From Shimia gijangensis (GTDB lineage: Bacteria > Pseudomonadota > Alphaproteobacteria > Rhodobacterales > Rhodobacteraceae), in NCBI RefSeq assembly GCF_900142085.1, contig NZ_FQZQ01000003.1, positions 1 through 64,000 on the forward strand: a stretch of DNA of 64,000 bases. The letters run 5' to 3'. Each line of letters opens with the position of its first letter. Position 1 is the first letter of the stretch. The position numbers and the translations under genes are program-made. This document shows positions 1 to 64,000 of the stretch, one piece after another. Below the pieces are notes generated by a model. It was not told where the DNA came from. It searched no databases and saw only the letters and a program-made list of their open reading frames with translations.

Positions 1-159
1 GCTTTGGCATGTCAGAACACAGCCACTACCACGTCCCACTCCTCCTATCCCCATTCGGATTCTCTACATACAGAGGCAGTTAAGGTACCTTAGGGATTGT
101 CATTCAAACATTTGAATGTCAGCATGTTGCGAAAGCCATGTGACCAAGAGGACATCCCA

Positions 160-1083
160 ATGACAATGACCCGTAGAAAGCTATTGCAAGGGGCGACCGC
201 CAGTGCTGCGATGATGGGGGCGGGGGTTCAGCTGGGCTGGGCTTCGGATGCGACTCAGATTGGGTCGATGCAAATTCAAACCCTATCGGACGGGACTCTG
301 ACTTTGCCTTACGAGTTCATCTTTGGGCCCATGCCACAGGATGTTGTCGCGCCAATTTTGAGTGAATATGGCATCGCCAAGGGGCCGTTAATGCCAGAAT
401 GCAATGTCACTTTGCTTCGGGACGGGGATCGTACCGTGCTGTTTGACACAGGCTCTGGTGTCGGATTTCAGGACAGTGCAGGTCTGCTTGTCGACACGCT
501 TGACGAGGCCGGAGTGTCAGCCGATGAGATCACCCATGTCGTCTTTACCCATTGCCACCCAGACCATCTTTGGGGGGTATTGGATGATTTTGATGATCCC
601 TTGTTCCCCGAGGCTGAGCATATGATGGGGCGTGTTGAATGGGACTATTGGTGGGACCCCAAGACAGTGGACACCATCGAGTCCGGACGCACCACAATGG
701 CTGTCGGGGCGAAACGCCGGATGGAAATGTTAGAGGATTCCATCAGCTTTTTTGAGGATGGACAGGAAATTTTGCCCGGTGTCGCTGCGCGAGCCTCTTA
801 CGGCCACACGCCGGGCCATATGTCGTTTGAGCTGCGCTCTGGCGGTGAAAGTGTGATGGTTGTGGGCGATGCCATTGGCAATCACCACGTTGCTTTTGCT
901 GCGCCACAGTTTGAGTCAGGGTCCGATCAGGATCGCCCGATGGCCGTGGCCACGCGATTGTCGATGTTGGACCAGATGGCAACTGATAAAATGCGGATCA
1001 TCGGCTATCACTTGCCGGGCGGCGGCATGGGCCATGTGGAACGCAGCGAAGATACCTATCGTTTTGTGCCCGAGGGTGCTTGA
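160..1083 (+). CDS. Tat-exported MBL-fold metallo-hydrolase
   Basis: Metallo-beta-lactamase-fold hydrolase, 307 aa, probably periplasmic. The metal-binding motif HCHPDH lies at about residues 131-136, and later metal-ligand regions are visible as GHTPGH (about 230) and VVGDAIGNH. The N-terminus MTMTRRKLLQG followed by an Ala/Gly-rich stretch is a twin-arginine signal. An upstream TTG at 97 would give 21 more residues, but the ATG at 160 has an AAGAGGA ribosome-binding site and puts the Tat motif at the N-terminus, so I chose it. The substrate cannot be told from sequence; relatives include quorum-quenching lactonases and other hydrolases. Family call is firm, function open. Confidence 0.88.
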   Translation: MTMTRRKLLQGATASAAMMGAGVQLGWASDATQIGSMQIQTLSDGTLTLPYEFIFGPMPQDVVAPILSEYGIAKGPLMPECNVTLLRDGDRTVLFDTGSGVGFQDSAGLLVDTLDEAGVSADEITHVVFTHCHPDHLWGVLDDFDDPLFPEAEHMMGRVEWDYWWDPKTVDTIESGRTTMAVGAKRRMEMLEDSISFFEDGQEILPGVAARASYGHTPGHMSFELRSGGESVMVVGDAIGNHHVAFAAPQFESGSDQDRPMAVATRLSMLDQMATDKMRIIGYHLPGGGMGHVERSEDTYRFVPEGA

Positions 1084-1160
1084 CTTCACCGGCATGGTTT
1101 CCATTGTTGCAGGCCTTGGTCAGTGACCTGAGACTGGCGGTTACAATCTGAGGGACGTGC

Positions 1161-1814
1161 ATGAAAGCGGTGATTTTCGATCTGGACGGTACGCTGGTTC
1201 ACAGCCTGCCGGATATCCATGCTGCAGTGAACCAGATGTTGACGAATGAAAGGCAGGCTCAACTGGGCATGGCCACGGTGCAATCCTTTGTCGGCAATGG
1301 TCTTCCCAAACTGGTCGAGCGGGTGATGGCAAGGCAGGCCATGGATATGGCCCAGTTTGATCGCATTGCGGCGGATGTGCTTGGGATATATCAGACGGCC
1401 ACAGCGGATCTTAGCCAGCCATATCTCGGCATGGAAGAAGCACTGAAGGTCCTTCAGGCTGCTGGGTACAAAATGGGCGTGTGTTCGAACAAACCGCATG
1501 GGCCAGCGATACATCTTTTGATGCAGATGGGCCTGGACGGGTATTTTGACGTGGTCATTGGTGGCGACAGCACCAAAGCACGCAAACCCGATCCTTTTCC
1601 ATTGCAAGAAACTGTTCGCGCGCTTGGCGCAGATCAGGTCATGTATGTTGGTGATAGCGAAATTGACGCAGATACAGCCGTGGCGGCCAGCGTCACGTTT
1701 GCGCTGTTTACCGAGGGGTATCGCAAGCGGGCGGTTGTGGATATTCCACACCAGTATGCATTTGCGAATTTCGCGCAACTGCCTGACATAGTCAGCGGTT
1801 ATTTTCAATCGTGA
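1161..1814 (+). CDS. gph: HAD-family hydrolase, phosphoglycolate phosphatase-like
   Basis: Haloacid dehalogenase-superfamily phosphatase of 217 aa, the usual length for Gph, which removes phosphate from 2-phosphoglycolate. Motif I is FDLDGTLV with the nucleophile Asp7 and general acid Asp9. Motif II is CSNKP near residue 111, the motif III lysine lies in KARKPDP near 140, and motif IV is YVGDSEIDADTA near 165. An alpha-helical cap sits between motifs I and II. Substrate specificity within the Gph/pyrophosphatase group is inferred from overall similarity. It follows the MBL gene by 77 bp on the same strand. Confidence 0.85.
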   Translation: MKAVIFDLDGTLVHSLPDIHAAVNQMLTNERQAQLGMATVQSFVGNGLPKLVERVMARQAMDMAQFDRIAADVLGIYQTATADLSQPYLGMEEALKVLQAAGYKMGVCSNKPHGPAIHLLMQMGLDGYFDVVIGGDSTKARKPDPFPLQETVRALGADQVMYVGDSEIDADTAVAASVTFALFTEGYRKRAVVDIPHQYAFANFAQLPDIVSGYFQS

Positions 1815-1936
1815 CCCGCCAGCAGGCGGCGCCAATTCTTGCCGTCTTTTGATTTAGGGGAACTCTGTGCCGAATTTACCCTTGGATAAATTGCGCATCA
1901 TGCGAATATAGATGGCAAATCACGGGGAGAATTCGA

Positions 1937-2515
1937 ATGAGAAAACTGTTTATCAGCGCGATTGCAGCTTTGGGAATGTTGGGCGCGACTGTTGTGTCGG
2001 CGGGTGTGATTGAGCTTACTCCAGCCAACCCACAGCCCAAAGGCGTCAAACAAGGCCTGAAAGTCAGCTATTTTACAGGAGACCGTCAAGTGCGCTCGCT
2101 CGGGGCGGCCAAGGGGCGTCTCAAGCAAAGCAGTAAGCCCGGTAAGCCTTTGAAGGGGTTGAATTATCCCGACAAGGGCAAAGGTGCCCCGGTTCTGACC
2201 GCAGGCATTTCCGAATTGGTGGTGGCGGATATCCGTGGCTATATCAAATTCCCGGCCCCTGGTGTTTATGACCTCGAATTTTTTTCGAACGACGGCATGC
2301 AAGCCTGGATCAGTGGCAAGCAAGTGGCCAAGCTGGATGATGTCACCCCATGTGCCAGCGCGGGTCGGCCCAAGGTCAAAGTACCCTCGGCGGGATGGTA
2401 TGACCTAAAAGTGATCTATTTCCAGAAAGAAGGCACCGCCTGTCTTGAATCGGAATGGAAAAAGCCCGGTGGATCCATTCAGCTGATCCCGAACAGCGCT
2501 TTTGGCTACAAATAG
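1937..2515 (+). CDS. Secreted protein with PA14-like domain
   Basis: Exported protein of 192 aa. An N-terminal signal peptide ends near residue 22 (VVSA/GVI). The C-terminal two thirds resemble a PA14 fold: YIKFPAPGVYDLEFFSNDG, then a lysine-rich segment, then GWYDLKVIYFQKEGTACLES. PA14 domains commonly bind carbohydrate or occur in adhesins and glycosidases. Two cysteines (about 134 and 175) could form a disulfide. The gene is preceded by GGGGAGAA and followed by a strong intrinsic terminator, so it is the last gene of its unit or stands alone. No catalytic domain is present; the role is unknown. Confidence 0.7.
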   Translation: MRKLFISAIAALGMLGATVVSAGVIELTPANPQPKGVKQGLKVSYFTGDRQVRSLGAAKGRLKQSSKPGKPLKGLNYPDKGKGAPVLTAGISELVVADIRGYIKFPAPGVYDLEFFSNDGMQAWISGKQVAKLDDVTPCASAGRPKVKVPSAGWYDLKVIYFQKEGTACLESEWKKPGGSIQLIPNSAFGYK

Positions 2516-2536
2516 TCCCCGACGATCACGAGGAAT

Positions 2537-2566
2537 TGAAAAGGGCCCGAACGGGCCCTTTTTTGC
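2537..2566 (+). terminator. Intrinsic terminator after the PA14-like gene
   Basis: An 8-9 bp GC-rich stem (AAGGGCCCG at 2541 and CGGGCCCTT ending at 2560) with a tiny loop is followed by a T run. It lies 20 bp after the stop of the upstream gene and could also serve the convergent lipoprotein gene. Confidence 0.85.
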
Positions 2567-2600
2567 TTTCGGTGAGAATGTTTTTTGAAAAGTGAAAGGG

Positions 2601-3275
2601 TCAGCCGCAGATGCCTTGGATCTGGGCCCCTTTCCAAGGCAGCGTGATTTCTGACGGGATGGGCAGATCGTTGACTGGGATGGCTTGCGAAATCAAAGAA
2701 GCCAGCCGTTCGGTCCGAGGTGCGTCAGGGTCGAGCATGGCGCAGCAGACGTATTCTTCGACAATGCTGGCTTGTTGTTCATAGCCATAGTCCAAAAAGC
2801 TGGTGGCGGTTGAGATGTCGAACAAATACGGGTCGCCGCCGGGTTCATGCTCTTGTGCGGCGCGCCAGGGGGAATAGCCGGTTGTGGCACGGTTCTGCCA
2901 TTGCCAGACGTGGGTGATCTCATGGGCAAACAGCATTGCATCCATCAGGTTCATCTTGTCGGGATAGCCCTTCAGGAAATCCTTGCGATACCAGGATTCC
3001 GAGAAATAGGCCGTGTTCCACAGGACCACGGCGGCGGGGGATACAGTGACGGTCTCGGATTTGGGTTCGGGAAAGATGCGTTCACGACACGCCAGCCGCG
3101 CGCGTTTTTCGCGCTTGAACGTGGCCACGCTCATCGGGATATCCGCCACAATCGCGGGCGCATTTGTGTTGATGGTGCTGCCGTGAAGATCGTGGGCAAA
3201 GGCCTTTTCTGCGGGCGTCAAAGGACGAGCACATGAGGTCAGCAGAACAAGAGGGATCAAAAGGGCGGCGCGCAT
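2601..3275 (-). CDS. Putative lipoprotein with HEITH metal-binding motif
   Basis: A 224-residue protein with a lipobox-type signal (LLTSC, Cys15), so probably membrane-anchored. The central segment FAHEITHVWQWQ contains an HExxH motif like that of zincin metallopeptidases and of DUF4157-like domains. No clear third metal ligand can be assigned, although EEYVCC downstream offers candidate Glu and Cys residues. Nothing links it to neighbours: it is convergent with the PA14 gene and 49 bp upstream of the first glycine-zipper gene. It may be a metalloprotease or a non-catalytic relative. Function is unassigned. Confidence 0.65.
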   Translation of the reverse strand: MRAALLIPLVLLTSCARPLTPAEKAFAHDLHGSTINTNAPAIVADIPMSVATFKREKRARLACRERIFPEPKSETVTVSPAAVVLWNTAYFSESWYRKDFLKGYPDKMNLMDAMLFAHEITHVWQWQNRATTGYSPWRAAQEHEPGGDPYLFDISTATSFLDYGYEQQASIVEEYVCCAMLDPDAPRTERLASLISQAIPVNDLPIPSEITLPWKGAQIQGICG

Positions 3276-3324
3276 AGCGGTAGCCTAGCAAGGCTACCGC
3301 GCGGGGCAAGGGGTTTGTCAGATA

Positions 3325-3630
3325 TCACAAAGGGTTGCCGCTAAGGCAGTGATGATAAAGCTGATTATAGCGTTGCTGGTCGGCGTTGCTGCCGCTGATG
3401 CCGCCTATGACCGCGCCAGTCGCGCCACCGCGCCATGCGCCTTTTGATCCGTTGACGATGCCACCGACGACCGCGCCTCCGACAAGGCCACGTCCAGCAC
3501 CCTGATTGGCGCTGCTGTGGCCGGATTTGGCTTTGGCATATGAGTCGCAATAGGTGGCGGAGCGTTCCTGTGCGAGGGCAGGGGTGGTGACCAGCATTGT
3601 GGCCACAAGAAGGGCTGAGAGGCGTTTCAT
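3325..3630 (-). CDS. Small secreted glycine-zipper protein
   Basis: A 101-residue exported protein. A signal peptide ends at ALAQ (about residue 20), followed by two conserved cysteines (CDSY near the N-terminus and HHCLSG near the C-terminus) that flank a glycine-zipper stretch with repeated GG-x-V/I-x-GG spacing. Glycine zippers insert in or pack against membranes, as in outer-membrane lipoproteins. The next gene on the same strand (3759-4073) has the same architecture, so the pair looks like a tandem duplication. Role unknown. Confidence 0.72.
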   Translation of the reverse strand: MKRLSALLVATMLVTTPALAQERSATYCDSYAKAKSGHSSANQGAGRGLVGGAVVGGIVNGSKGAWRGGATGAVIGGISGSNADQQRYNQLYHHCLSGNPL

Positions 3631-3758
3631 GATGATGGTTCCTGTAGTCTGCTCTGGGGGAGCGTTTGCTTCGTTATGAAAGCTATTTAGGAAGCCAAAG
3701 CGCCGCCCAAGAGCGAACAGGTGCCAGCGTCATGTGATTTTGTGCCAAATGCCCCGGA

Positions 3759-4073
3759 TCAGGGGAAAGGAGCCGACAATTTGTGGCCGCTGATGCATTC
3801 CTCGTAGAAGAAATCTATCACCTGCTTGTCCCATTGCCCGCCCTTGGCCGCCCCAATTGTGCCGCCAATCAGCGCCCCGCGTTGGCGGGAGGTTTTGCCG
3901 CCTTGAGTGGCTCCGGCAGCGGCTCCCGCCCAGTTGCCCGTGCGCCCGCCTTGCACCGTGCCCGGCGTTCCCGCCGCATGCCGCGCATATTGATCGCAAA
4001 AGATCGGCGTGCGCTCGGGCTCATCGGCGAAGGCGGGAGAGGTGAGGAGGAGGAAGGTGAGGGTGAGGCGCAT
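3759..4073 (-). CDS. Small secreted glycine-zipper protein, paralogue
   Basis: A 104-residue exported protein laid out like its downstream neighbour. A signal peptide ends at AFA (about residue 16), then comes FCDQYAR, a glycine/alanine zipper (about residues 40-75), and an ending FFYEECISG in place of the neighbour's YHHCLSG. The two conserved cysteines and the GALIGGTIGAAKGG stretch support homology. The pair is separated by 128 bp. Function unknown; cell-envelope localisation is an inference. Confidence 0.7.
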   Translation of the reverse strand: MRLTLTFLLLTSPAFADEPERTPIFCDQYARHAAGTPGTVQGGRTGNWAGAAAGATQGGKTSRQRGALIGGTIGAAKGGQWDKQVIDFFYEECISGHKLSAPFP

Positions 4074-4447
4074 GGGGGCAGGGTATCATGCCGAAAGGTT
4101 GACACAACCCGTAGGGCGGGGTTTTACCCCGCTGATGTGTGAGGATTGTTGTGGCAATGGCGGGGTGAAACCCCGCCCTACGGGTTGGAGAAACGGCAAC
4201 CTATCCCCCAATGCATGATGCCCTGCATCATGCACGCGCCCGACCCGCCCCACTGGGCGGGCGCGTTCCGCACCCACCCATCGGATCAGGCGCGAGGGTT
4301 GTTGGGGAAGAGTTTTACACCACGTTTAGATGGAAGGCTTTGAGTTTGGTGGGTTGGAGACCCATCCTTTAGATTAAATGTACATCCAGTTGTGGTTGAC
4401 GCTATAAAACGTCAGAGTTCCAATCACGAAGTCATAAAGGACGAAAC
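4074..4447. other. Gene-free stretch rich in palindromes
   Basis: This 374-bp region has no convincing gene. It holds the REPIN-like element, a perfect 9-bp palindrome (arms TGCATGATG/CATCATGCA at 4212-4234), and a 7-bp hairpin (CCCGCCC, CACT, GGGCGGG at 4244-4261). The last 170 bp turn AT-richer towards the DUF4393 gene and probably contain its promoter. AAAGGACGAAAC at about 4436-4447 supplies the ribosome-binding site. Confidence 0.6.
4106..4186. repeat. REPIN-like inverted repeat pair
   Basis: Two 27-bp arms (4106-4132 and 4160-4186) are inverted copies of each other with one mismatch, separated by 27 bp. Each arm has a GTAG tetranucleotide next to an imperfect GC-rich palindrome (GGCGGGGT and ACCCCGC), which is the layout of REP sequences mobilised by RAYT transposases. 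No RAYT gene is in the window. Confidence 0.65.
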
Positions 4448-5284
4448 ATGGGTTCAGACGACGCAAAACCGGGCAATGTCAGTGACGCAATTAATGCAGC
4501 GGCCAACTTGGCTAAGGCTGTCCCCATCTACGATGATGCCCTAAAGCCAATAGCATCTGAAACAGGCAAAGCGCTTGGTACTGTAGGACGAGTTGTGAAT
4601 GTGTGTTTGGCTCCCGTTAGAGGATTGGTTTGGAGTGCTGAGTATGTCGAGAATTGGGTTGAAACTAGGGTCTCAAAGAAACTTGAAAATGAGCCAGAAG
4701 AAAATATCCAAACTCCTGACTTGGCAATTGCCGGGCCGATTATCGAATCGTTGAAGTTTCACGGCCAGAAGCCTGAGATAAGTGAAATGTTTGCAAGCCT
4801 ACTGGCTTCTTCGATGATGAAAAACAAGGCTTCAAGCACGCATCCTTCATTTGTAGATAAGATAAGATTGATGAGTGCATTCGATGCTCAGGTTTTTGCT
4901 TATCTGGCCAAACAACAAACGACTAGCACAACGAACATTCGTAGAAAGCACAAGGTTTTCACAGGCGAAACCGAGCTGTATAGGTTTTGCAATGAGGACT
5001 TGCTAACGCTTGCTCTCGGGAAGGGGCACAAAGGCGATGAGGTGTTTCGGGCAGTTCAAGCGAGTATAGAGACCCTTGTGGGGCTTGGCCTCATTGTCGC
5101 GCGAGACGACGCAACATTGACGGCACCTCAACGCATCAAGGACTATGAAAAATCGGAAAAAAGTGACTGGTTTTCCGAATTCGTCAATCGGGGCGAAGTC
5201 AATGGTTTTACGTTCTCACTAAAGAGGTCCAGCGTTTTACTAACGCAAGTTGGCCAAAACTTTTCAAAATCGGTGTTTCGCTGA
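4448..5284 (+). CDS. DUF4393 / Abi-alpha family protein
   Basis: A 278-residue cytoplasmic protein of the DUF4393 family, annotated in Pfam as Abi_alpha after an abortive-infection protein. Family hallmarks are visible in order: a first half with AVPIYDDALKPIASETGKAL, then VCLAPVRGLVW, then TPDLAIAGPIIESLKFHG, MFASLLASSMM and HPSFVDKI. The C-terminal half carries a predicted helical/winged region with charged residues. It stands alone between two minus-strand genes, is clearly AT-richer than parE next door, and lies beside palindromic repeats, all of which suggests transfer. Family call is good; an anti-phage role here is inference. Confidence 0.82.
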   Translation: MGSDDAKPGNVSDAINAAANLAKAVPIYDDALKPIASETGKALGTVGRVVNVCLAPVRGLVWSAEYVENWVETRVSKKLENEPEENIQTPDLAIAGPIIESLKFHGQKPEISEMFASLLASSMMKNKASSTHPSFVDKIRLMSAFDAQVFAYLAKQQTTSTTNIRRKHKVFTGETELYRFCNEDLLTLALGKGHKGDEVFRAVQASIETLVGLGLIVARDDATLTAPQRIKDYEKSEKSDWFSEFVNRGEVNGFTFSLKRSSVLLTQVGQNFSKSVFR

Positions 5285-5298
5285 GAAGCAATCGGTCC

Positions 5299-7254
5299 TC
5301 AAACATCCAACTCCTCCACGAACCTGGCGTTCTCCTGAATATACTGGAACCGCATTTCGGGCTTCTTGCCCATCAGGCGTTCGACCAGATCGGCGGTCTC
5401 GCCGGGTTCGTCCTCGTCAATCGTCACGCGGATCAGTTTGCGCGAGGCCGGGTCCATGGTGGTTTCTTTCAAATCCTTCGCGTCCATCTCGCCCAGACCC
5501 TTAAACCGCTGCACGTCGATCTTGCCTTTGCCGCCCAGACCTTTTTCCATCAGCGCGTTTTTCTCGGCGTCGGTGGCGACGTAGATGCGTTTGGGGCCTT
5601 GGGTCAGACGATAAAGCGGCGGGCAGGCCAGATACAGATGCCCTGCGTCAATCAACGGGCGCATTTGGGTGTAAAAGAAGGTCATCAACAACGCCGCAAT
5701 ATGGGCGCCATCGACGTCCGCATCGGTCATGATAATGATCTTTTCATAGCGCAGATCGTCGATGTTGAACTTGCTACCCATGCCACAGCCAAGGCTTTCA
5801 CACAGGTCCGAAATCTCGGCGTTGCTGCCCAGCTTGGAGGACGCCGCCCCCAGCACGTTCAGGATTTTGCCCTTTAGCGGCAGCAACGCTTGCGTCTTAC
5901 GGTTGCGCGCGCCTTTGCCTGATCCGCCGGCCGAGTCGCCCTCGACGATAAACAGTTCCGTGCCTGCGCGATCTTTGCTGGAACAATCGGTCAGCTTGCC
6001 GGGCAGTCGCAGTTTCTTGGTGGCAGACTTGCGCTGGGTTTCTTTTTCCATGCGGCGGCGCAGGCGCTCTTCGGCGCGCAGCACAAGAAAGTCCAAAATT
6101 GCACCGGCGGATTTCGTGTCAGCCGCAAGCCAGTTGTCAAAGTGGTCCCGGACCGAGTTTTCGACCATGCGTTGGGCCTCAACCGTGGCCAGACGGTCTT
6201 TGGTCTGGCCGACGAATTCCGGCTCGCGGATAAAACACGACACCAGCGCCCCGGCGCCTGTGGTCAGGTCTTCGCGGGTGATGGTTGCGGCCTTTTTGTT
6301 GCTGACCAGCTCTCCGTAGGCCTTGATGCCTTTGAGGATCGCGGCCCAGAACCCGGCCTCGTGGGTGCCGCCTTCGGGGGTGGGGACCGTGTTACAATAG
6401 GACTGAATGAAGCCATCGCGCGACGGGGTCCAGTTGATCGCCCATTCAACCTTGCCGGGTGCGTTGAATTTCTCAAAGCTGACCGTGCCGCTGAAAGGGT
6501 TTTCGGAATAGGTGGAGGCCCCGGACAAGGTTTCATTCAGGTAATCCGACAGGCCTCCGGGAAAGTGAAATTTCGCTTCCTTCGGGGTTTCGCCATCCTC
6601 AATACCGGTTTTCCAACGGATTTCGACGCCTGAGAACAGATAGGCTTTGGAGCGCGCCATTTTGAACAGGCGGGCAGGTTTCAGTTTCAGTGAACCAAAA
6701 ATGTCTGCATCCGGGTGAAACGTCACCGCAGTGCCGCGTCGGTTGGGGGCTGAGCCGATCTTTTCCAGCTTGCCCTGCGGGATGCCGCGCGAGAACTCCA
6801 TCGCAAAGAGTTCTTTGTTGCGGGCGACTTCCACACGCAGATGATCGGACAGGGCATTGACCACGGATGAGCCCACGCCATGCAAACCACCGGAGGTTTC
6901 ATAGCTGTCGCCCGAGAATTTGCCGCCTGCGTTCAGGGTGCAAAAGATGATCTCAAGCGCGGATTTTTCCGGATCTTTGGGGTGAGGTCCAGTGGGGATA
7001 CCCCGACCGTTGTCGCGCACTGAGACGTGGCCGTTTTCATGCAGCTCAATTTCGATCCATGTGGCGTGCCCCGCGACCGCTTCGTCCATCGAGTTGTCGA
7101 CAATCTCGGCCACCATATGGTGCAACGCGCGGTCGTCCTTGCCACCGATATACATGCCCGGACGCAGGCGCACGTGCTCCATGTCTTCCAACACTTGGAT
7201 GGATGAGGCGTCATAGTCGCTCGCAGCAGGTGCGTTCAAAAGATCGTTTGCCAT
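5299..7254 (-). CDS. parE: DNA topoisomerase IV subunit B
   Basis: ATPase subunit of topoisomerase IV, which decatenates daughter chromosomes together with ParC. Length is 651 aa, typical for alphaproteobacterial ParE. The GHKL ATPase domain shows EIVDNSMDEA, DNGRGIP and GGLHGVGSSVVNAL. The TOPRIM domain begins at IVEGDSAGGSG and includes the metal-binding DADVDGAHI. The C-terminus RFKGLGEMDAKDLKETTMDP is the conserved ParE/GyrB tail. There is no GyrB-type insertion, which favours ParE over GyrB. parC is not in the window. Confidence 0.96.
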   Translation of the reverse strand: MANDLLNAPAASDYDASSIQVLEDMEHVRLRPGMYIGGKDDRALHHMVAEIVDNSMDEAVAGHATWIEIELHENGHVSVRDNGRGIPTGPHPKDPEKSALEIIFCTLNAGGKFSGDSYETSGGLHGVGSSVVNALSDHLRVEVARNKELFAMEFSRGIPQGKLEKIGSAPNRRGTAVTFHPDADIFGSLKLKPARLFKMARSKAYLFSGVEIRWKTGIEDGETPKEAKFHFPGGLSDYLNETLSGASTYSENPFSGTVSFEKFNAPGKVEWAINWTPSRDGFIQSYCNTVPTPEGGTHEAGFWAAILKGIKAYGELVSNKKAATITREDLTTGAGALVSCFIREPEFVGQTKDRLATVEAQRMVENSVRDHFDNWLAADTKSAGAILDFLVLRAEERLRRRMEKETQRKSATKKLRLPGKLTDCSSKDRAGTELFIVEGDSAGGSGKGARNRKTQALLPLKGKILNVLGAASSKLGSNAEISDLCESLGCGMGSKFNIDDLRYEKIIIMTDADVDGAHIAALLMTFFYTQMRPLIDAGHLYLACPPLYRLTQGPKRIYVATDAEKNALMEKGLGGKGKIDVQRFKGLGEMDAKDLKETTMDPASRKLIRVTIDEDEPGETADLVERLMGKKPEMRFQYIQENARFVEELDV

Positions 7255-7353
7255 CGTTGGGCTGCTCTTATTGGTTTTGGTTGGCGATCATTATGGCAGG
7301 GGATCGCCCAAGGGGGAAGGGTGGTTTGCGCCCTTTGGAGGCGCAAATCTCGC

Positions 7354-7638
7354 CTAGCCCCACACAATCTCTAGGTCTTCGCGAAATGCAAAGCGCAACA
7401 GGTGGGCATCGACCACCCCTTTGAAGTGTTCAAGGTCTTCGGCGTCGGGCACTGTGACGTCAAGCGTCAGTTGGACGGCTGAGGCCCCAAGTTTCAGGAG
7501 ATTGCCGCTGGCAAAGGTGATGGTTCCGGATTCTGGGGTGAAATCAGTTTCGGCTTTGTGGGACCAGTGTTTGCAAAGTTGCTGGAGATAGCGGCTGGCG
7601 TGTTCAGTTGGTGCGGTGGCGGTTGCGGATTGGGTCAT
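7354..7638 (-). CDS. DUF2218 domain-containing protein
   Basis: A small 94-residue cytoplasmic protein of the DUF2218 family. Recognisable features are HASRYLQQLCKHWSHKAE near the start, followed by a beta-rich core and ending in LRFAFREDLEIVW. In other bacteria DUF2218 genes often lie near siderophore or iron genes, but no such neighbour is seen here. It is divergent from ppk2 across 215 bp that include a strong palindrome (7692-7713) and an FNR-type box. Function unknown. Confidence 0.8.
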   Translation of the reverse strand: MTQSATATAPTEHASRYLQQLCKHWSHKAETDFTPESGTITFASGNLLKLGASAVQLTLDVTVPDAEDLEHFKGVVDAHLLRFAFREDLEIVWG

Positions 7639-7691
7639 CAGGGGGCCTCATTTCAGGGATCGGAATAGGGCCTGGCGAGCATTTGGCTGGC

Positions 7692-7713
7692 TTGGGTAAA
7701 CCACTTTACCCAA
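7692..7713. promoter_or_regulatory. Perfect 9-bp inverted repeat in divergent promoter region
   Basis: The arms TTGGGTAAA and TTTACCCAA flank CCAC. It lies 53 bp upstream of the DUF2218 start and 140 bp upstream of ppk2. There is no following T run on either strand, so a repressor/activator operator fits better than a terminator. The binding protein is unknown. Confidence 0.5.
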
Positions 7714-7780
7714 TGCTGTTGCGCCCACCAACAAAAAACCCGGTTTGAGTGTATGATTGAACCCCGATTGTGTATTTCAG

Positions 7781-7794
7781 TTGACGTGTATCAA
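7781..7794 (+). promoter_or_regulatory. FNR/CRP-family binding site upstream of ppk2
   Basis: TTGACGTGTATCAA matches the FNR/FnrL/Dnr consensus TTGA(T/C)-N4-ATCAA at every defined position. It ends 59 bp before the ppk2 start codon, a normal distance for an activator site with a short leader. Oxygen or nitric-oxide control of ppk2 is inferred. Confidence 0.6.
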
Positions 7795-7853
7795 AGTAGC
7801 GTCAGGTGAAATCGAGTACTGCGGTCTCAAGTTCAGACATTTAGGAGACATCT

Positions 7854-8828
7854 ATGACCGCAAATTCTGCGAACACCCCTTCTGCAATTAAAAAAGCTGC
7901 TGAAGAAGCCAAGGCGCCCGCCACACCCAAAGCGACGACGCCTGCTCAGGCAACGGCGTCGAAAGCCAAGGTGACACCGTCTGCGGAGGAAGTGCGCCGC
8001 GCGTTTGAAAGTGGTGAGTACCCCTATGATACCAAACTGGGGCGCCGTCCATACGAGGCCCAAAAAGCCAAAATTCAGGCTGAATTGCTAAAGGTACAGC
8101 TTTGGGCGCAGGAAACCGGCCAAAAGTTCGTGATGATTTTTGAAGGGCGCGATGCTGCTGGTAAAGGGGGCACGATCAAACGTTTCACCGAACACCTCAA
8201 CCCTCGGGCTGCCCGCGTTGTGGCGCTGAACAAGCCGACGGATGAAGAACGCGGGCAATGGTATTTCCAACGCTATGTCGACCATCTGCCAACTGCTGGT
8301 GAAATCGTTCTGTATGACCGCTCTTGGTACAACCGTGCAGGTGTTGAGCGGGTCATGGGATTTTGTGAGCCGGGTGAATACCTGGAATTTATGCGTCAGA
8401 CACCTGATCTTGAGCAAATGTTGGTGCGTTCAGGCATTCGTCTCTACAAATACTGGTTCTCGGTCACCCAGGAAGAACAACGTCGCCGCTTTGAGAGCCG
8501 TGAAAACGATCCATTGAAACAGTGGAAGCTGTCACCGATCGACAAAGCGTCGCTCGGCAAATGGGATGATTACACCGAAGCCAAAGAAGCGATGTTCTTT
8601 TACACAGATACAGCTGATGCGCCTTGGACGGTGATCAAATCCAATGACAAAAAGCGCGCACGGCTGAACTGTATGCTGCATTTCCTGAATTCGCTGGATT
8701 ACCCCGGCAAGGACTTGAAGATCGCCCATGCACCGGACCCGTTGATTGTGTCAACGGCCAGCCATGTGATCCACCGCGCGGATCATATTCTGGGCACAGC
8801 TTTGCACCCGGATACACGCAAGAAATAA
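7854..8828 (+). CDS. ppk2: Polyphosphate kinase 2, class I
   Basis: PPK2 transfers phosphate between polyphosphate and nucleoside diphosphates. The 324-aa protein has one PPK2 domain with Walker A EGRDAAGKGGTIKR (about residues 97-110), a lid region with RGQWYFQRYVDHLP, and Walker B ILYDRSWYNRAGVERVMGFC-like sequence near 145-160. A single domain of this length fits class I (NDP-phosphorylating). The first roughly 40 residues are low-complexity Ala/Lys/Pro/Thr, longer than the enzyme core needs. The start ATG follows TTAGGAGAC. An FNR-type box precedes the gene. Confidence 0.93.
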   Translation: MTANSANTPSAIKKAAEEAKAPATPKATTPAQATASKAKVTPSAEEVRRAFESGEYPYDTKLGRRPYEAQKAKIQAELLKVQLWAQETGQKFVMIFEGRDAAGKGGTIKRFTEHLNPRAARVVALNKPTDEERGQWYFQRYVDHLPTAGEIVLYDRSWYNRAGVERVMGFCEPGEYLEFMRQTPDLEQMLVRSGIRLYKYWFSVTQEEQRRRFESRENDPLKQWKLSPIDKASLGKWDDYTEAKEAMFFYTDTADAPWTVIKSNDKKRARLNCMLHFLNSLDYPGKDLKIAHAPDPLIVSTASHVIHRADHILGTALHPDTRKK

Positions 8829-8847
8829 GAGCCGCGTCCGCGCTGGC

Positions 8848-9492
8848 CTACTCCAATGGCGCCAGTGCGACCTGAACCGGTAGCAGCTCTGAAAAGGCGG
8901 TCCTGATACATGCGGTCAGGCCGCCTTTTTCTATGGTGCGGTCCTCCAGATCGAACCACAAAGCCAATCCTTTGCGGCGCAACAGATCACCGCGAGGATG
9001 GGTCTTGTCATAAGGGGCGGGCACGCGTTTCAGTTCTGGAGGATCAAGACGTGTTCCTTTATCAGTCAGCGCTGAAATCATGTTCGCTATGGCCTGGCCA
9101 TCTGCACCCGCCACCGTGTCGCGCCATCTGATCAAGGCATTCTTGTCAAACCCGAAAACCCCGGCACCAACACTGACGTATCCCGGTGCGATCCCTAAAA
9201 ACCATCCAATGCCACCGGCAGTCCACAGCATATGCAGGTGGGTATGATAGGGCGTTTTGTCCTTAGAGAATCGCACATCTCGGTGCGGGCGAAACAGTTT
9301 GGTCGATACAGGCGCGCCAACCATCTTTTCCAGATCAGCCGAGATCACATCGAGCAGCGCAAGTGCAGGGTGCTTCAGCGCGATTTCATAGCGCTTTTTG
9401 TTGGTCAAAAACCAGTCGCGGTTGTTGTTCGCGCTTAGCTCCGTCAGGAATGCGCGCGCTTGCGGCACCAAATCTGCAAAATCATCGGACAT
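8848..9492 (-). CDS. DUF2461 domain-containing protein
   Basis: A 214-residue protein of the DUF2461/TIGR02453 family. Hallmarks: NNNRDWFLTNKKRYE near residue 22, RPHRDVRFSKDKTPYHTH near 68-85, and GAGVFGFDKNALIRWRD in the middle. The family is widespread in bacteria and fungi, but its molecular function is not established. The gene is convergent with ppk2 (19 bp gap) and divergent from the MATE gene. The ATG at 9492 follows AAGGGGGAGTAAC, a strong ribosome-binding site. Confidence 0.85.
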   Translation of the reverse strand: MSDDFADLVPQARAFLTELSANNNRDWFLTNKKRYEIALKHPALALLDVISADLEKMVGAPVSTKLFRPHRDVRFSKDKTPYHTHLHMLWTAGGIGWFLGIAPGYVSVGAGVFGFDKNALIRWRDTVAGADGQAIANMISALTDKGTRLDPPELKRVPAPYDKTHPRGDLLRRKGLALWFDLEDRTIEKGGLTACIRTAFSELLPVQVALAPLE

Positions 9493-9588
9493 GTTACTCC
9501 CCCTTGCTGAAACTCATTCTACCCGGCGCTGGTGTTCCTGCAAATTCCTTGTCTTGTCAGTTATCGAAATCACCCCTAAGCCTTGGGG

Positions 9589-10956
9589 ATGAAACCTGTC
9601 ACCTCATACCGTGATCATTTGCGCGCAATGCTGCTTTTGGGTCTGCCATTAATTGGCGGGCACGTGGCGCAGTTCGCCATTGGTTTGACCGACACCATCA
9701 TGCTGGGCTGGTATTCGGTTGAAGCACTGGCAGCAGTGGTGCTTGGCGGGACCTATTTCTTTGTGCTGTTCATTTTAGGCTCGGGCTTTGCCATCGCCGT
9801 GATGCCATTGGTGGCCGAAGCAGACGCCGAAGGTGATGAAACAGCGGTCCGACGTGTCACCCGCATGGGGATGTGGTTGTCTGTTGTGACCGCGATTGCG
9901 GCATTTCCTTTGTTTTGGTTTTCCGGAGCCATTTTGAATGGATTAGGGCAAAACCCCGAAATCACTGACGTCACGCAAGGCTATCTGCGCCTGGTTGGGC
10001 TGGGCCTGTTGCCGGCGCTTTTGGTGATGGTTCTGAAATCCTATCTTGCGTCTCTGGGACGCACACGCGTGGTATTCTGGGTGACGGTGCTGGCCGCGTT
10101 GGTCAATGCGGTGGCCAATTATGCGCTTATCTTTGGCCATTGGGGCGCGCCCGAGCTGGGTGTGATCGGCGCGGCGATCGCCTCCCTTCTGGTGCAGATT
10201 GTGTCTTTGATTGGGGTTGTGGCTTATGTGCTTGTGGTTCTGCCTCAGCACAAAATGTTCACCCGCGTCTGGCGCCCTGACTGGGAGGCCTTTGGCCATG
10301 TCTTTCGCCTCGGCGTGCCGATTGGGTTGACCAGCCTGGCCGAAACCGGACTGTTTGCCGCTTCAAGTATTATGATGGGTTGGCTTGGCACATTGCAATT
10401 GGCGGCTCACGGGATTGCGCTGCAACTGACCAGCCTGGCGTTCATGGCCCATCTTGGTTTGTCAAATGCAGCCACTGTGCGGGCTGGAAATGCCATCGGT
10501 CGCAAAGACCCCGAACATCTGGCGCGTGGGGCGAGAGTGGCCATTTTCCTGTCGCTGGCGGCATCTCTGATCACAGTGATTGCACTACTGGCCTTCCCGC
10601 GCCCTTTGTTAGAGCTGTTTTTGAACCCCAATGAACCCAACCGCGAGGCGATTTTAGGCATCGGTGTGTCATTGATCTTTGTCGCCGCCCTGTTTCAGTT
10701 TGTCGACGGGGCCCAGATCATGGCTTTGGGATTGTTGCGGGGCGTGAAAGACACCCGCGCGCCCATGCTGATCGGAGCGATAAGTTATTGGGGCATTGGC
10801 GTGCCCACCGGTTATGTCTTCGGATTCTGGGTCGGTTGGGATGGGGTTGGCATTTGGCTGGGTCTGGTCGTGGGGCTGACCGTTGCCGCCATTTTGCTAC
10901 TCTGGAGGTTCTGGGGGCCGATGCTCGCGTCTTTGCGCGTGAAATACTCGGCCTAG
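9589..10956 (+). CDS. MATE-family efflux transporter
   Basis: A 455-residue integral membrane protein with about 12 hydrophobic segments in two repeated halves, as expected for MATE cation-coupled drug/metabolite antiporters. The N-terminal LPLIGGHVAQFAIGLTDTIMLGWYS is the typical first MATE helix region, and GLTSLAETGLFAASSIMMG marks the start of the second half. The ATG at 9589 is preferred; a TTG six bases upstream is possible. No convincing Shine-Dalgarno precedes either. Substrate not predictable. Its stop overlaps the stop of the convergent gene. Confidence 0.9.
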   Translation: MKPVTSYRDHLRAMLLLGLPLIGGHVAQFAIGLTDTIMLGWYSVEALAAVVLGGTYFFVLFILGSGFAIAVMPLVAEADAEGDETAVRRVTRMGMWLSVVTAIAAFPLFWFSGAILNGLGQNPEITDVTQGYLRLVGLGLLPALLVMVLKSYLASLGRTRVVFWVTVLAALVNAVANYALIFGHWGAPELGVIGAAIASLLVQIVSLIGVVAYVLVVLPQHKMFTRVWRPDWEAFGHVFRLGVPIGLTSLAETGLFAASSIMMGWLGTLQLAAHGIALQLTSLAFMAHLGLSNAATVRAGNAIGRKDPEHLARGARVAIFLSLAASLITVIALLAFPRPLLELFLNPNEPNREAILGIGVSLIFVAALFQFVDGAQIMALGLLRGVKDTRAPMLIGAISYWGIGVPTGYVFGFWVGWDGVGIWLGLVVGLTVAAILLLWRFWGPMLASLRVKYSA

Positions 10957-11360
10957 TCTTTGCCCTTCATCAACCGATCCGCTTTTTTGCGGACCAGAAC
11001 GGATCGCAAATCATGCATTGCCAGCAAGAGGGCATCCGTCACGTCCTCAAGTTGTTCGGCACTGGCCCGCGATTGCGCCCACTGACTGGTCAGGTTGAGG
11101 TAGTCCACAGCACGGTGAATATCATCGATGTCACGGTGGGCCAGAATATCCTGACGTTCAACCATCCATTTGCGGATTGCGCCCAAATCAACGTCAGACA
11201 AGACCCGGTCGCCGTGTGGCTTAATTTCGCCGTTGCGAATGTTCACAACGGCGATCTGATCCATGTCGATCCGGCGCTGGCGGTTCTGCGTGTCGACGCG
11301 AAATACAATCGCGCCGTTTTCCCGCACCCGGAAAAAATAGTCTGGTAGCTCAGCCAACAT
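10953..11360 (-). CDS. Conserved hypothetical protein
   Basis: A 135-residue soluble protein without a signal peptide or membrane segment. Its N-terminus is beta-strand-like (DYFFRVRENGAIVFRVDTQNRQRRIDMDQIAVVNIRNGEIKPHG) and the C-terminal half is helical and charged. I do not recognise a named family. It is 9 bp downstream of the aspartate aminotransferase gene on the same strand, so the two are probably co-transcribed. A GGGGG-containing ribosome-binding site precedes the ATG. Its stop overlaps that of the convergent MATE gene by 2 bp. Confidence 0.6.
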   Translation of the reverse strand: MLAELPDYFFRVRENGAIVFRVDTQNRQRRIDMDQIAVVNIRNGEIKPHGDRVLSDVDLGAIRKWMVERQDILAHRDIDDIHRAVDYLNLTSQWAQSRASAEQLEDVTDALLLAMHDLRSVLVRKKADRLMKGKD

Positions 11361-11369
11361 CGCGCCCCC

Positions 11370-12590
<1,221 letters not shown>

Positions 12591-12656
12591 TCAATGCAGT
12601 CCTGTCTTAGGGTGCGCACCGCGCCCGATCAAGCGCGAAGCTCAGGAGGGCTCAAA

Positions 12657-13085
12657 ATGGCTGATGATTTCACCGACGAAACCTATGATGACTATTGGTA
12701 CGGCGATGATGTGGCTACATTTGGAGACCGGTTGGCTGCTGCACGCGAATATGCGGGCCTGTCTCAGGAAGAGTTTTCGCGCCGTTTGGGCGTAAAGATC
12801 TCAACCGCACGTGGTTGGGAAGATGACCTGAACGAGCCACGCGCCAACAAACTGCAGATGATGGCGGGTTTACTCAATGTTTCGGTTGTCTGGTTGCTGA
12901 TGGGGGAAGGCGAAGGCGTCGTCTCGGCCCCCGCAGAAGATGAAGGGGTAACGGCTCCCAACCTCTCCGGCCTTTTGGTGGAAATTCGTGATATTCGCGC
13001 GCAAATGAAAAACAACCTGGATCATCTTGCGCGGCTGGAAAAGAAACTGCGTCTGGCAGTGAAAGAGACAATGCAAAATGACTGA
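12657..13085 (+). CDS. XRE-family helix-turn-helix regulator
   Basis: A 142-residue DNA-binding protein. An acidic N-terminus is followed by a Cro/C1-type helix-turn-helix (about residues 22-75: FGDRLAAAREYAGLSQEEF, LGVKISTARGWE, NKLQMMAGLLNVSVVWLLMG) and a C-terminal coiled-coil-like helix that probably dimerises. The start ATG at 12657 has a perfect AGGAGG site; upstream in-frame codons lack one. It overlaps sdhE by 8 bp, so the two are translationally coupled. Target genes unknown. Confidence 0.82.
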   Translation: MADDFTDETYDDYWYGDDVATFGDRLAAAREYAGLSQEEFSRRLGVKISTARGWEDDLNEPRANKLQMMAGLLNVSVVWLLMGEGEGVVSAPAEDEGVTAPNLSGLLVEIRDIRAQMKNNLDHLARLEKKLRLAVKETMQND

Positions 13086-13383
13086 GACACATGAAAACCG
13101 CCTGAAACGGATGAAAATGCGGTCCATGCGCCGTGGTATCAAGGAAATGGACCTCATCCTTGTGCGCTATGCAGACGACAATCTGGCGTCAATGGATGCG
13201 GACGAACTTGATCTCTATGACGCGCTTTTGCACGAAAACGATCAGGATCTTTATCAGTGGGTCACCGGGCAAATGCCCGCACCTGACCGTTTCTCGGGGC
13301 TGATTAAGGATATCTCTCAAGCGATCAGCGGTACCTGTACCGGTCAGCCCAAAGGCGCCAAGCACATGTTTGTACAGGCCTGA
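13078..13383 (+). CDS. sdhE: Succinate dehydrogenase assembly factor SdhE
   Basis: A 101-residue member of the SdhE/Sdh5 family, which promotes covalent attachment of FAD to the SdhA flavoprotein subunit. The signature RSMRRGIKEMDLIL (about residues 13-26) includes the RGxxE motif needed for flavinylation, followed by the compact helical core DELDLYDALLHENDQDLYQWVTG. The C-terminal 20 residues extend beyond the usual family length. It starts inside the end of the XRE regulator gene. The sdh operon itself is not in the window. Confidence 0.88.
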   Translation: MTETHENRLKRMKMRSMRRGIKEMDLILVRYADDNLASMDADELDLYDALLHENDQDLYQWVTGQMPAPDRFSGLIKDISQAISGTCTGQPKGAKHMFVQA

Positions 13384-13520
13384 GACCGGCATTCATCGGC
13401 TTCGAAATCGCTGCGAAATGCTCAAATAGATAAATTCTTAGAGAAACCTGTTCGATTTAACACAATGTTCGCCTTTTGCCCCCAGTTTCCGATGTAAGCA
13501 AAGAACGTCGGAGATAATTC

Positions 13521-14018
13521 ATGAGTATTCACGCCCCCCTCGGGACCAATGCAGACACCGGTTTCATCACTTCTTATCTGGATTCACTGGCGCTGGTTGA
13601 GCGATTGCACCGCCTTCTTCTGGACGTCATCAAGGATGAATTTGAACGGGTTGGCGTTCTTGAAATCAACGCTGTTCAGGCGTTGTTGTTGTTCAATATC
13701 GGGGACAACGAAGTCACCGCCGGTGAGTTAAAATCGCGCGGTTACTATCAGGGTTCTAACGTTAGCTATAATCTCAAGAAATTGGTTGAAATGGGCTTTA
13801 TGCACCATCAACGCTGCGAGATTGATCGCCGGTCAGTGCGGGTGCGATTGACCCAGCAGGGCCGCGAAATACGAGACGTGGTTTCAACCCTGTTTGAGCG
13901 TCACGCGCAAGGTCTGCAATCCAAAGGCGTTCTGGGACCGGATGGCATTGAAGGCATCACTTTTGCCTTGCGCCGTGTTGAGCGTTATTGGAGCGATCAG
14001 ATCCGCTATATTTACTGA
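13521..14018 (+). CDS. ldtR: LdtR-like winged-helix transcriptional regulator
   Basis: A 165-residue MarR-fold regulator. The wing-helix region contains EINAVQALLLFNIGDNEVTAGELKS, then GYYQGSNVSYNLKKLVEMG and the beta-wing RCEIDRRSVRVRLTQQGREI. This matches LdtR-type proteins of alphaproteobacteria, which control an L,D-transpeptidase and stress tolerance. It is monocistronic, with CGGAGATAATTC before the ATG and a long stem-loop 84 bp after the stop. Family call is good; the LdtR name is a likely rather than certain assignment. Confidence 0.7.
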   Translation: MSIHAPLGTNADTGFITSYLDSLALVERLHRLLLDVIKDEFERVGVLEINAVQALLLFNIGDNEVTAGELKSRGYYQGSNVSYNLKKLVEMGFMHHQRCEIDRRSVRVRLTQQGREIRDVVSTLFERHAQGLQSKGVLGPDGIEGITFALRRVERYWSDQIRYIY

Positions 14019-14101
14019 TTTGCGCACCAGACCCGTGGTTAATGCGCAAAGTCATGTTTGATGAGTGCGGGTCACCAGCGAAATCCTAAGAAACCAGCCA
14101 C

Positions 14102-14144
14102 TCATTGAACCCGCAAACCTCCGTTTGGCTTGCGGGCTCAATGA
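14102..14144. terminator. Long hairpin between convergent genes
   Basis: Fifteen-base arms (14102-14116 and 14130-14144) pair with one mismatch around a 13-nt loop. It sits between the convergent ldtR-like and DUF1194 genes. There is no U tract, so it may be a bidirectional terminator or an mRNA-stabilising hairpin. Confidence 0.55.
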
Positions 14145-14182
14145 CCCATGTCGGAAAGCCCGAAGTCTGGCTGACAAATTCG

Positions 14183-14884
14183 TTAACTCGAAGATAGGGC
14201 CAAACCCTGCAATTCACGCAACAGTTTACGGGTCATCGCCCGTTCGTAATCTGTAAACCCCAGCGAAGTTTCAACAAACGCTCCGGGCCCGCGAATAACA
14301 TTGGCTTCAAAATATGCGGACAACTCCTGAAGCGAAGGGTCGAACCCGGCCCGATTTTCACCGATGGTCAGGCCGTTGATGGTGATCCAATTGGGGGAGA
14401 CGATGTTTTGCGGGCGTGGGCCTGTGTTGGACGTTCCATCCCCGGAAATATCCAAAGTGCGTTTTGGACAGTCCGTTTGCTCCGCCAATAGGGCCGTGCC
14501 AAATTCAATCGCCGCGCCCAATGCGGTCGAAGGCCCTGCAGCTCTGCGCGTTGTGGACTGCAGCCGGCTGGTGAGAGCATTCAATGCGGCCTCATCGGTG
14601 ATTGCGGTCCAATCGACCAGAATGCGCCGGTTGAAATTGCGCGAACCACTCCATTCGTAGACGGCCACCCGCACCGGAAAACCGGCATCTGAAAGCAGGG
14701 TTTCACGTACCTCTTTGGATTGAAACGCAGCGGCAAGCCCGTCCAGTTGCAGGCGGTATTCTCGCGTGTCGACCGATCCCGAGACATCCAGTCCCAACGC
14801 CAACGCCTGGCGACATTGCGCCATGACCCCACCCGCAGGCAGGGCCAGTGCTGATATCAGAGCAATGCAGGTGAGTTTTACCAA
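14183..14884 (-). CDS. DUF1194 von Willebrand factor A-like exported protein
   Basis: DUF1194 protein, 233 aa from the chosen start, with a vWA fold. The MIDAS metal-binding motif DVSGSVD follows a signal peptide (LISALALPAGGVMA), and GDGTSN later in the chain supplies a further MIDAS-like element. It is probably periplasmic and binds a partner protein through a divalent ion. I chose the TTG at 14884 because GGAGAG lies 9 nt upstream and it overlaps the gloA stop; an ATG at 14911 would add nine residues and lacks a good ribosome-binding site. Ligand unknown. Confidence 0.8.
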   Translation of the reverse strand: MVKLTCIALISALALPAGGVMAQCRQALALGLDVSGSVDTREYRLQLDGLAAAFQSKEVRETLLSDAGFPVRVAVYEWSGSRNFNRRILVDWTAITDEAALNALTSRLQSTTRRAAGPSTALGAAIEFGTALLAEQTDCPKRTLDISGDGTSNTGPRPQNIVSPNWITINGLTIGENRAGFDPSLQELSAYFEANVIRGPGAFVETSLGFTDYERAMTRKLLRELQGLALSSS

Positions 14885-15306
14885 TGACCAGTGCTCTCCA
14901 TGCTGGCCCATGGCTCTGCTGACGCAAGTGCGTCCCCCTGTTGCAACAACTCAATCGAGATATTGTCCGGCGAGCGTACAAACGCCATACGCCCGTCACG
15001 CGGTGGGCGGTTGATGGTAACGCCATTGTCCATAAGGTGCTGACACATCTCATATATATTGCCCACCTCATAGGCGAGATGTCCGAAATGACGAGAATCG
15101 CTGGGCAGTCCGTCATCGCCATCCCAGTTGTAGGTCAACTCTAACGGCGTCTCTTCATTGCCTTCCGAGGCCAGATAAATCAGCGAGAACCGCCCGGCTT
15201 CGCTGTCATACCGACGGATTTCTTTTAGTCCCAGAAGCCCGTAAAACGCCATCGAAGCCTCTAGATCGGTCACTCGGACCATGGTGTGCAGGTATTTCAA
15301 ATGCAT
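14878..15306 (-). CDS. gloA: Lactoylglutathione lyase (glyoxalase I)
   Basis: Glyoxalase I converts the methylglyoxal-glutathione hemithioacetal to S-lactoylglutathione. The 142-aa VOC-fold protein shows the family signatures [18 protein letters not shown] near the start, LELTYNWDG (metal-ligand Glu), FGHLAYEV (metal-ligand His) and a late ELLQ glutamate. The ATG at 15306 follows GGGGAAACC and removes 15 unneeded residues of the longer frame. It overlaps the downstream DUF1194 gene by a few bases, so they are coupled. Confidence 0.9.
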
Positions 15307-15441
15307 TTGGTTTCCCCTTCGCAATGCTTTGGCACGATCAAACCACTGCAAGTTGCGGGTTTCCAGCCCAAACCGTCTTGGCGCTGCTGTACGAAGTCTT
15401 TAAGAGTGTCGGTAATACCATTCCTTTGGGGGGAGAGGCAC

Positions 15442-16272
15442 GTGAAGCAGTATCACGATCAGTTGCGCACCATTCTGGAGCAGGGCGAAGAATCAAGCGA
15501 TCGCACCGGCACTGGCACGATTTCGCATTTCGGCATGCAGGCGCGCTATCCGTTGGCGGATGGCTTTCCATTGGTGACGACGAAAAAGCTGCATCTGCGG
15601 TCGATCATCCATGAACTGCTTTGGTTTTTGTCGGGCGACACCAACATCGCCTATCTCAAGGAAAACGGCGTATCGATCTGGGACGAATGGGCGGATGAAA
15701 ACGGAGATCTGGGCCCGGTCTATGGTCGCCAATGGCGGCATTTCCCAAAATTGCTGAGCGCCGGAAATGAAAGTGGGCGCCCGTTGTTTCACGCCGGAGA
15801 AGTGGATCAGATCGTTGACTTGCTGGAAGCGATCAAGACCTCACCAGACAGCCGCCGTCTGATTGTGTCGGCCTGGAATCCAGCCGATGTGCCAGATATG
15901 GCGCTGCCGCCCTGCCACACCTTATGGCAAGTGCGGATCATCGGTCGAAAGCTGCATTTGCAGCTTTATCAGCGGTCTGCAGACATGTTCCTTGGGGTTC
16001 CCTTCAACATTGCCTCATATGCATTGCTTTTGAAAATGCTGGCGCATGTCACCGGCTATGAAGAAGGCGATTTCGTGCATGCCATCGGCGACGCCCATAT
16101 CTACTCAAACCATATGGATCAGGTCCAAACCCAGCTGGCACGCACACCGAAACCCTTGCCGCAAATTCGGATTAAACGGCAGGTATCGTCGTTGTTTGAT
16201 TTCAAGTACGAGGATTTCGAAGTGCTGGATTATGATCCGGACCCGTCGATTTCTGCACCTGTGGCGGTGTAA
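15442..16272 (+). CDS. thyA: Thymidylate synthase
   Basis: ThyA methylates dUMP to dTMP using methylene-tetrahydrofolate. The 276-aa protein matches E. coli ThyA along its length: DRTGTGT near residue 20, [18 protein letters not shown] near 52, the catalytic Cys158 in [10 protein letters not shown], and [11 protein letters not shown]-type sequence further on. A short insertion of about 12 residues near 103-115 accounts for the extra length. The GTG start at 15442 has GGGGAGAGG just upstream. Two bases separate it from folA, which regenerates the dihydrofolate made by ThyA. Confidence 0.96.
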
Positions 16273-16274
16273 CC

Positions 16275-16751
16275 ATGATAACTCTGATCGTCGCTCGTGA
16301 CCGCAATGGCGCCATCGGCAAAGGCAATACGATCCCTTGGCATGCGCCCGAGGATTTGAAGTTCTTTCAACGTGAAACCAGTGGGGCGGCCATCATCATG
16401 GGGCGCAACACATGGGACAGTTTGCCATTTAAGCCCCTGAAAGGGCGCCTGAATTTGGTTGTGTCTTCGAACGCAGATGTTGCAGAACACGTCTATGGAA
16501 GTCTTGAGGCTGCCATTGACGCGGCCCATGCCGCCGGCCACCGGCGCGTTTATGGGATTGGTGGCTTTCGCATCTACAAAGACCTGCTGCCTCTGGCAGA
16601 TCGTCTTCTGGTGACCGAAGTTAACCTGAACGTGCCCGATGCCGACACGTTCTTTCCAGCATTTGACGATGACGAGTGGAAGCTGATCGGCAAAACCACG
16701 CTGCGCGAAGTAGACCCGCGATGCGTGGTGCATGAATACTTTCGACGTTAG
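16275..16751 (+). CDS. folA: Dihydrofolate reductase
   Basis: DHFR reduces dihydrofolate to tetrahydrofolate with NADPH; 158 aa, the normal size. The N-terminal motif contains Trp22 and the catalytic Asp27 (PWHAPEDLKFF) in the same positions as in E. coli, and the NADPH-binding segments IIMGRNTWDSLP and RVYGIGGFRIY are clear. It lies 2 bp after thyA and is surely co-transcribed, forming the usual thymidylate-cycle pair. No acquired-resistance features are seen. Confidence 0.95.
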   Translation: MITLIVARDRNGAIGKGNTIPWHAPEDLKFFQRETSGAAIIMGRNTWDSLPFKPLKGRLNLVVSSNADVAEHVYGSLEAAIDAAHAAGHRRVYGIGGFRIYKDLLPLADRLLVTEVNLNVPDADTFFPAFDDDEWKLIGKTTLREVDPRCVVHEYFRR

Positions 16752-17053
16752 TCAACAAGTTCCAATCCAGTCGGCACGCCCTTCACTTTGCATTATAGAG
16801 ATTAGGTTGAACGCAGACCCTGACCTCACCTGCAAACGCATCAGTTTCAAAATCAGCACAATTGCTTTGTGCGATTTAGGTTTGATCCAATAAGCGCCGC
16901 TGGCCCCCACCAGGCGCGCGTTGTCGCGATTTAAGACCAGTCTCGTTTTGTTCACGAAAAAGAAACAATGCATTTCTGGTATGGAAATTGACACCGCCCC
17001 GCGAGACCTCCTATTTTCAGGAAGTTATTTAATTTTAAACTGGGAGGGGCCCC
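16752..17053. other. Non-coding stretch upstream of a small secreted-protein gene
   Basis: About 300 bp without a supported gene. The end is AT-rich (GTTATTTAATTTTAAAC near 17024-17041) and carries GGGAGGGG just before the ATG at 17054, so it contains that gene's promoter and leader. An 80-codon minus-strand frame here has no family features. No folA terminator with a T run was found. Confidence 0.5.
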
Positions 17054-17335
17054 ATGAAGACGTTAATTTCCATCGTTGCATTTTCCGCCTTGCTGGCGGC
17101 ACCGGCTACGGCACAAACCTGGAGCAGCAATGCTCCGAAAATCGGCCCAGTGAACCAGCCCGAAGGGCTGTTGATCCAAGCCTATCCAACTTCGTCAAAC
17201 CATTGCCAGGCAGGGTATCAGCCCGTTGTCGTCGGGGGCGTAATTTGTTGTGGTAAACCCAATTCTGCTGCACCGGCTCCGACGCAGGTCTCATACACCG
17301 CAAGCTGCCCTGCGGGGACCAAAGGCTGTAGCTAA
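17054..17335 (+). CDS. Small secreted cysteine-containing protein
   Basis: A 93-residue exported protein. A signal peptide ends at ATAQ (about residue 21). The mature part has five cysteines (HCQAGY, VICCGK, ASCPAGTKGCS) and Ala/Pro spacers, suggesting a small disulfide-bonded periplasmic or surface protein. It is monocistronic with a strong ribosome-binding site (GGGAGGGG) and a GC-rich hairpin just after the stop. I do not recognise a named family. Confidence 0.6.
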   Translation: MKTLISIVAFSALLAAPATAQTWSSNAPKIGPVNQPEGLLIQAYPTSSNHCQAGYQPVVVGGVICCGKPNSAAPAPTQVSYTASCPAGTKGCS

Positions 17336-17345
17336 GAGGATTTAT

Positions 17346-17363
17346 GGGGCGCGAAGGCGCCCC
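17346..17363. terminator. GC-rich hairpin between convergent genes
   Basis: GGGGCGC and GCGCCCC arms flank GAAG, between the secreted-protein gene and the convergent cspA gene. No long T tract follows, so it is a probable weak or bidirectional terminator. Confidence 0.5.
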
Positions 17364-17371
17364 ATCGGGTC

Positions 17372-17578
17372 TTACAAAGCTTTCAGATCGCCAGCCATCT
17401 GGCGTCCGTCTCTTCCTTCGACCAATTCAAACTGGACTTTTTGATCATCGGCCAGACCTGTCATACCAGCAGCTTCTACCGCTGAAATATGTACAAAAAC
17501 ATCGTTGCCGCCGTCATCCGGGGCAATAAAGCCAAAGCCTTTGGTTGAGTTGAACCATTTGACGGTACCGTTTGGCAT
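17372..17578 (-). CDS. cspA: Cold-shock protein, CspA family
   Basis: A 68-residue single cold-shock domain that binds single-stranded RNA/DNA and melts RNA secondary structure. RNP1 is KGFGFIAP (residues 13-20) and RNP2 is VFVHIS (27-32); the N-terminal [10 protein letters not shown] is typical. The ATG at 17578 follows AAAAGGAGAAGCTGT, so the 14 extra residues of the longer frame are untranslated leader. The roughly 200-bp divergent spacer to the ArsC-like gene probably carries a leader, but I see no defined cold-shock element. Confidence 0.94.
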
Positions 17579-17792
17579 ACAGCTTCTCCTTTTAATGTCT
17601 CTCTTTTCCACCGCCCACAAAGAGACGGTGGATCACATTCCAGTCGCCAATATCAGCGGGTAAGCCCCAAGAAATGGCGTTGACACCAAAATGTTGATCG
17701 AAGGATTGCACGGCATATGTAAAAAGCAAGCAAAACCCGAAGGTCTGAGTGATCTGCGAAAAATTGTGATGTAGTTGAAACTGGAAAAAAAT

Positions 17793-18104
17793 ATGCGACT
17801 TTATGGTTTGAAAAATTGCGATACCTGTCGCAAAGCCTTGAAAATGTTGACGAATGCAGAGTTTGTAGATGTGCGTGCAGATGGCGTTCCTTACGATTTG
17901 CTCGTGCGGGCTTTTGCCGAATTTGGTGATGCTCTGGTCAATTCCCGCTCGACCACTTGGCGTAATCTGAGCGAGGAAGAACGTGGCACAGCCCCATTGG
18001 ATCTTTTGGTGGAACATCCCACTTTGATGAAACGTCCATTGATTGAACGTGATGGGGTACTTTACCTCGGATGGGGTAGGGATGTGCAAATGGCCCTTGG
18101 ATAA
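17793..18104 (+). CDS. ArsC/Spx-like thioredoxin-fold protein
   Basis: A 103-residue ArsC-family protein (Spx/YffB type). The N-terminal YGLKNCDTCRKALKML carries a CxxC pair (Cys9, Cys12), and the C-terminal part has SRSTTWRNLSEEE and MKRPLIERDG, the conserved RP segment. Such proteins act as glutathione-dependent reductases or regulators; genuine arsenate reduction is not implied. I chose the ATG at 17793 because the family starts there, with GGAAAAAA upstream. It precedes a membrane protein gene by 48 bp on the same strand. Confidence 0.82.
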   Translation: MRLYGLKNCDTCRKALKMLTNAEFVDVRADGVPYDLLVRAFAEFGDALVNSRSTTWRNLSEEERGTAPLDLLVEHPTLMKRPLIERDGVLYLGWGRDVQMALG

Positions 18105-18152
18105 GCGCACGTTGGCCCTTATGTGGAACCAACAAGTTAACGAGGACGATCC

Positions 18153-18521
18153 ATGCGTAACGCAGCACTGACTTTGGGTATTATCGCCGGAATAATCGGC
18201 ATGTTTATTGGTTTCTTCAGCTGGGGTTACACCGATCTGACCGAACGCTACAACGAAGTTGGCGAGATTTTCGGCACCGTGGACAATGTCCAACTGGTAA
18301 AAGCTGGTGGATTGCTGGCGCCGTTATTGGCGATTGCTGGCGGCGCTATGGCACGGGCACGCGCTCTTTGGGGCGGAGGACTACTGCTTTTGTCAGCGGT
18401 GGGAATGTACGCGGCCTTTGGCTTTAACGTCTTTACGATGTTCCCAATCTGCTTTGCCGGGCTTGGCGGGGTGCTGGCCGTGGCAGCTGGTAAACCGGAC
18501 GAGCCGAAGTCACATTTCTGA
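18153..18521 (+). CDS. Small integral membrane protein
   Basis: A 122-residue membrane protein with four hydrophobic segments (about residues 5-25, 49-66, 70-88 and 92-112) and a charged linker YTDLTERYNEVGEIFG between the first two. No enzymatic motif is visible. The ATG has AACGAGGACGATCC upstream. It may be co-transcribed with the ArsC-like gene; its end overlaps the convergent DoxX gene by 12 bp. I do not recognise a specific family. Confidence 0.65.
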   Translation: MRNAALTLGIIAGIIGMFIGFFSWGYTDLTERYNEVGEIFGTVDNVQLVKAGGLLAPLLAIAGGAMARARALWGGGLLLLSAVGMYAAFGFNVFTMFPICFAGLGGVLAVAAGKPDEPKSHF

Positions 18522-19064
18522 TTGGGTGCGCCGTGCCAATATCGCGTCGACAGATAGCGGCCCGGCGCCTTTAACCACTAGAACAACCAGCAAAAACACC
18601 CAGAACGCGCGCTGATCCATAATGGCGCTGTTTTCAAAACGGTCGAACCATGCGCCAACCGTCACTGCATCTGCATGATGTCCGACGATGTCCGTCAGAG
18701 ATTGCAAGACGACAAATCCGATCATCCCCAGTGCTGACAGACGGGTCAGTAGCCCCAGAACAATCATCACCGGAAGAATGAATTCGGCCCAGGTACCTGC
18801 GGTGACGATGGCCCAGTGAAAAACGGATAGCTGAGACGTGTCATAGCCTGCCGCCTCAAGCGCGCGTGGAAATATCTGAACATAGGCCCCGACCGAAGGT
18901 TGAAACAGGCCCAGAATGCCATTGCCCAATTTGGTGAGCCCGGAATGCCAATAGTACCCCACAAGCACTGCTGCAAAGACAAAGCGTGCCAATGTGGGCA
19001 GAAGCCAATCGACACGGTTTACCCTCGAGAAGACAGAATTATGAAGTGATATCAAGGCATTCAT
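18510..19064 (-). CDS. bufD: DoxX-family membrane protein of the bufferin cluster
   Basis: A 184-residue DoxX-family protein with four transmembrane segments (starting near LPTLARFVFAAVLVGYYWHSG, then about 84-104, 112-132 and 155-172). DoxX proteins regularly accompany DUF2282-DUF692-DUF2063 genes in bufferin-type RiPP operons, and here the gene follows the DUF2063 gene by 9 bp. It may help export, folding or redox handling of the modified peptide; that is inference. The symbol follows the buf scheme and is given by position and family. Confidence 0.82.
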   Translation of the reverse strand: MNALISLHNSVFSRVNRVDWLLPTLARFVFAAVLVGYYWHSGLTKLGNGILGLFQPSVGAYVQIFPRALEAAGYDTSQLSVFHWAIVTAGTWAEFILPVMIVLGLLTRLSALGMIGFVVLQSLTDIVGHHADAVTVGAWFDRFENSAIMDQRAFWVFLLVVLVVKGAGPLSVDAILARRTQSEM

Positions 19065-19073
19065 GGCGTATCC

Positions 19074-19823
19074 TCAGATGGTTGCTGTGGTGATGGCATT
19101 GCCGGTCAGCAAGAGTGTCAAAACGGTGCTGAGATCGAATTCCGGAACTTGGACTGTGGTCTCACTTGCGGCCTTTCCCAAAGTCGTGCCGGTCATCAGC
19201 GCGGCCACAAACCGGGCGCCTCCGGGCGGCAGCAAATGCGGTTCCGGGTCAAACTCATGACGTGTGACCAAGACATCCTGTGCCTCAGAGCGAGGTTTTG
19301 GAGCGCCTTTAACCTGATTGAAGGCCCAGATGTCGTGGATGGGCCAGGGGGACGACAAAACCTCCACCGAAGGTGCGATCCCAATACGCAGTGTCTCAAG
19401 TTGTGCGGCGGGGATTCGCGCCAGTACATCACCGCCCGCAGTTTCGCAGTCGGCGGCGTGGTATGAACGCCTCAAAGCCAATTCTAAGTCTGCCACATCT
19501 CCAAGATAGCCAAGGTGCGACAAGGGCTCAAAGCCGCGAAGAAAATCAGGAAATTCCGCGCCATAATGCATCATCATCGGATTTGACGGAGGGTTCCGGC
19601 GCAGAAAAACACCAGCAATGGCTTTGAAGTTCTGCGTGCCCAGCAATTTGAAAACGACTGGAAAACCAGCTTGCAAAGCTTCCGTCAGCGAGACGGCCAC
19701 ATTGTTGCGATAGACATCGAACCGTCGTCCCGCAGGGCGCCCTTGCGCATCTTTCAACCCATCCGGAACATTCAGGTCACTGTCCAGAATCGCGGTGCGG
19801 AAATCGGTTTGGGTGACGCTCAT
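19074..19823 (-). CDS. bufC: DUF2063 partner protein of the MNIO enzyme
   Basis: A 249-residue protein with the N-terminal DUF2063 domain (RRFDVYRNNVAVSLTEALQAGFPV and FLRRNPPSNPMMMHYGAEFPDFL), known from BufC/HvfC-type proteins that work as partners of DUF692 enzymes and help recognise the precursor peptide. The C-terminal half is a second helical/beta domain. Its ATG overlaps the bufB stop by 4 bp, as expected for subunits made together. Although Pfam once called the domain DNA-binding, the context argues for a RiPP-processing role. Confidence 0.88.
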   Translation of the reverse strand: MSVTQTDFRTAILDSDLNVPDGLKDAQGRPAGRRFDVYRNNVAVSLTEALQAGFPVVFKLLGTQNFKAIAGVFLRRNPPSNPMMMHYGAEFPDFLRGFEPLSHLGYLGDVADLELALRRSYHAADCETAGGDVLARIPAAQLETLRIGIAPSVEVLSSPWPIHDIWAFNQVKGAPKPRSEAQDVLVTRHEFDPEPHLLPPGGARFVAALMTGTTLGKAASETTVQVPEFDLSTVLTLLLTGNAITTATI

Positions 19824-20677
19824 GCGGCCACCTGTTCCAGCGCCTTGGACGCGCGTTCGGCTTCGGCGTCAAGCTCGGGCCATTCAGGCACGTCATTGTC
19901 CCACTCAATCAGGATCGGACGGGGCCCGGACAAAGACAGAGTATGATCCAGCAGCGCCCAGACTGGATCAACCACCGGTTTGCCGTGGCTGTCGATCAAC
20001 AATGGTGCGCCGTGATCGTCGGTGTCCTCATCATGTCCACCCAGATGAATTTCCCCAACCAATTCAAGCGGGTAATCGTTGATGTATGAGCGGGGATCGT
20101 AGTTCAGATTGGTGGCCGATACGAAGACGTTGTTCACATCCAACAGCAGCCCACAGCCGGTACGCTTGGCGACTTCCCGCAGGAAATCCGGTTCAGACCA
20201 GGTGCTTTCAGCAAACGCCAGATAGCTTGACGGATTTTCCAGCATCATTTGGCGACCAACCGTGTCTTGAAGTTGATCGATATGATCCGCAACACGGCTC
20301 AGGGTGTCGTTGGTATAGGGCAGGGGCAGAAGATCGTTCAAAAACGCGCTCTCGTGGCTGGACCAGGCCAGATGCTCAGAGAACACAGTGGGGTTCAGCC
20401 AGTCGACCAGATGTTTCAAGCGCGTCAGATGGTCAGCATCCAACGGCCCTTCGCCGCCAATCGACAAGCCAACACCGTGCACCGAAACGGGAAATCGTTC
20501 AGCCAACAGCCGCAACTGCGCCAGCGGGCGCCCTCCGGCCCCCATATAGTTTTCGGCATGAACTTCAAGCCATGTCACGTGCCCCGGATCACCCATAATA
20601 TTTTGAAAATGCTGCGGTTTATAGCCAACTCCCGGCGCGTTGGGTAATTGGGGGAACCGGGAAGTGACGTCGAACAT
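19820..20677 (-). CDS. bufB: DUF692 MNIO peptide-modifying enzyme
   Basis: A 285-residue multinuclear non-heme iron oxidative enzyme of the DUF692 family, related to MbnB of methanobactin synthesis. The TIM-barrel motifs are clear: GVGYKPQHF, WLEVHAENYMG, VHGVGLSIGG, FSEHLAWS, LENPSSYLAF, LLLDVNNVFVS and IHLGGHDED, with the conserved His/Glu/Asp/Asn metal ligands. Family members convert cysteines of DUF2282 precursors to thiooxazoles. The ATG at 20677 follows AGGAAAGCCCC; the longer frame lacks a good site. It lies between the precursors and bufC. Confidence 0.92.
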   Translation of the reverse strand: MFDVTSRFPQLPNAPGVGYKPQHFQNIMGDPGHVTWLEVHAENYMGAGGRPLAQLRLLAERFPVSVHGVGLSIGGEGPLDADHLTRLKHLVDWLNPTVFSEHLAWSSHESAFLNDLLPLPYTNDTLSRVADHIDQLQDTVGRQMMLENPSSYLAFAESTWSEPDFLREVAKRTGCGLLLDVNNVFVSATNLNYDPRSYINDYPLELVGEIHLGGHDEDTDDHGAPLLIDSHGKPVVDPVWALLDHTLSLSGPRPILIEWDNDVPEWPELDAEAERASKALEQVAA

Positions 20678-20702
20678 AACAGGGGCTTTCCTATGATCCG
20701 GG

Positions 20703-21005
20703 TCAGGCTGGCAGGTCACGATCCAAGGCTTCAAGCGAAGGTGTTCGCATTTTGCCGTCGGCCGTGTCCGGCAATTCGATGGTCAGACAAGTGCCTTCTT
20801 CGACCAGCATCCATGCATTGCCTTGATAATCCGTTGACGAGGTTCCGGCGCAGGTGGTGCCTGGTCCCGCAGCACAGCCATTTTGGCCCGCTTCGGCAAC
20901 ACCAAAACATTTCTCTTTTTTTCCGGCCTGTGCCGATTGGCTTTGAGCGATCAAAGCGGTGGCAACAGCACCGGCAATCGCCGCAGTTTTAAGAGGTCTA
21001 GACAT
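20703..21005 (-). CDS. bufA1: DUF2282 bufferin precursor, copy 2
   Basis: A 100-residue precursor of the DUF2282/BufA1 family. An N-terminal Sec-type signal ends at SAQA (about residue 27). The core has four cysteines at 33, 44, 52 and 73 in the family pattern [22 protein letters not shown], plus the conserved DYQGNAW segment. Cysteine oxidation by the MNIO enzyme gives a copper/metal-binding peptide in studied members. The gene lies 25 bp upstream of bufB. The start at 21005 drops 15 residues lacking a signal. Confidence 0.88.
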
Positions 21006-21098
21006 TCGCGCGTCCCTTTTTGTTGAATATCTTAAGAATTTTGAAACCATTTGATGGATTCAGGGACAGCCTAGCACAATCAGGCCGTTTTTCGTCAA

Positions 21099-21128
21099 AT
21101 CACCCCGACGCGGGAGCGCCGGGGTGAT
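21099..21128 (-). terminator. Hairpin between the two bufA genes
   Basis: Nine-base arms (ATCACCCCG and CGGGGTGAT) flank an 11-nt loop just after the first bufA gene. There is no strong U run, so it is more likely a partial terminator or an mRNA 3'-end stabiliser that raises the level of the first precursor. Confidence 0.55.
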
Positions 21129-21137
21129 AAGGTTAAT

Positions 21138-21443
21138 TTATGCTGGCAGGTCGCGCTCAAGAGCTTCGAGCGAGCCTTTGCGCATAGAGCCGTCTGCCTG
21201 TGCGGGCAGTTCCATGTCCATGCAGGTGCCTGCGTCAACCAGTTTCCAGGCGTTGCCCTGGTAGTCCATGGTCGAAGTGCCTGCACATGTGGTGCCGGGG
21301 CCTGCTGCGCAGTCATTCGCACCAGCCATTGAAACACCATAGCATTTTTCCTGGCCTGCTGCGTTGGCAGCTGTGTGGGTCGTTGCGGTCAGTGCTGCGG
21401 CAACGGCGCTGGCGACTGCGAGGGTTTTTACTGTGTTCGACAT
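21138..21443 (-). CDS. bufA1: DUF2282 bufferin precursor, copy 1
   Basis: A 101-residue precursor, first gene of the cluster. A signal peptide ends near NAA (about residue 28). Cysteines lie at 34, 45, 53 and 74, with the same motifs as the second copy ([23 protein letters not shown]) and the same tail SLEAL-x-RDLPA. The leader differs more than the core, so the pair diverged under selection on the modified part. The ATG at 21443 follows AAGGGAGACC. A stretch of 230 bp without genes upstream holds the promoter. Confidence 0.88.
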
Positions 21444-21610
21444 TGGGTGGTCTCCCTTGGGTAAGTTACTCATTCGGGCCACTGCTTCGAGTGGCATGAG
21501 AACAGACTAGGCCGGAGAAACCCACACAGACCAATCACGGGGCCGTGTATCACAAGCCCGTCAGGTGACGTGACGGTTCTGTGAAGATTCCAGCACTGGA
21601 AGGTGGGAAA

Positions 21611-21657
21611 TGTTTCGAAAACGAAACAGGCGCGCCCGGTTTCCCGCGACGCGCCTG
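21611..21657 (-). terminator. Tandem hairpins after thrS
   Basis: On the minus strand, downstream of thrS, CAGGCGCG and CGCGCCTG arms (21627-21657) form one hairpin. It is followed by TGTTTCG and CGAAACA arms (21611-21628) with a T-rich stretch. Together they probably end the thrS transcript before the bufferin promoter. Confidence 0.6.
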
Positions 21658-21677
21658 CCGGATTGTTGCAATTACCT

Positions 21678-23627
21678 TTAGACGAGGTCGGGTGCCAGGC
21701 TCTCTTCGGCCAGGATGCTCACGATTTCGTCCAATGTCTGGACTTTGCTTTGCTTCTCACCCAGGCGGCGGGTCGAAACGGTGCGCTCTTCGACTTCTTT
21801 CATGCCGATGGCCAGAATGACCGGCACTTTGCCGACCGAATGCTCGCGAACCTTATAGTTGATCTTTTCATTGCGCACATCGGCCTCTGCACGCACGCCT
21901 TTGGCGCGCAGCGCTTCGACAACCTCCTGCACATAATCATCCGCATCTGACACGATTGACGCGACAACCACCTGACGCGGCGCCAGCCAGAAGGGCAGTT
22001 TGCCCGCGTGGCTTTCGATCAGAATGCCAATGAAGCGTTCGAACGAACCCAAACACGCGCGGTGTAGCATAAAGGGCTGATGCCTTGCGCCGTCTTCTGC
22101 AATATAGGAAGCCCCCAGACGTTCTGGCAGGTTTGGATCCACCTGAAAGGTGCCACATTGCCAGACACGGCCAATCGCGTCGGTCAGCTTAAAGTCCAGC
22201 TTGGGTCCGTAAAAAGCCCCTTCGCCGGGATCAAGCGTATAGGCGTTGCCTGTTTTCTTGATCGCGTTTTCAAGCGCGTTCTCAACGTGGTCCCAGCTTT
22301 CTTCGGTGCCAACACGCTTTTCGGGGCGGGTGGCAAACATGATTTCAAATTCCTCGAAACCAAGGTCTTTATAAACCGACGACAAGAAGTCGATGAACTT
22401 GGCGCATTCTTCTTCGATCTGCTCTTCTGTGCAGAAAATATGCGCGTCATCCTGCGTAAAGCCACGCACACGCATGATCCCATGCAAAGCGCCCGAAGGC
22501 TCGTATCGGTTACAGCTGCCAAATTCCGCCATGCGCAGTGGTAGATCGCGGTAAGATTTCAGGCCTTGGTTATAGACCTGAACGTGGCAGGGGCAGTTCA
22601 TTGGCTTAAGCGCATTGATCGATTTCTCGCGCGCATGTTCTTCGTCAACTTCAACGATGAACATATGCTCCTGATACTTGTCCCAGTGACCGGATGCTTC
22701 CCATAGTTTGCGGTCGACAACTTGCGGGGTGTTCACCTCGACATAGCCGTCCTTGCGCTGTTTGCGGCGCATATAGTTCTGAAGTTCGGTATAGATGGTC
22801 CAACCGTTTGGATGCCAAAAAATCTGACCTGGGGCTTCTTCCTGCATATGGAACAGGTTCATTTCGCGGCCCAGCTTGCGATGATCGCGTTTTGCGGCCT
22901 CTTCCAGCATATGCAGGTGTTTCTTGAGGTCTTCTTTGTTTTTGAAGGCCACGCCATAAATACGTTGCAACATCGCGCGGTCACTGTCGCCGCGCCAATA
23001 GGCGCCAGCTACGTTCATCAGCTTAAAGGCATCCGCAGGGACCTGACCGGTGTGCTGCAGGTGCGGGCCACGGCACAGGTCCTGCCAATGGCCGTGCCAA
23101 TACATCCTCAGTGGTTCATCACCCGGAATGGCATCAATCAACTCAACTTTATAGGGCTCGTTGTTGGCCTCATAAAAAGCCACTGCGCGCGCACGATCCC
23201 AAACCTCGGTGGTTACTGGATCACGACGATTGATGATCTCTTTCATTTTCTTTTCGATCGCACCAAGGTCTTCGGGTGTGAACGGTTCCTGACGGTCAAA
23301 GTCATAATACCAGCCATTTTCGATGACCGGGCCAATGGTGACCTTAACGTCCGGCCAAAGCTCCTGAACGGCGCGCGCCATGATGTGCGCGCAGTCGTGC
23401 CGGATCAGCTCCAGCGCCTCAGGATCGTTGTCTTTCAGAGTATTGATCGCAATCGATGCATCCGCATCAATCGGCCACTGCATATCCCAATGCTGGCCAT
23501 CAACGGTGGCAGAAATCGCCTTTTTGCCAAGTGAAGATGAGATCGACGATGCGACCTCTGCAGGGGTAATCCCGCTCGCATACGAACGTGCATTACCATC
23601 AGGAAAAGTAAGGGAAATATCGGCCAT
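21678..23627 (-). CDS. thrS: Threonyl-tRNA synthetase
   Basis: Class II aminoacyl-tRNA synthetase of 649 aa, full length. Domains in order: TGS (residues 1-60), the editing domain with [17 protein letters not shown] (the HxxxH zinc-like editing motif), the catalytic core with [11 protein letters not shown] (zinc ligand Cys), motif 2 [26 protein letters not shown] and motif 3, and the C-terminal anticodon-binding domain. The ATG follows GTTGAAGGCTG. No T-box or other leader element was recognised upstream. Confidence 0.97.
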
Positions 23628-23783
23628 CAGCCTTCAACTCCTCGTCAGTTTGGCGCCCACGGAACGCCCGGTTGCAAGTATATGGTTCGCGCATCTTTTG
23701 CGCCTTTGATGATCTCAAGTCAAGCAGCCTTTCAAGGTCGGAATTGTGCGGTTAAGCTTGGGCCAAATCGCAGTGAGGACACC

Positions 23784-24533
23784 ATGAGCACAACGCAATT
23801 TATTGACACACCTCAGGGGCGTCGCATCGCCTATCACAAAAGCGGGGACACTGGACCTACGGTGGTCTTTCTGGGTGGTCTCAAGTCCGACATGCAAGGT
23901 ACCAAGGCCATTTTCCTCGAAGAATGGTGTCAGGCGCGCGGGCAATCTTTCTTGCGGTTTGACTATTCCGGCCACGGAGAAAGCTCAGGTACTTTTGAGG
24001 AAGGTTGCATTGGCGATTGGCATCAGGACACTCTGGCAGCAGTTGATGCTTTGACAACAGGGCCTTTGATTGTTGTGGGGTCATCGATGGGGGGATGGCA
24101 GGCTTTGCTTTTGGCGCGGGCGATTCCGGAACGCATTGCCGGAATGGTGACCATCGCCGCCGCACCGGATTTCACCGAAGATGGCTATTGGGCGAATTTC
24201 ACTGATGACCAGAAAAAGGCGCTAGAGACCGTTGGGCATGTCGAGCTGCCTTCCGATTGTATGGAGCCCTATATCATCACCAAAAAGATGATCGAAGATG
24301 GGCGCAATCAATTGGTCTTACGGTCCACTTTGGCACTAAATTGTCCGGTTAGGTTTCTGCAAGGCACCGCCGATACAGCCGTATCAACCACCACTGCCGT
24401 TCAACTTCTGGAACACGTTCAAGGAGACAATATAAGACTGACTTTGGTAAAGGGTGCGGATCACAGATTTTCAGATGACGCTTGTCTAAAGCTGATTGGA
24501 AGATCGCTTAAATGCATTATTGATGAAGGATAA
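23784..24533 (+). CDS. Alpha/beta hydrolase
   Basis: A 249-residue alpha/beta-fold hydrolase. The oxyanion region FLGGLKSDM and FDYSGHGES are followed by the nucleophile elbow GSSMGG (serine near residue 97), an acid after a beta strand (GTADTAV), and the histidine in KGADHRFSD near the end. It resembles ABHD10-type acyl-protein thioesterase/carboxylesterase proteins. The ATG at 23784 follows GAGGACACC. It begins a run of four same-strand genes (hydrolase, hydrolase, VOC protein, hydrolase). Substrate unknown. Confidence 0.85.
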   Translation: MSTTQFIDTPQGRRIAYHKSGDTGPTVVFLGGLKSDMQGTKAIFLEEWCQARGQSFLRFDYSGHGESSGTFEEGCIGDWHQDTLAAVDALTTGPLIVVGSSMGGWQALLLARAIPERIAGMVTIAAAPDFTEDGYWANFTDDQKKALETVGHVELPSDCMEPYIITKKMIEDGRNQLVLRSTLALNCPVRFLQGTADTAVSTTTAVQLLEHVQGDNIRLTLVKGADHRFSDDACLKLIGRSLKCIIDEG

Positions 24534-24540
24534 TTGTCAT

Positions 24541-25554
24541 ATGCGAACATTTAGGCGAATAATGGGTCGTGGGTTGGTTTTGATCATTTTGCTCTGTCTG
24601 GCGCTTTGGATATGGGGCCCGTATGAGCGGATTTCGCTGCATCCAACCTTTGGATCGTCCGATATCGGTGTTGACATTGATGCCTATCTCGCCGCGAAAG
24701 AAGCTGACTTTGATGACATCACGCCCGACACCCAAAAGCGGGTGATCTGGCACGGAGAAAGTGGCAAAAAAACGCCTCTTGCGATTGTCTACATTCACGG
24801 GTTCTCAGCCACGTCAGAAGAAATTCGACCGGTGCCTGATTTGGTTGCCAAAGCACTTGGCGCCAATTTGTTTTATACGCGGCTTGCCGGACATGGGCGC
24901 AAAGGAGAGGCATTGGCCGAAGTCACCACGCAGGACTGGATGAACGATGCGGCCGAAGCGCTTGAGATCGGGCGGCGTCTCGGTGAAGACATAATCGTGA
25001 TAGCAACATCCACTGGCGCAACTTTGATGGCTGAGGCGGCGGTGCAGCCGGATATGGTTAAAGATGTAAAAGGGCTGGTGCTGGTGTCCCCAAACTTTGG
25101 GCTTGCGGACCCAACAGCTATGATCCTGACCTTGCCGGCGGCGCGGTATTGGGGGCCAGTTGTGGCGGGCAAAACCCGGAGCTGGACTGGTCGAAACGAT
25201 CTGCATGACAAATTTTGGACCACAACCTATCCAACAGTGTCTTTGTTTCAGATGGCTGCTCTTGTTCAGCACGCCGCGACCCAAAACTATCAGTCGGTAA
25301 CAGTGCCGGCATTGTTCTGGTTCTCGGATGCAGACGACGTTGTGGATCACCGCGAAACCCGTAAAGTGGCCGCAGCGTGGGGCGGTGAGAATACCCTGCA
25401 AACAGTGATGGCCGTTTCCGTTGGCACGGGCGATGACCCCAATAGCCATGTCATTGCCGGAGACATTCTGTCACCTGGGCAGACGCAAGGTCTTGTAGGT
25501 GGTATATTAAATTGGATCAATGAATTAGAGTTGTATCCTAATGTAAAGGACTAA
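24541..25554 (+). CDS. Membrane-anchored alpha/beta hydrolase (lysophospholipase-like)
   Basis: A 337-residue protein. An N-terminal hydrophobic segment (residues 9-27) anchors it to the inner membrane. An alpha/beta-hydrolase domain follows: YIHGFSATSEE, RLAGHGRKGEAL, and the nucleophile elbow IATSTGATL, in which the usual first glycine of GxSxG is alanine. Then come FSDADDVVDHRET (acid) and PNSHVIAGDILSP (histidine). The start at 24541 is preceded by AAGGATAATTGTC and leaves 7 bp to the upstream gene. Substrate unknown. Confidence 0.8.
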   Translation: MRTFRRIMGRGLVLIILLCLALWIWGPYERISLHPTFGSSDIGVDIDAYLAAKEADFDDITPDTQKRVIWHGESGKKTPLAIVYIHGFSATSEEIRPVPDLVAKALGANLFYTRLAGHGRKGEALAEVTTQDWMNDAAEALEIGRRLGEDIIVIATSTGATLMAEAAVQPDMVKDVKGLVLVSPNFGLADPTAMILTLPAARYWGPVVAGKTRSWTGRNDLHDKFWTTTYPTVSLFQMAALVQHAATQNYQSVTVPALFWFSDADDVVDHRETRKVAAAWGGENTLQTVMAVSVGTGDDPNSHVIAGDILSPGQTQGLVGGILNWINELELYPNVKD

Positions 25555-25558
25555 CACT

Positions 25559-26008
25559 TTGGATCAAAGAGTAAGCCTGATTACGCTGGCCGTCTCCGAC
25601 ATGAATGTGTCAGCGGCTTTTTATGAATCACTTGGGTGGACCCGCGTGCAAAGTCCCGATGGGGTGATTGCGTTTGACTTGATTGGACAGACGCTGGGGT
25701 TATACCCCAAGACCGCTTTGGCAGAGGAACTGGGGCTTGATGAGAGCCAGATTTCTGGCTTTTCAGGAATCACCTTGGCGCACAACGTAAGGGAGAAAGG
25801 CGAGGTATCGTCTTTACTGAGTTCTGCTGCATCTGCCGGAGCCAATATTCTTAAACCAGCGCAAGACGTGTTCTGGGGGGGATACCATGGATACTTTGCA
25901 GATCCTGACGGGCATGTCTGGGAAATTGCTTGGAATCCGTTTGCACCTTTGTCCAAAACCGGGGAATTCCGCTGGAATGGGTTCGACAATGCCAAGACAG
26001 ACGATTAG
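25559..26008 (+). CDS. VOC-family (glyoxalase-fold) protein
   Basis: A 149-residue protein of the vicinal oxygen chelate superfamily. The N-terminal half reads SLITLAVSDMNVSAAFYESLGW and the C-terminal half GGYHGYFADPDGHVWEIAWNPF, both standard VOC features. It uses a TTG start at 25559 with AAAGGACTAACACT upstream and begins 4 bp after the hydrolase stop, so it is in the same operon. The metal ligands are not the full glyoxalase set; the role is unknown, perhaps dioxygenase- or resistance-like. Confidence 0.82.
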   Translation: MDQRVSLITLAVSDMNVSAAFYESLGWTRVQSPDGVIAFDLIGQTLGLYPKTALAEELGLDESQISGFSGITLAHNVREKGEVSSLLSSAASAGANILKPAQDVFWGGYHGYFADPDGHVWEIAWNPFAPLSKTGEFRWNGFDNAKTDD

Positions 26009-26083
26009 CAGAGTTGACGTGTCCTTGCCCAATGCGGCACAAATCACACGGATGTTACAAGCCGTACCCAAAATGAGAGGCGA

Positions 26084-26800
26084 ATGAGTATGCAAGAGCC
26101 ACTGGTTCTGCTTCCCGGAATGATGTGTGATGCACGCCTGTTTGGGCCGCAAATTGCCGAATTGTCCTCTGAGTTTGCGGTTACCATCGCTCCGATTACT
26201 CATGGCGAAAGAGTGGAAGAGATCGCATCTGGCTTGCTGTCTGTTTTGCCACCAAAATTTGCCCTTGCAGGACTAAGCCTGGGCGGCATTGTCGCTATGG
26301 AAATTCTGCGTCGCGCTCCGGATCGGGTCTCACGTATCGCCTTGATGGACACCAACCCGTTGGCAGAAACCCCCCAAAGTTCAGCGACTTACGAGCCAAT
26401 GATTGTCGGTGCACGGGCTGGACGGCTGGACGAAGTTTTGACAGGGTTTATGCAGCCAGACTTTCTTGCGCCTGGACCACATCGGACTGAAGTTCTCGCT
26501 TTGGTGCAGGAAATGGGCCTGTATTTGGGGCCGGATGTGTTCATCCGTCAGGCACGTGCATTACAGCGTCGTCGTGATCAGCAAAGCACATTACGTAAAT
26601 GCAAAGTTCCTGCGTTGGTCTTGTGCGGTGAATATGATCGCCTGACACCGGTGAAACGGCATACATCCATGGCTGAGCTTATTCCTTACGCGAAACTTAC
26701 TGTGATCGAAGACGCCGGGCATTTGCCAACGCTTGAACAACCGCAAGCCACAACCGCTGCGCTTCGTGAATGGATGACGCAACCATTTATCTTGCAATAA
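26084..26800 (+). CDS. Alpha/beta hydrolase
   Basis: A 238-residue hydrolase. The oxyanion segment VLLPGMMCDARLF, nucleophile elbow GLSLGGIVAME (serine near residue 65), acid in GEYDRLTPV and histidine in EDAGHLPTLEQP form the triad. It resembles the esterase/C-C hydrolase group that includes 3-oxoadipate enol-lactonase-like proteins, but no pathway partner is seen. The ATG at 26084 follows AGAGGCGA. It is the last gene of the hydrolase run and ends in front of a strong terminator. Confidence 0.83.
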   Translation: MSMQEPLVLLPGMMCDARLFGPQIAELSSEFAVTIAPITHGERVEEIASGLLSVLPPKFALAGLSLGGIVAMEILRRAPDRVSRIALMDTNPLAETPQSSATYEPMIVGARAGRLDEVLTGFMQPDFLAPGPHRTEVLALVQEMGLYLGPDVFIRQARALQRRRDQQSTLRKCKVPALVLCGEYDRLTPVKRHTSMAELIPYAKLTVIEDAGHLPTLEQPQATTAALREWMTQPFILQ

Positions 26801-26816
26801 CAGAATCTTAAAAGGA

Positions 26817-26845
26817 AAAGGCGCGCCCGCTTAGGGCACGCCTTT
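26817..26845. terminator. Bidirectional terminator between hydrolase and phaZ genes
   Basis: Twelve-base arms (26817-26828 and 26834-26845) pair with one mismatch around GCTTA, with A runs on one side and T runs on the other, so it can end both convergent transcripts. Confidence 0.8.
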
Positions 26846-26868
26846 GATAACCTGGCAGAAGCCGGTGT

Positions 26869-28146
26869 TTAGGCTGCGGCGTTCTTGTTCGCTGGCTTGC
26901 GCGTCTTTTTGGGGGCCTCAGCGTTGGCATCAATGAATTCGAGAACCAGAGGGCGAATGTTGTTCCGCCAGCTCTTGCCGGCAAAGATACCGTAATGGCC
27001 AGCTTCGGGCTCTACGTGGCTGGCTTTTTTGCTGTCAGGCAGGCCAGTACACAAATCAAGTGCGGCCACACATTGCCCCGGGGCAGTGATGTCGTCTTTG
27101 GCGCCTTCCACGGTTTTCACGGCCACTGTTGTAATCTTCCCAATGTCGACTTTGCGGCCGTTCACGACAAATTCGTTGCCCGCAATCTCGCCGTTCTTAA
27201 AAATACGTTCGACGGTCGACAGATAGAACTCCGCAGGCATGTCCATAACTGCCAGATATTCATCATAAAAACGGTTGTGTGCGTCATGCTCAGAAGCTTC
27301 GCCACGGGTCACACGCGAGATTTGGTCCTGAAACGCTTGCGAGTGGCGCTCGCCGTTCATCGACATGAACGACGCCAACTGCAACAGACCCGGATAAACC
27401 ATCCGACCCACACCGGGATACTTAAAGCCCACGCGCTGGATCATCATTTCTTCAAGTTGCCCCATAGTGACGCGATGGCCAAAATCGGTGACGTCCGTGG
27501 CCGACGCGTTTGGATCAATGGGCCCGCCAATCAAGGTCAAAGACCGAGGCTGGGCCTCCGGGTCTTCTTCAGCAAGATAGGCGGTTGCCGCCAAAGTCAG
27601 AGGGGCAGGCTGACACACGGCGATCACATGGGTGTCGGGGCCAAGTTCTTTCATAAAATCAACGAGGTACAAGGTATAGTCTTCGACGTCGAACTTGCCT
27701 TCTGACACTGGAATGTCACGCGCGTTGTGCCAATCCGTGATGTAAACTTCACAGTTCACAATCAGGCTTTTGACAGTCGAGCGCAGCAGGGTGGCATAGT
27801 GGCCGGACATCGGAGCAACCAGCAAAATCTTGCGCGGCTGGGTTTCACGACCAGCAACGTTAAAGTGGAGGAGGTCCCCAAAGGCGCCTTCGACCACAGT
27901 TTCGATATTGACCAGATGATCTTTGCCGTCTTCGCAGGTGAATGTGCGGATGCCCCAGTCAGGTTTGACAACCATGCGCTGAAACGTGCGTTCCGTCACT
28001 TCGCCCCAGGCCGCGGCCCATTCAAGCATTGGGTTAGGCATCAGAGAAAAAACCGGATACGATGCCATAGCGAGAGCAGAGGCCCCCATCCATTGGTTGG
28101 TATTACGGATGGTTTCCATAAGGTCATACGTGGCCATGTAGCGCAT
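26869..28146 (-). CDS. phaZ: Intracellular polyhydroxyalkanoate depolymerase
   Basis: PhaZ mobilises stored PHB granules to 3-hydroxybutyrate units; 425 aa, the normal size for intracellular PHB depolymerases. Visible features are the N-terminal WMGASALAMASYPVFSLMPNP, the catalytic-Cys-containing segment HVIAVCQPAP in the lipase-box-like position, and the C-terminal PEAGHYGIFAGKSWR with the catalytic histidine. The ATG at 28146 follows CAGGAGACGCC. It is divergent from phaC across about 107 bp containing a CTGC-N3-GCAG site. The C-terminus is Lys/Ala-rich. Confidence 0.92.
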   Translation of the reverse strand: MRYMATYDLMETIRNTNQWMGASALAMASYPVFSLMPNPMLEWAAAWGEVTERTFQRMVVKPDWGIRTFTCEDGKDHLVNIETVVEGAFGDLLHFNVAGRETQPRKILLVAPMSGHYATLLRSTVKSLIVNCEVYITDWHNARDIPVSEGKFDVEDYTLYLVDFMKELGPDTHVIAVCQPAPLTLAATAYLAEEDPEAQPRSLTLIGGPIDPNASATDVTDFGHRVTMGQLEEMMIQRVGFKYPGVGRMVYPGLLQLASFMSMNGERHSQAFQDQISRVTRGEASEHDAHNRFYDEYLAVMDMPAEFYLSTVERIFKNGEIAGNEFVVNGRKVDIGKITTVAVKTVEGAKDDITAPGQCVAALDLCTGLPDSKKASHVEPEAGHYGIFAGKSWRNNIRPLVLEFIDANAEAPKKTRKPANKNAAA

Positions 28147-28218
28147 TGGCGTCTCCTGCTTTACCCGGTAGTTCACACATTAAGGTGTTGTGCTACCCGT
28201 TACTTGGGCGAATTTATG

Positions 28219-28229
28219 CTGCGTAGCAG
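28219..28229. promoter_or_regulatory. PhaR-type operator in the phaZ-phaC spacer
   Basis: CTGCGTAGCAG fits the CTGC-N3-GCAG pattern described for alphaproteobacterial PhaR. It lies 25 bp before the phaC start codon and 73 bp before phaZ, so one repressor could control both. Confidence 0.55.
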
Positions 28230-28253
28230 CGAGAATAGGGTTATTTTTTGAAT

Positions 28254-30047
28254 ATGACAACTAAAGAGAATGCCGCAGGGGCAAACTTGGACAGAATGAA
28301 TGAGAATCTTGCCCGCGTAGAGCAACTATCTAATAGGCTTGTAGAAGTCATGTCGCACCGCAAACCGTTGCGGCAGGAACTTCAGGGCCCCGACGATGAT
28401 GTTTTTGTCAATGCTGCAAGTGCATACATGCAAGCAATGACCCAAAATCCGGGTAAGGTTTTTGAGCACCAAATCGAGTATTGGACCAAGTCCGTTAAGC
28501 ATATGATGGACGCTCAGCAGCTGCTTCTTCAGGGACAATTAGTAGCACCGGAAGATGACACGCCAACCGACCGTCGATTTTCAAATCCGTTGTGGCAAAC
28601 CCATCCCTATTTCAATTTCGTCAAGCAACAATACATGCACAACGCCGACGCGATTCGTCAGGCCGTGCAGGATGCGGACGGTGTCGAAGGCAAAGACCGG
28701 CAGCGGCTGGAGTATTTTTCACAACAGATCATCGATATGATGTCTCCGACCAACTTTTTGGGGCTGAATCCGGACGTTCTGGAAAAAGCAATTGAGACCG
28801 AAGGCGAATCTCTGGTCAAAGGGCTCGAGAACCTGATCTCGGATCTTGAGGCCAACAATGGCGAACTGATCGTGCGTCTGGCGGATCAGGATGCCTTTGA
28901 AATTGGCCGCAACATTGCCACGACACCGGGCAAAGTGGTGTATCGCAACCGTATGTTCGAACTGTTGCAATACAGTCCGACCACAGAAAAGGTTCACGAA
29001 GTTCCGCTGATCATTTTTCCGCCGTGGATCAATAAATACTACATTCTGGATCTGAAAGAGCAGAACAGCATGATCAAATGGGCGGTGGATCAAGGCTACA
29101 CCGTCTTTATCGTCAGCTGGATCAACCCAGACCGCAGTTATTCTGATGTCGGTCTTGAAGATTACATCGAAGAAGGCTTCCTGACGGCTGTATCCGAGGT
29201 CAAAAAGCTGACCGGGCAAAAGCAAGTGAACGCGGTTGGTTACTGCATTGCGGGAACAACATTACACCTGACCTTGTCGTTGTTGAAACAGCGCGGCGAC
29301 AAGTCGATCAAATCGGCGACTTTCTTTACAACTCTGGTTGATTTCGGCGATCAGGGCGAATTTACACCGTTCCTTGGCAATGACTTCATCGACGGGATCG
29401 ACGAAGAAATCGAAGCCGAAGGTCTATTGCGATCTTTTATTATGCAGCGAACATTTTCCTTTCTGCGCTCAAACGACCTTGTTTATGGGCCAGCGATCAA
29501 AAGCTACATGATGGGTGAAGCACCACCGGCGTTTGATCTTTTGTATTGGAATGGCGATGGATCAGGCCTACCGGGCAAGATGGCGCATGAATATCTGCGT
29601 CAATTGTGTCAGGAGAACACCTTTGTCGGCGAGGGGATCGAACTATGTGGCGAGCGTCTGCATATCTCGGACGTCGATTTGCCGATTTGTTCGGTGACCT
29701 GCGAGACCGACCACATCGCACGGTGGAAAGACTGTTATCAGGGCTTCCAGCAAACAAAAAGCCGGTCAAAAACATTCATCGTGTCTGAATCCGGGCATAT
29801 CGCCGGGATCGTGAACCCTCCGTCAAAAAAGAAATACGGTCACTATTCCAATGTTTCGTCCAAAGGTTCGGCAGACGAGTGGATGGAAGGGGCCACATTC
29901 CACGAAGGCTCTTGGTGGCCGCGCTGGGATAAGTGGCTTTCGGGCCGCTCTGGCAAGCAGGTTCCTGCGCGTGAGCCGGGCGATTCGGACCATCCAGTCC
30001 TGTGTGATGCGCCTGGAACCTATGTTGTGACCCTCGCAACGCGTTGA
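28254..30047 (+). CDS. phaC: Class I polyhydroxyalkanoate synthase
   Basis: PhaC polymerises 3-hydroxyacyl-CoA into PHA at the granule surface; 597 aa, a class I single-subunit enzyme. The lipase-like box GYCIAG carries the catalytic Cys331, the aspartate lies in CSVTCETDHIARW, and the histidine in SESGHIAG. The N-terminal domain contains the conserved LWQTHPYFNFVKQQY-type segment. The ATG at 28254 is preferred over the TTG two codons upstream; neither has a strong ribosome-binding site. It is followed by phaP and phaR. Confidence 0.95.
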   Translation: MTTKENAAGANLDRMNENLARVEQLSNRLVEVMSHRKPLRQELQGPDDDVFVNAASAYMQAMTQNPGKVFEHQIEYWTKSVKHMMDAQQLLLQGQLVAPEDDTPTDRRFSNPLWQTHPYFNFVKQQYMHNADAIRQAVQDADGVEGKDRQRLEYFSQQIIDMMSPTNFLGLNPDVLEKAIETEGESLVKGLENLISDLEANNGELIVRLADQDAFEIGRNIATTPGKVVYRNRMFELLQYSPTTEKVHEVPLIIFPPWINKYYILDLKEQNSMIKWAVDQGYTVFIVSWINPDRSYSDVGLEDYIEEGFLTAVSEVKKLTGQKQVNAVGYCIAGTTLHLTLSLLKQRGDKSIKSATFFTTLVDFGDQGEFTPFLGNDFIDGIDEEIEAEGLLRSFIMQRTFSFLRSNDLVYGPAIKSYMMGEAPPAFDLLYWNGDGSGLPGKMAHEYLRQLCQENTFVGEGIELCGERLHISDVDLPICSVTCETDHIARWKDCYQGFQQTKSRSKTFIVSESGHIAGIVNPPSKKKYGHYSNVSSKGSADEWMEGATFHEGSWWPRWDKWLSGRSGKQVPAREPGDSDHPVLCDAPGTYVVTLATR

Positions 30048-30069
30048 AAATAAAGACAAACGCATAAAA

Positions 30070-30114
30070 TTGCCGCAGTGCAGCAAAAAATCCTTGATTT
30101 GCCGCACTGCAGCA
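30070..30114. promoter_or_regulatory. Pair of PhaR-like operators upstream of phaP
   Basis: TTGCCGCAGTGCAGCA (30070-30085) and TTGCCGCACTGCAGCA (30099-30114) differ at one base, lie 29 bp apart and differ by one base from CTGC-N3-GCAG. They sit 66 bp before the phaP start, where a PhaR operator is expected. Confidence 0.7.
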
Positions 30115-30179
30115 TACATATTGTTTGCAGACGTAGAAAGAGCGGGGCGACCCGCAGGATTAAATCAAGGATTTGTCAA

Positions 30180-30626
30180 ATGACTAAAGCACAAGACGTA
30201 ACAGCGATGCTGAAAGACATGATGGGCGCATTCCCGGTAGACACCGCCGCTCTGGAAGATGCTTTCAAAAACACTGCATCCATGAACGAAAAACTGACCA
30301 ACGTAGCGCTGGACGCTGCCGAGAAATCTTCGGAAATCTCGTCGAAATGGACAAAAGACACTTTGGCAAAAATGGGCGACATGTCCAAAGCCAAAACAGA
30401 CCCAGCTGACTATGCCAAGGCGATGACCGATTTCGCATCGGCTCAGGCTGAAGTTGCTGCTGAAAACATGGCTGCTTTTGCTGAAGTTGCTAAAAAAGTT
30501 CAGATGGAAACTGTTGAACTGCTGATGGCTGCTGGCAAAGACGTTTCGGAAGAAGCCACTGCTGCTGTTAAAAAAGCCACAACTGACGCGACTGCCGCTG
30601 TTAAGAAAGCCGCAAAAGCGAAATAA
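30180..30626 (+). CDS. phaP: Phasin
   Basis: PHA granule surface protein of 148 aa. The sequence is almost wholly helical, with an amphipathic core (about residues 30-100: AEKSSEISSKWTKDTLAKMG, ADYAKAMTDFASAQAEVAAE) and an Ala/Lys-rich tail ending VKKAAKAK, typical of phasins. The ATG at 30180 follows TCAAGGATTTGTCA. The gene is the most codon-optimised-looking of the PHA locus and has a strong terminator, consistent with high expression. Two PhaR-like operators precede it. Confidence 0.93.
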   Translation: MTKAQDVTAMLKDMMGAFPVDTAALEDAFKNTASMNEKLTNVALDAAEKSSEISSKWTKDTLAKMGDMSKAKTDPADYAKAMTDFASAQAEVAAENMAAFAEVAKKVQMETVELLMAAGKDVSEEATAAVKKATTDATAAVKKAAKAK

Positions 30627-30676
30627 GAAAACACGACCTTCCGGCACCAACTCCTCCCTCAAGGTGCCGAACGTGT

Positions 30677-30706
30677 GGGCGAGCCAGTGGCTCGCCCTTT
30701 CTTTTT
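30677..30706 (+). terminator. Intrinsic terminator after phaP
   Basis: A perfect 9-bp stem (GGGCGAGCC, AGT, GGCTCGCCC at 30677-30697) is followed by TTTCTTTTT. Confidence 0.88.
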
Positions 30707-30771
30707 GTTTCCCTTTTTTTCTGCGCTCGCATAAGGTTTTTCTGCAACGCGCATATCCTGGGGAGACTCCT

Positions 30772-31323
30772 GTGGCTGACGACACCAAACCGCTACTGAT
30801 CAAACGCTACGCGAGCCGTCGGCTCTATAACACTGAAACCAGCGACTACGTAACGCTGGACGATATCGCCGGATTTATCCGCGATGGACGCGAAGTGCAG
30901 ATCGTCGACTTGAAATCTGGTGATGACCTGACGCGCCAGTATCTTTTGCAAATCATTGCCGAGCACGAAAGTCGTGGCGAAAACATGTTGCCTGTCAACG
31001 TGCTGAACGACCTTGTGCGCAGCTACACCACCCAAGCCACCAGCGTTGTGCCGCAATTCTTGCAGGCGTCATTTGATATGCTGAAAGAGGGGCAGGAAAA
31101 GATGATGGGTGGCGGCGCTATGAAGTTACCCGGCCTCGAGGCAATGCAAGCCCAGCAAGAGGCCTTTCTAAAAGCCATGACCGGAGGTCTGGGCAATTGG
31201 GGGGCAGGTGGCACAACATCCACTGAACCTGAAGAAGAAAAAGGCGGCGAGGGCGGCGAAGATCTTGATGACATCAAGAAACAACTGTCTGAATTACAAT
31301 CCAAGCTGAACAAACTCAGTTAA
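30772..31323 (+). CDS. phaR: Polyhydroxyalkanoate synthesis repressor
   Basis: PhaR senses PHA granules and represses phaP and related genes; 183 aa. The N-terminal DNA-binding domain is diagnostic: IKRYASRRLYNTETSDYVTL, then DLKSGDDLTRQYLLQII. The C-terminal part has a helical region with a glycine/acidic tail and a coiled-coil-like end (DIKKQLSELQSKLNKLS). The GTG start at 30772 follows GGGGAGACTCC; the longer frame would run through the phaP terminator. It is separated from phaP by that terminator and probably has its own promoter. Confidence 0.93.
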   Translation: MADDTKPLLIKRYASRRLYNTETSDYVTLDDIAGFIRDGREVQIVDLKSGDDLTRQYLLQIIAEHESRGENMLPVNVLNDLVRSYTTQATSVVPQFLQASFDMLKEGQEKMMGGGAMKLPGLEAMQAQQEAFLKAMTGGLGNWGAGGTTSTEPEEEKGGEGGEDLDDIKKQLSELQSKLNKLS

Positions 31324-31327
31324 AACA

Positions 31328-31356
31328 AAAAGCCCCGGACATGTGCCGGGGCTTTT
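31328..31356. terminator. Bidirectional terminator after phaR
   Basis: The arms AAAAGCCCCGG and CCGGGGCTTTT flank a 7-nt loop. The symmetrical A and T runs allow it to stop both phaR and the convergent aminotransferase transcript. Confidence 0.87.
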
Positions 31357-31384
31357 GATATCCAGACCGGATTTCAAGCCGATA

Positions 31385-32602
31385 TTACGTTCCGTAGGCG
31401 CGCAGGCGTCCCATCACATCCTCGGCAGCACCGGTTAGCGCCCCAGCAATTACATTCAGCTCTTCCGTCTTTAATCGTGCTGGAAGCCGCACGTCACACG
31501 CGTTCATCAGCATGGCCCGTGTTTGCGGTAACTCAGGCAGGTCGCGGATGAATTGCCAGTTCCAGAACGCGCGCGCGTTGTCTGTGGATTGTCCAAACAC
31601 CTGAACTTTGACACCGCGCTTTTGGGCGGCTTCCTGAAATGCGAGAATCTGATTGTTGGTCATACCTTCGATGTTGAACTGAATTGAATCCGGCGCGCGA
31701 TCTTCCGGGGCCAGCTTCTCGGGAACGCTCAGCCATGGTGACTGGTTCAACAGGTCAGCAACATAATCGTGATTTTTGCGCCCATCCCGGACCCGGCGTG
31801 GAACCTCATTTAACTGAGGGCGGATGATGGCAGCCGACAGGTTGTTCAGGCGCAGATTGTACAGCGGCAACTGGTTCTGCCAGCGTGCAAACGCAGCCTC
31901 CAAAGCTCCCGTGTTGTCCCCCTCAGGGGCTTTGTGCTTTTGCCAGGTATGCTCATAGGCTCCTGACATGATTACAGCGCGCGCAACAAGGTCCGCATCA
32001 TCCGTGACCATGATCCCGCCTTCGCCCGCATTCACCAGCTTGTAGGATTGAAACGAGAAACAGCCAATCTGCCCTATGGTGCCAATTTTACGGCCGTGCC
32101 AGGTGGTTCCAAGGCTGTGCGCGGCATCTTCGACCACGGGAATATTGCGGGCATCACACAGCGCCATGATCGCATCCATGTCGGACGTATGCCCGCGCAT
32201 GTGGCTGATGATGACGGCTGAGATATTGTCGTCCAGACGGGCTTCGAAATCAGCGACATCAATACGGTAGTTGTCACCGACCTCGCACAGAACAGGTACG
32301 CAATCCGCGTGGATCACCGAAGATGGAACCGCAGCAAAGGTGAAACCTGGGATCAGAACCCGCGCATCGCGTGGCAATCCCAAGGCTTTCAATGACAAAA
32401 ACAGTGCCGCTGAGCACGAAGACACAGCCAGCGCGTATTTCGTGCCCATCATCGCGGCAAACTCGGCCTCGAGAAGCGCAACTGGCGCGTCTTCAGGTGC
32501 CGTGTAACGGAACAAATCCCCTGATTGCAGCAATCTGTCTACTTCTGCTCGGGCGGATTCAGGAATTGGCTCGGCGTCATACACATTCGGTGGCAATGTC
32601 AT
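31385..32602 (-). CDS. DegT/DnrJ/EryC1/StrS-family aminotransferase
   Basis: A 405-residue PLP enzyme of the DegT family, which aminates keto-sugars or related keto compounds. The chain shows SSCSAALFLSLKALGL (cofactor phosphate binding), IPGFTFAAVPSSV, the PLP-ring Asp in VVEDAAHSLGTTW, and the Schiff-base lysine in FQSYKLVNAGEGG. I chose the ATG at 32602 (MTLPPNVYDAEP) because the 37 residues of the longer frame are not family-like. No sugar-biosynthesis genes are nearby, so the substrate is open. It lies downstream of the polyamine genes but behind a terminator. Confidence 0.85.
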   Translation of the reverse strand: MTLPPNVYDAEPIPESARAEVDRLLQSGDLFRYTAPEDAPVALLEAEFAAMMGTKYALAVSSCSAALFLSLKALGLPRDARVLIPGFTFAAVPSSVIHADCVPVLCEVGDNYRIDVADFEARLDDNISAVIISHMRGHTSDMDAIMALCDARNIPVVEDAAHSLGTTWHGRKIGTIGQIGCFSFQSYKLVNAGEGGIMVTDDADLVARAVIMSGAYEHTWQKHKAPEGDNTGALEAAFARWQNQLPLYNLRLNNLSAAIIRPQLNEVPRRVRDGRKNHDYVADLLNQSPWLSVPEKLAPEDRAPDSIQFNIEGMTNNQILAFQEAAQKRGVKVQVFGQSTDNARAFWNWQFIRDLPELPQTRAMLMNACDVRLPARLKTEELNVIAGALTGAAEDVMGRLRAYGT

Positions 32603-32696
32603 AGTTTTTGCTTTTCTTAATTCAACCTTTGATAAATATAAATCAGGCCTATTCCAAAATCCAGACCCTTGGTCAAGGATTGGCCGGAATCTCCAT

Positions 32697-32730
32697 AAAA
32701 AAAGGCCCCGCATCTGAAAGATGCAGGGCC
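32697..32730 (-). terminator. Intrinsic terminator after the PuuB-like gene
   Basis: On the minus strand a 12-bp stem (32704-32715 with 32719-32730, one G-U pair) with a 3-nt loop is followed by seven T residues. It ends the amidotransferase-glutamine synthetase-oxidase operon. Confidence 0.87.
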
Positions 32731-32758
32731 AAAACTTAGTGGGGTGTTGCGCTGGAGG

Positions 32759-34063
32759 TTAAACCCCAAGCCGATCGCGCAAAGAATACCACGTCATTGC
32801 CAGAACCAGCAGAGGGCTGCGGACAAGTCGGCCACCGGGGAAGGGCATCGCCGGAACGGCAGCCATGGTGTCGAAACCCTCGCTTTGTCCGGCGATGGCG
32901 TCGGCCACCAATTTGCCGGCATGTGTGGCCGTACCAACACCGTGACCGGAATAGCCCGATGCATTCACGACATTGGGGCGTAGCTTGCGTAAGTACGGCA
33001 TGCGTTTCATCGTAATGCCCAGAGTCCCACCCCAGGCATAATCAATCTTAACGTCCCGCAGATGTGGATAAATCTTTTGCATCGGCTTGCGGACCTTTTC
33101 GCCGATATCGTCGAAAAACTTGTAGCTGTAGCTTTCCGTGCCGCCAAACAGCAGGCGTTTGTCATCGCTGAGACGGTAGTAGTTGATAACGAACTTGGAA
33201 TCCGCCACGGCGATATCGCGCGTCAGAACTTTGGCCGCCTCATCGCCCAACGGTTCTGTGGCCACAACATAGTTGTTGATCGGCATAACCCGTGACGCCA
33301 CTTTGCCGTCCAGATCGCCCAGATAACCATTGCAGGCCAGAACCAGATGATCTGCGGTAACGGACCCTTCGGCGGTTTTCACTTTTACCTTAGTGCCGTG
33401 GTCAATCCCGGTTACTTCTGACAATTCGCAAATACGCGTACCCGCTTTGCGCGCAGCCTCGGCAAGCCCCAGCGCAAAATTCAGGGGGTGCAGATGGCCC
33501 GCACTCATGTCCAGAGAGCCTCCGACATAGGCAGGTGACGGGCAAATTGCCTGCAGCGCGTCGTAATCCAGCGCTTCAATCTGGTCATAACCATATTGGG
33601 TCTGCAATTGCTGCACGTAGTCATGTTCGTGTTTGACTTCGCGCTCATTCAGGCAGGCGTGCATGATGCCGGGTCGCAGGTGGCAATCAATTTTGTGTTT
33701 GGCGACCAGATCTTTGACCACCTGTTTGGCGTCCTCCGCCAGGTGCCACAGCTTGAGCGCATCGTCCCGCCCCATCAGCTTTTCCAGCTCATCCTGTTCC
33801 ATACGCTGGCCCGAGCCCAACTGCCCGCCATTGCGCCCAGAGGCACCAAAGCCCGCGCGATGTGCCTCAAGCAGCACCACATCATAGCCTTTTTCCGCCA
33901 GATGCAGGGCCGTGGACAGGCCGGTAAAGCCACCGCCAATGACGCAAACATCAGCCTTAGTGTTCCCCTGCAACTGAGGGAAAGGATCCAGCGGCGTTGC
34001 GGTTGCAGCATACCAGCTGGGCGCGTGTTCGCCGCGCTTGTCGTTCGAGTGAAGCAAATTCAT
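32759..34063 (-). CDS. puuB: Gamma-glutamylputrescine oxidase-like FAD oxidoreductase
   Basis: A 434-residue DAO-family flavoprotein. The Rossmann motif is VCVIGGGFTGLSTALHLAEKG followed by LEAHRAGFGASGRNGGQ, the signature of PuuB-type amine oxidases. The C-terminus ASGYSGHGVGTATHAGKLVAD is the conserved FAD-binding end. PuuB oxidises gamma-glutamyl-putrescine to the aldehyde. Context supports this: it follows a PuuA-like glutamine synthetase. The ATG at 34063 has GGAGGATATCCC upstream. A repeat and hairpin lie in the 88-bp gap before it. Confidence 0.82.
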   Translation of the reverse strand: MNLLHSNDKRGEHAPSWYAATATPLDPFPQLQGNTKADVCVIGGGFTGLSTALHLAEKGYDVVLLEAHRAGFGASGRNGGQLGSGQRMEQDELEKLMGRDDALKLWHLAEDAKQVVKDLVAKHKIDCHLRPGIMHACLNEREVKHEHDYVQQLQTQYGYDQIEALDYDALQAICPSPAYVGGSLDMSAGHLHPLNFALGLAEAARKAGTRICELSEVTGIDHGTKVKVKTAEGSVTADHLVLACNGYLGDLDGKVASRVMPINNYVVATEPLGDEAAKVLTRDIAVADSKFVINYYRLSDDKRLLFGGTESYSYKFFDDIGEKVRKPMQKIYPHLRDVKIDYAWGGTLGITMKRMPYLRKLRPNVVNASGYSGHGVGTATHAGKLVADAIAGQSEGFDTMAAVPAMPFPGGRLVRSPLLVLAMTWYSLRDRLGV

Positions 34064-34078
34064 GGGATATCCTCCCGC

Positions 34079-34111
34079 ATTCAATCTTGCAAAAATACTC
34101 GCGCTGCAGGC
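34079..34111 (-). repeat. Copy of a short GAGTATTTTTG repeat
   Basis: On the minus strand the core GCGAGTATTTTTG with flanks GCCTGCAGC and AAGATTGAA closely matches 44520-44552. The element lies between two genes of one operon, next to a 10-bp hairpin. Confidence 0.55.
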
Positions 34112-34136
34112 TTTCGGGTGCAATTCGCACCCGAAA
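34112..34136 (-). terminator. Intra-operon hairpin
   Basis: TTTCGGGTGC and GCACCCGAAA arms form a perfect 10-bp stem around 5 nt, 15 bp after the glutamine synthetase stop. It is a probable partial terminator or mRNA stabiliser before puuB. Confidence 0.6.
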
Positions 34137-34151
34137 ACCCACAAAGCGAAT

Positions 34152-35510
34152 TTAGACGTTCAGCAGCAGGTGCTCACGCTCCCACGGGCTGATAACCCCA
34201 AGAAATTCTTCGTATTCCGTGCGTTTTACGATGGAATACACCCGGGCAAACTCTGGCCCCAATATCTCGTGCAGGTCCTTGGCTTCGTCAAAGATATCCA
34301 GCGCGGCGCTCATTTCGCGTGGGATTGCCTCTTCACCGTCATAGGCATCGCCCTTGTATTGCGCATCAGGGCGCCCTTTTTCCATCATGCCAAGATAGCC
34401 ACAGGCCAAAGAGGCCGCGATGGCAAGGTAGGGGTTACAATCCATCCCTGCCAACCGGTTTTCCACCCGGCGCGCAACTGGTTTCGAGATCGGAATGCGA
34501 ATGCCGGTGGTCCGGTTATCGCGCGCCCATTCCAGATTGATGGGGGCGGCGTGGTCCCGCACATAGCGGCGATAGGAATTCACATACGGCGCAATCAATG
34601 GGATCGCAGCCGGCATGTGGTTCTGCAGACCGGCAATAAAGTGATAGAACGCGTCCGTGTCACCACCTTGCGGGCCGGAAAAGATGTTCTGACCGGTCTC
34701 GATATCAATCACCGAGTGGTGAATGTGCATTGCACTGCCAGGCTCGTCGCCAATCGGTTTGGCCATGAAGGTGGCGTAACAATCGTGGCGCAGCGCCGCT
34801 TCGCGGATCAGACGTTTAAAGTAGAACACCTGATCGGCCAGCGCGACAGGGTCGCCGTGCAAGAGGTTGATTTCCAGCTGACCTGCACCGCCTTCCTGGG
34901 TGATACCGTCAATGTCGATGCCCTGGGCTTCGGCGAAATCATAGATGTCGTCGATCACAGGGCCAAATTCGTCAACGGCTGTCATCGAATAGGCTTGCCG
35001 GGCCGCAGCCGGGCGGCCGGAGCGGCCCATCATTGGCTCAATCGGCTTGGCTGGATCGATGTTGCGGGCCACGAGGTAAAATTCCATCTCAGGCGCGACA
35101 ACAGCTTTCCAGCCCTTTTTCCGATATAGTTCAACCACCCGTTTCAACACATTGCGGGGGCTGTACTCAATCGCGTTGCCATCGATGTCATAAGCATCGT
35201 GGATCACCTGAAGCGTCCAGTCTCCGGTCCATGGGGCCGCAGTGGCGGTGTCCCAGTCAGGGCGCAAAACCATGTCTTTTTCAATAAAGCCACCATCACC
35301 TGCGGCCTCGCCCCAACCACCTGTGATGGTCTGATAGAAAATCGAATCCGGCAGGTGGAAATAGCTTTGCCCTGCAAACTTTTTGGCAGGGACCGCCTTG
35401 CCGCGGGCAATCCCCGGCAGATCCGAAATAATGCATTCGACTTCATCCAGTCGTTTACCTTCAACATAATCACGTGCCGCTTGGGGCACCTTTTTCATCC
35501 AGTCGGCCAT
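34152..35510 (-). CDS. puuA: Glutamine synthetase-family protein, PuuA-like
   Basis: A 452-residue member of the glutamine synthetase superfamily, group of gamma-glutamyl-amine ligases. Features: APEMEFYLV, EGGAGQLEINLLH, FMAKPIGDEPGSAMHIHHSV (active-site His and metal ligands), DNRTTGIRIP and RVENRLAGMDCNPYLAIAASLA. PuuA joins glutamate to putrescine at the start of the gamma-glutamyl polyamine route. It is translationally coupled to the upstream amidotransferase (TAATG overlap) and precedes puuB, the expected order. Other amines (for example ethanolamine or spermidine) cannot be excluded. Confidence 0.83.
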   Translation of the reverse strand: MADWMKKVPQAARDYVEGKRLDEVECIISDLPGIARGKAVPAKKFAGQSYFHLPDSIFYQTITGGWGEAAGDGGFIEKDMVLRPDWDTATAAPWTGDWTLQVIHDAYDIDGNAIEYSPRNVLKRVVELYRKKGWKAVVAPEMEFYLVARNIDPAKPIEPMMGRSGRPAAARQAYSMTAVDEFGPVIDDIYDFAEAQGIDIDGITQEGGAGQLEINLLHGDPVALADQVFYFKRLIREAALRHDCYATFMAKPIGDEPGSAMHIHHSVIDIETGQNIFSGPQGGDTDAFYHFIAGLQNHMPAAIPLIAPYVNSYRRYVRDHAAPINLEWARDNRTTGIRIPISKPVARRVENRLAGMDCNPYLAIAASLACGYLGMMEKGRPDAQYKGDAYDGEEAIPREMSAALDIFDEAKDLHEILGPEFARVYSIVKRTEYEEFLGVISPWEREHLLLNV

Positions 35511-36190
35511 TACGCCCTCTCTTTGCGGAAAAAATCCGCCATCTGATCTGCGAAAGTCTGACTCGAAACAGGTTCGCTCAGCTTTTCTGTGGCTGCATCC
35601 AGCAGCTCTTGCGGTACGTTGCCCTTGCCACGGGTCTGTATCAGCCCGTCCACCATAGCAGCGCCAAACTCGGGGTGTGGCTGGACCGTCAGTATTTGGT
35701 CGCCATAAACCAGAGCCGCATTTTCGCAGAAAGTATTGGATGCCAGAACCACCGCACCTTCGGGGCGTTCCGTCACCTGATCCTGATGCCAGGCATTAAA
35801 GGCCATTTCTGTGCCGCCAAAGTCATAGACCTGGCGCCCAACAGCCCATCCACCGGCATACTTCTCAACCTTGCCGCCCAAGGCCTGTGCGATGATCTGA
35901 TGACCAAAACACACGCCAATCAAAGGACGGCCTGTTTCGACAATTTCGCGGATTAGATCTTCCAATGGAGGGATCCAGGGGTGGTCTTCATAGGCGCCAT
36001 GTTTAGAGCCCGTGATAAGCCAGCCATCTGCGGCCTCTGCAGAGGCCGGGAATTCCTGATCCACGACGCTGAAAACTTCAAAGTCAAAGCCGTGGTCGCC
36101 CAGAAGGGCAATAAACATCTCCCCATAGTCCCCGACCTCAGGTTTGAGTTCATCAGGGGAGTGGCCGGTTTGGAGAATACCGATTTTCAT
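35510..36190 (-). CDS. Class I glutamine amidotransferase-like protein
   Basis: A 226-residue stand-alone class I GATase. The catalytic triad is visible as Cys94 in GVCFGHQII and His172/Glu174 in QPHPEF. The sequence resembles GuaA-type stand-alone amidotransferases more than E. coli PuuD. It may hydrolyse gamma-glutamyl compounds in the polyamine pathway, since it heads the operon and overlaps the glutamine synthetase start by one base. The exact substrate is unknown. The ATG follows GGTGACAC, and a shared TTTGATCAAA element lies 14 bp upstream. Confidence 0.8.
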   Translation of the reverse strand: MKIGILQTGHSPDELKPEVGDYGEMFIALLGDHGFDFEVFSVVDQEFPASAEAADGWLITGSKHGAYEDHPWIPPLEDLIREIVETGRPLIGVCFGHQIIAQALGGKVEKYAGGWAVGRQVYDFGGTEMAFNAWHQDQVTERPEGAVVLASNTFCENAALVYGDQILTVQPHPEFGAAMVDGLIQTRGKGNVPQELLDAATEKLSEPVSSQTFADQMADFFRKERA

Positions 36191-36191
36191 G

Positions 36192-36223
36192 TGTCACCAG
36201 ATTTTTGATCAAATTAATGGTAG
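36192..36223 (-). promoter_or_regulatory. Shared composite element upstream of the amidotransferase operon
   Basis: On the plus strand: TGTCACCA (36192-36199), 4 bp, TTTGATCAAA (36204-36213), then TTAATGGTAG. The same three blocks occur upstream of the second glutamine synthetase (37691-37725). It overlaps the predicted leader of the first gene, so repression is plausible. Confidence 0.55.
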
Positions 36224-36324
36224 CCGAGAGAATCACTTCCCGCAAGGGGGCACGGATTCCGGCTGTTGAAAGGCTGTCATCCTTCCGCGCGTGGCCCGGT
36301 GGGCCGGTCGTCACGCGGAAGGGC

Positions 36325-37641
36325 TCAGACTCTTTCGAGGTAGAGTTTCCAGTGATCTTTGGGGCGCATCTCGGCCAGCTTGGCCGCTTCCTGACGCTTG
36401 GTCATCACAAGGTTCTGAATGAGCATTTCCGGCAGGCAACGGGCAATGAACGCATCGCTTTCAAAGCGGTCGATGGCCGACGTCCAGTCGGGCGCCAGTT
36501 GAGGCAGGTCCATGTCATAGGCGTTGCCGGTGATCGGGGCAGGGGGTTTTAGGCCTTCCTCAACACCTTCGATCGCGGCCCCCAGAACAGCGGCCAGCAT
36601 GAGGTAGGGGTTAATGTCCCCGCCCGCGACGCGGTGCTCAATGCGCCGTGCCTGATGCGGCCCCCCCGGAATGCGAATGGCCGCGGTGCGGTTTTCATAG
36701 GCCCAACAGGCACCCGTGGGCGCATGGGATCCGGGCACCAGACGGTCATAGCTGGGGCCATGTGGTGCAAAAATCAGGGTCGAGGCCGGCATTGCGCGCA
36801 CACATCCCGCGACCGCCTGTAACAAGGTCTCAGTGCCTTCCGGGCCACCATTGTCAAAGACGTTGTTGCCATCGCTGTCCAACACCGAGAAATGCACATG
36901 CATGCCATTGCCCGCGTCATCCAGATAGGGCTTTGCCATAAAGCTCGCGGCCATTCCGTGGCGCCGTGCAAGGCCTCGGGTTAAGAATTTGAAAAGCCAT
37001 GCATCATCTGCGGCCCGCAATGCCGATTGATGGGTCAGAGTCACCTCAAACTGGCCAAGGCCACTTTCGTTGATGATGGTTTGAACAGGCAAGCCCATGG
37101 CGACGCAGCCGTCATAAAGCTCGGTGAAAAAGACATCAAAGGCATCCAGCTCATCCACAGACAGGATATCGGGAGCAAACAGGCGCTGGCTGCTGCGCGG
37201 ATCACGCGGTGGCTTTGGCCGCTTGCCGCTGGGATCGACCAGACTAAATTCCATTTCCGTGGCGGCCATCACCGACCAGCCGCGTTCCGTATATCGCTCT
37301 AGAACGCTGGCAAGAGCCTGACGTGGGTCGCCCAGAAAAGGCGCACCGTCTTCGGTGTGCATGGTCAACGGAACCAGCGCTGATGGCGTGTCCAGCCATG
37401 GCATCGGCACCGCACCACGGTCCGTTGGGAACAGAATGCCATCCTCATCACCGGTTTCGAACACCAGTGGAGAGTCGTCGATGTCTGCGCCCCAAACGTC
37501 TACATTCAGGCAGGACAGGGGCATACGGATCGCCCCTTTGGCCAGCTTTGCTCCATAAGATGCTGGCACCCGTTTGCCGCGCATCTGACCGTTTAGATCG
37601 GATGCAGCGACGCGAAGTGTTGAAAACTGTGACAGGTCCAT
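36325..37641 (-). CDS. Second glutamine synthetase-family protein
   Basis: A 438-residue gamma-glutamyl-amine ligase-type enzyme related to the puuA-like gene. Features: ATEMEFSLVDP, ESGLGQFEVTL, FMAKPYLDDAGNGMHVHFSV, ENRTAAIRIPGG and RRIEHRVAGGDINPYLMLAA. The N-terminal domain is shorter than in the other copy. It probably ligates glutamate to an amine, with a substrate different from that of the paralogue. It forms its own unit: 134 bp separate it from the amidotransferase gene, and a shared TTTGATCAAA element lies 60 bp upstream. Confidence 0.82.
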   Translation of the reverse strand: MDLSQFSTLRVAASDLNGQMRGKRVPASYGAKLAKGAIRMPLSCLNVDVWGADIDDSPLVFETGDEDGILFPTDRGAVPMPWLDTPSALVPLTMHTEDGAPFLGDPRQALASVLERYTERGWSVMAATEMEFSLVDPSGKRPKPPRDPRSSQRLFAPDILSVDELDAFDVFFTELYDGCVAMGLPVQTIINESGLGQFEVTLTHQSALRAADDAWLFKFLTRGLARRHGMAASFMAKPYLDDAGNGMHVHFSVLDSDGNNVFDNGGPEGTETLLQAVAGCVRAMPASTLIFAPHGPSYDRLVPGSHAPTGACWAYENRTAAIRIPGGPHQARRIEHRVAGGDINPYLMLAAVLGAAIEGVEEGLKPPAPITGNAYDMDLPQLAPDWTSAIDRFESDAFIARCLPEMLIQNLVMTKRQEAAKLAEMRPKDHWKLYLERV

Positions 37642-37690
37642 GTGAGGCTCCCTAGGGCTTTGCCCCGTTGTAGCGCAGGCAGGCGGGGGA

Positions 37691-37725
37691 TGTCACCATA
37701 ATTTGATCAAAATAATTTTTGGTAG
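37691..37725 (-). promoter_or_regulatory. Shared composite element upstream of the second glutamine synthetase
   Basis: On the plus strand: TGTCACCA (37691-37698), 3 bp, TTTGATCAAA (37702-37711), A, TAATTTTT, GGTAG. Block order and spacing match the element at 36192-36223. It could also affect the divergent gene at 37803. Confidence 0.55.
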
Positions 37726-37802
37726 AAATTCACAAGCATGTGACTTGTCCTAATGCTAAGGTGACACACATTGTGCCTCATGATTTTGCAAAGGAGTTTA
37801 GG

Positions 37803-38222
37803 ATGTCAAAATTCAACAGACGGGACGTATTGGCATATGCAGGTGCCACAGCGGTTGCGGCCTTATTTGGGCCCGCAGCGGCTTTTGCTCAGGTTAAAAT
37901 TCCAGCACCCAAACCTGGTCAGGGCGTTGTCGTATTTTACCGTAGCGGAACAACTGCTGGCAGTGGTGTGCGGTTCACGATTCAAGATGCAAACGGTAGA
38001 ACGGTAGCGCATCTCAAGCGCGGGTCCGTTGATGCCGTTCCTGTTCCGGCCGGGCCAAACTTTTTCAAAGTCCCCGAAGCCAACAACACCGAAGGCACGA
38101 TCGACGTAAAAGCGGGCCAAACGCTTTATATCCGCTGCTATCTGAATGCGGCCACCTTTGCCGGTAAGCTGCAATTCGAAGAAGTGTCCGAAGAGCGCGC
38201 CCGAAAAGAGCTCAAGTTCTAG
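37803..38222 (+). CDS. Tat-exported DUF2846-like protein
   Basis: A 139-residue periplasmic protein. The N-terminus SKFNRRDVLAYAGATAVAALF is a twin-arginine signal ending near AFAQ. The mature domain (GQGVVVFYRSGTTAGSGVRFTIQDANGRT, then VPVPAGPNFFKVPEANN and DVKAGQTLYIRCY) resembles DUF2846, a small beta-sandwich family of unknown role. The ATG at 37803 follows AAAGGAGTTTAGG and removes 28 residues of the longer frame. It is monocistronic and convergent with the ABC operon. Confidence 0.72.
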   Translation: MSKFNRRDVLAYAGATAVAALFGPAAAFAQVKIPAPKPGQGVVVFYRSGTTAGSGVRFTIQDANGRTVAHLKRGSVDAVPVPAGPNFFKVPEANNTEGTIDVKAGQTLYIRCYLNAATFAGKLQFEEVSEERARKELKF

Positions 38223-38248
38223 TCATTCTTACAACACTTGCCTCCGCC

Positions 38249-39055
38249 CTAACGGATGATGTTGGGGCGGAACCGCATTTTGGTGCGGCGTTCCTGTGGC
38301 AAATGGCGGTTCAGACGATTGTTCACCAGTCCGAACAGGCCGACAACAATCAAGGTTAGAATGATGAAGTAGAACGCCAGGATAGGGTAGGGGATGAACG
38401 GGTTGAACGTTTTATCTGCGAAATAGCTGGCATAATACAGCGCGTCCCCCTGCTGGCGCAGCACTGGAAAGCCCGAGAAAAACACCAGCGTCGTGGCGTG
38501 AAACAGAAAGATCGCTTCGTTGGTGTAGGCAGGCCAAGCCAGCCGCATCATCGTCGGGAACACGATTCGGCGGAACCGTGCCCAGCCAGACAATCCGTAA
38601 GCATCTGCCGCTTCGGTGTCGCCCTTAGGGATCGACAAAAGCGCGCCGTAGAAAATCTCACCCGAATAGGCGGCAGTATTACAGAACAACACCACCAGCG
38701 CGCCCAGCCACGCCGCGGTAAAGGGCGCCAGCAGAGGTACGGATTGCTTTAGTGTCAGAAAGACGAAGTAGGCAAAGAAGAACTGAATGAACAGTGGCGA
38801 GCCACGGAAGATAAAGATGAACCATTCCGACGGCTTTCGCGCCCAGGCACTGCTCGAGTTCTTGCCGACCGCCAATGCAGTGGCAAAAAAGAACCCGGTC
38901 ATCAGGGCCAGAACCCCGAAATAGATGTTCCAGAACATGCCCGACCCGATCAGCGTGAACTGCTGACATAAGGTAAAGTCAGACTTTGGCAACAGACGCT
39001 CGCCAATGCCTATGGACCGCAGCGCATAGTCCTGAACCGTCACCCAGCAGCTCAT
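38249..39055 (-). CDS. Polar amino-acid-type ABC transporter permease (HisM-like)
   Basis: A 268-residue inner-membrane permease of the HAAT family with about five transmembrane segments. The EAA loop signature appears as EAADAYGLSGWARFRRIVFP, which contacts the ATPase. IFRGSPLFIQFFFAYF is the conserved permease start of this family. It overlaps the other permease by 4 bp and is the last gene of the operon. Together they resemble histidine/lysine/arginine/ornithine or opine importers (hisQM/occQM). Substrate not certain. Confidence 0.88.
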   Translation of the reverse strand: MSCWVTVQDYALRSIGIGERLLPKSDFTLCQQFTLIGSGMFWNIYFGVLALMTGFFFATALAVGKNSSSAWARKPSEWFIFIFRGSPLFIQFFFAYFVFLTLKQSVPLLAPFTAAWLGALVVLFCNTAAYSGEIFYGALLSIPKGDTEAADAYGLSGWARFRRIVFPTMMRLAWPAYTNEAIFLFHATTLVFFSGFPVLRQQGDALYYASYFADKTFNPFIPYPILAFYFIILTLIVVGLFGLVNNRLNRHLPQERRTKMRFRPNIIR

Positions 39056-39936
39056 GCGTTTGCCCTCCGCTGGGCTTCACCGCCAGATGTGGCCTGCCCG
39101 TGGGTCAGACGTTTCATAATGCGCTCCAGAACCACCTCAGAGACTTTGGTAAAGCTGAGATAGAACACCAGCAGCGCAAAGAAGTACCACATCCGCCAGT
39201 CGCCATGCGGATAGTCGGTAAAGCGGGCATTCTTAGTGCCGCCCAACTCGCGCGCCCAGTAAACAATGTCTTCGACACCCAACAGGAACAACAGCGGCGT
39301 GGCTTTGATCAGCACCATCCACAGGTTCGACAGGCCGGGCAGGGCATAGACCCACATCTGCGGCACAAGGATGCGCCAGAACGTCTGGCGACGTGTCATG
39401 CCATAGGCTTCTGCAGTTTCCAGCTGCGGGCGCGGCACGGCTCGCATGGCGCCAAACAGCACGTTGGCGGCAAAGGCGCCAAACACGATGGCAAAAGTCA
39501 GAACCGCAAGGAAAAACGCGTAAGTTTCATGCAACCATTGCGGCGAGGCCGACAGGGGCAGCTTGGCCGCGGTGCAGACGACAAAATCATTGCCTTGGCG
39601 GATCGCATCAGGCCAGTCGGGGCACTTCACCTGATGGCGCAGCCACTCAAAGCCCTGGTCCAGCGCAATGACGAAAAACATGAAAAAGGCGATGTCCGGC
39701 ACGCCGCGTACGATCGACGTATAGCCTTTGCCAAGCCAGCGCAGCGGCAGAAACTTGGACCGCGCGGCCGTAGCGCCCGCAAATCCAAATGCCAACGCGA
39801 CGGGGGCGGTGATCGCCAAAAGGACAAGCACGGTCACAACCGAGATGTAGAGGCCCATGTGCTTGCCCGTTGTCAGGTAGCAGGAAAGCCACGCCAACCC
39901 CTCAAGCGCTTCTGGATCCGTACAATAGGAAAACAT
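39052..39936 (-). CDS. Polar amino-acid-type ABC transporter permease (HisQ-like)
   Basis: A 294-residue permease partner. Its EAA loop is ETAEAYGMTRRQTFWRILVPQM, and the conserved VRGVPDIAFFMFFV segment is the HisQ-type inner-membrane start. The protein is longer than E. coli HisQ because of an insertion of about 55 residues (roughly 95-150), probably periplasmic, with two cysteines. It starts 145 bp after the binding-protein gene; a stem-loop in the gap (40019-40048) suggests uneven expression. Heterodimer with the following permease. Confidence 0.88.
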   Translation of the reverse strand: MFSYCTDPEALEGLAWLSCYLTTGKHMGLYISVVTVLVLLAITAPVALAFGFAGATAARSKFLPLRWLGKGYTSIVRGVPDIAFFMFFVIALDQGFEWLRHQVKCPDWPDAIRQGNDFVVCTAAKLPLSASPQWLHETYAFFLAVLTFAIVFGAFAANVLFGAMRAVPRPQLETAEAYGMTRRQTFWRILVPQMWVYALPGLSNLWMVLIKATPLLFLLGVEDIVYWARELGGTKNARFTDYPHGDWRMWYFFALLVFYLSFTKVSEVVLERIMKRLTHGQATSGGEAQRRANA

Positions 39937-40018
39937 CTGCTGGTCTGTCCTTGTCCGTCGTGTGGTCCCGGTTTTTCATGTGGCCTCAGAATGTGGCTGG
40001 GCCGGTCCGGGTACCATT

Positions 40019-40048
40019 CGGGTCCGCAAGCTATGGCCTGCGAACCCG
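40019..40048 (-). terminator. Intra-operon hairpin after the binding-protein gene
   Basis: CGGGTCCGCA (40019-40028) and TGCGAACCCG (40039-40048) pair with one G-U on the minus strand. Such hairpins are usual behind binding-protein genes and allow them to be made in excess over permeases. Confidence 0.6.
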
Positions 40049-40081
40049 GATCATCCCTGATGGGATCAGTTTACTGCCGTA

Positions 40082-40792
40082 TTACCACTGAGAAGAAACT
40101 TCCCACTTGGCGATCAGCGTGTTCAGTGTGCCGTCATCCTTCATCGACTGGATGGCCGCGTCGAACGTTGCGCGCAGCTCTTGATCCGACTCGCGGACCC
40201 CCATGCCAACGCCGCCACCGATCATTTCGGTGCGCTCAAGCAGAACAAGACCGTCTGATCCGACAACTGTGTCGAGGAAGCTCTTGTCAGCCAGAACCGC
40301 GTCGGCTTCGCCGTTGCGGACCGCCGCCACGGTTTCTTCCGGGGTGGCGAATTCGATCAGGGTCCAGCCTTTTTCAGCGATGAAAGCCGCCTGAATGGTC
40401 GCCGCTTGGGCTGCGATCACGCCGCCTTCGACGTCAAGACCTGCGTCCAGTGCCGCAAACGCCGAGGGGTCCGGCGGGGTGTAGGCTTGGGTAAAGTCGA
40501 TGACTTCATCACGCTCAGCGGTCACAGACATGCCGGCGATGATGGTGTCATAGTTGCCCGACACGAGGTTCGGTATGATCGAATCCCAGTCGTTCTTGAC
40601 CCACTCACAAGTCAGGTTGGCGCGTTTGCACAGCTCGTCGCCCAATTCGCGCTCAAAGCCGTCGATCTCGCCAGCGTCGTTGACAAAGTTCCACGGTGCA
40701 TAGGCGCCTTCTGTGCCCATACGCACCACGTCGGCAGATGCAAACCCGGCGACCAGCGCCAGCGCAGCAGTGCTGAGGATTAGTTTTTTCAT
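40082..40792 (-). CDS. Amino-acid ABC transporter substrate-binding protein
   Basis: A 236-residue periplasmic binding protein of family 3 (HisJ/ArtI/OccT type). A signal peptide ends at GFASA (about residue 20). The mature protein starts DVVRMGTEGAYAPWNFVNDAGEIDGFERELGDELCKRANL, the family signature, and contains GMSVTAERDEVIDFTQAY. The conserved ligand Arg/Asp residues are present. The gene lies 34 bp after the ATPase gene. Cationic amino acids or opines are likely ligands by similarity of the whole operon. Confidence 0.9.
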   Translation of the reverse strand: MKKLILSTAALALVAGFASADVVRMGTEGAYAPWNFVNDAGEIDGFERELGDELCKRANLTCEWVKNDWDSIIPNLVSGNYDTIIAGMSVTAERDEVIDFTQAYTPPDPSAFAALDAGLDVEGGVIAAQAATIQAAFIAEKGWTLIEFATPEETVAAVRNGEADAVLADKSFLDTVVGSDGLVLLERTEMIGGGVGMGVRESDQELRATFDAAIQSMKDDGTLNTLIAKWEVSSQW

Positions 40793-40826
40793 TTTTTACA
40801 CTCCCAGTAGTTTGATTTCTTAGTCT

Positions 40827-41612
40827 TTAGTGTGCAGCAGTGGCTGACAGGAACCCCTGCAGCCGTTCGGTTTTAGGCGATCCAAACAACGTTGCCGGGT
40901 CGCCTTCTTCTTCGATCTTGCCTTGATGCAGAAAGACCACGTGGTCGCTCACATCATGGGCCAGTTTCATATCATGGGTCACGATCAACATGGTGCGACC
41001 TTCTTCTGCCAGCGATTTGATCACGCGGATCACTTCCTGTTCCAGTTCAGGATCCAACGCCGAGGTCGGCTCATCAAACAGCAGGGCTTCGGGCTCCATG
41101 CACAGGGCACGCGCAATCGCGGCGCGCTGTTGCTGACCACCAGACAGTTGCGCCGGAAACACGTCGTGCTTGTCGGAAATACCCACCTTGTTCAGGTAGG
41201 CATGCGCGGCGTCTTCCACTTCTGCACGATCACGTCCCAGAACGGTCAGCGGCGCCTCCATCACATTTTGCAGAATGGTCATATGCGACCACAGATTGAA
41301 CTGTTGGAACACCATCGACAGGTTGGTGCGAATGCGCAGCACCTGCTTTGGGTCCGCAGGGTGACGATCATGGCCTTGGCCCTTCCATGACACAGGCTCA
41401 CCCTTGAACAGAATCTCGCCTTGCTGGCTGTCCTCCAAAAGGTTGGCACAGCGCAATATTGTCGATTTGCCGGACCCGGACGAGCCGATCAACGAAACAA
41501 CATCACCGCGATGGGCGGTGATATCCACGCCTTTGATGACCTCAAGGTCGCCGTAAGCTTTGTGCAGGTTGCGAATTTCTAGAACAGGTGTTGTGTCAGA
41601 CAAGGGCAGCAA
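40827..41612 (-). CDS. Amino-acid ABC transporter ATPase (HisP/OccP-like)
   Basis: A 261-residue ABC ATPase, first gene of the importer operon. Walker A is GSSGSGKST, the Q-loop is FQQFNLWSHMT, the signature is LSGGQQQRAAIARAL, Walker B is ALLFDEPTSALDP and the H-loop is VTHDM. It contains the short insertion (HDRHPADPKQ) that is typical of HisP-type ATPases. The start is uncertain: TTG at 41612 or at 41603; neither has a clear ribosome-binding site. The order ATPase, binding protein, permease, permease matches occ/noc operons. Confidence 0.9.
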   Translation of the reverse strand: MLPLSDTTPVLEIRNLHKAYGDLEVIKGVDITAHRGDVVSLIGSSGSGKSTILRCANLLEDSQQGEILFKGEPVSWKGQGHDRHPADPKQVLRIRTNLSMVFQQFNLWSHMTILQNVMEAPLTVLGRDRAEVEDAAHAYLNKVGISDKHDVFPAQLSGGQQQRAAIARALCMEPEALLFDEPTSALDPELEQEVIRVIKSLAEEGRTMLIVTHDMKLAHDVSDHVVFLHQGKIEEEGDPATLFGSPKTERLQGFLSATAAH

Positions 41613-41732
41613 TCACGTTTTTTGTTTGCGTTATCAGGGTCACACTAGGGCCGAAAAAATGGGCGATTGCAACTTGCAAAACGGTTGACCCTAGGGGAAT
41701 TCGTCCATTTCGGCGGGTTAATTCGCCGTTTG

Positions 41733-42467
41733 TTATGTTTTTCGGGGATTTGGCACTGCAAGATAGTCCGACGCGGGAATCTCTGTAAGCCCCCAAAGAC
41801 ACAACGTGGATCGATCCGCATCCGTCAGATTGGCAATGGCTTTGATTGTCGCTGCGCGGATCACGTCCACGCGTTGACCGGGCCCCGTGATAAATGGCAG
41901 GGTCGGGGTTGGTGTGGTTTTTGCAATCACCTGCAAATCATCTGCAAAGGCGTCATAGCGCTGGATCAGCGCCCATGTCAGAGCGTCCAGCGCGGCGAAA
42001 TCGGCCTTTCCTGTGGCGACGGCCTGCGCCGAAAGAATGTGCGCTCCGGTTTGCAACGTTTGATTTGGAGTGAGGCCAAGCGCCTGCATATGCACCATTG
42101 GAGCTGCCCAACCCGATTGCGACACTGGTTCGTTATAGGCAAACACTCCGTCGCACAGCTCGGTCAGCGTAACATCTCCTGCGTCCCGTCGTGCCACGAT
42201 CACGCTGTTGTAAAATCCCGGTGGACAGTCAGGCAGGCCATAGTCAGGTGTGCCAACCAATTGAACCCGAGCGTGCAATTCCAACCGAAACGGCATGCCG
42301 CAGGTCTGGGCAAACACCAGATCGCGGGCGCGCCATATGTCAAAGAAGTCCCTGTCACGCGTGAGAGCAACCGGTCCAAATCCCAGATTGCCCCGGATCG
42401 CCTGCCACAGCCGATCATTGGCCGCAGCCGTTTCCGGGCGATCATACATGCCCAGCATGGCAATCAT
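41733..42467 (-). CDS. PhnD-like phosphate/phosphonate-binding-fold protein without signal
   Basis: A 244-residue protein with the periplasmic-binding-protein fold of PhnD-type phosphonate receptors (ALTRDRDFFDIWRARDLVFAQTCG, YNSVIVARRDAG, AYNEPVSQSGW, GKADFAALDALTW). It has no signal peptide: the chain starts MIAMLGMYDRPE. It therefore may be a cytoplasmic ligand sensor. It overlaps the TerB gene upstream by 4 bp and is the last gene of that unit. No permease or ATPase partner is adjacent in this unit. Ligand unknown. Confidence 0.78.
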   Translation of the reverse strand: MIAMLGMYDRPETAAANDRLWQAIRGNLGFGPVALTRDRDFFDIWRARDLVFAQTCGMPFRLELHARVQLVGTPDYGLPDCPPGFYNSVIVARRDAGDVTLTELCDGVFAYNEPVSQSGWAAPMVHMQALGLTPNQTLQTGAHILSAQAVATGKADFAALDALTWALIQRYDAFADDLQVIAKTTPTPTLPFITGPGQRVDVIRAATIKAIANLTDADRSTLCLWGLTEIPASDYLAVPNPRKT

Positions 42468-42901
42468 TTTGATGAGACCCGCTGACGCGCCAAAGCACTG
42501 TCGCGATCATTGATGCCCAAAAGATTGGCCGCCAGTCGCACCACAGCGTCTTCTTCGGCCTCGCGCACACCATCGGCCATGACCACTTGCCACAGGGCCT
42601 CAATCACACCGATACGGTCGTCATGTGGCACCGCATCCTTAATGACCCGGGTAAAGCGCACCGTGTCTGGCGCGTCCTGTTCGACAATCTCGGCTTCTTT
42701 GCGCAGTGCTGCCGCCTCAAACGGCGAAAGCCCATAGCGCTGCAGGTTCACTTTGTCGATCTGCGTGGCTTCGGCTTGATCGTAATCTCCATCAGCCCGC
42801 GCGATGCGCACCAACAAGGCGGTCAGGGCCAGCCGCGCGTCATCATCGGCCAGAGCCCCGGAAGCGCCCTCGGTCAGTCGTTTGAAAAATCCTGCAATCA
42901 T
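42464..42901 (-). CDS. TerB-family protein
   Basis: A 145-residue all-helical TerB-like protein. The Asp/Glu-rich repeats LTALLVRIARADGDYDQAEATQI and EALWQVVMADGVREAEEDAVV are the metal-binding-like signatures of the family known from tellurite-resistance and stress-response loci. It is not accompanied by terC, terD or terZ genes. It overlaps the PhnD-like gene by 4 bp and follows a second TerB gene, so three genes of unclear function form one unit. Real tellurite resistance is not implied. Confidence 0.82.
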   Translation of the reverse strand: MIAGFFKRLTEGASGALADDDARLALTALLVRIARADGDYDQAEATQIDKVNLQRYGLSPFEAAALRKEAEIVEQDAPDTVRFTRVIKDAVPHDDRIGVIEALWQVVMADGVREAEEDAVVRLAANLLGINDRDSALARQRVSSK

Positions 42902-43034
42902 TCTGCGTCCGATCTATGCCTGTTTGGGAAAACCACAAGAGTGTGGCGGTTTCATCTCTTAAAAGCACTCTGAGGTAAATGGCGCCTTTGCACTGCAGGG
43001 GCGCCCTGAGACGCAATGCCTCTTTTGCCAGCCT

Positions 43035-43451
43035 TCAAAACGGTTTGTCTTCGTCACGGATACCAAAAATCCGCAGAATATCGCTCAAAGCGGCGTCTTC
43101 TTCCGGCAGGTGGCGACCATCCGCCATGATCACTCTGCAAAAGGCCCGGATCATCTCAAGACGATGGGGATAATCCACCGTCTGACGGATCAACAGGGCA
43201 AAGTCAGGGGTGCCCGGTGCCTGCGCCTCAAGCTTTTCACAGGTCGCACGCATCTTGGCGGCCTCGATCGGGTTCAGAGAAAAACTCTCGGCCAGCAACC
43301 TGTCAATCTCGCCAATCTCAAGCGCATCATAATGCTGATCCGATTTCGCCACCCGCACCATCAGCGCACCAAGCGCCAGATGTTCGTCCGGTTCCGGCAG
43401 GGGTGGGGTTTCCTGTGTGCCGCGCAGGCGGTTGATCAGACTTTCAAACAT
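43035..43451 (-). CDS. TerB-family protein, paralogue
   Basis: A 138-residue TerB-like protein related to the next gene. The signature repeats are LGALMVRVAKSDQHYDALEIGEIDRL and RAFCRVIMADGRHLPEEDAAL. Sequence identity between the pair is modest but order and spacing of motifs match, so it is a tandem duplicate. Its ATG overlaps the DUF1330 stop by one base (TGATG). It is separated from the second TerB by 133 bp. Role unknown, perhaps sensing metal or envelope stress. Confidence 0.8.
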   Translation of the reverse strand: MFESLINRLRGTQETPPLPEPDEHLALGALMVRVAKSDQHYDALEIGEIDRLLAESFSLNPIEAAKMRATCEKLEAQAPGTPDFALLIRQTVDYPHRLEMIRAFCRVIMADGRHLPEEDAALSDILRIFGIRDEDKPF

Positions 43452-43744
43452 CAGCCATCGTACCCCTCAACAATGACCATATTGTTCACGCTAACCGGTG
43501 TGCGTATGGCTTTGGCCGCCTGATACGAGGCGCTGTCGTAGCATTCCAATGCCGCTGCATAGCTGGGAAATTCGATCACCACATTGCGGGATCGCGCCGT
43601 GCCTTCGGGGTTGGTGAATTGCCCGGCCCGTACCAGAAACCTGGCGCCATATTCAGCAAAGGGCGCTGCATTGGCCTCAATGTACTTTTTGTAGATTTCC
43701 ATATCATCGACTTCGACACTGCCGATCCAATATCCTTTAGCCAT
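43451..43744 (-). CDS. DUF1330 domain-containing protein
   Basis: A 97-residue cytoplasmic protein of the DUF1330 family (dimeric alpha-beta barrel, NIPSNAP/ABM-like fold). The family signature is visible: YWIGSVEVDDMEIYKKYIE, FAEYGARFLVRAG, RNVVIEFPSYAAALECYDS and a C-terminal VEGYDG. The ATG at 43744 follows GGGGGAAAAGAGACC and removes 13 residues of the longer frame. Function is not established. It is coupled to the TerB gene downstream. Confidence 0.87.
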   Translation of the reverse strand: MAKGYWIGSVEVDDMEIYKKYIEANAAPFAEYGARFLVRAGQFTNPEGTARSRNVVIEFPSYAAALECYDSASYQAAKAIRTPVSVNNMVIVEGYDG

Positions 43745-43779
43745 GGTCTCTTTTCCCCCTCGATTGTTTTTTTGGTCTT

Positions 43780-44475
43780 TCAAAACAGCATGAGGTCAAT
43801 TTGAAAGAGGATGTCGTCGATGGCAATCCCCCCCGGATCAGTATTGGTCACGACCATCCCACCCAGTATCGGACCGTCTGTGACACGAAACCCAAATTCC
43901 GATATCCCACGACCCGGTGTCAGGACCTTTGTTTCGATCGGATAGCCCTGTCTGGTAAAGAAATGCACCCTTACGTCGCCCGATGATGGGATGTTGCCCA
44001 GCGGGGCGGCATAATCGGTGTGGACGCGAAACCCGACGGCCATCTGATCGGTATCAAAAACCACCGCCAACGCCCCTTCACCACGGCCCGAGACCCTATC
44101 AAACCCATCCGGGCCCAGCGGCAGAATCGCATTGGACCCAAATCCACGATGAAACGCGATGGAAAGATTGCGGTTGGGCAGGCCGGGTTGAACAGACAGG
44201 GGCCGGTGGCCAAATGCATGCCCTAACGCGTCATGAGGCGAGCCGTTTGTCGCCACAACCTCTGCCATGGATTGCCCCGCGAAATGTTCACCCACCCAAG
44301 CTCCGGCGCTGCGCAGGGGATGATCCAGATTGAACCCCGGTTCCGGGCGTTGGGGCAGGGTTTCGAACGTGAGCGTGTTGGAAAGTTCTAGCCGGAGATC
44401 GCTATAAGGCACCGCAATGATTTCGGCCGAAACAGGCGTGGTGAAGGCAAGCAGGAAGAGCAGTCTCAGGCTCAT
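43780..44475 (-). CDS. Secreted protein of unknown function, pair member 1
   Basis: A 231-residue exported protein. A signal peptide ends at TPVSA (about residue 17). The mature part has a beta-rich pattern: a LTFETLP opening, GEGALAVVFDTDQMAVGF, then VHFFTRQGYPIETKVLTPG, and the end VVTNTDPGGIAIDDILFQ. The neighbour at 44558-45220 has the same motifs, so they are paralogues. The fold resembles carbohydrate-binding-type jelly rolls seen in PEP-CTERM-like exported proteins, but there is no sorting tail. The ATG at 44475 is the only start that gives a signal peptide. Confidence 0.68.
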   Translation of the reverse strand: MSLRLLFLLAFTTPVSAEIIAVPYSDLRLELSNTLTFETLPQRPEPGFNLDHPLRSAGAWVGEHFAGQSMAEVVATNGSPHDALGHAFGHRPLSVQPGLPNRNLSIAFHRGFGSNAILPLGPDGFDRVSGRGEGALAVVFDTDQMAVGFRVHTDYAAPLGNIPSSGDVRVHFFTRQGYPIETKVLTPGRGISEFGFRVTDGPILGGMVVTNTDPGGIAIDDILFQIDLMLF

Positions 44476-44519
44476 GGCGTGAAAGGTACTCAAAGCCTGC
44501 TCAGTTGAAAAGCAGCGGA

Positions 44520-44552
44520 GCCTCCGGCGGGAGTATTTTTGGCGAAATGAAG
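44520..44552 (+). repeat. Copy of a short GAGTATTTTTG repeat
   Basis: The core GGGAGTATTTTTG with flank GCCTCCGGC matches the minus-strand copy at 34079-34111. It lies between the two secreted-protein genes and ends inside the stop region of the upstream gene. Confidence 0.55.
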
Positions 44553-44557
44553 ACGGA

Positions 44558-45220
44558 TCAGCGCAGCCATCCCAAAATGGCACTTTGGTCAAACCGCAGG
44601 TTGTCCAGCGCGATGCCTTCGGGGTCCGTGTTGGTGATCAGGATGCCTGCGATATCGCTTTTCCTGTGCTGTCGCAGAAACCCGTGGCTGGTTTCCGACA
44701 AAGGCCCGAGCGTGTGTGTGTCGATTTTCTGACCATCCCGAGAAAGGAAGGTCACTGTGGCCTCCCCCAGTTCACCGCCCCGGATGTCCAGAGAAATCGC
44801 GCTTTGATCATAGTCAAAGATGGCTGCAATCGCGCCTTCTCCGACGGCTTCGGCGCGCGGAAATCCGCGGGGGCCGTGGCCCTGCAGCACCGAGGTGCGC
44901 ATCAGGCGCAAAATGCCAAGGGTTTCACCGGGGGCGCCGGGCAGCAAAGTAAGCGGCGCGCTGGCGGTGCCCTCAACCCCGTCGAAATCACCCTGTACCG
45001 TCAGCGATTGCCCGGAAAAACGTTCGCCAAAACGCACACCGTTTTGGTCAAGGATGCCTTCGATTTGACGCCCCACACCAAATCCGCTGGGCAAATCATC
45101 AAAAGTGACATGGCGGGCCAGATGAAGACTGTCCGCCTCGACAAGACAGACCGGACGTTCACAGGCCCAGACGGGCAGGGCTGTGGAAACGGTCAGACAG
45201 AAAGCAAACAGGCTGCGCAT
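44558..45220 (-). CDS. Secreted protein of unknown function, pair member 2
   Basis: A 220-residue exported protein, signal peptide ending near PVWA (about residue 18). It matches its neighbour motif by motif: HVTFDDLPSG, GEGAIAAIFDYDQSAISLDI, VTFLSRDGQKIDTHTLGP, ILITNTDPEGIALDNLRF. The N-terminus of the mature part has two close cysteines (CERPVC) absent from the paralogue. It is the first gene of the minus-strand run towards the TerB module, but an 82-bp gap with a repeat follows it. Function unknown. Confidence 0.68.
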   Translation of the reverse strand: MRSLFAFCLTVSTALPVWACERPVCLVEADSLHLARHVTFDDLPSGFGVGRQIEGILDQNGVRFGERFSGQSLTVQGDFDGVEGTASAPLTLLPGAPGETLGILRLMRTSVLQGHGPRGFPRAEAVGEGAIAAIFDYDQSAISLDIRGGELGEATVTFLSRDGQKIDTHTLGPLSETSHGFLRQHRKSDIAGILITNTDPEGIALDNLRFDQSAILGWLR

Positions 45221-45263
45221 ACCGTTGAGGGTAACGCAGCCTGCTCAAAACTCAAAACCGGGG

Positions 45264-46907
45264 TCAGACCAGGCGGGAATTGTCTTTGGCCGCGCGCACA
45301 AAGTCTTTGAACAGAGGGTGCGGATCAAACGGTTTGGATTTCAGCTCGGGGTGGAACTGAACCCCAATAAACCAGGGGTGATCTTTCCATTCAACAATTT
45401 CCGGCAGGCGTCCATCCGGAGACATGCCCGAAAAGTTCAACCCGCATTTTTCCAGTTTTTCGCGATAGGTCGTGTCGACCTCATAGCGATGGCGATGGCG
45501 CTCTTCGATGGCTGTTGCACCGTAGACCTCAGCCACTTTTGACCCATCAGTCAGCACAGCATCATAAGCCCCAAGGCGCATGGTGCCGCCTTTGTTGTCG
45601 TCTTGCTTACGTGTCACTTTGGCGTTGCCCTGCACCCATTCTTTCAGGTGATAGACCACCGGTTCAAACCGTTTGCCGCCAGCCTCATGGTCAAATTCTT
45701 CGGATCCGGCAGTGGTGATTCCCGCGACATTGCGCGCGGCTTCGATGACGGCCATTTGCATGCCCAGACAGATGCCAAGATAGGGAATGCCACGTTCGCG
45801 GGCAAATTGCGCCGCCTTGATCTTGCCTTCGGTGCCGCGTTCGCCAAATCCGCCGGGCACCAGAATGGCGTCATAGCCCTCCAGATAAGGGGCGGCGTCA
45901 TCGTTATCAAAAACCTCAGCGTCGACCCATTTCACGTTGACCTTGACCCGGTTGTGCATGCCACCGTGGGTCAGCGCCTCTTTGATCGATTTATAGGCGT
46001 CTTCAAGTTGCGTGTATTTGCCAACGATGGCCACATTCACTTCGCCATCGGTGTTTTTGATCCGGTCGGCCACGTCTTCCCAGACCCGCAGGTCTGGTTT
46101 CGGGGCTGGGGCGATGTTGAAGGCATCCAGCACCGCCTGATCCAGTCCCTGATTGTGATAGGCCAGCGGGGCTTCATAGATCGATTTCAGATCATAAGCC
46201 GCCACAACCGCCTCTTTGCGCACGTTACAGAACAGGGCAATCTTAGCGCGTTCTTTTTCGGGGATGGGGTGTTCTGAACGACAGACCAGAATATCCGGTG
46301 CGATGCCGATGGACTGCAATTCTTTGACGCTATGCTGGGTTGGCTTGGTTTTCAACTCACCGGATGCGGCGAGGTATGGCAGCAATGTCAGGTGCATGAA
46401 AATACACTGACCGCGGGGTTTGTCGTGGCTGAACTGGCGGATGGCTTCAAAGAATGGCAGGCCTTCGATGTCGCCCACGGTGCCGCCGATCTCACACAGC
46501 ATGAAATCAACTTCATCATCGCCAATGCCGATAAAGTCTTTGATTTCATTGGTCACATGCGGGACCACCTGAATGGTTTTGCCCAGATAATCGCCACGAC
46601 GTTCTTTTTCCAAAACGTTGGAATAAATCCGCCCTGATGACACCGAGTCCGTCATACGTGCAGGCACGCCTGTGAACCGTTCATAGTGGCCAAGGTCCAG
46701 ATCGGTTTCGGCACCATCATCCGTGACAAACACTTCACCATGTTCAAACGGCGACATCGTGCCCGGATCGACGTTCAGATAGGGATCCAGTTTTCGCAGG
46801 CGCACCGTATAGCCACGGGCCTGCAAAAGAGCGCCCAATGCCGCAGAAGCAAGGCCTTTGCCCAGCGAAGACACAACACCACCAGTGATGAAAATATACC
46901 GTGCCAT
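45264..46907 (-). CDS. pyrG: CTP synthase
   Basis: CTP synthase aminates UTP with glutamine-derived ammonia; 547 aa, the normal size. The N-terminal synthase domain has [19 protein letters not shown] (P-loop-like) and [20 protein letters not shown]. The C-terminal GATase domain has [13 protein letters not shown] and the catalytic cysteine in YLGICLGMQ, with the His/Glu pair in GVQFHPEL. The ATG at 46907 fits the family start. It follows secG on the same strand, as in many alphaproteobacteria. Confidence 0.96.
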
Positions 46908-47092
46908 AAGATTGGCGACCCCCGTGAATTCAGAACATTGCAAGCGCCCACGCCAAGAGAATCTGACGCAGCATCACGGGATTTAAGTTTATCAGGATTC
47001 GCACCCCCTTGGCAACCGAAACGCAAGATGCTGTTGCGAACCAGTTTAAAACGTCAAGGTTTGGTGGTCGGGGCCAAAGGCCCCAATTGGGA

Positions 47093-47443
47093 TCAGTCGG
47101 CGGTTGGAACCAACGGAGTTGATGTGTCACTGGAAGGTGGCAGCAAATCAGATGCGGGTTCTTCAGTGGTTTCCTGTGCCGGGGCATCGCCCAGACGATC
47201 CAGAACCGAACTGCCGGCCGAATTGCGCGCCGAAATAATCGTCAGGGCAATCGACGTACAGATGAACGCAATCGCCAAAATCCAGGTCAGCTTGCCCAGA
47301 GCAGTCGCTGCAGAGCGGCCGGAAATAGCCCCTCCGCCGCCGCCGCCCATGCCCAGGCCGCCCCCTTCAGAACGTTGCAGCAGCACCACGCCAATCAGCG
47401 ACAGTGCAAGAAGAAGGTGGACGATAAGAACAACGTTTTCCAT
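47093..47443 (-). CDS. secG: Preprotein translocase subunit SecG
   Basis: Small subunit of the SecYEG channel; 116 aa with two transmembrane segments (residues 3-20 and 53-72) joined by the cytoplasmic loop LLQRSEGGGLGMGGGGGG, the SecG hallmark. The C-terminal tail after residue 80 is acidic and Pro/Thr-rich, longer than in E. coli SecG. It is 185 bp upstream of pyrG; a short hairpin (GGGGCC, AAA, GGCCCC at 47070-47084) follows its stop. Confidence 0.93.
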   Translation of the reverse strand: MENVVLIVHLLLALSLIGVVLLQRSEGGGLGMGGGGGGAISGRSAATALGKLTWILAIAFICTSIALTIISARNSAGSSVLDRLGDAPAQETTEEPASDLLPPSSDTSTPLVPTAD

Positions 47444-47648
47444 GAGGACCTGTAAAAGCGAGCGGTTGGTTCAGCGCGCTATGTAGGCAGTTTTGACGCG
47501 CGGGGCAAGGCAGTATTGCGCATAGATCGCCAAGAAGGACTGTAAGTGTCAAATGCCGTTGCGTTTGTTATGTCATGGGACAATCAGCCCAGCGGCTTTT
47601 TGCACCATCAGAGGTTTTTTGCGCGTGCTGATTTGCCTCAATCCTGAA

Positions 47649-48038
47649 TCAGAATTGGCTTCGCATGGATTTCATAACGGCTTCGAACGTGCCGCGCGAC
47701 AGGTATGGGTTGGCCCGCTTTAAGCATTTGTACAGCTTGTCACCGTTGCGCTGTCCGCTTGGTTTCGCCACAGGTCCATCGCTTGGGGCACCTTGCATGG
47801 AGGCTTGTGGCTGACCTTGTTGAGGACGGCGCGCGCCGTCGCCTGACTTGCATTTGGAAAAATCAGCATTGGTGATCCCCAGACGATCCATTTGTTTTTG
47901 ATCGCTTTGGTTGGCTCCATACCTTTGATTGAGGCTCTCCCAGCTCGAGTTCCCGGTTTTGCCAAGAGTTTCAGAGGCCGATGATGTCGCATTCAGGCAA
48001 AACAATGTGGTGGTCAACAAGATTAAGTGGTTTCGCAT
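47649..48038 (-). CDS. Small secreted hypothetical protein
   Basis: A 129-residue exported protein. A signal peptide ends at SSAS (about residue 22). The mature part is polar, Gln/Gly/Ser/Lys-rich and probably disordered in the middle (GARRPQQGQPQASMQGAPSDG), with two cysteines (CKSG, KCLKR) and a short helical end. No domain recognised. It is monocistronic; the 205 bp before secG and the 236 bp to the divergent nitrile hydratase contain no further gene. Confidence 0.6.
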   Translation of the reverse strand: MRNHLILLTTTLFCLNATSSASETLGKTGNSSWESLNQRYGANQSDQKQMDRLGITNADFSKCKSGDGARRPQQGQPQASMQGAPSDGPVAKPSGQRNGDKLYKCLKRANPYLSRGTFEAVMKSMRSQF

Positions 48039-48274
48039 GACGGCTCCGATCGGTTGTCCCAGTCAAACGATTGTCTTGCGCGTTTCCGTCGCGGCGTGGG
48101 GGACTTTTAGTCTTGGTGGTCGTGGGCGGTGTGAAAGACCTGAATCCCGGTCCGGTTGACGGTCTGTCGGCATAGGCCTTGAATTTGAAACTCGAAAGTT
48201 TTTGATCATGATTGATCTCAAACCTATTCATCCCGGCTGGACAGCGCTTGCCTCTATCTGGCAAACTCGCGTGC

Positions 48275-48895
48275 ATGCCCCATGATCATGATCCCGACCA
48301 CCCGCACGCTCTTTTGCCACCTGATCCCGCCCTGCGGGTCAAAGCGCTTGAAACTATTCTCACCGAAAAAGGCCTGATTGATCCGGCTGCACTGGACGAG
48401 ATTATCGACACCTATGAACACAAGATTGGCCCCCAGAACGGTGCCAAGGTTGTTGCCAGGATGTGGAGCGATCCGCAGTTTCGCGCTGCCATGCTGGATG
48501 ATCCAATGCCTTTGCTGGACGACATGGGATTTTACGGTCGTCAGGGCGAGCACATGGTGATTGTTGAGAATACCCCCGAAGTGCACAATGTCGTCGTCTG
48601 CACCTTGTGCAGCTGTTACCCATGGCCTTTGCTGGGCATCCCGCCGGGCTGGTATAAATCTGACGCGTACCGGTCGCGGGTGGTCCGTGAGCCGCGCAAG
48701 GTGCTGGCCGAATTTGGCGTTGATCTGCCCGAAGACAAAAAAGTACGTGTCTGGGATTCAACAGCTGAAATCCGCTATCTGGTGGTGCCTGAACGTCCCT
48801 CCGGCACTGACGGCCTGAGCGAAACCGAATTGGAAGCTTTGGTCAGTCGCGATTCGATGATCGGCACGGCGCTGGCCAAGGGCCTAAAAGCATGA
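48275..48895 (+). CDS. nthA: Nitrile hydratase alpha subunit, cobalt type
   Basis: The alpha subunit of nitrile hydratase, which hydrates nitriles to amides; 206 aa. The metal-binding motif VCTLCSC places ligand cysteines at 109, 112 and 114; Thr rather than Ser in the third position is characteristic of the cobalt enzyme (corrin-free Co(III)). The N-terminus is His/Asp-rich ([11 protein letters not shown]), as in several Co-type subunits. The ATG at 48275 is chosen by family length. It overlaps nthB by 4 bp (ATGA). Confidence 0.94.
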
Positions 48896-49563
48896 GCCGG
48901 GTGCACGACATGGGCGGGCGCTATGGCGATGGCGCAGTTGATCCATCAGATAGTGCGACCTTTGCCCAAGACTGGCATGCCCGTGCCATGGCGCTGACGC
49001 TTGCGGCAGGCGCTTTGGGGCAATGGAACATTGATGTGTCTCGCCACGCCCGCGAAGCGCTCAGCCCCAAAGATTACAGCCGGTTCACCTATTACGAGAA
49101 ATGGCTGGCCGCGATGGCGGATATGCTGGTTCATCAAGGAGTCGTTACGCCAGAGGAATTGAGTACGGGCCATGCGACTGGTGTTTCCGATCTGGCGAGC
49201 CGCGCCCTGAAGGCCGACGCCGTCGCCGGTGTGCTGGCCAAAGGAAGCCCCTATCAACGCACCGATGCCGAGCCCGCGGCTTTCAGACCGGGTGATACTG
49301 TGCGCACGCGCAGACCTGCACGCAATGTCATGGTCACGGGCGGCCACACCCGCTTGCCATCTTATGCGGCAGGCATGCCGGGGCAGGTGGTTCTGCGCCA
49401 CGGCGCGCATGTTCTTCCCGATGCCAACGCCCATGGTCAGGGGGAATCTCCGGAACCCTTGTATGCGGTCGCATTTTCCGCGCGCGACCTTTGGGGCGAC
49501 GAAGCATCGGTACAGGACGAAGTGATTCTGGACCTCTGGCAAAGCTATCTGGAGCCCGCATGA
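48892..49563 (+). CDS. nthB: Nitrile hydratase beta subunit
   Basis: Beta subunit, 223 aa. Family features: N-terminal [13 protein letters not shown], then [27 protein letters not shown] in the middle and [33 protein letters not shown] at the end. The beta subunit contributes arginines that hydrogen-bond to the modified cysteines of the alpha subunit. It overlaps nthA and the activator gene (ATGA) on both sides, so the three are one coupled unit. Confidence 0.94.
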
Positions 49564-49874
49564 GCAAACCCACCCCAATATTTGAAGCCCCTTGGCACGC
49601 CCAGCTTTTTGCTCTGACCGTGCACCTGCATGAAAAGGGTGTGTTCACCTGGCCGGATTGGACTGTCGATTTTGGAGTTACGCTGGCTGACCATCGGTTG
49701 TCCGGTGATCTGAACGGCGGGGATGACTATTTCAACGCCTGGCTAGCCACTCTGGAGCGGGTGTTGCAGGACAATAAAATGGCCTCGGGTGCTGCGGTTG
49801 AAGATATGCGCTCTGCGTGGGAACAGGCCTATCTTTCGACGCCACATGGACACCCGGTCAAATTGCCCGCTTGA
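49560..49874 (+). CDS. nthE: Nitrile hydratase accessory/activator protein
   Basis: A 104-residue member of the nitrile hydratase activator family (P14K/NhlE type), related to the N-terminal part of the beta subunit, which in cobalt enzymes delivers the metal by swapping alpha subunits. The sequence has FEAPWHAQLFALTVHLHEKGVFTWPDW and DYFNAWLATLERVL, the family signature. It starts at 49560, overlapping the nthB stop. This supports the cobalt assignment. No amidase gene follows. Confidence 0.88.
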   Translation: MSKPTPIFEAPWHAQLFALTVHLHEKGVFTWPDWTVDFGVTLADHRLSGDLNGGDDYFNAWLATLERVLQDNKMASGAAVEDMRSAWEQAYLSTPHGHPVKLPA

Positions 49875-49903
49875 GGGTTATTTGATGGCGAAAAGGTTAA
49901 CGT

Positions 49904-49949
49904 CCGTTTGTACAAAACGGATATTGCGCCCAAAAATTTTGTACAAAAT
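49904..49949. promoter_or_regulatory. Two TTTGTACAAA palindromes
   Basis: CCGTTTGTACAAAACGG (49904-49920) and ATTTTGTACAAAAT (49936-49949) share a TTTGTACAAA core, with centres 31 bp apart (about three helical turns). They lie in a convergent gap, where no promoter is expected, and have no GC stem typical of terminators. Role unknown. Confidence 0.4.
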
Positions 49950-49960
49950 GGTTAAACCCG

Positions 49961-50356
49961 TCAGCCGTCGACATTGTCCATGTCAACCTGGCCCGACAGC
50001 ATACGGCGCACAATCGACCAGCCAAGCCCGATTCCCAGCACGATAGAAAGTGCCAAAATTGCGATCCAGGTGTTGATGTCCTGATTCTCCAAACTCAGCA
50101 TGTTCCAATCGTAAAGCACCCAGACTAAGGCCGCGACCACGGACAAAACCAAGAACATGCCAAAGCCCCCGATTGAGCGAACCGTGGCACGCAAATAGAT
50201 TATGTAGCCAATCAAAAGCAAAAGCCCGAGAAGCACTGCCAGTGGTCGCTCCTCGACATAATTGTCCATACTCCAGCGGAAATAGTTCCACCGGGTCGGG
50301 TTGTATGTGAGGGTCAGCAATAGAAATGCAAACACCCAGCGCAGCAACAATCCCAT
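49961..50356 (-). CDS. Small membrane protein, DUF6524-like
   Basis: A 131-residue membrane protein with four hydrophobic segments (about residues 4-18, 40-58, 64-86 and 98-118). The stretch LLRWVFAFLLLTLTYNPTRWNYFRW is a recognisable start of a small alphaproteobacterial membrane family (DUF6524-like; assigned from memory, moderate confidence). The ATG at 50356 removes 60 non-family residues of the longer frame. It is divergent from purA across 133 bp. Function unknown. Confidence 0.65.
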   Translation of the reverse strand: MGLLLRWVFAFLLLTLTYNPTRWNYFRWSMDNYVEERPLAVLLGLLLLIGYIIYLRATVRSIGGFGMFLVLSVVAALVWVLYDWNMLSLENQDINTWIAILALSIVLGIGLGWSIVRRMLSGQVDMDNVDG

Positions 50357-50489
50357 GTGTCCATCGTGCTCTTTTCCTCTGGTTTGCGAGAATTTTAGGC
50401 CTCTGTCCAGTGCTGCGGCGAATTTACGGTTTCGCGCCGTGGCATTGATGGCTAAAAGGACGCGGGTTTGACCTGTGAAAGGAACCGTT

Positions 50490-51785
50490 ATGGCAAATGT
50501 CGTCGTCGTTGGCGCCCAATGGGGTGATGAAGGCAAAGGTAAAATTGTTGACTGGCTAAGTGAGCGCGCCGATGTGATCGCGCGCTTTCAGGGCGGCCAT
50601 AACGCGGGCCACACATTGGTGATCGACGGCAAGGTCTACAAATTGCATGCGCTACCTTCTGGCGTTGTGCGTGGTGGCAAACTATCCGTGATCGGCAATG
50701 GCGTGGTTCTGGACCCTTGGCACCTGATGAATGAAATCAAAACTGTGCGCGAGCAAGGTGTTGATATTTCGCCAGAAACTCTGATGATTGCAGAGAATAC
50801 GCCGCTCATTTTGCCAATTCACGGAGAACTGGATCGCGCCCGAGAAGAGGCCGCCAGCAAGGGCACCAAGATCGGCACCACCGGTCGCGGCATTGGCCCG
50901 TGCTATGAGGACAAAGTGGGACGCCGTGCGATCCGTGTCGCTGATCTGGCCGATAAAGCCACGCTGGAGGCCCGTGTCGACCGCGCATTGCAGCACCACG
51001 ATCCGCTGCGCAAAGGGCTGGGTATCGAAGCCGTCGACCGTGATGGTTTGGTGGCGCAGCTCAAAGACATCGCCAAAGAGATTCTTCCCTTTGCGGCACC
51101 TGTTTGGAAAGTTCTCAACGAAAAGCGCAAATCCGGCAAACGTATCCTGTTCGAAGGCGCACAAGGCGCTCTGTTGGATATCGACTTTGGTACGTATCCG
51201 TTTGTGACTTCATCCAATGTGATTGCAGGGCAGGCGGCAACCGGGGTTGGTATCGGTCCAAACTCAATTGATTTCGTTCTGGGGATCGTCAAAGCCTATA
51301 CAACCCGTGTTGGTGAGGGACCGTTCCCAACCGAGCTGGAAGATGCTGATGGACAACGTCTTGGAGAACGGGGCCATGAATTTGGCACCACCACCGGGCG
51401 CAAACGTCGTTGTGGCTGGTTCGATGCGGCCTTGCTGCGTCAGACCTGTGCGACCTCGGGGGTGAGCGGTATTGCTTTAACCAAACTCGACGTACTGGAC
51501 GGGTTTGAAACCCTGAAGATCTGTGTGGGCTATGAACTTGACGGCGAACGTCTCGACTATTTGCCATTTGCGGCTGATCAACAGACCCGTTGCACACCGA
51601 TCTACGAAGAAATCCCCGGTTGGAGTGAATCCACAGAAGGCGCGCGCAGCTGGGCGGACCTTCCGGCCAATGCGATCAAATATGTGCGCCGCGTAGAAGA
51701 GCTGATCGATTGTCCGGTTGCCTTGGTTTCGACTTCGCCGGAACGTGAAGACACCATCCTCGTTACCGACCCGTTTGCAGATTAA
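50490..51785 (+). CDS. purA: Adenylosuccinate synthetase
   Basis: PurA joins IMP and aspartate with GTP to make adenylosuccinate; 431 aa, full length. The P-loop is [14 protein letters not shown], the IMP loop includes [13 protein letters not shown], and [21 protein letters not shown] and [18 protein letters not shown] are conserved. The GTP site TKLDVLDGF and the C-terminal SPERED loop are intact. The ATG at 50490 follows GAAAGGAACCGTT. A DUF2842 gene follows by 11 bp. Confidence 0.97.
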
Positions 51786-51796
51786 GGAAGCAGCCT

Positions 51797-52033
51797 ATGG
51801 CCCTGTCTTACAAAGCAAAACGCCGTTGGGCGTTGATCGTTCTATTGGTGGGGTTGCCGATCTACATTGTTGCCGCTGTCACGCTGGTGAGTGTGTTTGA
51901 TCGGCCCGGATTCTTGCTTGAACTGGCAATCTACGTCGGCTTAGGGATCATCTGGGTGTTACCGTTCAAGGGGCTTTTCAAAGGCATCGGGCAGCCAGAT
52001 CCGGACAATCCGGACCAGCACGACCTGAAGTGA
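51797..52033 (+). CDS. DUF2842 membrane protein
   Basis: A 78-residue protein of the DUF2842 family, with two transmembrane helices (about residues 10-32 and 40-58) and a Pro/Asp-rich C-terminus. The KRRWALIVLLVGLPIYIV segment and GLGIIWVLPFKGLFKGIG are the family signature. The family is restricted to alphaproteobacteria and often follows purA; function is unknown. It starts 11 bp after purA and ends in a strong terminator. Confidence 0.88.
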   Translation: MALSYKAKRRWALIVLLVGLPIYIVAAVTLVSVFDRPGFLLELAIYVGLGIIWVLPFKGLFKGIGQPDPDNPDQHDLK

Positions 52034-52038
52034 GTATC

Positions 52039-52073
52039 AAAAGGCGCGCCTGACGGGACGCGCCTTTTTTGTT
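52039..52073 (+). terminator. Intrinsic terminator after purA-DUF2842
   Basis: AAAAGGCGCG (52039-52048) and CGCGCCTTTT (52059-52068) form a stem around 10 nt, followed by a T run. Confidence 0.88.
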
Positions 52074-52085
52074 TTTAGGAGACCT

Positions 52086-52480
52086 GTGGTGACCGCGCCC
52101 AAAGCCGTTGTTCCTGGTGGATCCGGATTTATTGGCAAGGCCTGTTTGGATACGCTTGCCAAGGCTGGCCATGATGTGATCGGTGTCAGCCGCTCGCGCC
52201 CGGCCGGAACCCCACACTTCTGGAGAAAGGTTGGCCTTGGGCGCCTGAGCCCGGCCGAATGGAAAGACCTTCTGAAGGATGCAGAAGTCGTGGTGAATGC
52301 AGACAGAGCCTTGCAGGATGGCGCGCGGATCTCACTGGACGTCATTCATGTCAGGCGGTCGAGAGTCTGGTTGACGCGCTGCAAGAACAGGCGACCCGTG
52401 TGGTTCAGATCAGTGCAGCGGGTGTGAGGCCCGATGGTGACCAAACCGTCTTTGTGACCGCACAAAAAAGGGCCGCGTGA
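52086..52480 (+). pseudogene. Frameshifted and truncated NAD-dependent epimerase relic
   Basis: An N-terminal fragment of an extended-SDR epimerase (NDUFA9/TIGR01777-like). The first frame gives the Rossmann start VPGGSGFIGKACLDTLAKAG and DAEVVVNADRALQDGARISLDVIHV, then goes off frame. The second frame, one base shifted, continues sensibly with QAVESLVDALQEQATRVVQISAAGVRPDGD at about 52350-52440 and ends in a stop at 52480. A single base deletion near 52350 explains both. The C-terminal two thirds of the enzyme are absent. A hairpin (52465-52491) follows, so it may still be transcribed. Confidence 0.7.
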
Positions 52481-52520
52481 TGCGGCCCCTTCGTAAATCA
52501 TTATGGATAACCTTACCCTG

Positions 52521-54782
52521 TTACCCTGCGGCGCGATCCTCGGGTCTAAATCCGATCTCTTCCGAGGCCGTAAAGCGCCCGCCCGAAACTTTTTCGATCT
52601 TGTTTTCACGCAACAATTGACCAAATCCACGCAGGCTGTCTTCGCGGGTGAACTCGGCTTCTTCCAAACCCAAAACCATGCGCATAACCATAGGGCGTGA
52701 GAAAACGTCATGGCCTTCGACAAAGGTCAGATAAGCTGCCGCTGCTTCCAGTATTTCGTGCAGCTGGTGGGCGCCAACGCTTTCAGCAAACTCATTAAAG
52801 TCGCCGGCTTCAATGCTCCCCAAAGCGGTTTGATCTACGAACTTGTTCCGATCAACGGTGTCCACAGCTGAAACCCTGCGCGGGCGAACAGGAACGCGCG
52901 GGGCTTCTTCTGCAGGAGCCGAAGCTTCTTTTGGAGTTTCAACGGGAGCATCAACACGTTGTTCTGCAACCAGTTTCAATGGCGAAGGATCGCGTGGGCG
53001 CTCTTGTTTCGACTGATGTTCAGGAGCAGCGCCTGCCGTAGAGGGCACGGGGCGTACAACACTGGCCAGATCGTCGCGGTAGGCTTCTGCCGCATCGTCG
53101 ACCTTGTCTGGTACACCTGCGCTTTTTTCGGCTTTGGTCGCGGCAACCGCTGCGCGAAGGTGCGCTATGGCTTGGCGACGACGGGAACCACCCGGTTCGT
53201 TCAGCTGGTTCTGGGCCTCATTCATCAGGCGCGACATGTCCGCATCGGTTTTGGTCGACACCTCTGTCAAATGCTGTCCACGTGTTGGGCGCTCGGCTTC
53301 GAACTCATCGCTAAAGTCTGCGCCAATCGCTTCAACCGGCTCGTCGTCGGCAGCTTCATCCGCGTCGTTCAGCTCGGCTTCGACCTGAGCCAACTCGGCA
53401 AGCAATTCGGCTTCTTCTTCGGCTGAAAGGCTGCTTTCCGGATCTGCATCAAATTCGTCATCGTCTTCGTCATCATCGACTGCAACGGCCTCAAGAAGGC
53501 CGGTGTCGACTGCAGCTTCGAAATCAGATTTCTTCATCCGAATAACCCGGGCCCGCACAGGTTGGCTGTGATCGCCAACCGTGTCGATGTCGCCTGCATC
53601 GTCCTCTTCATCGTCCTGGGCTGCACGTGCATCCTCGGCCATTGCCGCAGCCGCCATTTGTCCATCCAGTGTCAACACGGATGGAGCCTCAGCGGCTGGC
53701 TCGTCGATCATATTGTCGGCGTGCTCGTCTTCGATGAAATCTTCTTCTTCAGGCTGATCTGCTGATTTTGACACCACTGCTCGGATGCGTTGCAACTTGG
53801 CAGCGATGCTGTTTTCGTCCACAGCCGGAGCTTCAGGCGCCTCGTCTTCGAAAATCTCCTCAGCGGTTTCCACCGAATCCTGGTCTTCATCGGTCGAAAG
53901 CTCTTCGGCATCAGCCAGATTGATGATGGTTGTTTCGCCGATTGTTTCAGCTTCGACAATTTCTGAAATCAGAGTGTCTTCGCGATCCGCTTCAAGTTCA
54001 GCCAGGTCAATTTCGGTGATGTCTTCCGCCACGTCCTGATCATTCTCAACCCGTGACATCATCGCGGCCAGCACATCGCTGTCTTCAGAAGGCTCAGCGA
54101 TCGTTTCTTCGACGTCGTCAACTTCCGGAGTTTCGGCTTCAACTTCGGTGACGTCGTCTTCAACGGTGGTGGCCATTTCTTCGATCACGGCTTCAGCCAC
54201 GACACTGTCTTCTATGTCAGAGGCGGCAGGGACGCTGTCGTCAAAGTCGGGGGCCGTGACTGCGTCAAGCACAGCGTCGGTAACGTCAACAAATTCTGGT
54301 TCAACTTCATCGAGGATATCCGCCGCATCCACAACGGGTTCCGCTTCCAAAACCATCTCGTCACCGGCTTGGGACTCTTCGATGTCTGCGTTCATGTCGG
54401 CGGCTGATTCAACAACAGCTTCGTCTGTGAGTGATGCGGTATCCTGGGGCAGGGGATCTGCTGCACTTTCATCAACGTCGCCCGGAGCTTCTGCGGCGTC
54501 CTGTGAGATTGTGGGCTGGGTTGCCATGGCGCCGGTACTTAGAACGATGGCACCATGTTCTGTTCGGGCCTGTACCCGACGTTCAATCTCACGCTCGGCA
54601 ATCCGGGCCAGCATTTCTGCATCCGGTGTCGGCGGCTCGGCGCCGAAGTAGCGATCGTCTGCGGCCAGATCCCGGAAATACTCCGCGATGGCCTTCATTG
54701 TATCAAAGGAGTCGTCGAATCCTTCCAACGTGCAGGAGAACGTCCCGTAGGAGACTGTTAAAACTTCATTATTCGTAACCAT
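52521..54782 (-). CDS. Very acidic 753-residue protein of unknown function
   Basis: A cytoplasmic protein with a structured N-terminus (residues 1-75: VLTVSYGTFSCTLEGFDDSFDTMKAIAEYFRDLAADDRYFG) and C-terminus (about 640-753: SIEAGDFNEFAESVGAHQLHEILEAAAAYLTFVEGH and PMVMRMVLGLEEAEF). Between them lie roughly 450 residues dominated by Glu, Asp, Ala, Val and Ser, almost certainly disordered. Roseobacter homologues are sometimes labelled chemotaxis-like, but no CheA domain is visible. It stands alone, divergent from thiN. Possible scaffold or partner-recruiting protein; function not assigned. Confidence 0.75.
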   Translation of the reverse strand: MVTNNEVLTVSYGTFSCTLEGFDDSFDTMKAIAEYFRDLAADDRYFGAEPPTPDAEMLARIAEREIERRVQARTEHGAIVLSTGAMATQPTISQDAAEAPGDVDESAADPLPQDTASLTDEAVVESAADMNADIEESQAGDEMVLEAEPVVDAADILDEVEPEFVDVTDAVLDAVTAPDFDDSVPAASDIEDSVVAEAVIEEMATTVEDDVTEVEAETPEVDDVEETIAEPSEDSDVLAAMMSRVENDQDVAEDITEIDLAELEADREDTLISEIVEAETIGETTIINLADAEELSTDEDQDSVETAEEIFEDEAPEAPAVDENSIAAKLQRIRAVVSKSADQPEEEDFIEDEHADNMIDEPAAEAPSVLTLDGQMAAAAMAEDARAAQDDEEDDAGDIDTVGDHSQPVRARVIRMKKSDFEAAVDTGLLEAVAVDDDEDDDEFDADPESSLSAEEEAELLAELAQVEAELNDADEAADDEPVEAIGADFSDEFEAERPTRGQHLTEVSTKTDADMSRLMNEAQNQLNEPGGSRRRQAIAHLRAAVAATKAEKSAGVPDKVDDAAEAYRDDLASVVRPVPSTAGAAPEHQSKQERPRDPSPLKLVAEQRVDAPVETPKEASAPAEEAPRVPVRPRRVSAVDTVDRNKFVDQTALGSIEAGDFNEFAESVGAHQLHEILEAAAAYLTFVEGHDVFSRPMVMRMVLGLEEAEFTREDSLRGFGQLLRENKIEKVSGGRFTASEEIGFRPEDRAAG

Positions 54783-54928
54783 TATTCCAGGTCCTTTGCA
54801 CTGCTCGACCTAGTGTTTACCACATGAGACAAGACGAAAGCTGACCGATTCTGTGGAAGTGAGCGTATCATTTTGTGGCTGGAATGTGGCGAATTTCCTC
54901 TATGCTTGAGTAAACGGGGTAAAATGCG

Positions 54929-55603
54929 GTGATTGTTCACGAATTAGAACCAATAGTCCTGATTGGGGGGGCTTCCCTCAACAATAGGGACCTTGACGCT
55001 TGCCTGAAACATGCGACGCGTGTCGTGGCGGCAGATGGGGGGGCGTTAAACTCCATTAAGAATGGAATAACCCCGGACGCAGTTATTGGCGATATGGACT
55101 CGATTAGTGCAGAGATTTTGCGTCAAATTCCACAGGATCGCATCCATCCTGTTACCGAGCAGGACAGCACAGACTTTGACAAAGCACTACGCAATATTTC
55201 GGCACCTTTGGTTTTGGGTGTTGGCTTTACCGGGGGACGGGTGGACCATGAACTGGCGTGTTATCATGCAATGCTCATGCACGCGGATCGCCGGTGTCTG
55301 CTGGTTGGAGAGAGTGACCTTGTCTTTGTGGCCCCGCCCGAGCTGACTTTACCGCTTGCCCCCGGAACCCGCGTGTCATTGTTCCCGTTAGCCGCTGTAA
55401 CCGGGCGTTCGGATGGACTGCGTTGGCCTATTGAGGGGTTAGAGTTTTGCCCGGATGGCAAAATCGGAACATCGAACATGGCGACCGGAGAGGTGACTTT
55501 GAGATGGCAACAGCCGGGCATGTTGGTGATCCTGCCGCGCGACTGTCTGGATACTGTGGTTAGGGCACTTGAGGCGCAATCCGGCTCATGGCCCGCTCTC
55601 TGA
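54929..55603 (+). CDS. thiN: Thiamine pyrophosphokinase
   Basis: Transfers pyrophosphate from ATP to thiamine; 224 aa. The conserved elements are VVAADGGALN, VIGDMDSIS (metal-binding), the DSTDFDKAL motif, and GFTGGRVDHELA. The C-terminal beta-barrel ends SNMATGEVTLRW and ILPRD. The GTG start at 54929 fits the family start; the ribosome-binding site is weak (GGGGTAAAATGC). No TPP riboswitch is seen upstream. Its 3' end overlaps the convergent EamA gene by 44 bp. Confidence 0.9.
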   Translation: MIVHELEPIVLIGGASLNNRDLDACLKHATRVVAADGGALNSIKNGITPDAVIGDMDSISAEILRQIPQDRIHPVTEQDSTDFDKALRNISAPLVLGVGFTGGRVDHELACYHAMLMHADRRCLLVGESDLVFVAPPELTLPLAPGTRVSLFPLAAVTGRSDGLRWPIEGLEFCPDGKIGTSNMATGEVTLRWQQPGMLVILPRDCLDTVVRALEAQSGSWPAL

Positions 55604-56468
55604 GAACGATGTAAAGGCCCGAGGCAATGGTGATGCAAATCCCAACCGCCGCAAGACCGTTTGGCAAATCTGAAAACATCAGCCAGCCAATGAAGGTGGC
55701 TATCGGAATTTCCAGATATTGCATGGGGGCGAGTGTCGCCGACGGCGCATAGCGCAAAGACCAGGTCATCAGCAGGTGCGCCAGTGTTCCCAGAACACCA
55801 ATAAACAAGAGCAGGGCAGAGGTTTGTGGCCCGGTGGCAATGAGTTGCAGCTCACCCCAGCCCATTGGGTGGCCAATGACAAACAACGGGATCAGTGCAA
55901 CCGTGGCCATAGTGCCGCTGACGGCTTGCAAACTGATGGGATCGGTCTCTTTGGCGATCTGGCGGGTGATCAGCATAAACAGCGAAAACACCACAGCCAC
56001 CACCAGTGGCAACAACGCAGGCAGCCCGACTTCAGCAAAGCTGGGCTGGATCACCAGCAATGTGCCCAGAAAGCCCACGCCACAAGCCGCGACCCGGCGC
56101 ATGCCGACCTCTTCGTGAAGAACAAGCCGTCCCAAAAGCAGCATGATGAAGGGCATTACAAAAGCAATTGCAACTGCATCGGCCAGCGGCAGAAACCGCA
56201 GGGCCGAAAACATAGCCGCAATGCCGATGATATGCAGGACAGTGCGCAGGATTGTTAGCCGCAGCAATCGACCTTGCATCCGCCAGGGCCGTCCTGTGGC
56301 CAGAATGAAGGGCACCAGGATCAGCGCCTGAACACCAAAGCGCACAAACAAAAGCTGGCCCAGCGGGACAGTCTGACCCAGAACTTTGGCCACAGCGTCG
56401 CCCAGCGGGGCAAGCACGCAAAAGCCGAGCATCAACATGATGCCGAGAAGGGGACGATCCTGAGGCAT
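55560..56468 (-). CDS. EamA/DMT-superfamily transporter
   Basis: A 302-residue membrane protein with ten hydrophobic segments in two EamA repeats, typical of drug/metabolite exporters (RhaT/YdcZ-like). Visible features are LLFVRFGVQALILVPF in helix 2 and the second repeat starting near LLFIGVLGTLAHLLMTWSLRYAPSATLAPMQYLEIPIATFIGW. Substrate unknown. The ATG at 56468 begins just after a 135-bp gap to the liv operon. It is monocistronic. Confidence 0.88.
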   Translation of the reverse strand: MPQDRPLLGIMLMLGFCVLAPLGDAVAKVLGQTVPLGQLLFVRFGVQALILVPFILATGRPWRMQGRLLRLTILRTVLHIIGIAAMFSALRFLPLADAVAIAFVMPFIMLLLGRLVLHEEVGMRRVAACGVGFLGTLLVIQPSFAEVGLPALLPLVVAVVFSLFMLITRQIAKETDPISLQAVSGTMATVALIPLFVIGHPMGWGELQLIATGPQTSALLLFIGVLGTLAHLLMTWSLRYAPSATLAPMQYLEIPIATFIGWLMFSDLPNGLAAVGICITIASGLYIVLRERAMSRIAPQVP

Positions 56469-56531
56469 GGGTCACGCTAGGCCGGAATGCTTAACACTGT
56501 AAATGCATGAAACGAGCTTGTGGTTCCGATA

Positions 56532-56567
56532 CAAAAGAAATCGGGCCGGTGTTGCGACCGGCCCGAT
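56532..56567 (-). terminator. Intrinsic terminator of the liv-type operon
   Basis: Perfect 11-bp arms (ATCGGGCCGGT and ACCGGCCCGAT, 56540-56567) with a 6-nt loop are followed on the minus strand by TTCTTTTG. Confidence 0.85.
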
Positions 56568-56603
56568 GGACTGAGAAGTTGCAAGTCTCAAATAGTGGAA
56601 AGC

Positions 56604-57359
56604 TCAGATCGCCAGATATTCTGACCGCAGCTCTTCGTTTGCCAGAACTTCGGAGGCCGAGCCATCAAACACGATGCCACCTGTATCAAGGATCACCGCA
56701 CGGTCTGCGAGTTCCAGAGCGCGTACAGCATTCTGTTCCACGATGATGGTGGTGATGCCTTGTTCCTTAATGATCCGCAGAGTCTTTTCGATCTCGTCGA
56801 CGATCACTGGGGCAAGACCCTCGTAAGGCTCATCCAGCAACAGTACCTTGATGTCGCGCGCCAAGGCACGCGCGATGGCCAGCATCTGCTGTTCACCGCC
56901 TGACAAAGTCACGCCTTCTTGTTTGCGGCGTTCGCCCAGACGCGGGAAAAGTTCATACAAACGTTGCAAAGACCAGCCAATGGGCGGGGCGATTTGCGCC
57001 AGTTGCAGGTTTTCTTCCACGGTCAGACCGGGAATGATGCAGCGATCTTCCGGGACCAGACCAATGCCTTCAGCAGAAGCTTCGTGGCTTTTCATCGTGT
57101 GTAATGGCTTGTGATCAAGCCAAATTTCACCATGAGTGACCTGAGGACTGTCCATGCGTGCGATAGAACGCAAGGTGGATGTTTTTCCTGCGCCGTTACG
57201 TCCCAACAGCGCGAGAATCTCACCTTCGTGCACGTTGAACGAGATGTTCTGCACGATGTAACTTTCGCCGTAGTAGGATTCCATGTTCCAGACCGAAAGA
57301 TAAGCCGGAGAGGTTTCCGCGTGGCTGTGGCCTTTGGAGAAGTCGGGTTTCACATTCAT
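56604..57359 (-). CDS. livF: LivF-type ABC transporter ATPase
   Basis: A 251-residue ATPase of the branched-chain amino-acid importer family. Walker A is GRNGAGKTS, signature LSGGEQQMLAIARAL, Walker B VLLLDEPYEGLAP and H-loop VEQNAVRAL (the LivF-type VEQN in place of the usual His). The first 20 residues are an extension before LSVWNMESYYGESYIVQNISF. It is the last gene of the operon, 11 bp after livG. Confidence 0.92.
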   Translation of the reverse strand: MNVKPDFSKGHSHAETSPAYLSVWNMESYYGESYIVQNISFNVHEGEILALLGRNGAGKTSTLRSIARMDSPQVTHGEIWLDHKPLHTMKSHEASAEGIGLVPEDRCIIPGLTVEENLQLAQIAPPIGWSLQRLYELFPRLGERRKQEGVTLSGGEQQMLAIARALARDIKVLLLDEPYEGLAPVIVDEIEKTLRIIKEQGITTIIVEQNAVRALELADRAVILDTGGIVFDGSASEVLANEELRSEYLAI

Positions 57360-57370
57360 CTGATCTCTCC

Positions 57371-58126
57371 TTATGCGCTCTCGCCAAGGTACGCTTCGCG
57401 CACTTTGGGATGGCCTTTGATGTTTTCAGGTGTGTCTTCCACCAGCGGTGTGCCCTGCGCCAGAACGGTGATCCGCTCTGCCAGAGAGAACACCACATGC
57501 ATGTCATGCTCAATGATGGCGATGGTGATGTCACGCTCGTCCTTGATCTGTTTGAGCAGATCAATGGTGTTGTTGGTGTCCGCCCGCGCCATACCGGCGG
57601 TGGGTTCGTCCAGCAACAGCAGGCGTGGTTCCTGCGCCAGACACATGCCAATCTCGAGGCGACGTTTGTCACCGCGTGACATAGAGCCAGCATGCATTTC
57701 GCGTTTGTCAGCCATGTTCATGTCTTCCAACATGCTCTCGGCTTTTTCCACGATGTCCTTTTCATCATGCATGTTTTCAATCGCATGCATCCGGAAAGAC
57801 CCGTCGCGTTTTGCGAAACAGGGGATCATCATGTTTTCCAAAACCGACAGATCGATAAAGATCTCTGGCGTCTGGAATACACGTGAAATGCCCATCTGGT
57901 TGATCTCGTAGGGTTTGCGTCCAAGAACCGATTGTCCGTCAAACATGACGCTGCCGGTGTCCGGGATCAATTTGCCCACGAGAACGTTGAGCAGGGTGGA
58001 TTTACCGGCACCGTTTGGGCCGATGATGGCGTGTACGGTGTTTTCCGCCACACTCAGGTTGACGTCGCCCAAGGCCTGTAGACCACCGAACCGTTTGCCA
58101 ACGTCTTTGACTTCAAGAATACCCAT
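57371..58126 (-). CDS. livG: LivG-type ABC transporter ATPase
   Basis: A 251-residue ATPase, partner of LivF. Walker A is GPNGAGKST, signature MSRGDKRRLEIGMCLA (a divergent ABC signature, typical for LivG-like proteins), Walker B LLLLDEPTAGMAR, and H-loop IEHDMHVVFSLAERI. It has the extra helical segment of this family between Q-loop and signature, with many Met/Lys (NMMIPCFAKRDGSF, ENMHDEKDIVEKAESMLED). Twelve bp separate it from livM. Confidence 0.92.
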   Translation of the reverse strand: MGILEVKDVGKRFGGLQALGDVNLSVAENTVHAIIGPNGAGKSTLLNVLVGKLIPDTGSVMFDGQSVLGRKPYEINQMGISRVFQTPEIFIDLSVLENMMIPCFAKRDGSFRMHAIENMHDEKDIVEKAESMLEDMNMADKREMHAGSMSRGDKRRLEIGMCLAQEPRLLLLDEPTAGMARADTNNTIDLLKQIKDERDITIAIIEHDMHVVFSLAERITVLAQGTPLVEDTPENIKGHPKVREAYLGESA

Positions 58127-58138
58127 TGTTTGGTTTCC

Positions 58139-59326
58139 TTACTCTGCAGGTTCAGTTTTAGCGGGTGTGTCTTCGTCTTCCTTTGTGCGCTTGATCATGG
58201 CGGCAATACGTTGCCCACCTTCAACAAGACCGCCAGGAAGGAAGGTCACAACCAACATGAACAGGATGCCCAGTGTGAGATGCCAGCCTTTGCCGATGAA
58301 CGGGTGGATCAGGAAGACGACGAAGTCCTCAAGCCCGTCTGGCAGGAAAGCAAACCAGTTGTGCAGAACCGTATCGTTGATCTTAGAGAAGATGTTCTCA
58401 AAGTACTTGATAAAGCCCGCGCCCAAAACTGGACCCATGAGCGTACCTGCACCACCAAGGATGGTCATCAGAACAACTTCGCCTGATGCGGTCCACTGCA
58501 TGCGCTCAGCACCTGCAAGAGGGTCCATCGAGGCCAAAAGACCACCGGCAAGACCTGCATACATGCCAGAGATGACAAAAGCGGCCAGCGTGTAGGGGCG
58601 TGGGTTCAGGCCTGTATAGGCCATCCGCGTCTGGTTCGACTTAATCGCGCGCAGCATCATACCAAAAGGAGAGCGGAAGATGCGGATCGAGAGATAAAAC
58701 ACCAGGATCGCAATGACACCACAGAAGTAATAGCCATTGTTAAAGGTGAACTCCCAAGCACCCACGCCAACTTTGGCTGAGCTGTTCATCACGAGACCAA
58801 ACAAGTGCGGGCTAGAGGCTTCGTTGGCCCCCATCAGGACCTGAGGGTCGTTGTTGTAAACCTGAAGACCTGTTTCACCGTTGGTGATTGGTGTCAGCAC
58901 CGAATAGGCCAAGTTGAACGACATCTGAGCAAACGCCAGCGTCAGGATCGAGAAATAAATGCCCGATCTGCGCATGCTGACAAAGCCGATCAACAGGGCA
59001 AAGATACCCGAGGTGACGATTGCCAGCGGCAGGCCCCAGATTACATTGTAATCCAGCAGCTTGTACATCCAGACGACCGAGTAAGACCCGACACCCAAAA
59101 AGGCGGCGTGACCAAACGACAGGTAGCCTGTGAGGCCAAACAAGAGGTTAAACCCAATCGCGAAGATACCAAAGATTGCGAAACGCTGCATCAAATCCGG
59201 ATAACCGGCGTTGAACTGCGCCATGGCACTGTCCGTCGGGAATGGGTTTAGGATGAACGGGGCCGACAATGTTAGAATTGTCACCACGATCAAGAGAGTC
59301 ATATCTTTTTTGTTTAATCCGAGCAT
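58139..59326 (-). CDS. livM: LivM-type ABC transporter permease
   Basis: A 395-residue inner-membrane permease, about ten transmembrane segments. The family signature [21 protein letters not shown] is clear, and the EAA-like loop is [43 protein letters not shown]. The C-terminus is hydrophilic. It is 3 bp after livH. A small periplasmic stretch with [19 protein letters not shown] is longer than usual. Confidence 0.92.
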
Positions 59327-59329
59327 GGC

Positions 59330-60361
59330 TTATTCCTCCATCACGCCTTTGCGACCCATCAGACCGCGCGGACGGGTCAGAAGGATGATGATTGCGACGA
59401 CGTAAATGATGATTTGGTCGATACCTGGGATCAGCGATTTGATCTCGTTCATGGAAGCAAAGCTCTCAAGGATACCCAAAAGGAATCCAGCAAGAACAGC
59501 CCCCGGAAGCGAGCCCATACCGCCAACAACCACCACAACAAAGGACAACACCAAGAAGTCCATACCCATGTGGTAATTGGGCGAGTTGATCGGAGCATAC
59601 ATAACTCCGGCAAGCCCTGCGACAGCTGCCGCAACACCAAACATGATGGTGAAACGCTTGTCGATGTTGATGCCCAGAAGGCCAACGGTTTCGCGGTCGG
59701 CCATGCCGGCTCGAACGACCATGCCAAAAGTGGTGAATTGCAGGAATGCAAATACGCCACCAATCACAACGGCAGAGAAGAAGAAGTAAACCAGACGCCA
59801 GTAGGGGTAGATGATCACGTTAGGATCAAAGCCCAGCATCGTGCCAAAATCAAACGAGCCTTTGAAGACATCCGGCGCAGGGGTGGGGATCGGGTTTGCA
59901 CCGTAGAAGTATTTGATGACTTCCTGCAGAACGATGGCCAGACCAAAGGTCACAAGGATCTGATCGGCGTGCTCGCGCTTGTAGAAGTGCTTGATCAGGC
60001 CGCGTTCCATGATGAAACCGACGCAAATCATGATCGGGATCGAAAACAGGATGGCCAGCGGCACGGCCCAGTCAATGATCGCTGACCCAGTGTCCATGCC
60101 GAACCATTCGATAACATAAGGCGTTTTGACTTTTAGCGGATTGCCCAAAAAGTCGGTCTGCGTTGGATCGATGGTCTCAAAGCTTAGGTTCAACAGTTTG
60201 CTAAGTGTTACAGCGCAGAATGCGCCGATCATAAACAGCGCGCCGTGGGCGAAGTTCACCACTCCCAGCGTGCCGAAAATAAGTGTCAGTCCCAGCGCGA
60301 TCAGCGCATAGGCCGAGCCTTTATCAAGGCCATTCAGGATCTGCAGGATAATTGCGTCCAT
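59330..60361 (-). CDS. livH: LivH-type ABC transporter permease
   Basis: A 343-residue permease, partner of LivM. Family signature SAYALIALGLTLIFGTLGVVNFAHGALFMIGAF near the N-terminus, and VRAGMADRETVGLLGINIDKRFTIMFGVAAAVAGLAGVMYAP as the EAA loop. An insertion of about 50 residues (roughly 53-80: PTQTDFLGNPLKVKTPYVIEWFGMDTG) between helices is longer than in E. coli LivH. The ATG at 60361 follows GAGGTGGGGACC; the GTG three codons earlier is less likely. Confidence 0.92.
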   Translation of the reverse strand: MDAIILQILNGLDKGSAYALIALGLTLIFGTLGVVNFAHGALFMIGAFCAVTLSKLLNLSFETIDPTQTDFLGNPLKVKTPYVIEWFGMDTGSAIIDWAVPLAILFSIPIMICVGFIMERGLIKHFYKREHADQILVTFGLAIVLQEVIKYFYGANPIPTPAPDVFKGSFDFGTMLGFDPNVIIYPYWRLVYFFFSAVVIGGVFAFLQFTTFGMVVRAGMADRETVGLLGINIDKRFTIMFGVAAAVAGLAGVMYAPINSPNYHMGMDFLVLSFVVVVVGGMGSLPGAVLAGFLLGILESFASMNEIKSLIPGIDQIIIYVVAIIILLTRPRGLMGRKGVMEE

Positions 60362-60446
60362 GGTCCCCACCTCTAGTGTCCATATGGAAGCTTTCCACGG
60401 TCAGTTTCGCGCCTTATCGGGGTCACTTGTCCGGGAAAGAAGAAAC

Positions 60447-60474
60447 CGGCCGCACACGAACGCGCGTGCGGCCG
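60447..60474 (-). terminator. Hairpin between binding-protein and permease genes
   Basis: CGGCCGCAC and GTGCGGCCG arms (60447-60474) lie 16 bp after the binding-protein stop. It probably acts as a partial terminator that keeps the binding protein in excess. Confidence 0.65.
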
Positions 60475-60490
60475 AAGATTTTAGTGCCGA

Positions 60491-61834
60491 TTAGCCAGCG
60501 TTACAGCTGCCCAGGTCACCACCTGCAAACATCGGGTGATCCGGTGCGTACTCAACCTGAGCACGTGGGGTCACTTCGAGGATTTCCAGGGTGTCATACT
60601 CGTTCGATGGGTTGTCTTTACCCTTCATGACCAGCACGTCTTTGAAGCACTGATGGTCATCTGCGCGGTAAAGTGTCGGGCCGTTGCCCATACCGTCGAA
60701 CTCAAAGCCTTCCAGAGCTTCGGCAACACCACACGGGTTGAATGTGCCAGCACGCTCACATGCGTCAGCATAAAGCATTGTCTGAACATAGCAGGTGTGT
60801 GCAGAGTTTGAGGGTGGACGACCGTACTTTTCACCGAAGGATTTAACGAAGGCTTTAGAACCTTCATCCTGCAGCTGCCAGTTCCAATTCATCGAGCCGA
60901 TAACGCCTTGCACGTTTTCGCCCGCACCAGCGGCCATCAGTTCCGAATAAAGTGGAACAACGATTTCAAAGTTCTTACCGTTAACAACTTTGTCACGCAG
61001 GCCAAACTGAATCGCGTTGGTCAGCGAGTTCACCATGTTACCGCCGTAGTGGTTCAGAACCAGAACGTCTGCACCCGAGTTCAGAACAGGCGCGATGTAC
61101 GACGAGAAGTCAGTCGACGCCAGTGGTGTCAGAACATTATTAACTGTGTTCCAGCCCATGGCTTCGGTCGCAGCTGCGATCGATTCCTGCTGTGTCCAGC
61201 CCCATGTGTAGTCAGCGGTCAGGTGGTACGCGTTACGGTCTTTGCCGTATGCGCTTGCCAACACTGGTGCCAGAGCGGCACCCGACATGTAACCGTTAAA
61301 GAAGTGACGGAAGCCGTTGGCTTTCTTATCTTTACCAGTTGTGTCGTTCGAGTGGGTCAGACCCGCCATGAAGATCACGCCAGCATCCTGGCAGAGACCC
61401 TGAACAGCAATCGCAACACCCGAGGATGAGCCACCGTTGATCATGATCGCGCCGTCTTTTTCAATCATCGACTTGGCCGATGCACGTGCAGCGTCTGATT
61501 TGGTTTGCGTGTCGCCAGTGACGAACTCGACCTTTTTGCCCAGGATACCGTTACCCTTAAGAGCTTTGGACGAGAATGTGTTCATCATGCCGCCGTCGCC
61601 ACCGCCGTTCAGGTGCTCTACAGCCAGCTCCTGTGCGCGCAGCTCGTCCATGCCTTCGTCAGCATAAGGACCAGTTTGCGGAACGTTGAAGCCCAGTGTC
61701 ACCGAACCGCCAGTGGGTTCATTGGTGTAAGCTGCGGCAGATGACGCGGTAAAGATGGTCGGCAGTGCAACGCCGGCGCCTGCAACTGCGCCAGTCTTAA
61801 GCACGCCACGACGTGTCATATTGGTTTTGGACAT
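60491..61834 (-). CDS. Tat-exported ABC transporter substrate-binding protein
   Basis: A 447-residue family 4 binding protein (type I fold, Leu/Ile/Val or amide-binding). The N-terminus MTRRGVLKTGAVAGAGVALP is a twin-arginine signal, unusual for this family, where Sec export is usual. The mature domain has VTLGFNVPQTGPYADEGMDELRAQELAVEHLNGG and IMINGGSSSGVAIAVQGLC, IFMAGLTHSND and YHLTADYTWGWTQ. The ligand is unknown: the sequence is distant from LivK and UrtA. It is the first gene of the operon, after a 216-bp divergent spacer. Confidence 0.88.
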   Translation of the reverse strand: MSKTNMTRRGVLKTGAVAGAGVALPTIFTASSAAAYTNEPTGGSVTLGFNVPQTGPYADEGMDELRAQELAVEHLNGGGDGGMMNTFSSKALKGNGILGKKVEFVTGDTQTKSDAARASAKSMIEKDGAIMINGGSSSGVAIAVQGLCQDAGVIFMAGLTHSNDTTGKDKKANGFRHFFNGYMSGAALAPVLASAYGKDRNAYHLTADYTWGWTQQESIAAATEAMGWNTVNNVLTPLASTDFSSYIAPVLNSGADVLVLNHYGGNMVNSLTNAIQFGLRDKVVNGKNFEIVVPLYSELMAAGAGENVQGVIGSMNWNWQLQDEGSKAFVKSFGEKYGRPPSNSAHTCYVQTMLYADACERAGTFNPCGVAEALEGFEFDGMGNGPTLYRADDHQCFKDVLVMKGKDNPSNEYDTLEILEVTPRAQVEYAPDHPMFAGGDLGSCNAG

Positions 61835-61888
61835 GTAATCCTCCCGTTTGGTGTAAATGACGCGGGCTCCTCATCCACGCGTCAAAAG

Positions 61889-61900
61889 GCACAAATGTGC
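61889..61900. promoter_or_regulatory. GCACA-N2-TGTGC palindrome upstream of the binding-protein gene
   Basis: GCACAAATGTGC is a perfect inverted repeat 55 bp from the binding-protein start codon, in the divergent spacer. It is a candidate operator for the Liv-type operon; the regulator is unknown. Confidence 0.35.
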
Positions 61901-61961
61901 AAATTCATTATCGCGGAGGGATGGAAAACTTCGCAACAACTGCTTTCAACGCAACAATTTT

Positions 61962-62002
61962 TTTGTAAAGTAATCCACAATACGGTGGTATACTTTGTAA
62001 AG
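61962..62002. promoter_or_regulatory. Direct repeats TTTGTAAAG in the divergent spacer
   Basis: Two copies of TTTGTAAAG (61962-61970 and 61994-62002), 32 bp apart, flanked by AT-rich DNA. The right copy reads ACTTTGTAAAG, close to the RamB motif ACTTTGCAAA. They lie 49-89 bp before the ScfR-like start and could mediate autoregulation. Confidence 0.5.
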
Positions 62003-62050
62003 AAATTATTCTGCATCGCGGAAAGCCATTGAAAAACACAAGGAAATCTA

Positions 62051-63349
62051 ATGTCGCGGGACACTTTGACTGGCAGCCGTATCCGGGAACGACGCGCAAT
62101 GGCGGGTTTCCGGCAGGCTGATCTTGCCCGGCAGGTAGGGATATCGGCTTCCTACCTCAATTTGATCGAACATAACCGCCGCAGAATCGGCGGAAAACTG
62201 TTGGTCAACATCGCCACAGTGCTTGGGGTTGAGCCTTCGTTGTTAAGCGAAGGCGCTGAAGCGGCTTTGATCTCCACCCTGCGAGAGGCCGCAGCGGACT
62301 CGGTTGCGGTTCAGCCTGAGCTGGACCGAGTGGATGAGTTTGCAGGGCGATTTCCCGGATGGGCGGAACTGATTGCTGACGGGCACCGTCGGATCGGGAC
62401 ACTTGAACGTACAGCGGCCACTTTGACGGATCGCCTGACACATGACCCGCATCTGGCGACCTCAATGCACGAGATGCTGACCATGGTCACGGCCATTCGC
62501 TCGACCGCCGGAATTTTGGCCGACACCAAAGAAATTGAACCAGAATGGCGCAACCGTTTCCATCGCAACATCAACGAAGACAGTCAGCGTTTGGCGGAAA
62601 GTTCCCAGCGGTTGGTCGAATACCTCGACGGAGCCGGAGACGCAGGTGCGGCACTGACCTCTCCGATGGAAGAGGTCGAAATGATGCTCGCAGCACATGA
62701 CTATCGGTTTCCGCATCTTGAGGAAGATGGTGAGGATATAGATGCCTTCGCTGCGGCTCAGCCACAACTAACCACTCAGGAAGCCCGCGCAGCCGCAACA
62801 GTCACCCTCAAGCAGCTGCGCTCGGATGCACGCAAAATGCCGCGTCCAGAAGTTGCCAAGGCGCTTGAAGAGGTTGGTTTGGATCCCGCGATGCTTGCCC
62901 AGCGTTTCCGTGTGTCTGTCGCAGTGGTGTTTCGCCGTATCGCCGTTCTGTCGGATGATTTGTTGCCGGAACCTGTGGGCATTGTGATGTGTGACAGTTC
63001 GGGAACACTGATGTTGCGCAAACCGATTGAAGGATTTCCGTTGCCACGTTTCAGTGCGGCCTGTCCAAAGTGGCCTCTGTTTCAGTCATTAACCCGCCCG
63101 ATGCGCCCCATACGTCGGGTCGTCACCGCCACTGGTCGCGAGTCCAAACAATTCACCTGCTACGCAATTGCCGAGGCCATTGGCCTGCTACAGTTCAATG
63201 AAGACCCCCTTTACCGGGCCTATATGCTTGTGGTTCCCAGCGATATTGCCGTGCAGGGTGCGCAGGAAGTAGGGTCAACCTGTCGTGTCTGTCCCAGCAC
63301 GGATTGCCACGGACGTCGCGAACCTTCGATCCTGGTGGATGGGATTTAA
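62051..63349 (+). CDS. ScfR/RamB-like XRE-type regulator
   Basis: A 432-residue regulator. The N-terminal XRE helix-turn-helix (residues 6-60: GSRIRERRAMAGFRQADLARQVGISASYLNLIEHN) is followed by a long helical region and a C-terminal DUF2083-like domain with a four-cysteine end CRVCPSTDCHGRREPSIL. This architecture is that of short-chain fatty acyl-CoA responsive regulators (ScfR) and of RamB. The HExxH motif of IrrE-type relatives is absent. It is divergent from the Liv-type operon. Confidence 0.82.
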   Translation: MSRDTLTGSRIRERRAMAGFRQADLARQVGISASYLNLIEHNRRRIGGKLLVNIATVLGVEPSLLSEGAEAALISTLREAAADSVAVQPELDRVDEFAGRFPGWAELIADGHRRIGTLERTAATLTDRLTHDPHLATSMHEMLTMVTAIRSTAGILADTKEIEPEWRNRFHRNINEDSQRLAESSQRLVEYLDGAGDAGAALTSPMEEVEMMLAAHDYRFPHLEEDGEDIDAFAAAQPQLTTQEARAAATVTLKQLRSDARKMPRPEVAKALEEVGLDPAMLAQRFRVSVAVVFRRIAVLSDDLLPEPVGIVMCDSSGTLMLRKPIEGFPLPRFSAACPKWPLFQSLTRPMRPIRRVVTATGRESKQFTCYAIAEAIGLLQFNEDPLYRAYMLVVPSDIAVQGAQEVGSTCRVCPSTDCHGRREPSILVDGI

Positions 63350-63423
63350 CTTGGATTCTGTGGACAGGCGGATAAGATCGCCAAAACGCGATATGTCGCG
63401 TGATGCAGGGAGGGGACGGCTGC

Positions 63424-63792
63424 ATGGGTAAAAGAGTTCTTCTCATAGAAGATGAACCTAATATTATTGAGGCGATCAGTTTCATTCTGTCGCGTGATGG
63501 TTGGAGTGTGTCTACGCATTCTAACGGGCATGATGCAGTGGATGTGGTGAAGGAAAGTACACCCGACCTTTTGATCCTTGACGTGATGCTGCCGGGCAAA
63601 AGCGGCTTTGATATCCTGAAAGAACTTCGCGAGACGACCTCGGCCGAGACGTTACCTGTTTTGATGCTCACGGCCCGCGGTCAGAAAGCGGATCGCGAAA
63701 TGGCTGAGCGCGCAGGCGCCAGCCGTTTTATGACCAAGCCTTTTTCAAACTCCGAGGTTCTTGACGCTGTCAGAGAACTGGTTGGCTCATGA
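63424..63792 (+). CDS. Single-domain response regulator
   Basis: A 122-residue receiver domain without an output domain. The acidic pair is in LLIEDEPN, the phosphoacceptor in LLILDVMLPG (Asp53 or so), and the conserved Thr and Lys are in MLTARG and FMTKPFS. The ATG at 63424 follows GGGAGGGGACGG; the 8 residues upstream are not needed. It overlaps the following gene by 4 bp (ATGA). A cognate histidine kinase is not seen in the window and may lie beyond the right edge. Confidence 0.9.
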   Translation: MGKRVLLIEDEPNIIEAISFILSRDGWSVSTHSNGHDAVDVVKESTPDLLILDVMLPGKSGFDILKELRETTSAETLPVLMLTARGQKADREMAERAGASRFMTKPFSNSEVLDAVRELVGS

Positions 63793-64000
63793 CAGAAGGC
63801 CATACACCTTTATTCCACGAGCGGAAAAGCTATCGCCGTCGTCGTCTGATCGACATGATCCGTATGTTACCGCTGATCGGTGCGTTTCTTTGGGCTGTGC
63901 CATTGTTGTGGCCTAGCGGCAAAGACAGCGCGACTCCGACATCACTGGCAATAATCTATCTGTTTGCTGTGTGGTTGGGCATGGTTCTTTTGGGAGCACT
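63789..64000 (+). CDS. Membrane protein, 5' part (runs off the window)
   Basis: The first 70 codons of a membrane protein that continues beyond the window. It starts with a polar, Arg-rich cytoplasmic end (MTEGHTPLFHERKSYRRRRL) followed by two hydrophobic segments (about 25-42 and 50-70). The ATG overlaps the response regulator stop, so it is translationally coupled to it. It could be the start of a sensor or transporter subunit; too short to assign. Confidence 0.6.
   Translation, partial: MTEGHTPLFHERKSYRRRRLIDMIRMLPLIGAFLWAVPLLWPSGKDSATPTSLAIIYLFAVWLGMVLLGA

Follow-up and report, generated by a model that had tools for sequence, protein, structure and literature searches.

A Buf1-type bufferin operon of Shimia gijangensis with two precursor genes of probably unequal role

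The minus strand of Shimia gijangensis between positions 18510 and 21443 of the window, as the analyzed stretch of 64,000 nucleotides is called here, carries a Buf1-type bufferin operon with two DUF2282 precursors, the MNIO BufB, the DUF2063 protein BufC and a DoxX protein. It is fairly likely that the precursor gene was duplicated early in the genus and that the copies took unequal roles, copy A as a bulk product and copy B as a low-dose variant. Tandem precursors as a kind are already known; new here is the character of the pair, which is old and unequal. The operon contains the following genes:

21138-21443, minus strand: bufA copy A, DUF2282 precursor of 101 amino acids with the canonical core (PF10048, 84.1 bits)
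20703-21005, minus strand: bufA copy B, second DUF2282 precursor of 100 amino acids (PF10048, 75.8 bits)
19820-20677, minus strand: bufB, MNIO maturase (DUF692 / PF05114) of 285 amino acids (PF05114, 345.9 bits)
19074-19823, minus strand: bufC, DUF2063 partner protein of 249 amino acids (PF09836, 89.5 bits)
18510-19064, minus strand: DoxX-family membrane protein of 184 amino acids (PF07681, 30.2 bits)

A first, sequence-only reading had placed five genes here and had proposed a bufferin-type cluster in which two precursors are served by one MNIO. Both proposals hold: all ORFs are confirmed, the Pfam families lie above their cut-offs (22.4 bits for DUF2282, 27.2 for PF09836, 23.6 for PF07681), and bufB, the only MNIO match in the genome, is of the BufB type (NCBIfam NF050167 MNIO_BufB, 369.8 bits versus a cut-off of 310). 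For bufC the NCBIfam HvfC model gives 40.1 against a cut-off of 142 and is therefore under threshold; the HvfX model likewise stays under its cut-off for doxX, though PF07681 is matched. The gap between A and B measures 132 bp, that between B and bufB 25 bp and that between bufC and doxX 9 bp, while bufB and bufC share 4 bp according to the ORF coordinates. With two adjacent precursors beside one MNIO, the locus belongs to the tandem-precursor bufferins. A third DUF2282 gene, C, stands alone elsewhere in the same genome. Since the genome holds one MNIO, it would have to serve all three precursors, unless some of them remain unmodified. The closest solved chain to bufB is 3bww, and no solved relative was found for copy A or for BufC at the thresholds used. 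Read by eye, both precursors show Sec-signal-like features, that is, a charged start, a hydrophobic stretch and A-x-A.

On the peptide level, the mature forms of A and B are 73% identical in the window genome and 69-76% identical over the genus pairs. The four matching cysteines and the common tail noticed earlier were confirmed; the cysteines are invariant in 28/28 A and B copies of 14 genus pairs and the tail reads SLEAL[ED]RDLPA. The claims that the entire leaders and the region of the first cysteine differ were overstated, as the pattern K-T...AVA.AL is common to both leaders and EKC[YF]GV..AG.N is mostly common around the first cysteine. Between Cys2 and Cys3, four of the seven inner residues are invariant across the 28 copies. 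The most telling change from A to B is that of Asp to Gly or His directly preceding Cys2, which gives NDC in A and NGC in B of the window genome; Gly occurs at this position of B in 12/14 genus pairs. Fixed differences specific to B in all 14 pairs are a Leu after Cys4 and a Pro in place of Gly before the tail. Gly before Cys2 is also found in 2 of 62 scored precursors without a second precursor in the locus. This scoring used as single-copy 26 of the 30 best-scoring family loci, 5 of the 8 best-scoring class loci and 62 out of 80 named ones, and dropped those that held two precursors or did not fit the pattern; the named set appears to overlap the genus genomes (e.g., L133 and G171:C8) and is not an independent sample.

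These differences could mean that B has changed its metal or partner preference and that the pair covers two tasks, which appears unlikely. The paralogue-specific residues adjoin Cys1, Cys2 and Cys4, B is a long-lived separate lineage under purifying selection, and a related operon reacts to gold besides copper, according to PMC5413113. Nevertheless, A and B of the window genome do not differ from Cys2 to Cys3, and NGC is present in single-copy precursors as well. Of the two reasons originally offered for two peptides, a different metal preference thus found no direct support, whereas a difference in expression is favored by codon usage, dS and the position of a hairpin.

The distribution of the pair was followed in genus, family and class samples. 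An A-type copy is present in 25/25 genus genomes, the adjacent pair of A and B in 14/25 and A, B and C together in 2/25, with a BufB identity of 78-100% over the 25 genomes. Outside the genus, adjacent precursor pairs are rare. In the family sample (one genome per genus) 106/149 genomes have any DUF2282 match and 3/149 more than one; in the class sample 135/385 genomes have DUF2282, and among the matches listed two copies within 500 bp occur in the window genome only.

In the precursor tree, a branch with support 96/94 separates the B and C copies from A and the single copies, and the bufB tree is consistent with B having been gained once and lost about four times. A recent tandem duplication is ruled out because the B copies of different species group together. 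The mean pairwise dN/dS of mature A is 0.053 for seven close genomes and 0.103 for all 14, and the values for mature B are 0.079 and 0.085, respectively, which rules out B as a pseudogene. That the pair is no assembly or sequencing duplicate, a possibility raised earlier, follows from its recurrence in 14/25 genus genomes at the mature identities given above. The pair is old, as B has a clade of its own and is under purifying selection; it has probably been lost several times.

In two genomes, G159 and G160, the gap between A and bufB is 280 bp long, and a ribosome site and start region resembling those of B can be made out in it by eye. A BLAST search for a decayed B supported the hairpin stretch of G159 alone (E 0.001), so that a decayed B in both genomes is suggestive only.

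The inequality of the copies is seen in codon usage. In the window genome the CAI is 0.78 for A, 0.57 for B and 0.58 for bufB, and A lies inside the range of 0.70-0.84 of 17 genes of this genome, which we take to encode ribosomal proteins and which were chosen by eye around a confirmed L14 match. The weights of these 17 genes were applied to all genomes. Upon synonymous recoding, the CAI of A was reached in 0/1000 draws and that of B in 598/1000; thrS also beats recoding (0/1000), so that the test by itself does not single out A. Over the genus, A exceeds both B and bufB in 14/14 pairs, seven of which come from closely related genomes, and B exceeds bufB in 5/14. In single-copy loci A exceeds bufB in 21/22, the exception being G160 (0.66 versus 0.67), and the high value of A is therefore the old state. 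A further exception is the independent pair of G007, in which the first copy (0.60) is lower than the second (0.79). The mean dS of the seven close genomes points in the same direction, with 0.35 for A, 0.96 for B, 1.12 for bufB and 1.32 for both bufC and doxX, so that A is about threefold lower than B, although the low synonymous rate of A could instead reflect a constraint on its mRNA. Taken from sequence, this suggests that A may be made in bulk and B in small, enzyme-like amounts.

The same data bear on a rival explanation, namely that the pair is plain gene dosage with two equivalent bufferins, one enzyme and no division of labor. If more peptide were the purpose, an A-like codon usage would be predicted for B, which is not the case, and the B-specific differences are fixed in 14/14 pairs, with Gly before Cys2 in 12/14. 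The G007 pair would fit such a role better, since both of its copies have NDC and the stretch between them lacks a hairpin. Since A and B have the same four cysteines and a similar core and tail, lone precursors tolerate Gly before Cys2 (2/62) and B, according to the bufB tree, was lost more than once, plain dosage still keeps a small share of the probability, about that of a changed preference.

Between and upstream of the precursor genes, three elements were found:

21099-21128, minus strand: 13-bp GC-rich hairpin with no T run, directly after the stop codon of A (z = -4.96)
21068-21076, minus strand: extended -10-like TGCTAGGCT before B, a tentative candidate for an internal promoter
21531-21553, minus strand: conserved element GTGATACACGGCCCCGTGATTGG upstream of A, a putative operator (at most 4 mismatches in 70/87 loci)

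With 100 dinucleotide shuffles as reference, a hairpin after A has z < -2 in 23/25 genus loci, and after B not even z < -1 is obtained in any of 15 A/B pairs (40 loci scored, 38 counted after exclusion of two C copies). In the G007 pair, which is outside these 15, there is no hairpin between the copies (z 0.85) and z is -1.56 after the second. Single-copy loci have the hairpin too, so that its origin is not tied to the pair. Consensus scans revealed neither an intrinsic terminator after A nor a sigma-70 promoter in the region before B, and hence both a terminator and a promoter of B stay tentative. An element like TGCTAGGCT occurs at similar distance in 7/9 lineages and is missing in two, and none of 500 shuffles gives it in more than 5 lineages; this pattern was picked after inspection, and the 15 pairs were reduced to nine lineages by letting a single genome stand for the seven close ones. 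The element GTGATACACGGCCCCGTGATTGG was scored in 87 of 91 loci, including the Shimia loci from which the pattern was written, and was found in 0/87 shuffled loci (one mononucleotide shuffle per locus). It is present in 6/10 non-genus family loci (L114-L123) and, at up to 3 mismatches, at one site in the genome. A Caulobacter-type sigma-F control was rejected, since NrsF (PF06532) is not matched in the genome while the Caulobacter control matches.

In the favored reading of an unequal pair, A would be an exported four-cysteine peptide in large excess over the enzymes. Its central cysteines would be converted to thiooxazoles by BufB-BufC and the modified peptide would soak up periplasmic copper; the thiooxazole chemistry, the copper role and the central cysteines (Cys2 and Cys3) as targets are taken from PMC12452194. 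Buf1 bufferins as a class also have a disulphide that joins the two outer cysteines, and they protect the cell under copper. The hairpin may set A apart from the genes that follow; it would do so by shielding the mRNA upstream of it or by ending a part of transcription there. B, past the hairpin and directly before bufB, would be transcribed by read-through, perhaps with a small promoter of its own, and made at about enzyme level. It would most likely be modified by the same BufBC and would represent a dispensable low-dose variant. A stronger version is possible though rather doubtful: the enzyme would have two lasting substrates split by dose, an abundant metal buffer and a rare bufferin that is linked to the enzyme and has a task of its own, for instance as a high-affinity or partner-specific copper carrier, and the hairpin would set the ratio.

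Improbable, but worth naming, is a B that remains unmodified and acts as decoy, regulator or chaperone, binding BufBC or copper without thiooxazoles. Its low predicted level matches the enzymes, it is closely linked to bufB (10-32 bp in 14 genus pairs), and PMC12452194 leaves unmodified extra precursors as an alternative. All four cysteines are retained in 14/14 genus B copies, however, and this points to a modified B peptide.

PMC12452194 leaves open whether several bufferins are modified by one MNIO and for what reason cells keep more than one. Here, Shimia represents a natural experiment, with genomes harboring A alone, A and B, or all three precursors next to closely related BufB proteins. 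The asymmetry in codons and hairpin turns the mere presence of two precursors into a testable claim on dose, and A, B and C are ready-made substrates for the tolerance of BufBC next to a modified cysteine.

Compared to known systems, the Caulobacter operon CC3254-CC3257 (PMC3511200) shares all four gene families and their order, DUF2282-DUF692-DUF2063-DoxX, and presumably is the Buf1 operon of PMC12452194. In contrast to Shimia, it has one precursor per operon, a separate second operon being CC2907-CC2906-CC2905, and is under sigma-F/NrsF, for which the Shimia genome has no NrsF match. Tandem bufferin precursor genes, with more than one precursor beside one MNIO as in Shimia, are already in print (Antoine et al., 2025, PMC12452194), as is the proposal that one MNIO possibly modifies several precursors, so that the two-substrate idea is less new than suggested earlier; as far as its main text is available, it names no taxon for them and describes neither a paralogue history nor an asymmetry of expression or a hairpin. 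The GIG operons of Cupriavidus metallidurans and Legionella pneumophila share the four families and are metal-responsive, but the extra copies of Legionella are described as homologous operons at other loci, whereas the Shimia precursors are adjacent (PMC5413113). A search of open-licence literature, which did not cover the founding bufferin paper, turned up no description of the Shimia pair or of a split by dose. In the puf operon of Rhodobacter, a small-protein gene with high expression is followed by a hairpin that sets it apart from less abundant products downstream. It encodes photosynthesis proteins rather than RiPPs, and its mRNA stability was measured, while the Shimia case is built from sequence; the arrangement of the hairpin is alike in both.

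The stretch from 18510 to 21443 on the minus strand carries two DUF2282 precursors (A and B), an MNIO, a DUF2063 protein and a DoxX protein, all co-oriented; the coordinates that the sequence-only reading had assigned to this cluster proved exact for the ORFs on that strand. In profile searches, A and B both lie above the Pfam DUF2282 cut-off and the MNIO lies above the NCBIfam BufB cut-off. The features are:

23627-21678, minus strand: threonyl-tRNA-synthetase-like gene (thrS), upstream of the bufferin operon
21531-21553, minus strand: conserved element with a CACG-N4-CGTG core (putative operator), at a like place upstream of bufA in related loci
21443-21138, minus strand: precursor A
21005-20703, minus strand: precursor B
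20677-19820, minus strand: bufB, the MNIO
19823-19074, minus strand: bufC, the DUF2063 protein
19064-18510, minus strand: doxX
18153-18521, plus strand: small ORF without Pfam match, tail to tail with doxX at the operon's far end

Within the whole genome the MNIO is matched once and DUF2282 three times, namely A and B in the operon and a third copy, C, alone on another contig. Shimia is a marine member of the Rhodobacteraceae. The nearest MNIOs among named genome records are from Shimia (90% identity in an uncultured Shimia, 83% in S. thalassica CECT 7735), in a search that may omit records very close to this genome. Outside the operon, at 17054-17335 (plus strand), lies a 93-aa ORF that contains five cysteines and whose start is signal-like.

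The firmest new result of this analysis is the asymmetry of A versus B in codon adaptation (CAI) and synonymous rate. The CAI reference was a set of 17 ribosomal-protein genes from this genome, selected by eye in the surroundings of a confirmed L14 match (range 0.70-0.84). A reaches 0.779 and B 0.572, with 0.577 for bufB, 0.539 for bufC, 0.667 for thrS and 0.455 for both doxX and C; across 48 ORFs of the window the median is 0.563 and the highest value 0.781. Background synonymous recoding attained the CAI of A in 0/1000 draws and that of B in 598/1000, the value of thrS likewise being attained in 0/1000. A exceeds both B and bufB in 14/14 pairs of the genus, and the precursor A of single-copy loci exceeds bufB in 21 of 22. 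An independent pair in genome G007 displays the opposite trend, its first copy being lower (0.60 vs. 0.79). Furthermore, synonymous change among seven close genomes is about threefold slower in A than in B or the enzyme genes. Both are signs, read from sequence, that A would be highly and B ordinarily expressed.

Directly 3' of the A stop codon lies a strong RNA stem, whose folding score against dinucleotide shuffles falls below z = -2 in 30/38 loci overall and in 23 of the 25 genus loci. The stem sequences vary between related species (e.g., this genome, G171 and G172), with pairing kept. After B, z < -1 was reached in none of 15 A/B pairs, and G007 has no hairpin between its two copies. Since the hairpin after A has neither a T run nor a match to the consensus terminator, partial termination and protection or processing of the mRNA are equally likely. 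The hairpin is also present in single-copy loci, between precursor and enzyme genes, and therefore looks like an old device holding the precursor above the enzyme; B is situated on the enzyme side. An extended -10-like element, a pattern chosen after inspecting the sequences, precedes B by 54-76 bp in 13 of 15 pairs (7 of 9 lineages; at most 5 lineages in 500 shuffle trials). A sigma-70 consensus scan of the region before B found nothing.

In 14 pairs compared, the residue before Cys2 is Asp (13) or Glu (1) in A and Gly (12), His (1) or Asp (1) in B. Cys1 is followed by Tyr in 14/14 A and by Phe in 11/14 B copies; all 14 B copies have Leu after Cys4, and Pro before the tail where A has Gly. 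All 28 copies keep the four cysteines, 4/7 residues between Cys2 and Cys3, and DYQG, W.LV, ADG and RD.P. For DUF2282 sequences at large, scant conservation beside the cysteines is described in the accessible part of PMC12668002. Elsewhere, Asp precedes Cys2 in 26/26 scored family loci, 5/5 class loci and 59/62 named loci; the remaining named loci have Gly (2) or Ser (1), and Gly is thus compatible with being a cluster's only bufferin. According to PMC12452194, modification in bufferins falls on the central cysteines, and a disulphide joins the outer pair.

A midpoint-rooted tree of 56 precursors (short alignment, many forks unresolved) places 15 B copies, from 14 genus genomes and G100, together with both C copies on one side of a branch supported 96/94, and the A copies are intermixed with single-copy precursors. 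The pair of G007 arose by a duplication of its own (100/95). On the bufB tree, some forks of which are weakly supported, the distribution of B requires five changes, consistent with a single gain and four losses. Mean pairwise dN/dS of the mature parts is 0.053 (A) and 0.079 (B) in the seven close genomes, and 0.103 and 0.085 in 14 genomes, where 26/91 pairs were unusable for B. Both precursors are under purifying selection. In G100, bufB beside the A/B pair has an in-frame stop, indicating a broken gene or a sequencing error. The loci L108 (G007) and L153 are separate precursor duplications, both copies having Asp before Cys2 (NDC type).

DUF2282 is present in 25/25 genus genomes, with two copies lying within about 460 bp of each other in 14 of them. 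It occurs in 106/149 genomes of the family sample (one per genus), with more than one copy in three (this genome, G007 and G100), and in 135/385 of the class sample, where among the matches listed this genome alone has two copies within 500 bp. By sequence pattern, 80 named MNIO loci, many probably drawn from assemblies that are also in the genus set, have two precursors in 15, one in 63 and none in 2. Of the loci with two, 14 have an A/B-like pair and come from Shimia or Shimia-like records, and the other is L153.

The two C copies (this genome, C38:26144-26284, minus strand; G171, C15) are stand-alone genes that belong to the B lineage and carry an NHC motif (His before Cys2), and C groups beside B of G172 (99/95). 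At a distance of about 1.7 kb (integrase model below cut-off, DUF6538 above) and 4.7 kb, respectively, there is an integrase-like gene, and the neighbours are otherwise dissimilar; C may be mobile. It must either rely on the distant BufBC or stay unmodified. G164 (C5, 2194-4217) harbors a second MNIO gene, 42% identical to BufB of the window, preceded by a different cysteine-rich small ORF, Buf2-like by eye, and followed by an ORF in the bufC position.

The conserved element GTGAnACACGnnCnCGTGAnTGG begins 110 bp upstream of A in the window; among the loci listed, its start is about 65-135 bp from the first precursor. It occurs with ≤4 mismatches in 70 of 87 loci, which include the Shimia loci it was derived from (shuffles, one per locus, never under 6); of the ten family loci from outside the genus (L114-L123), six reach this level. 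The genome has a single site when up to 3 mismatches are allowed, so that C is not under the element at that stringency. By eye, a CGTCA-N7-TGACG dyad lies further upstream (about 21558-21576). In Caulobacter, sigma-F and NrsF control such operons, as stated in the available part of PMC3511200; in contrast, a profile search gave no NrsF match in this genome.

By analogy with the family, both peptides would be modified, exported and copper-binding. In the accessible portions of the open-licence literature, neither the dose asymmetry nor the pair's history was found described. As a bufferin operon the cluster belongs to a known kind, and its second precursor is long-lived; tandem precursors, and one MNIO possibly serving several, are already described in the portion of PMC12452194 available.
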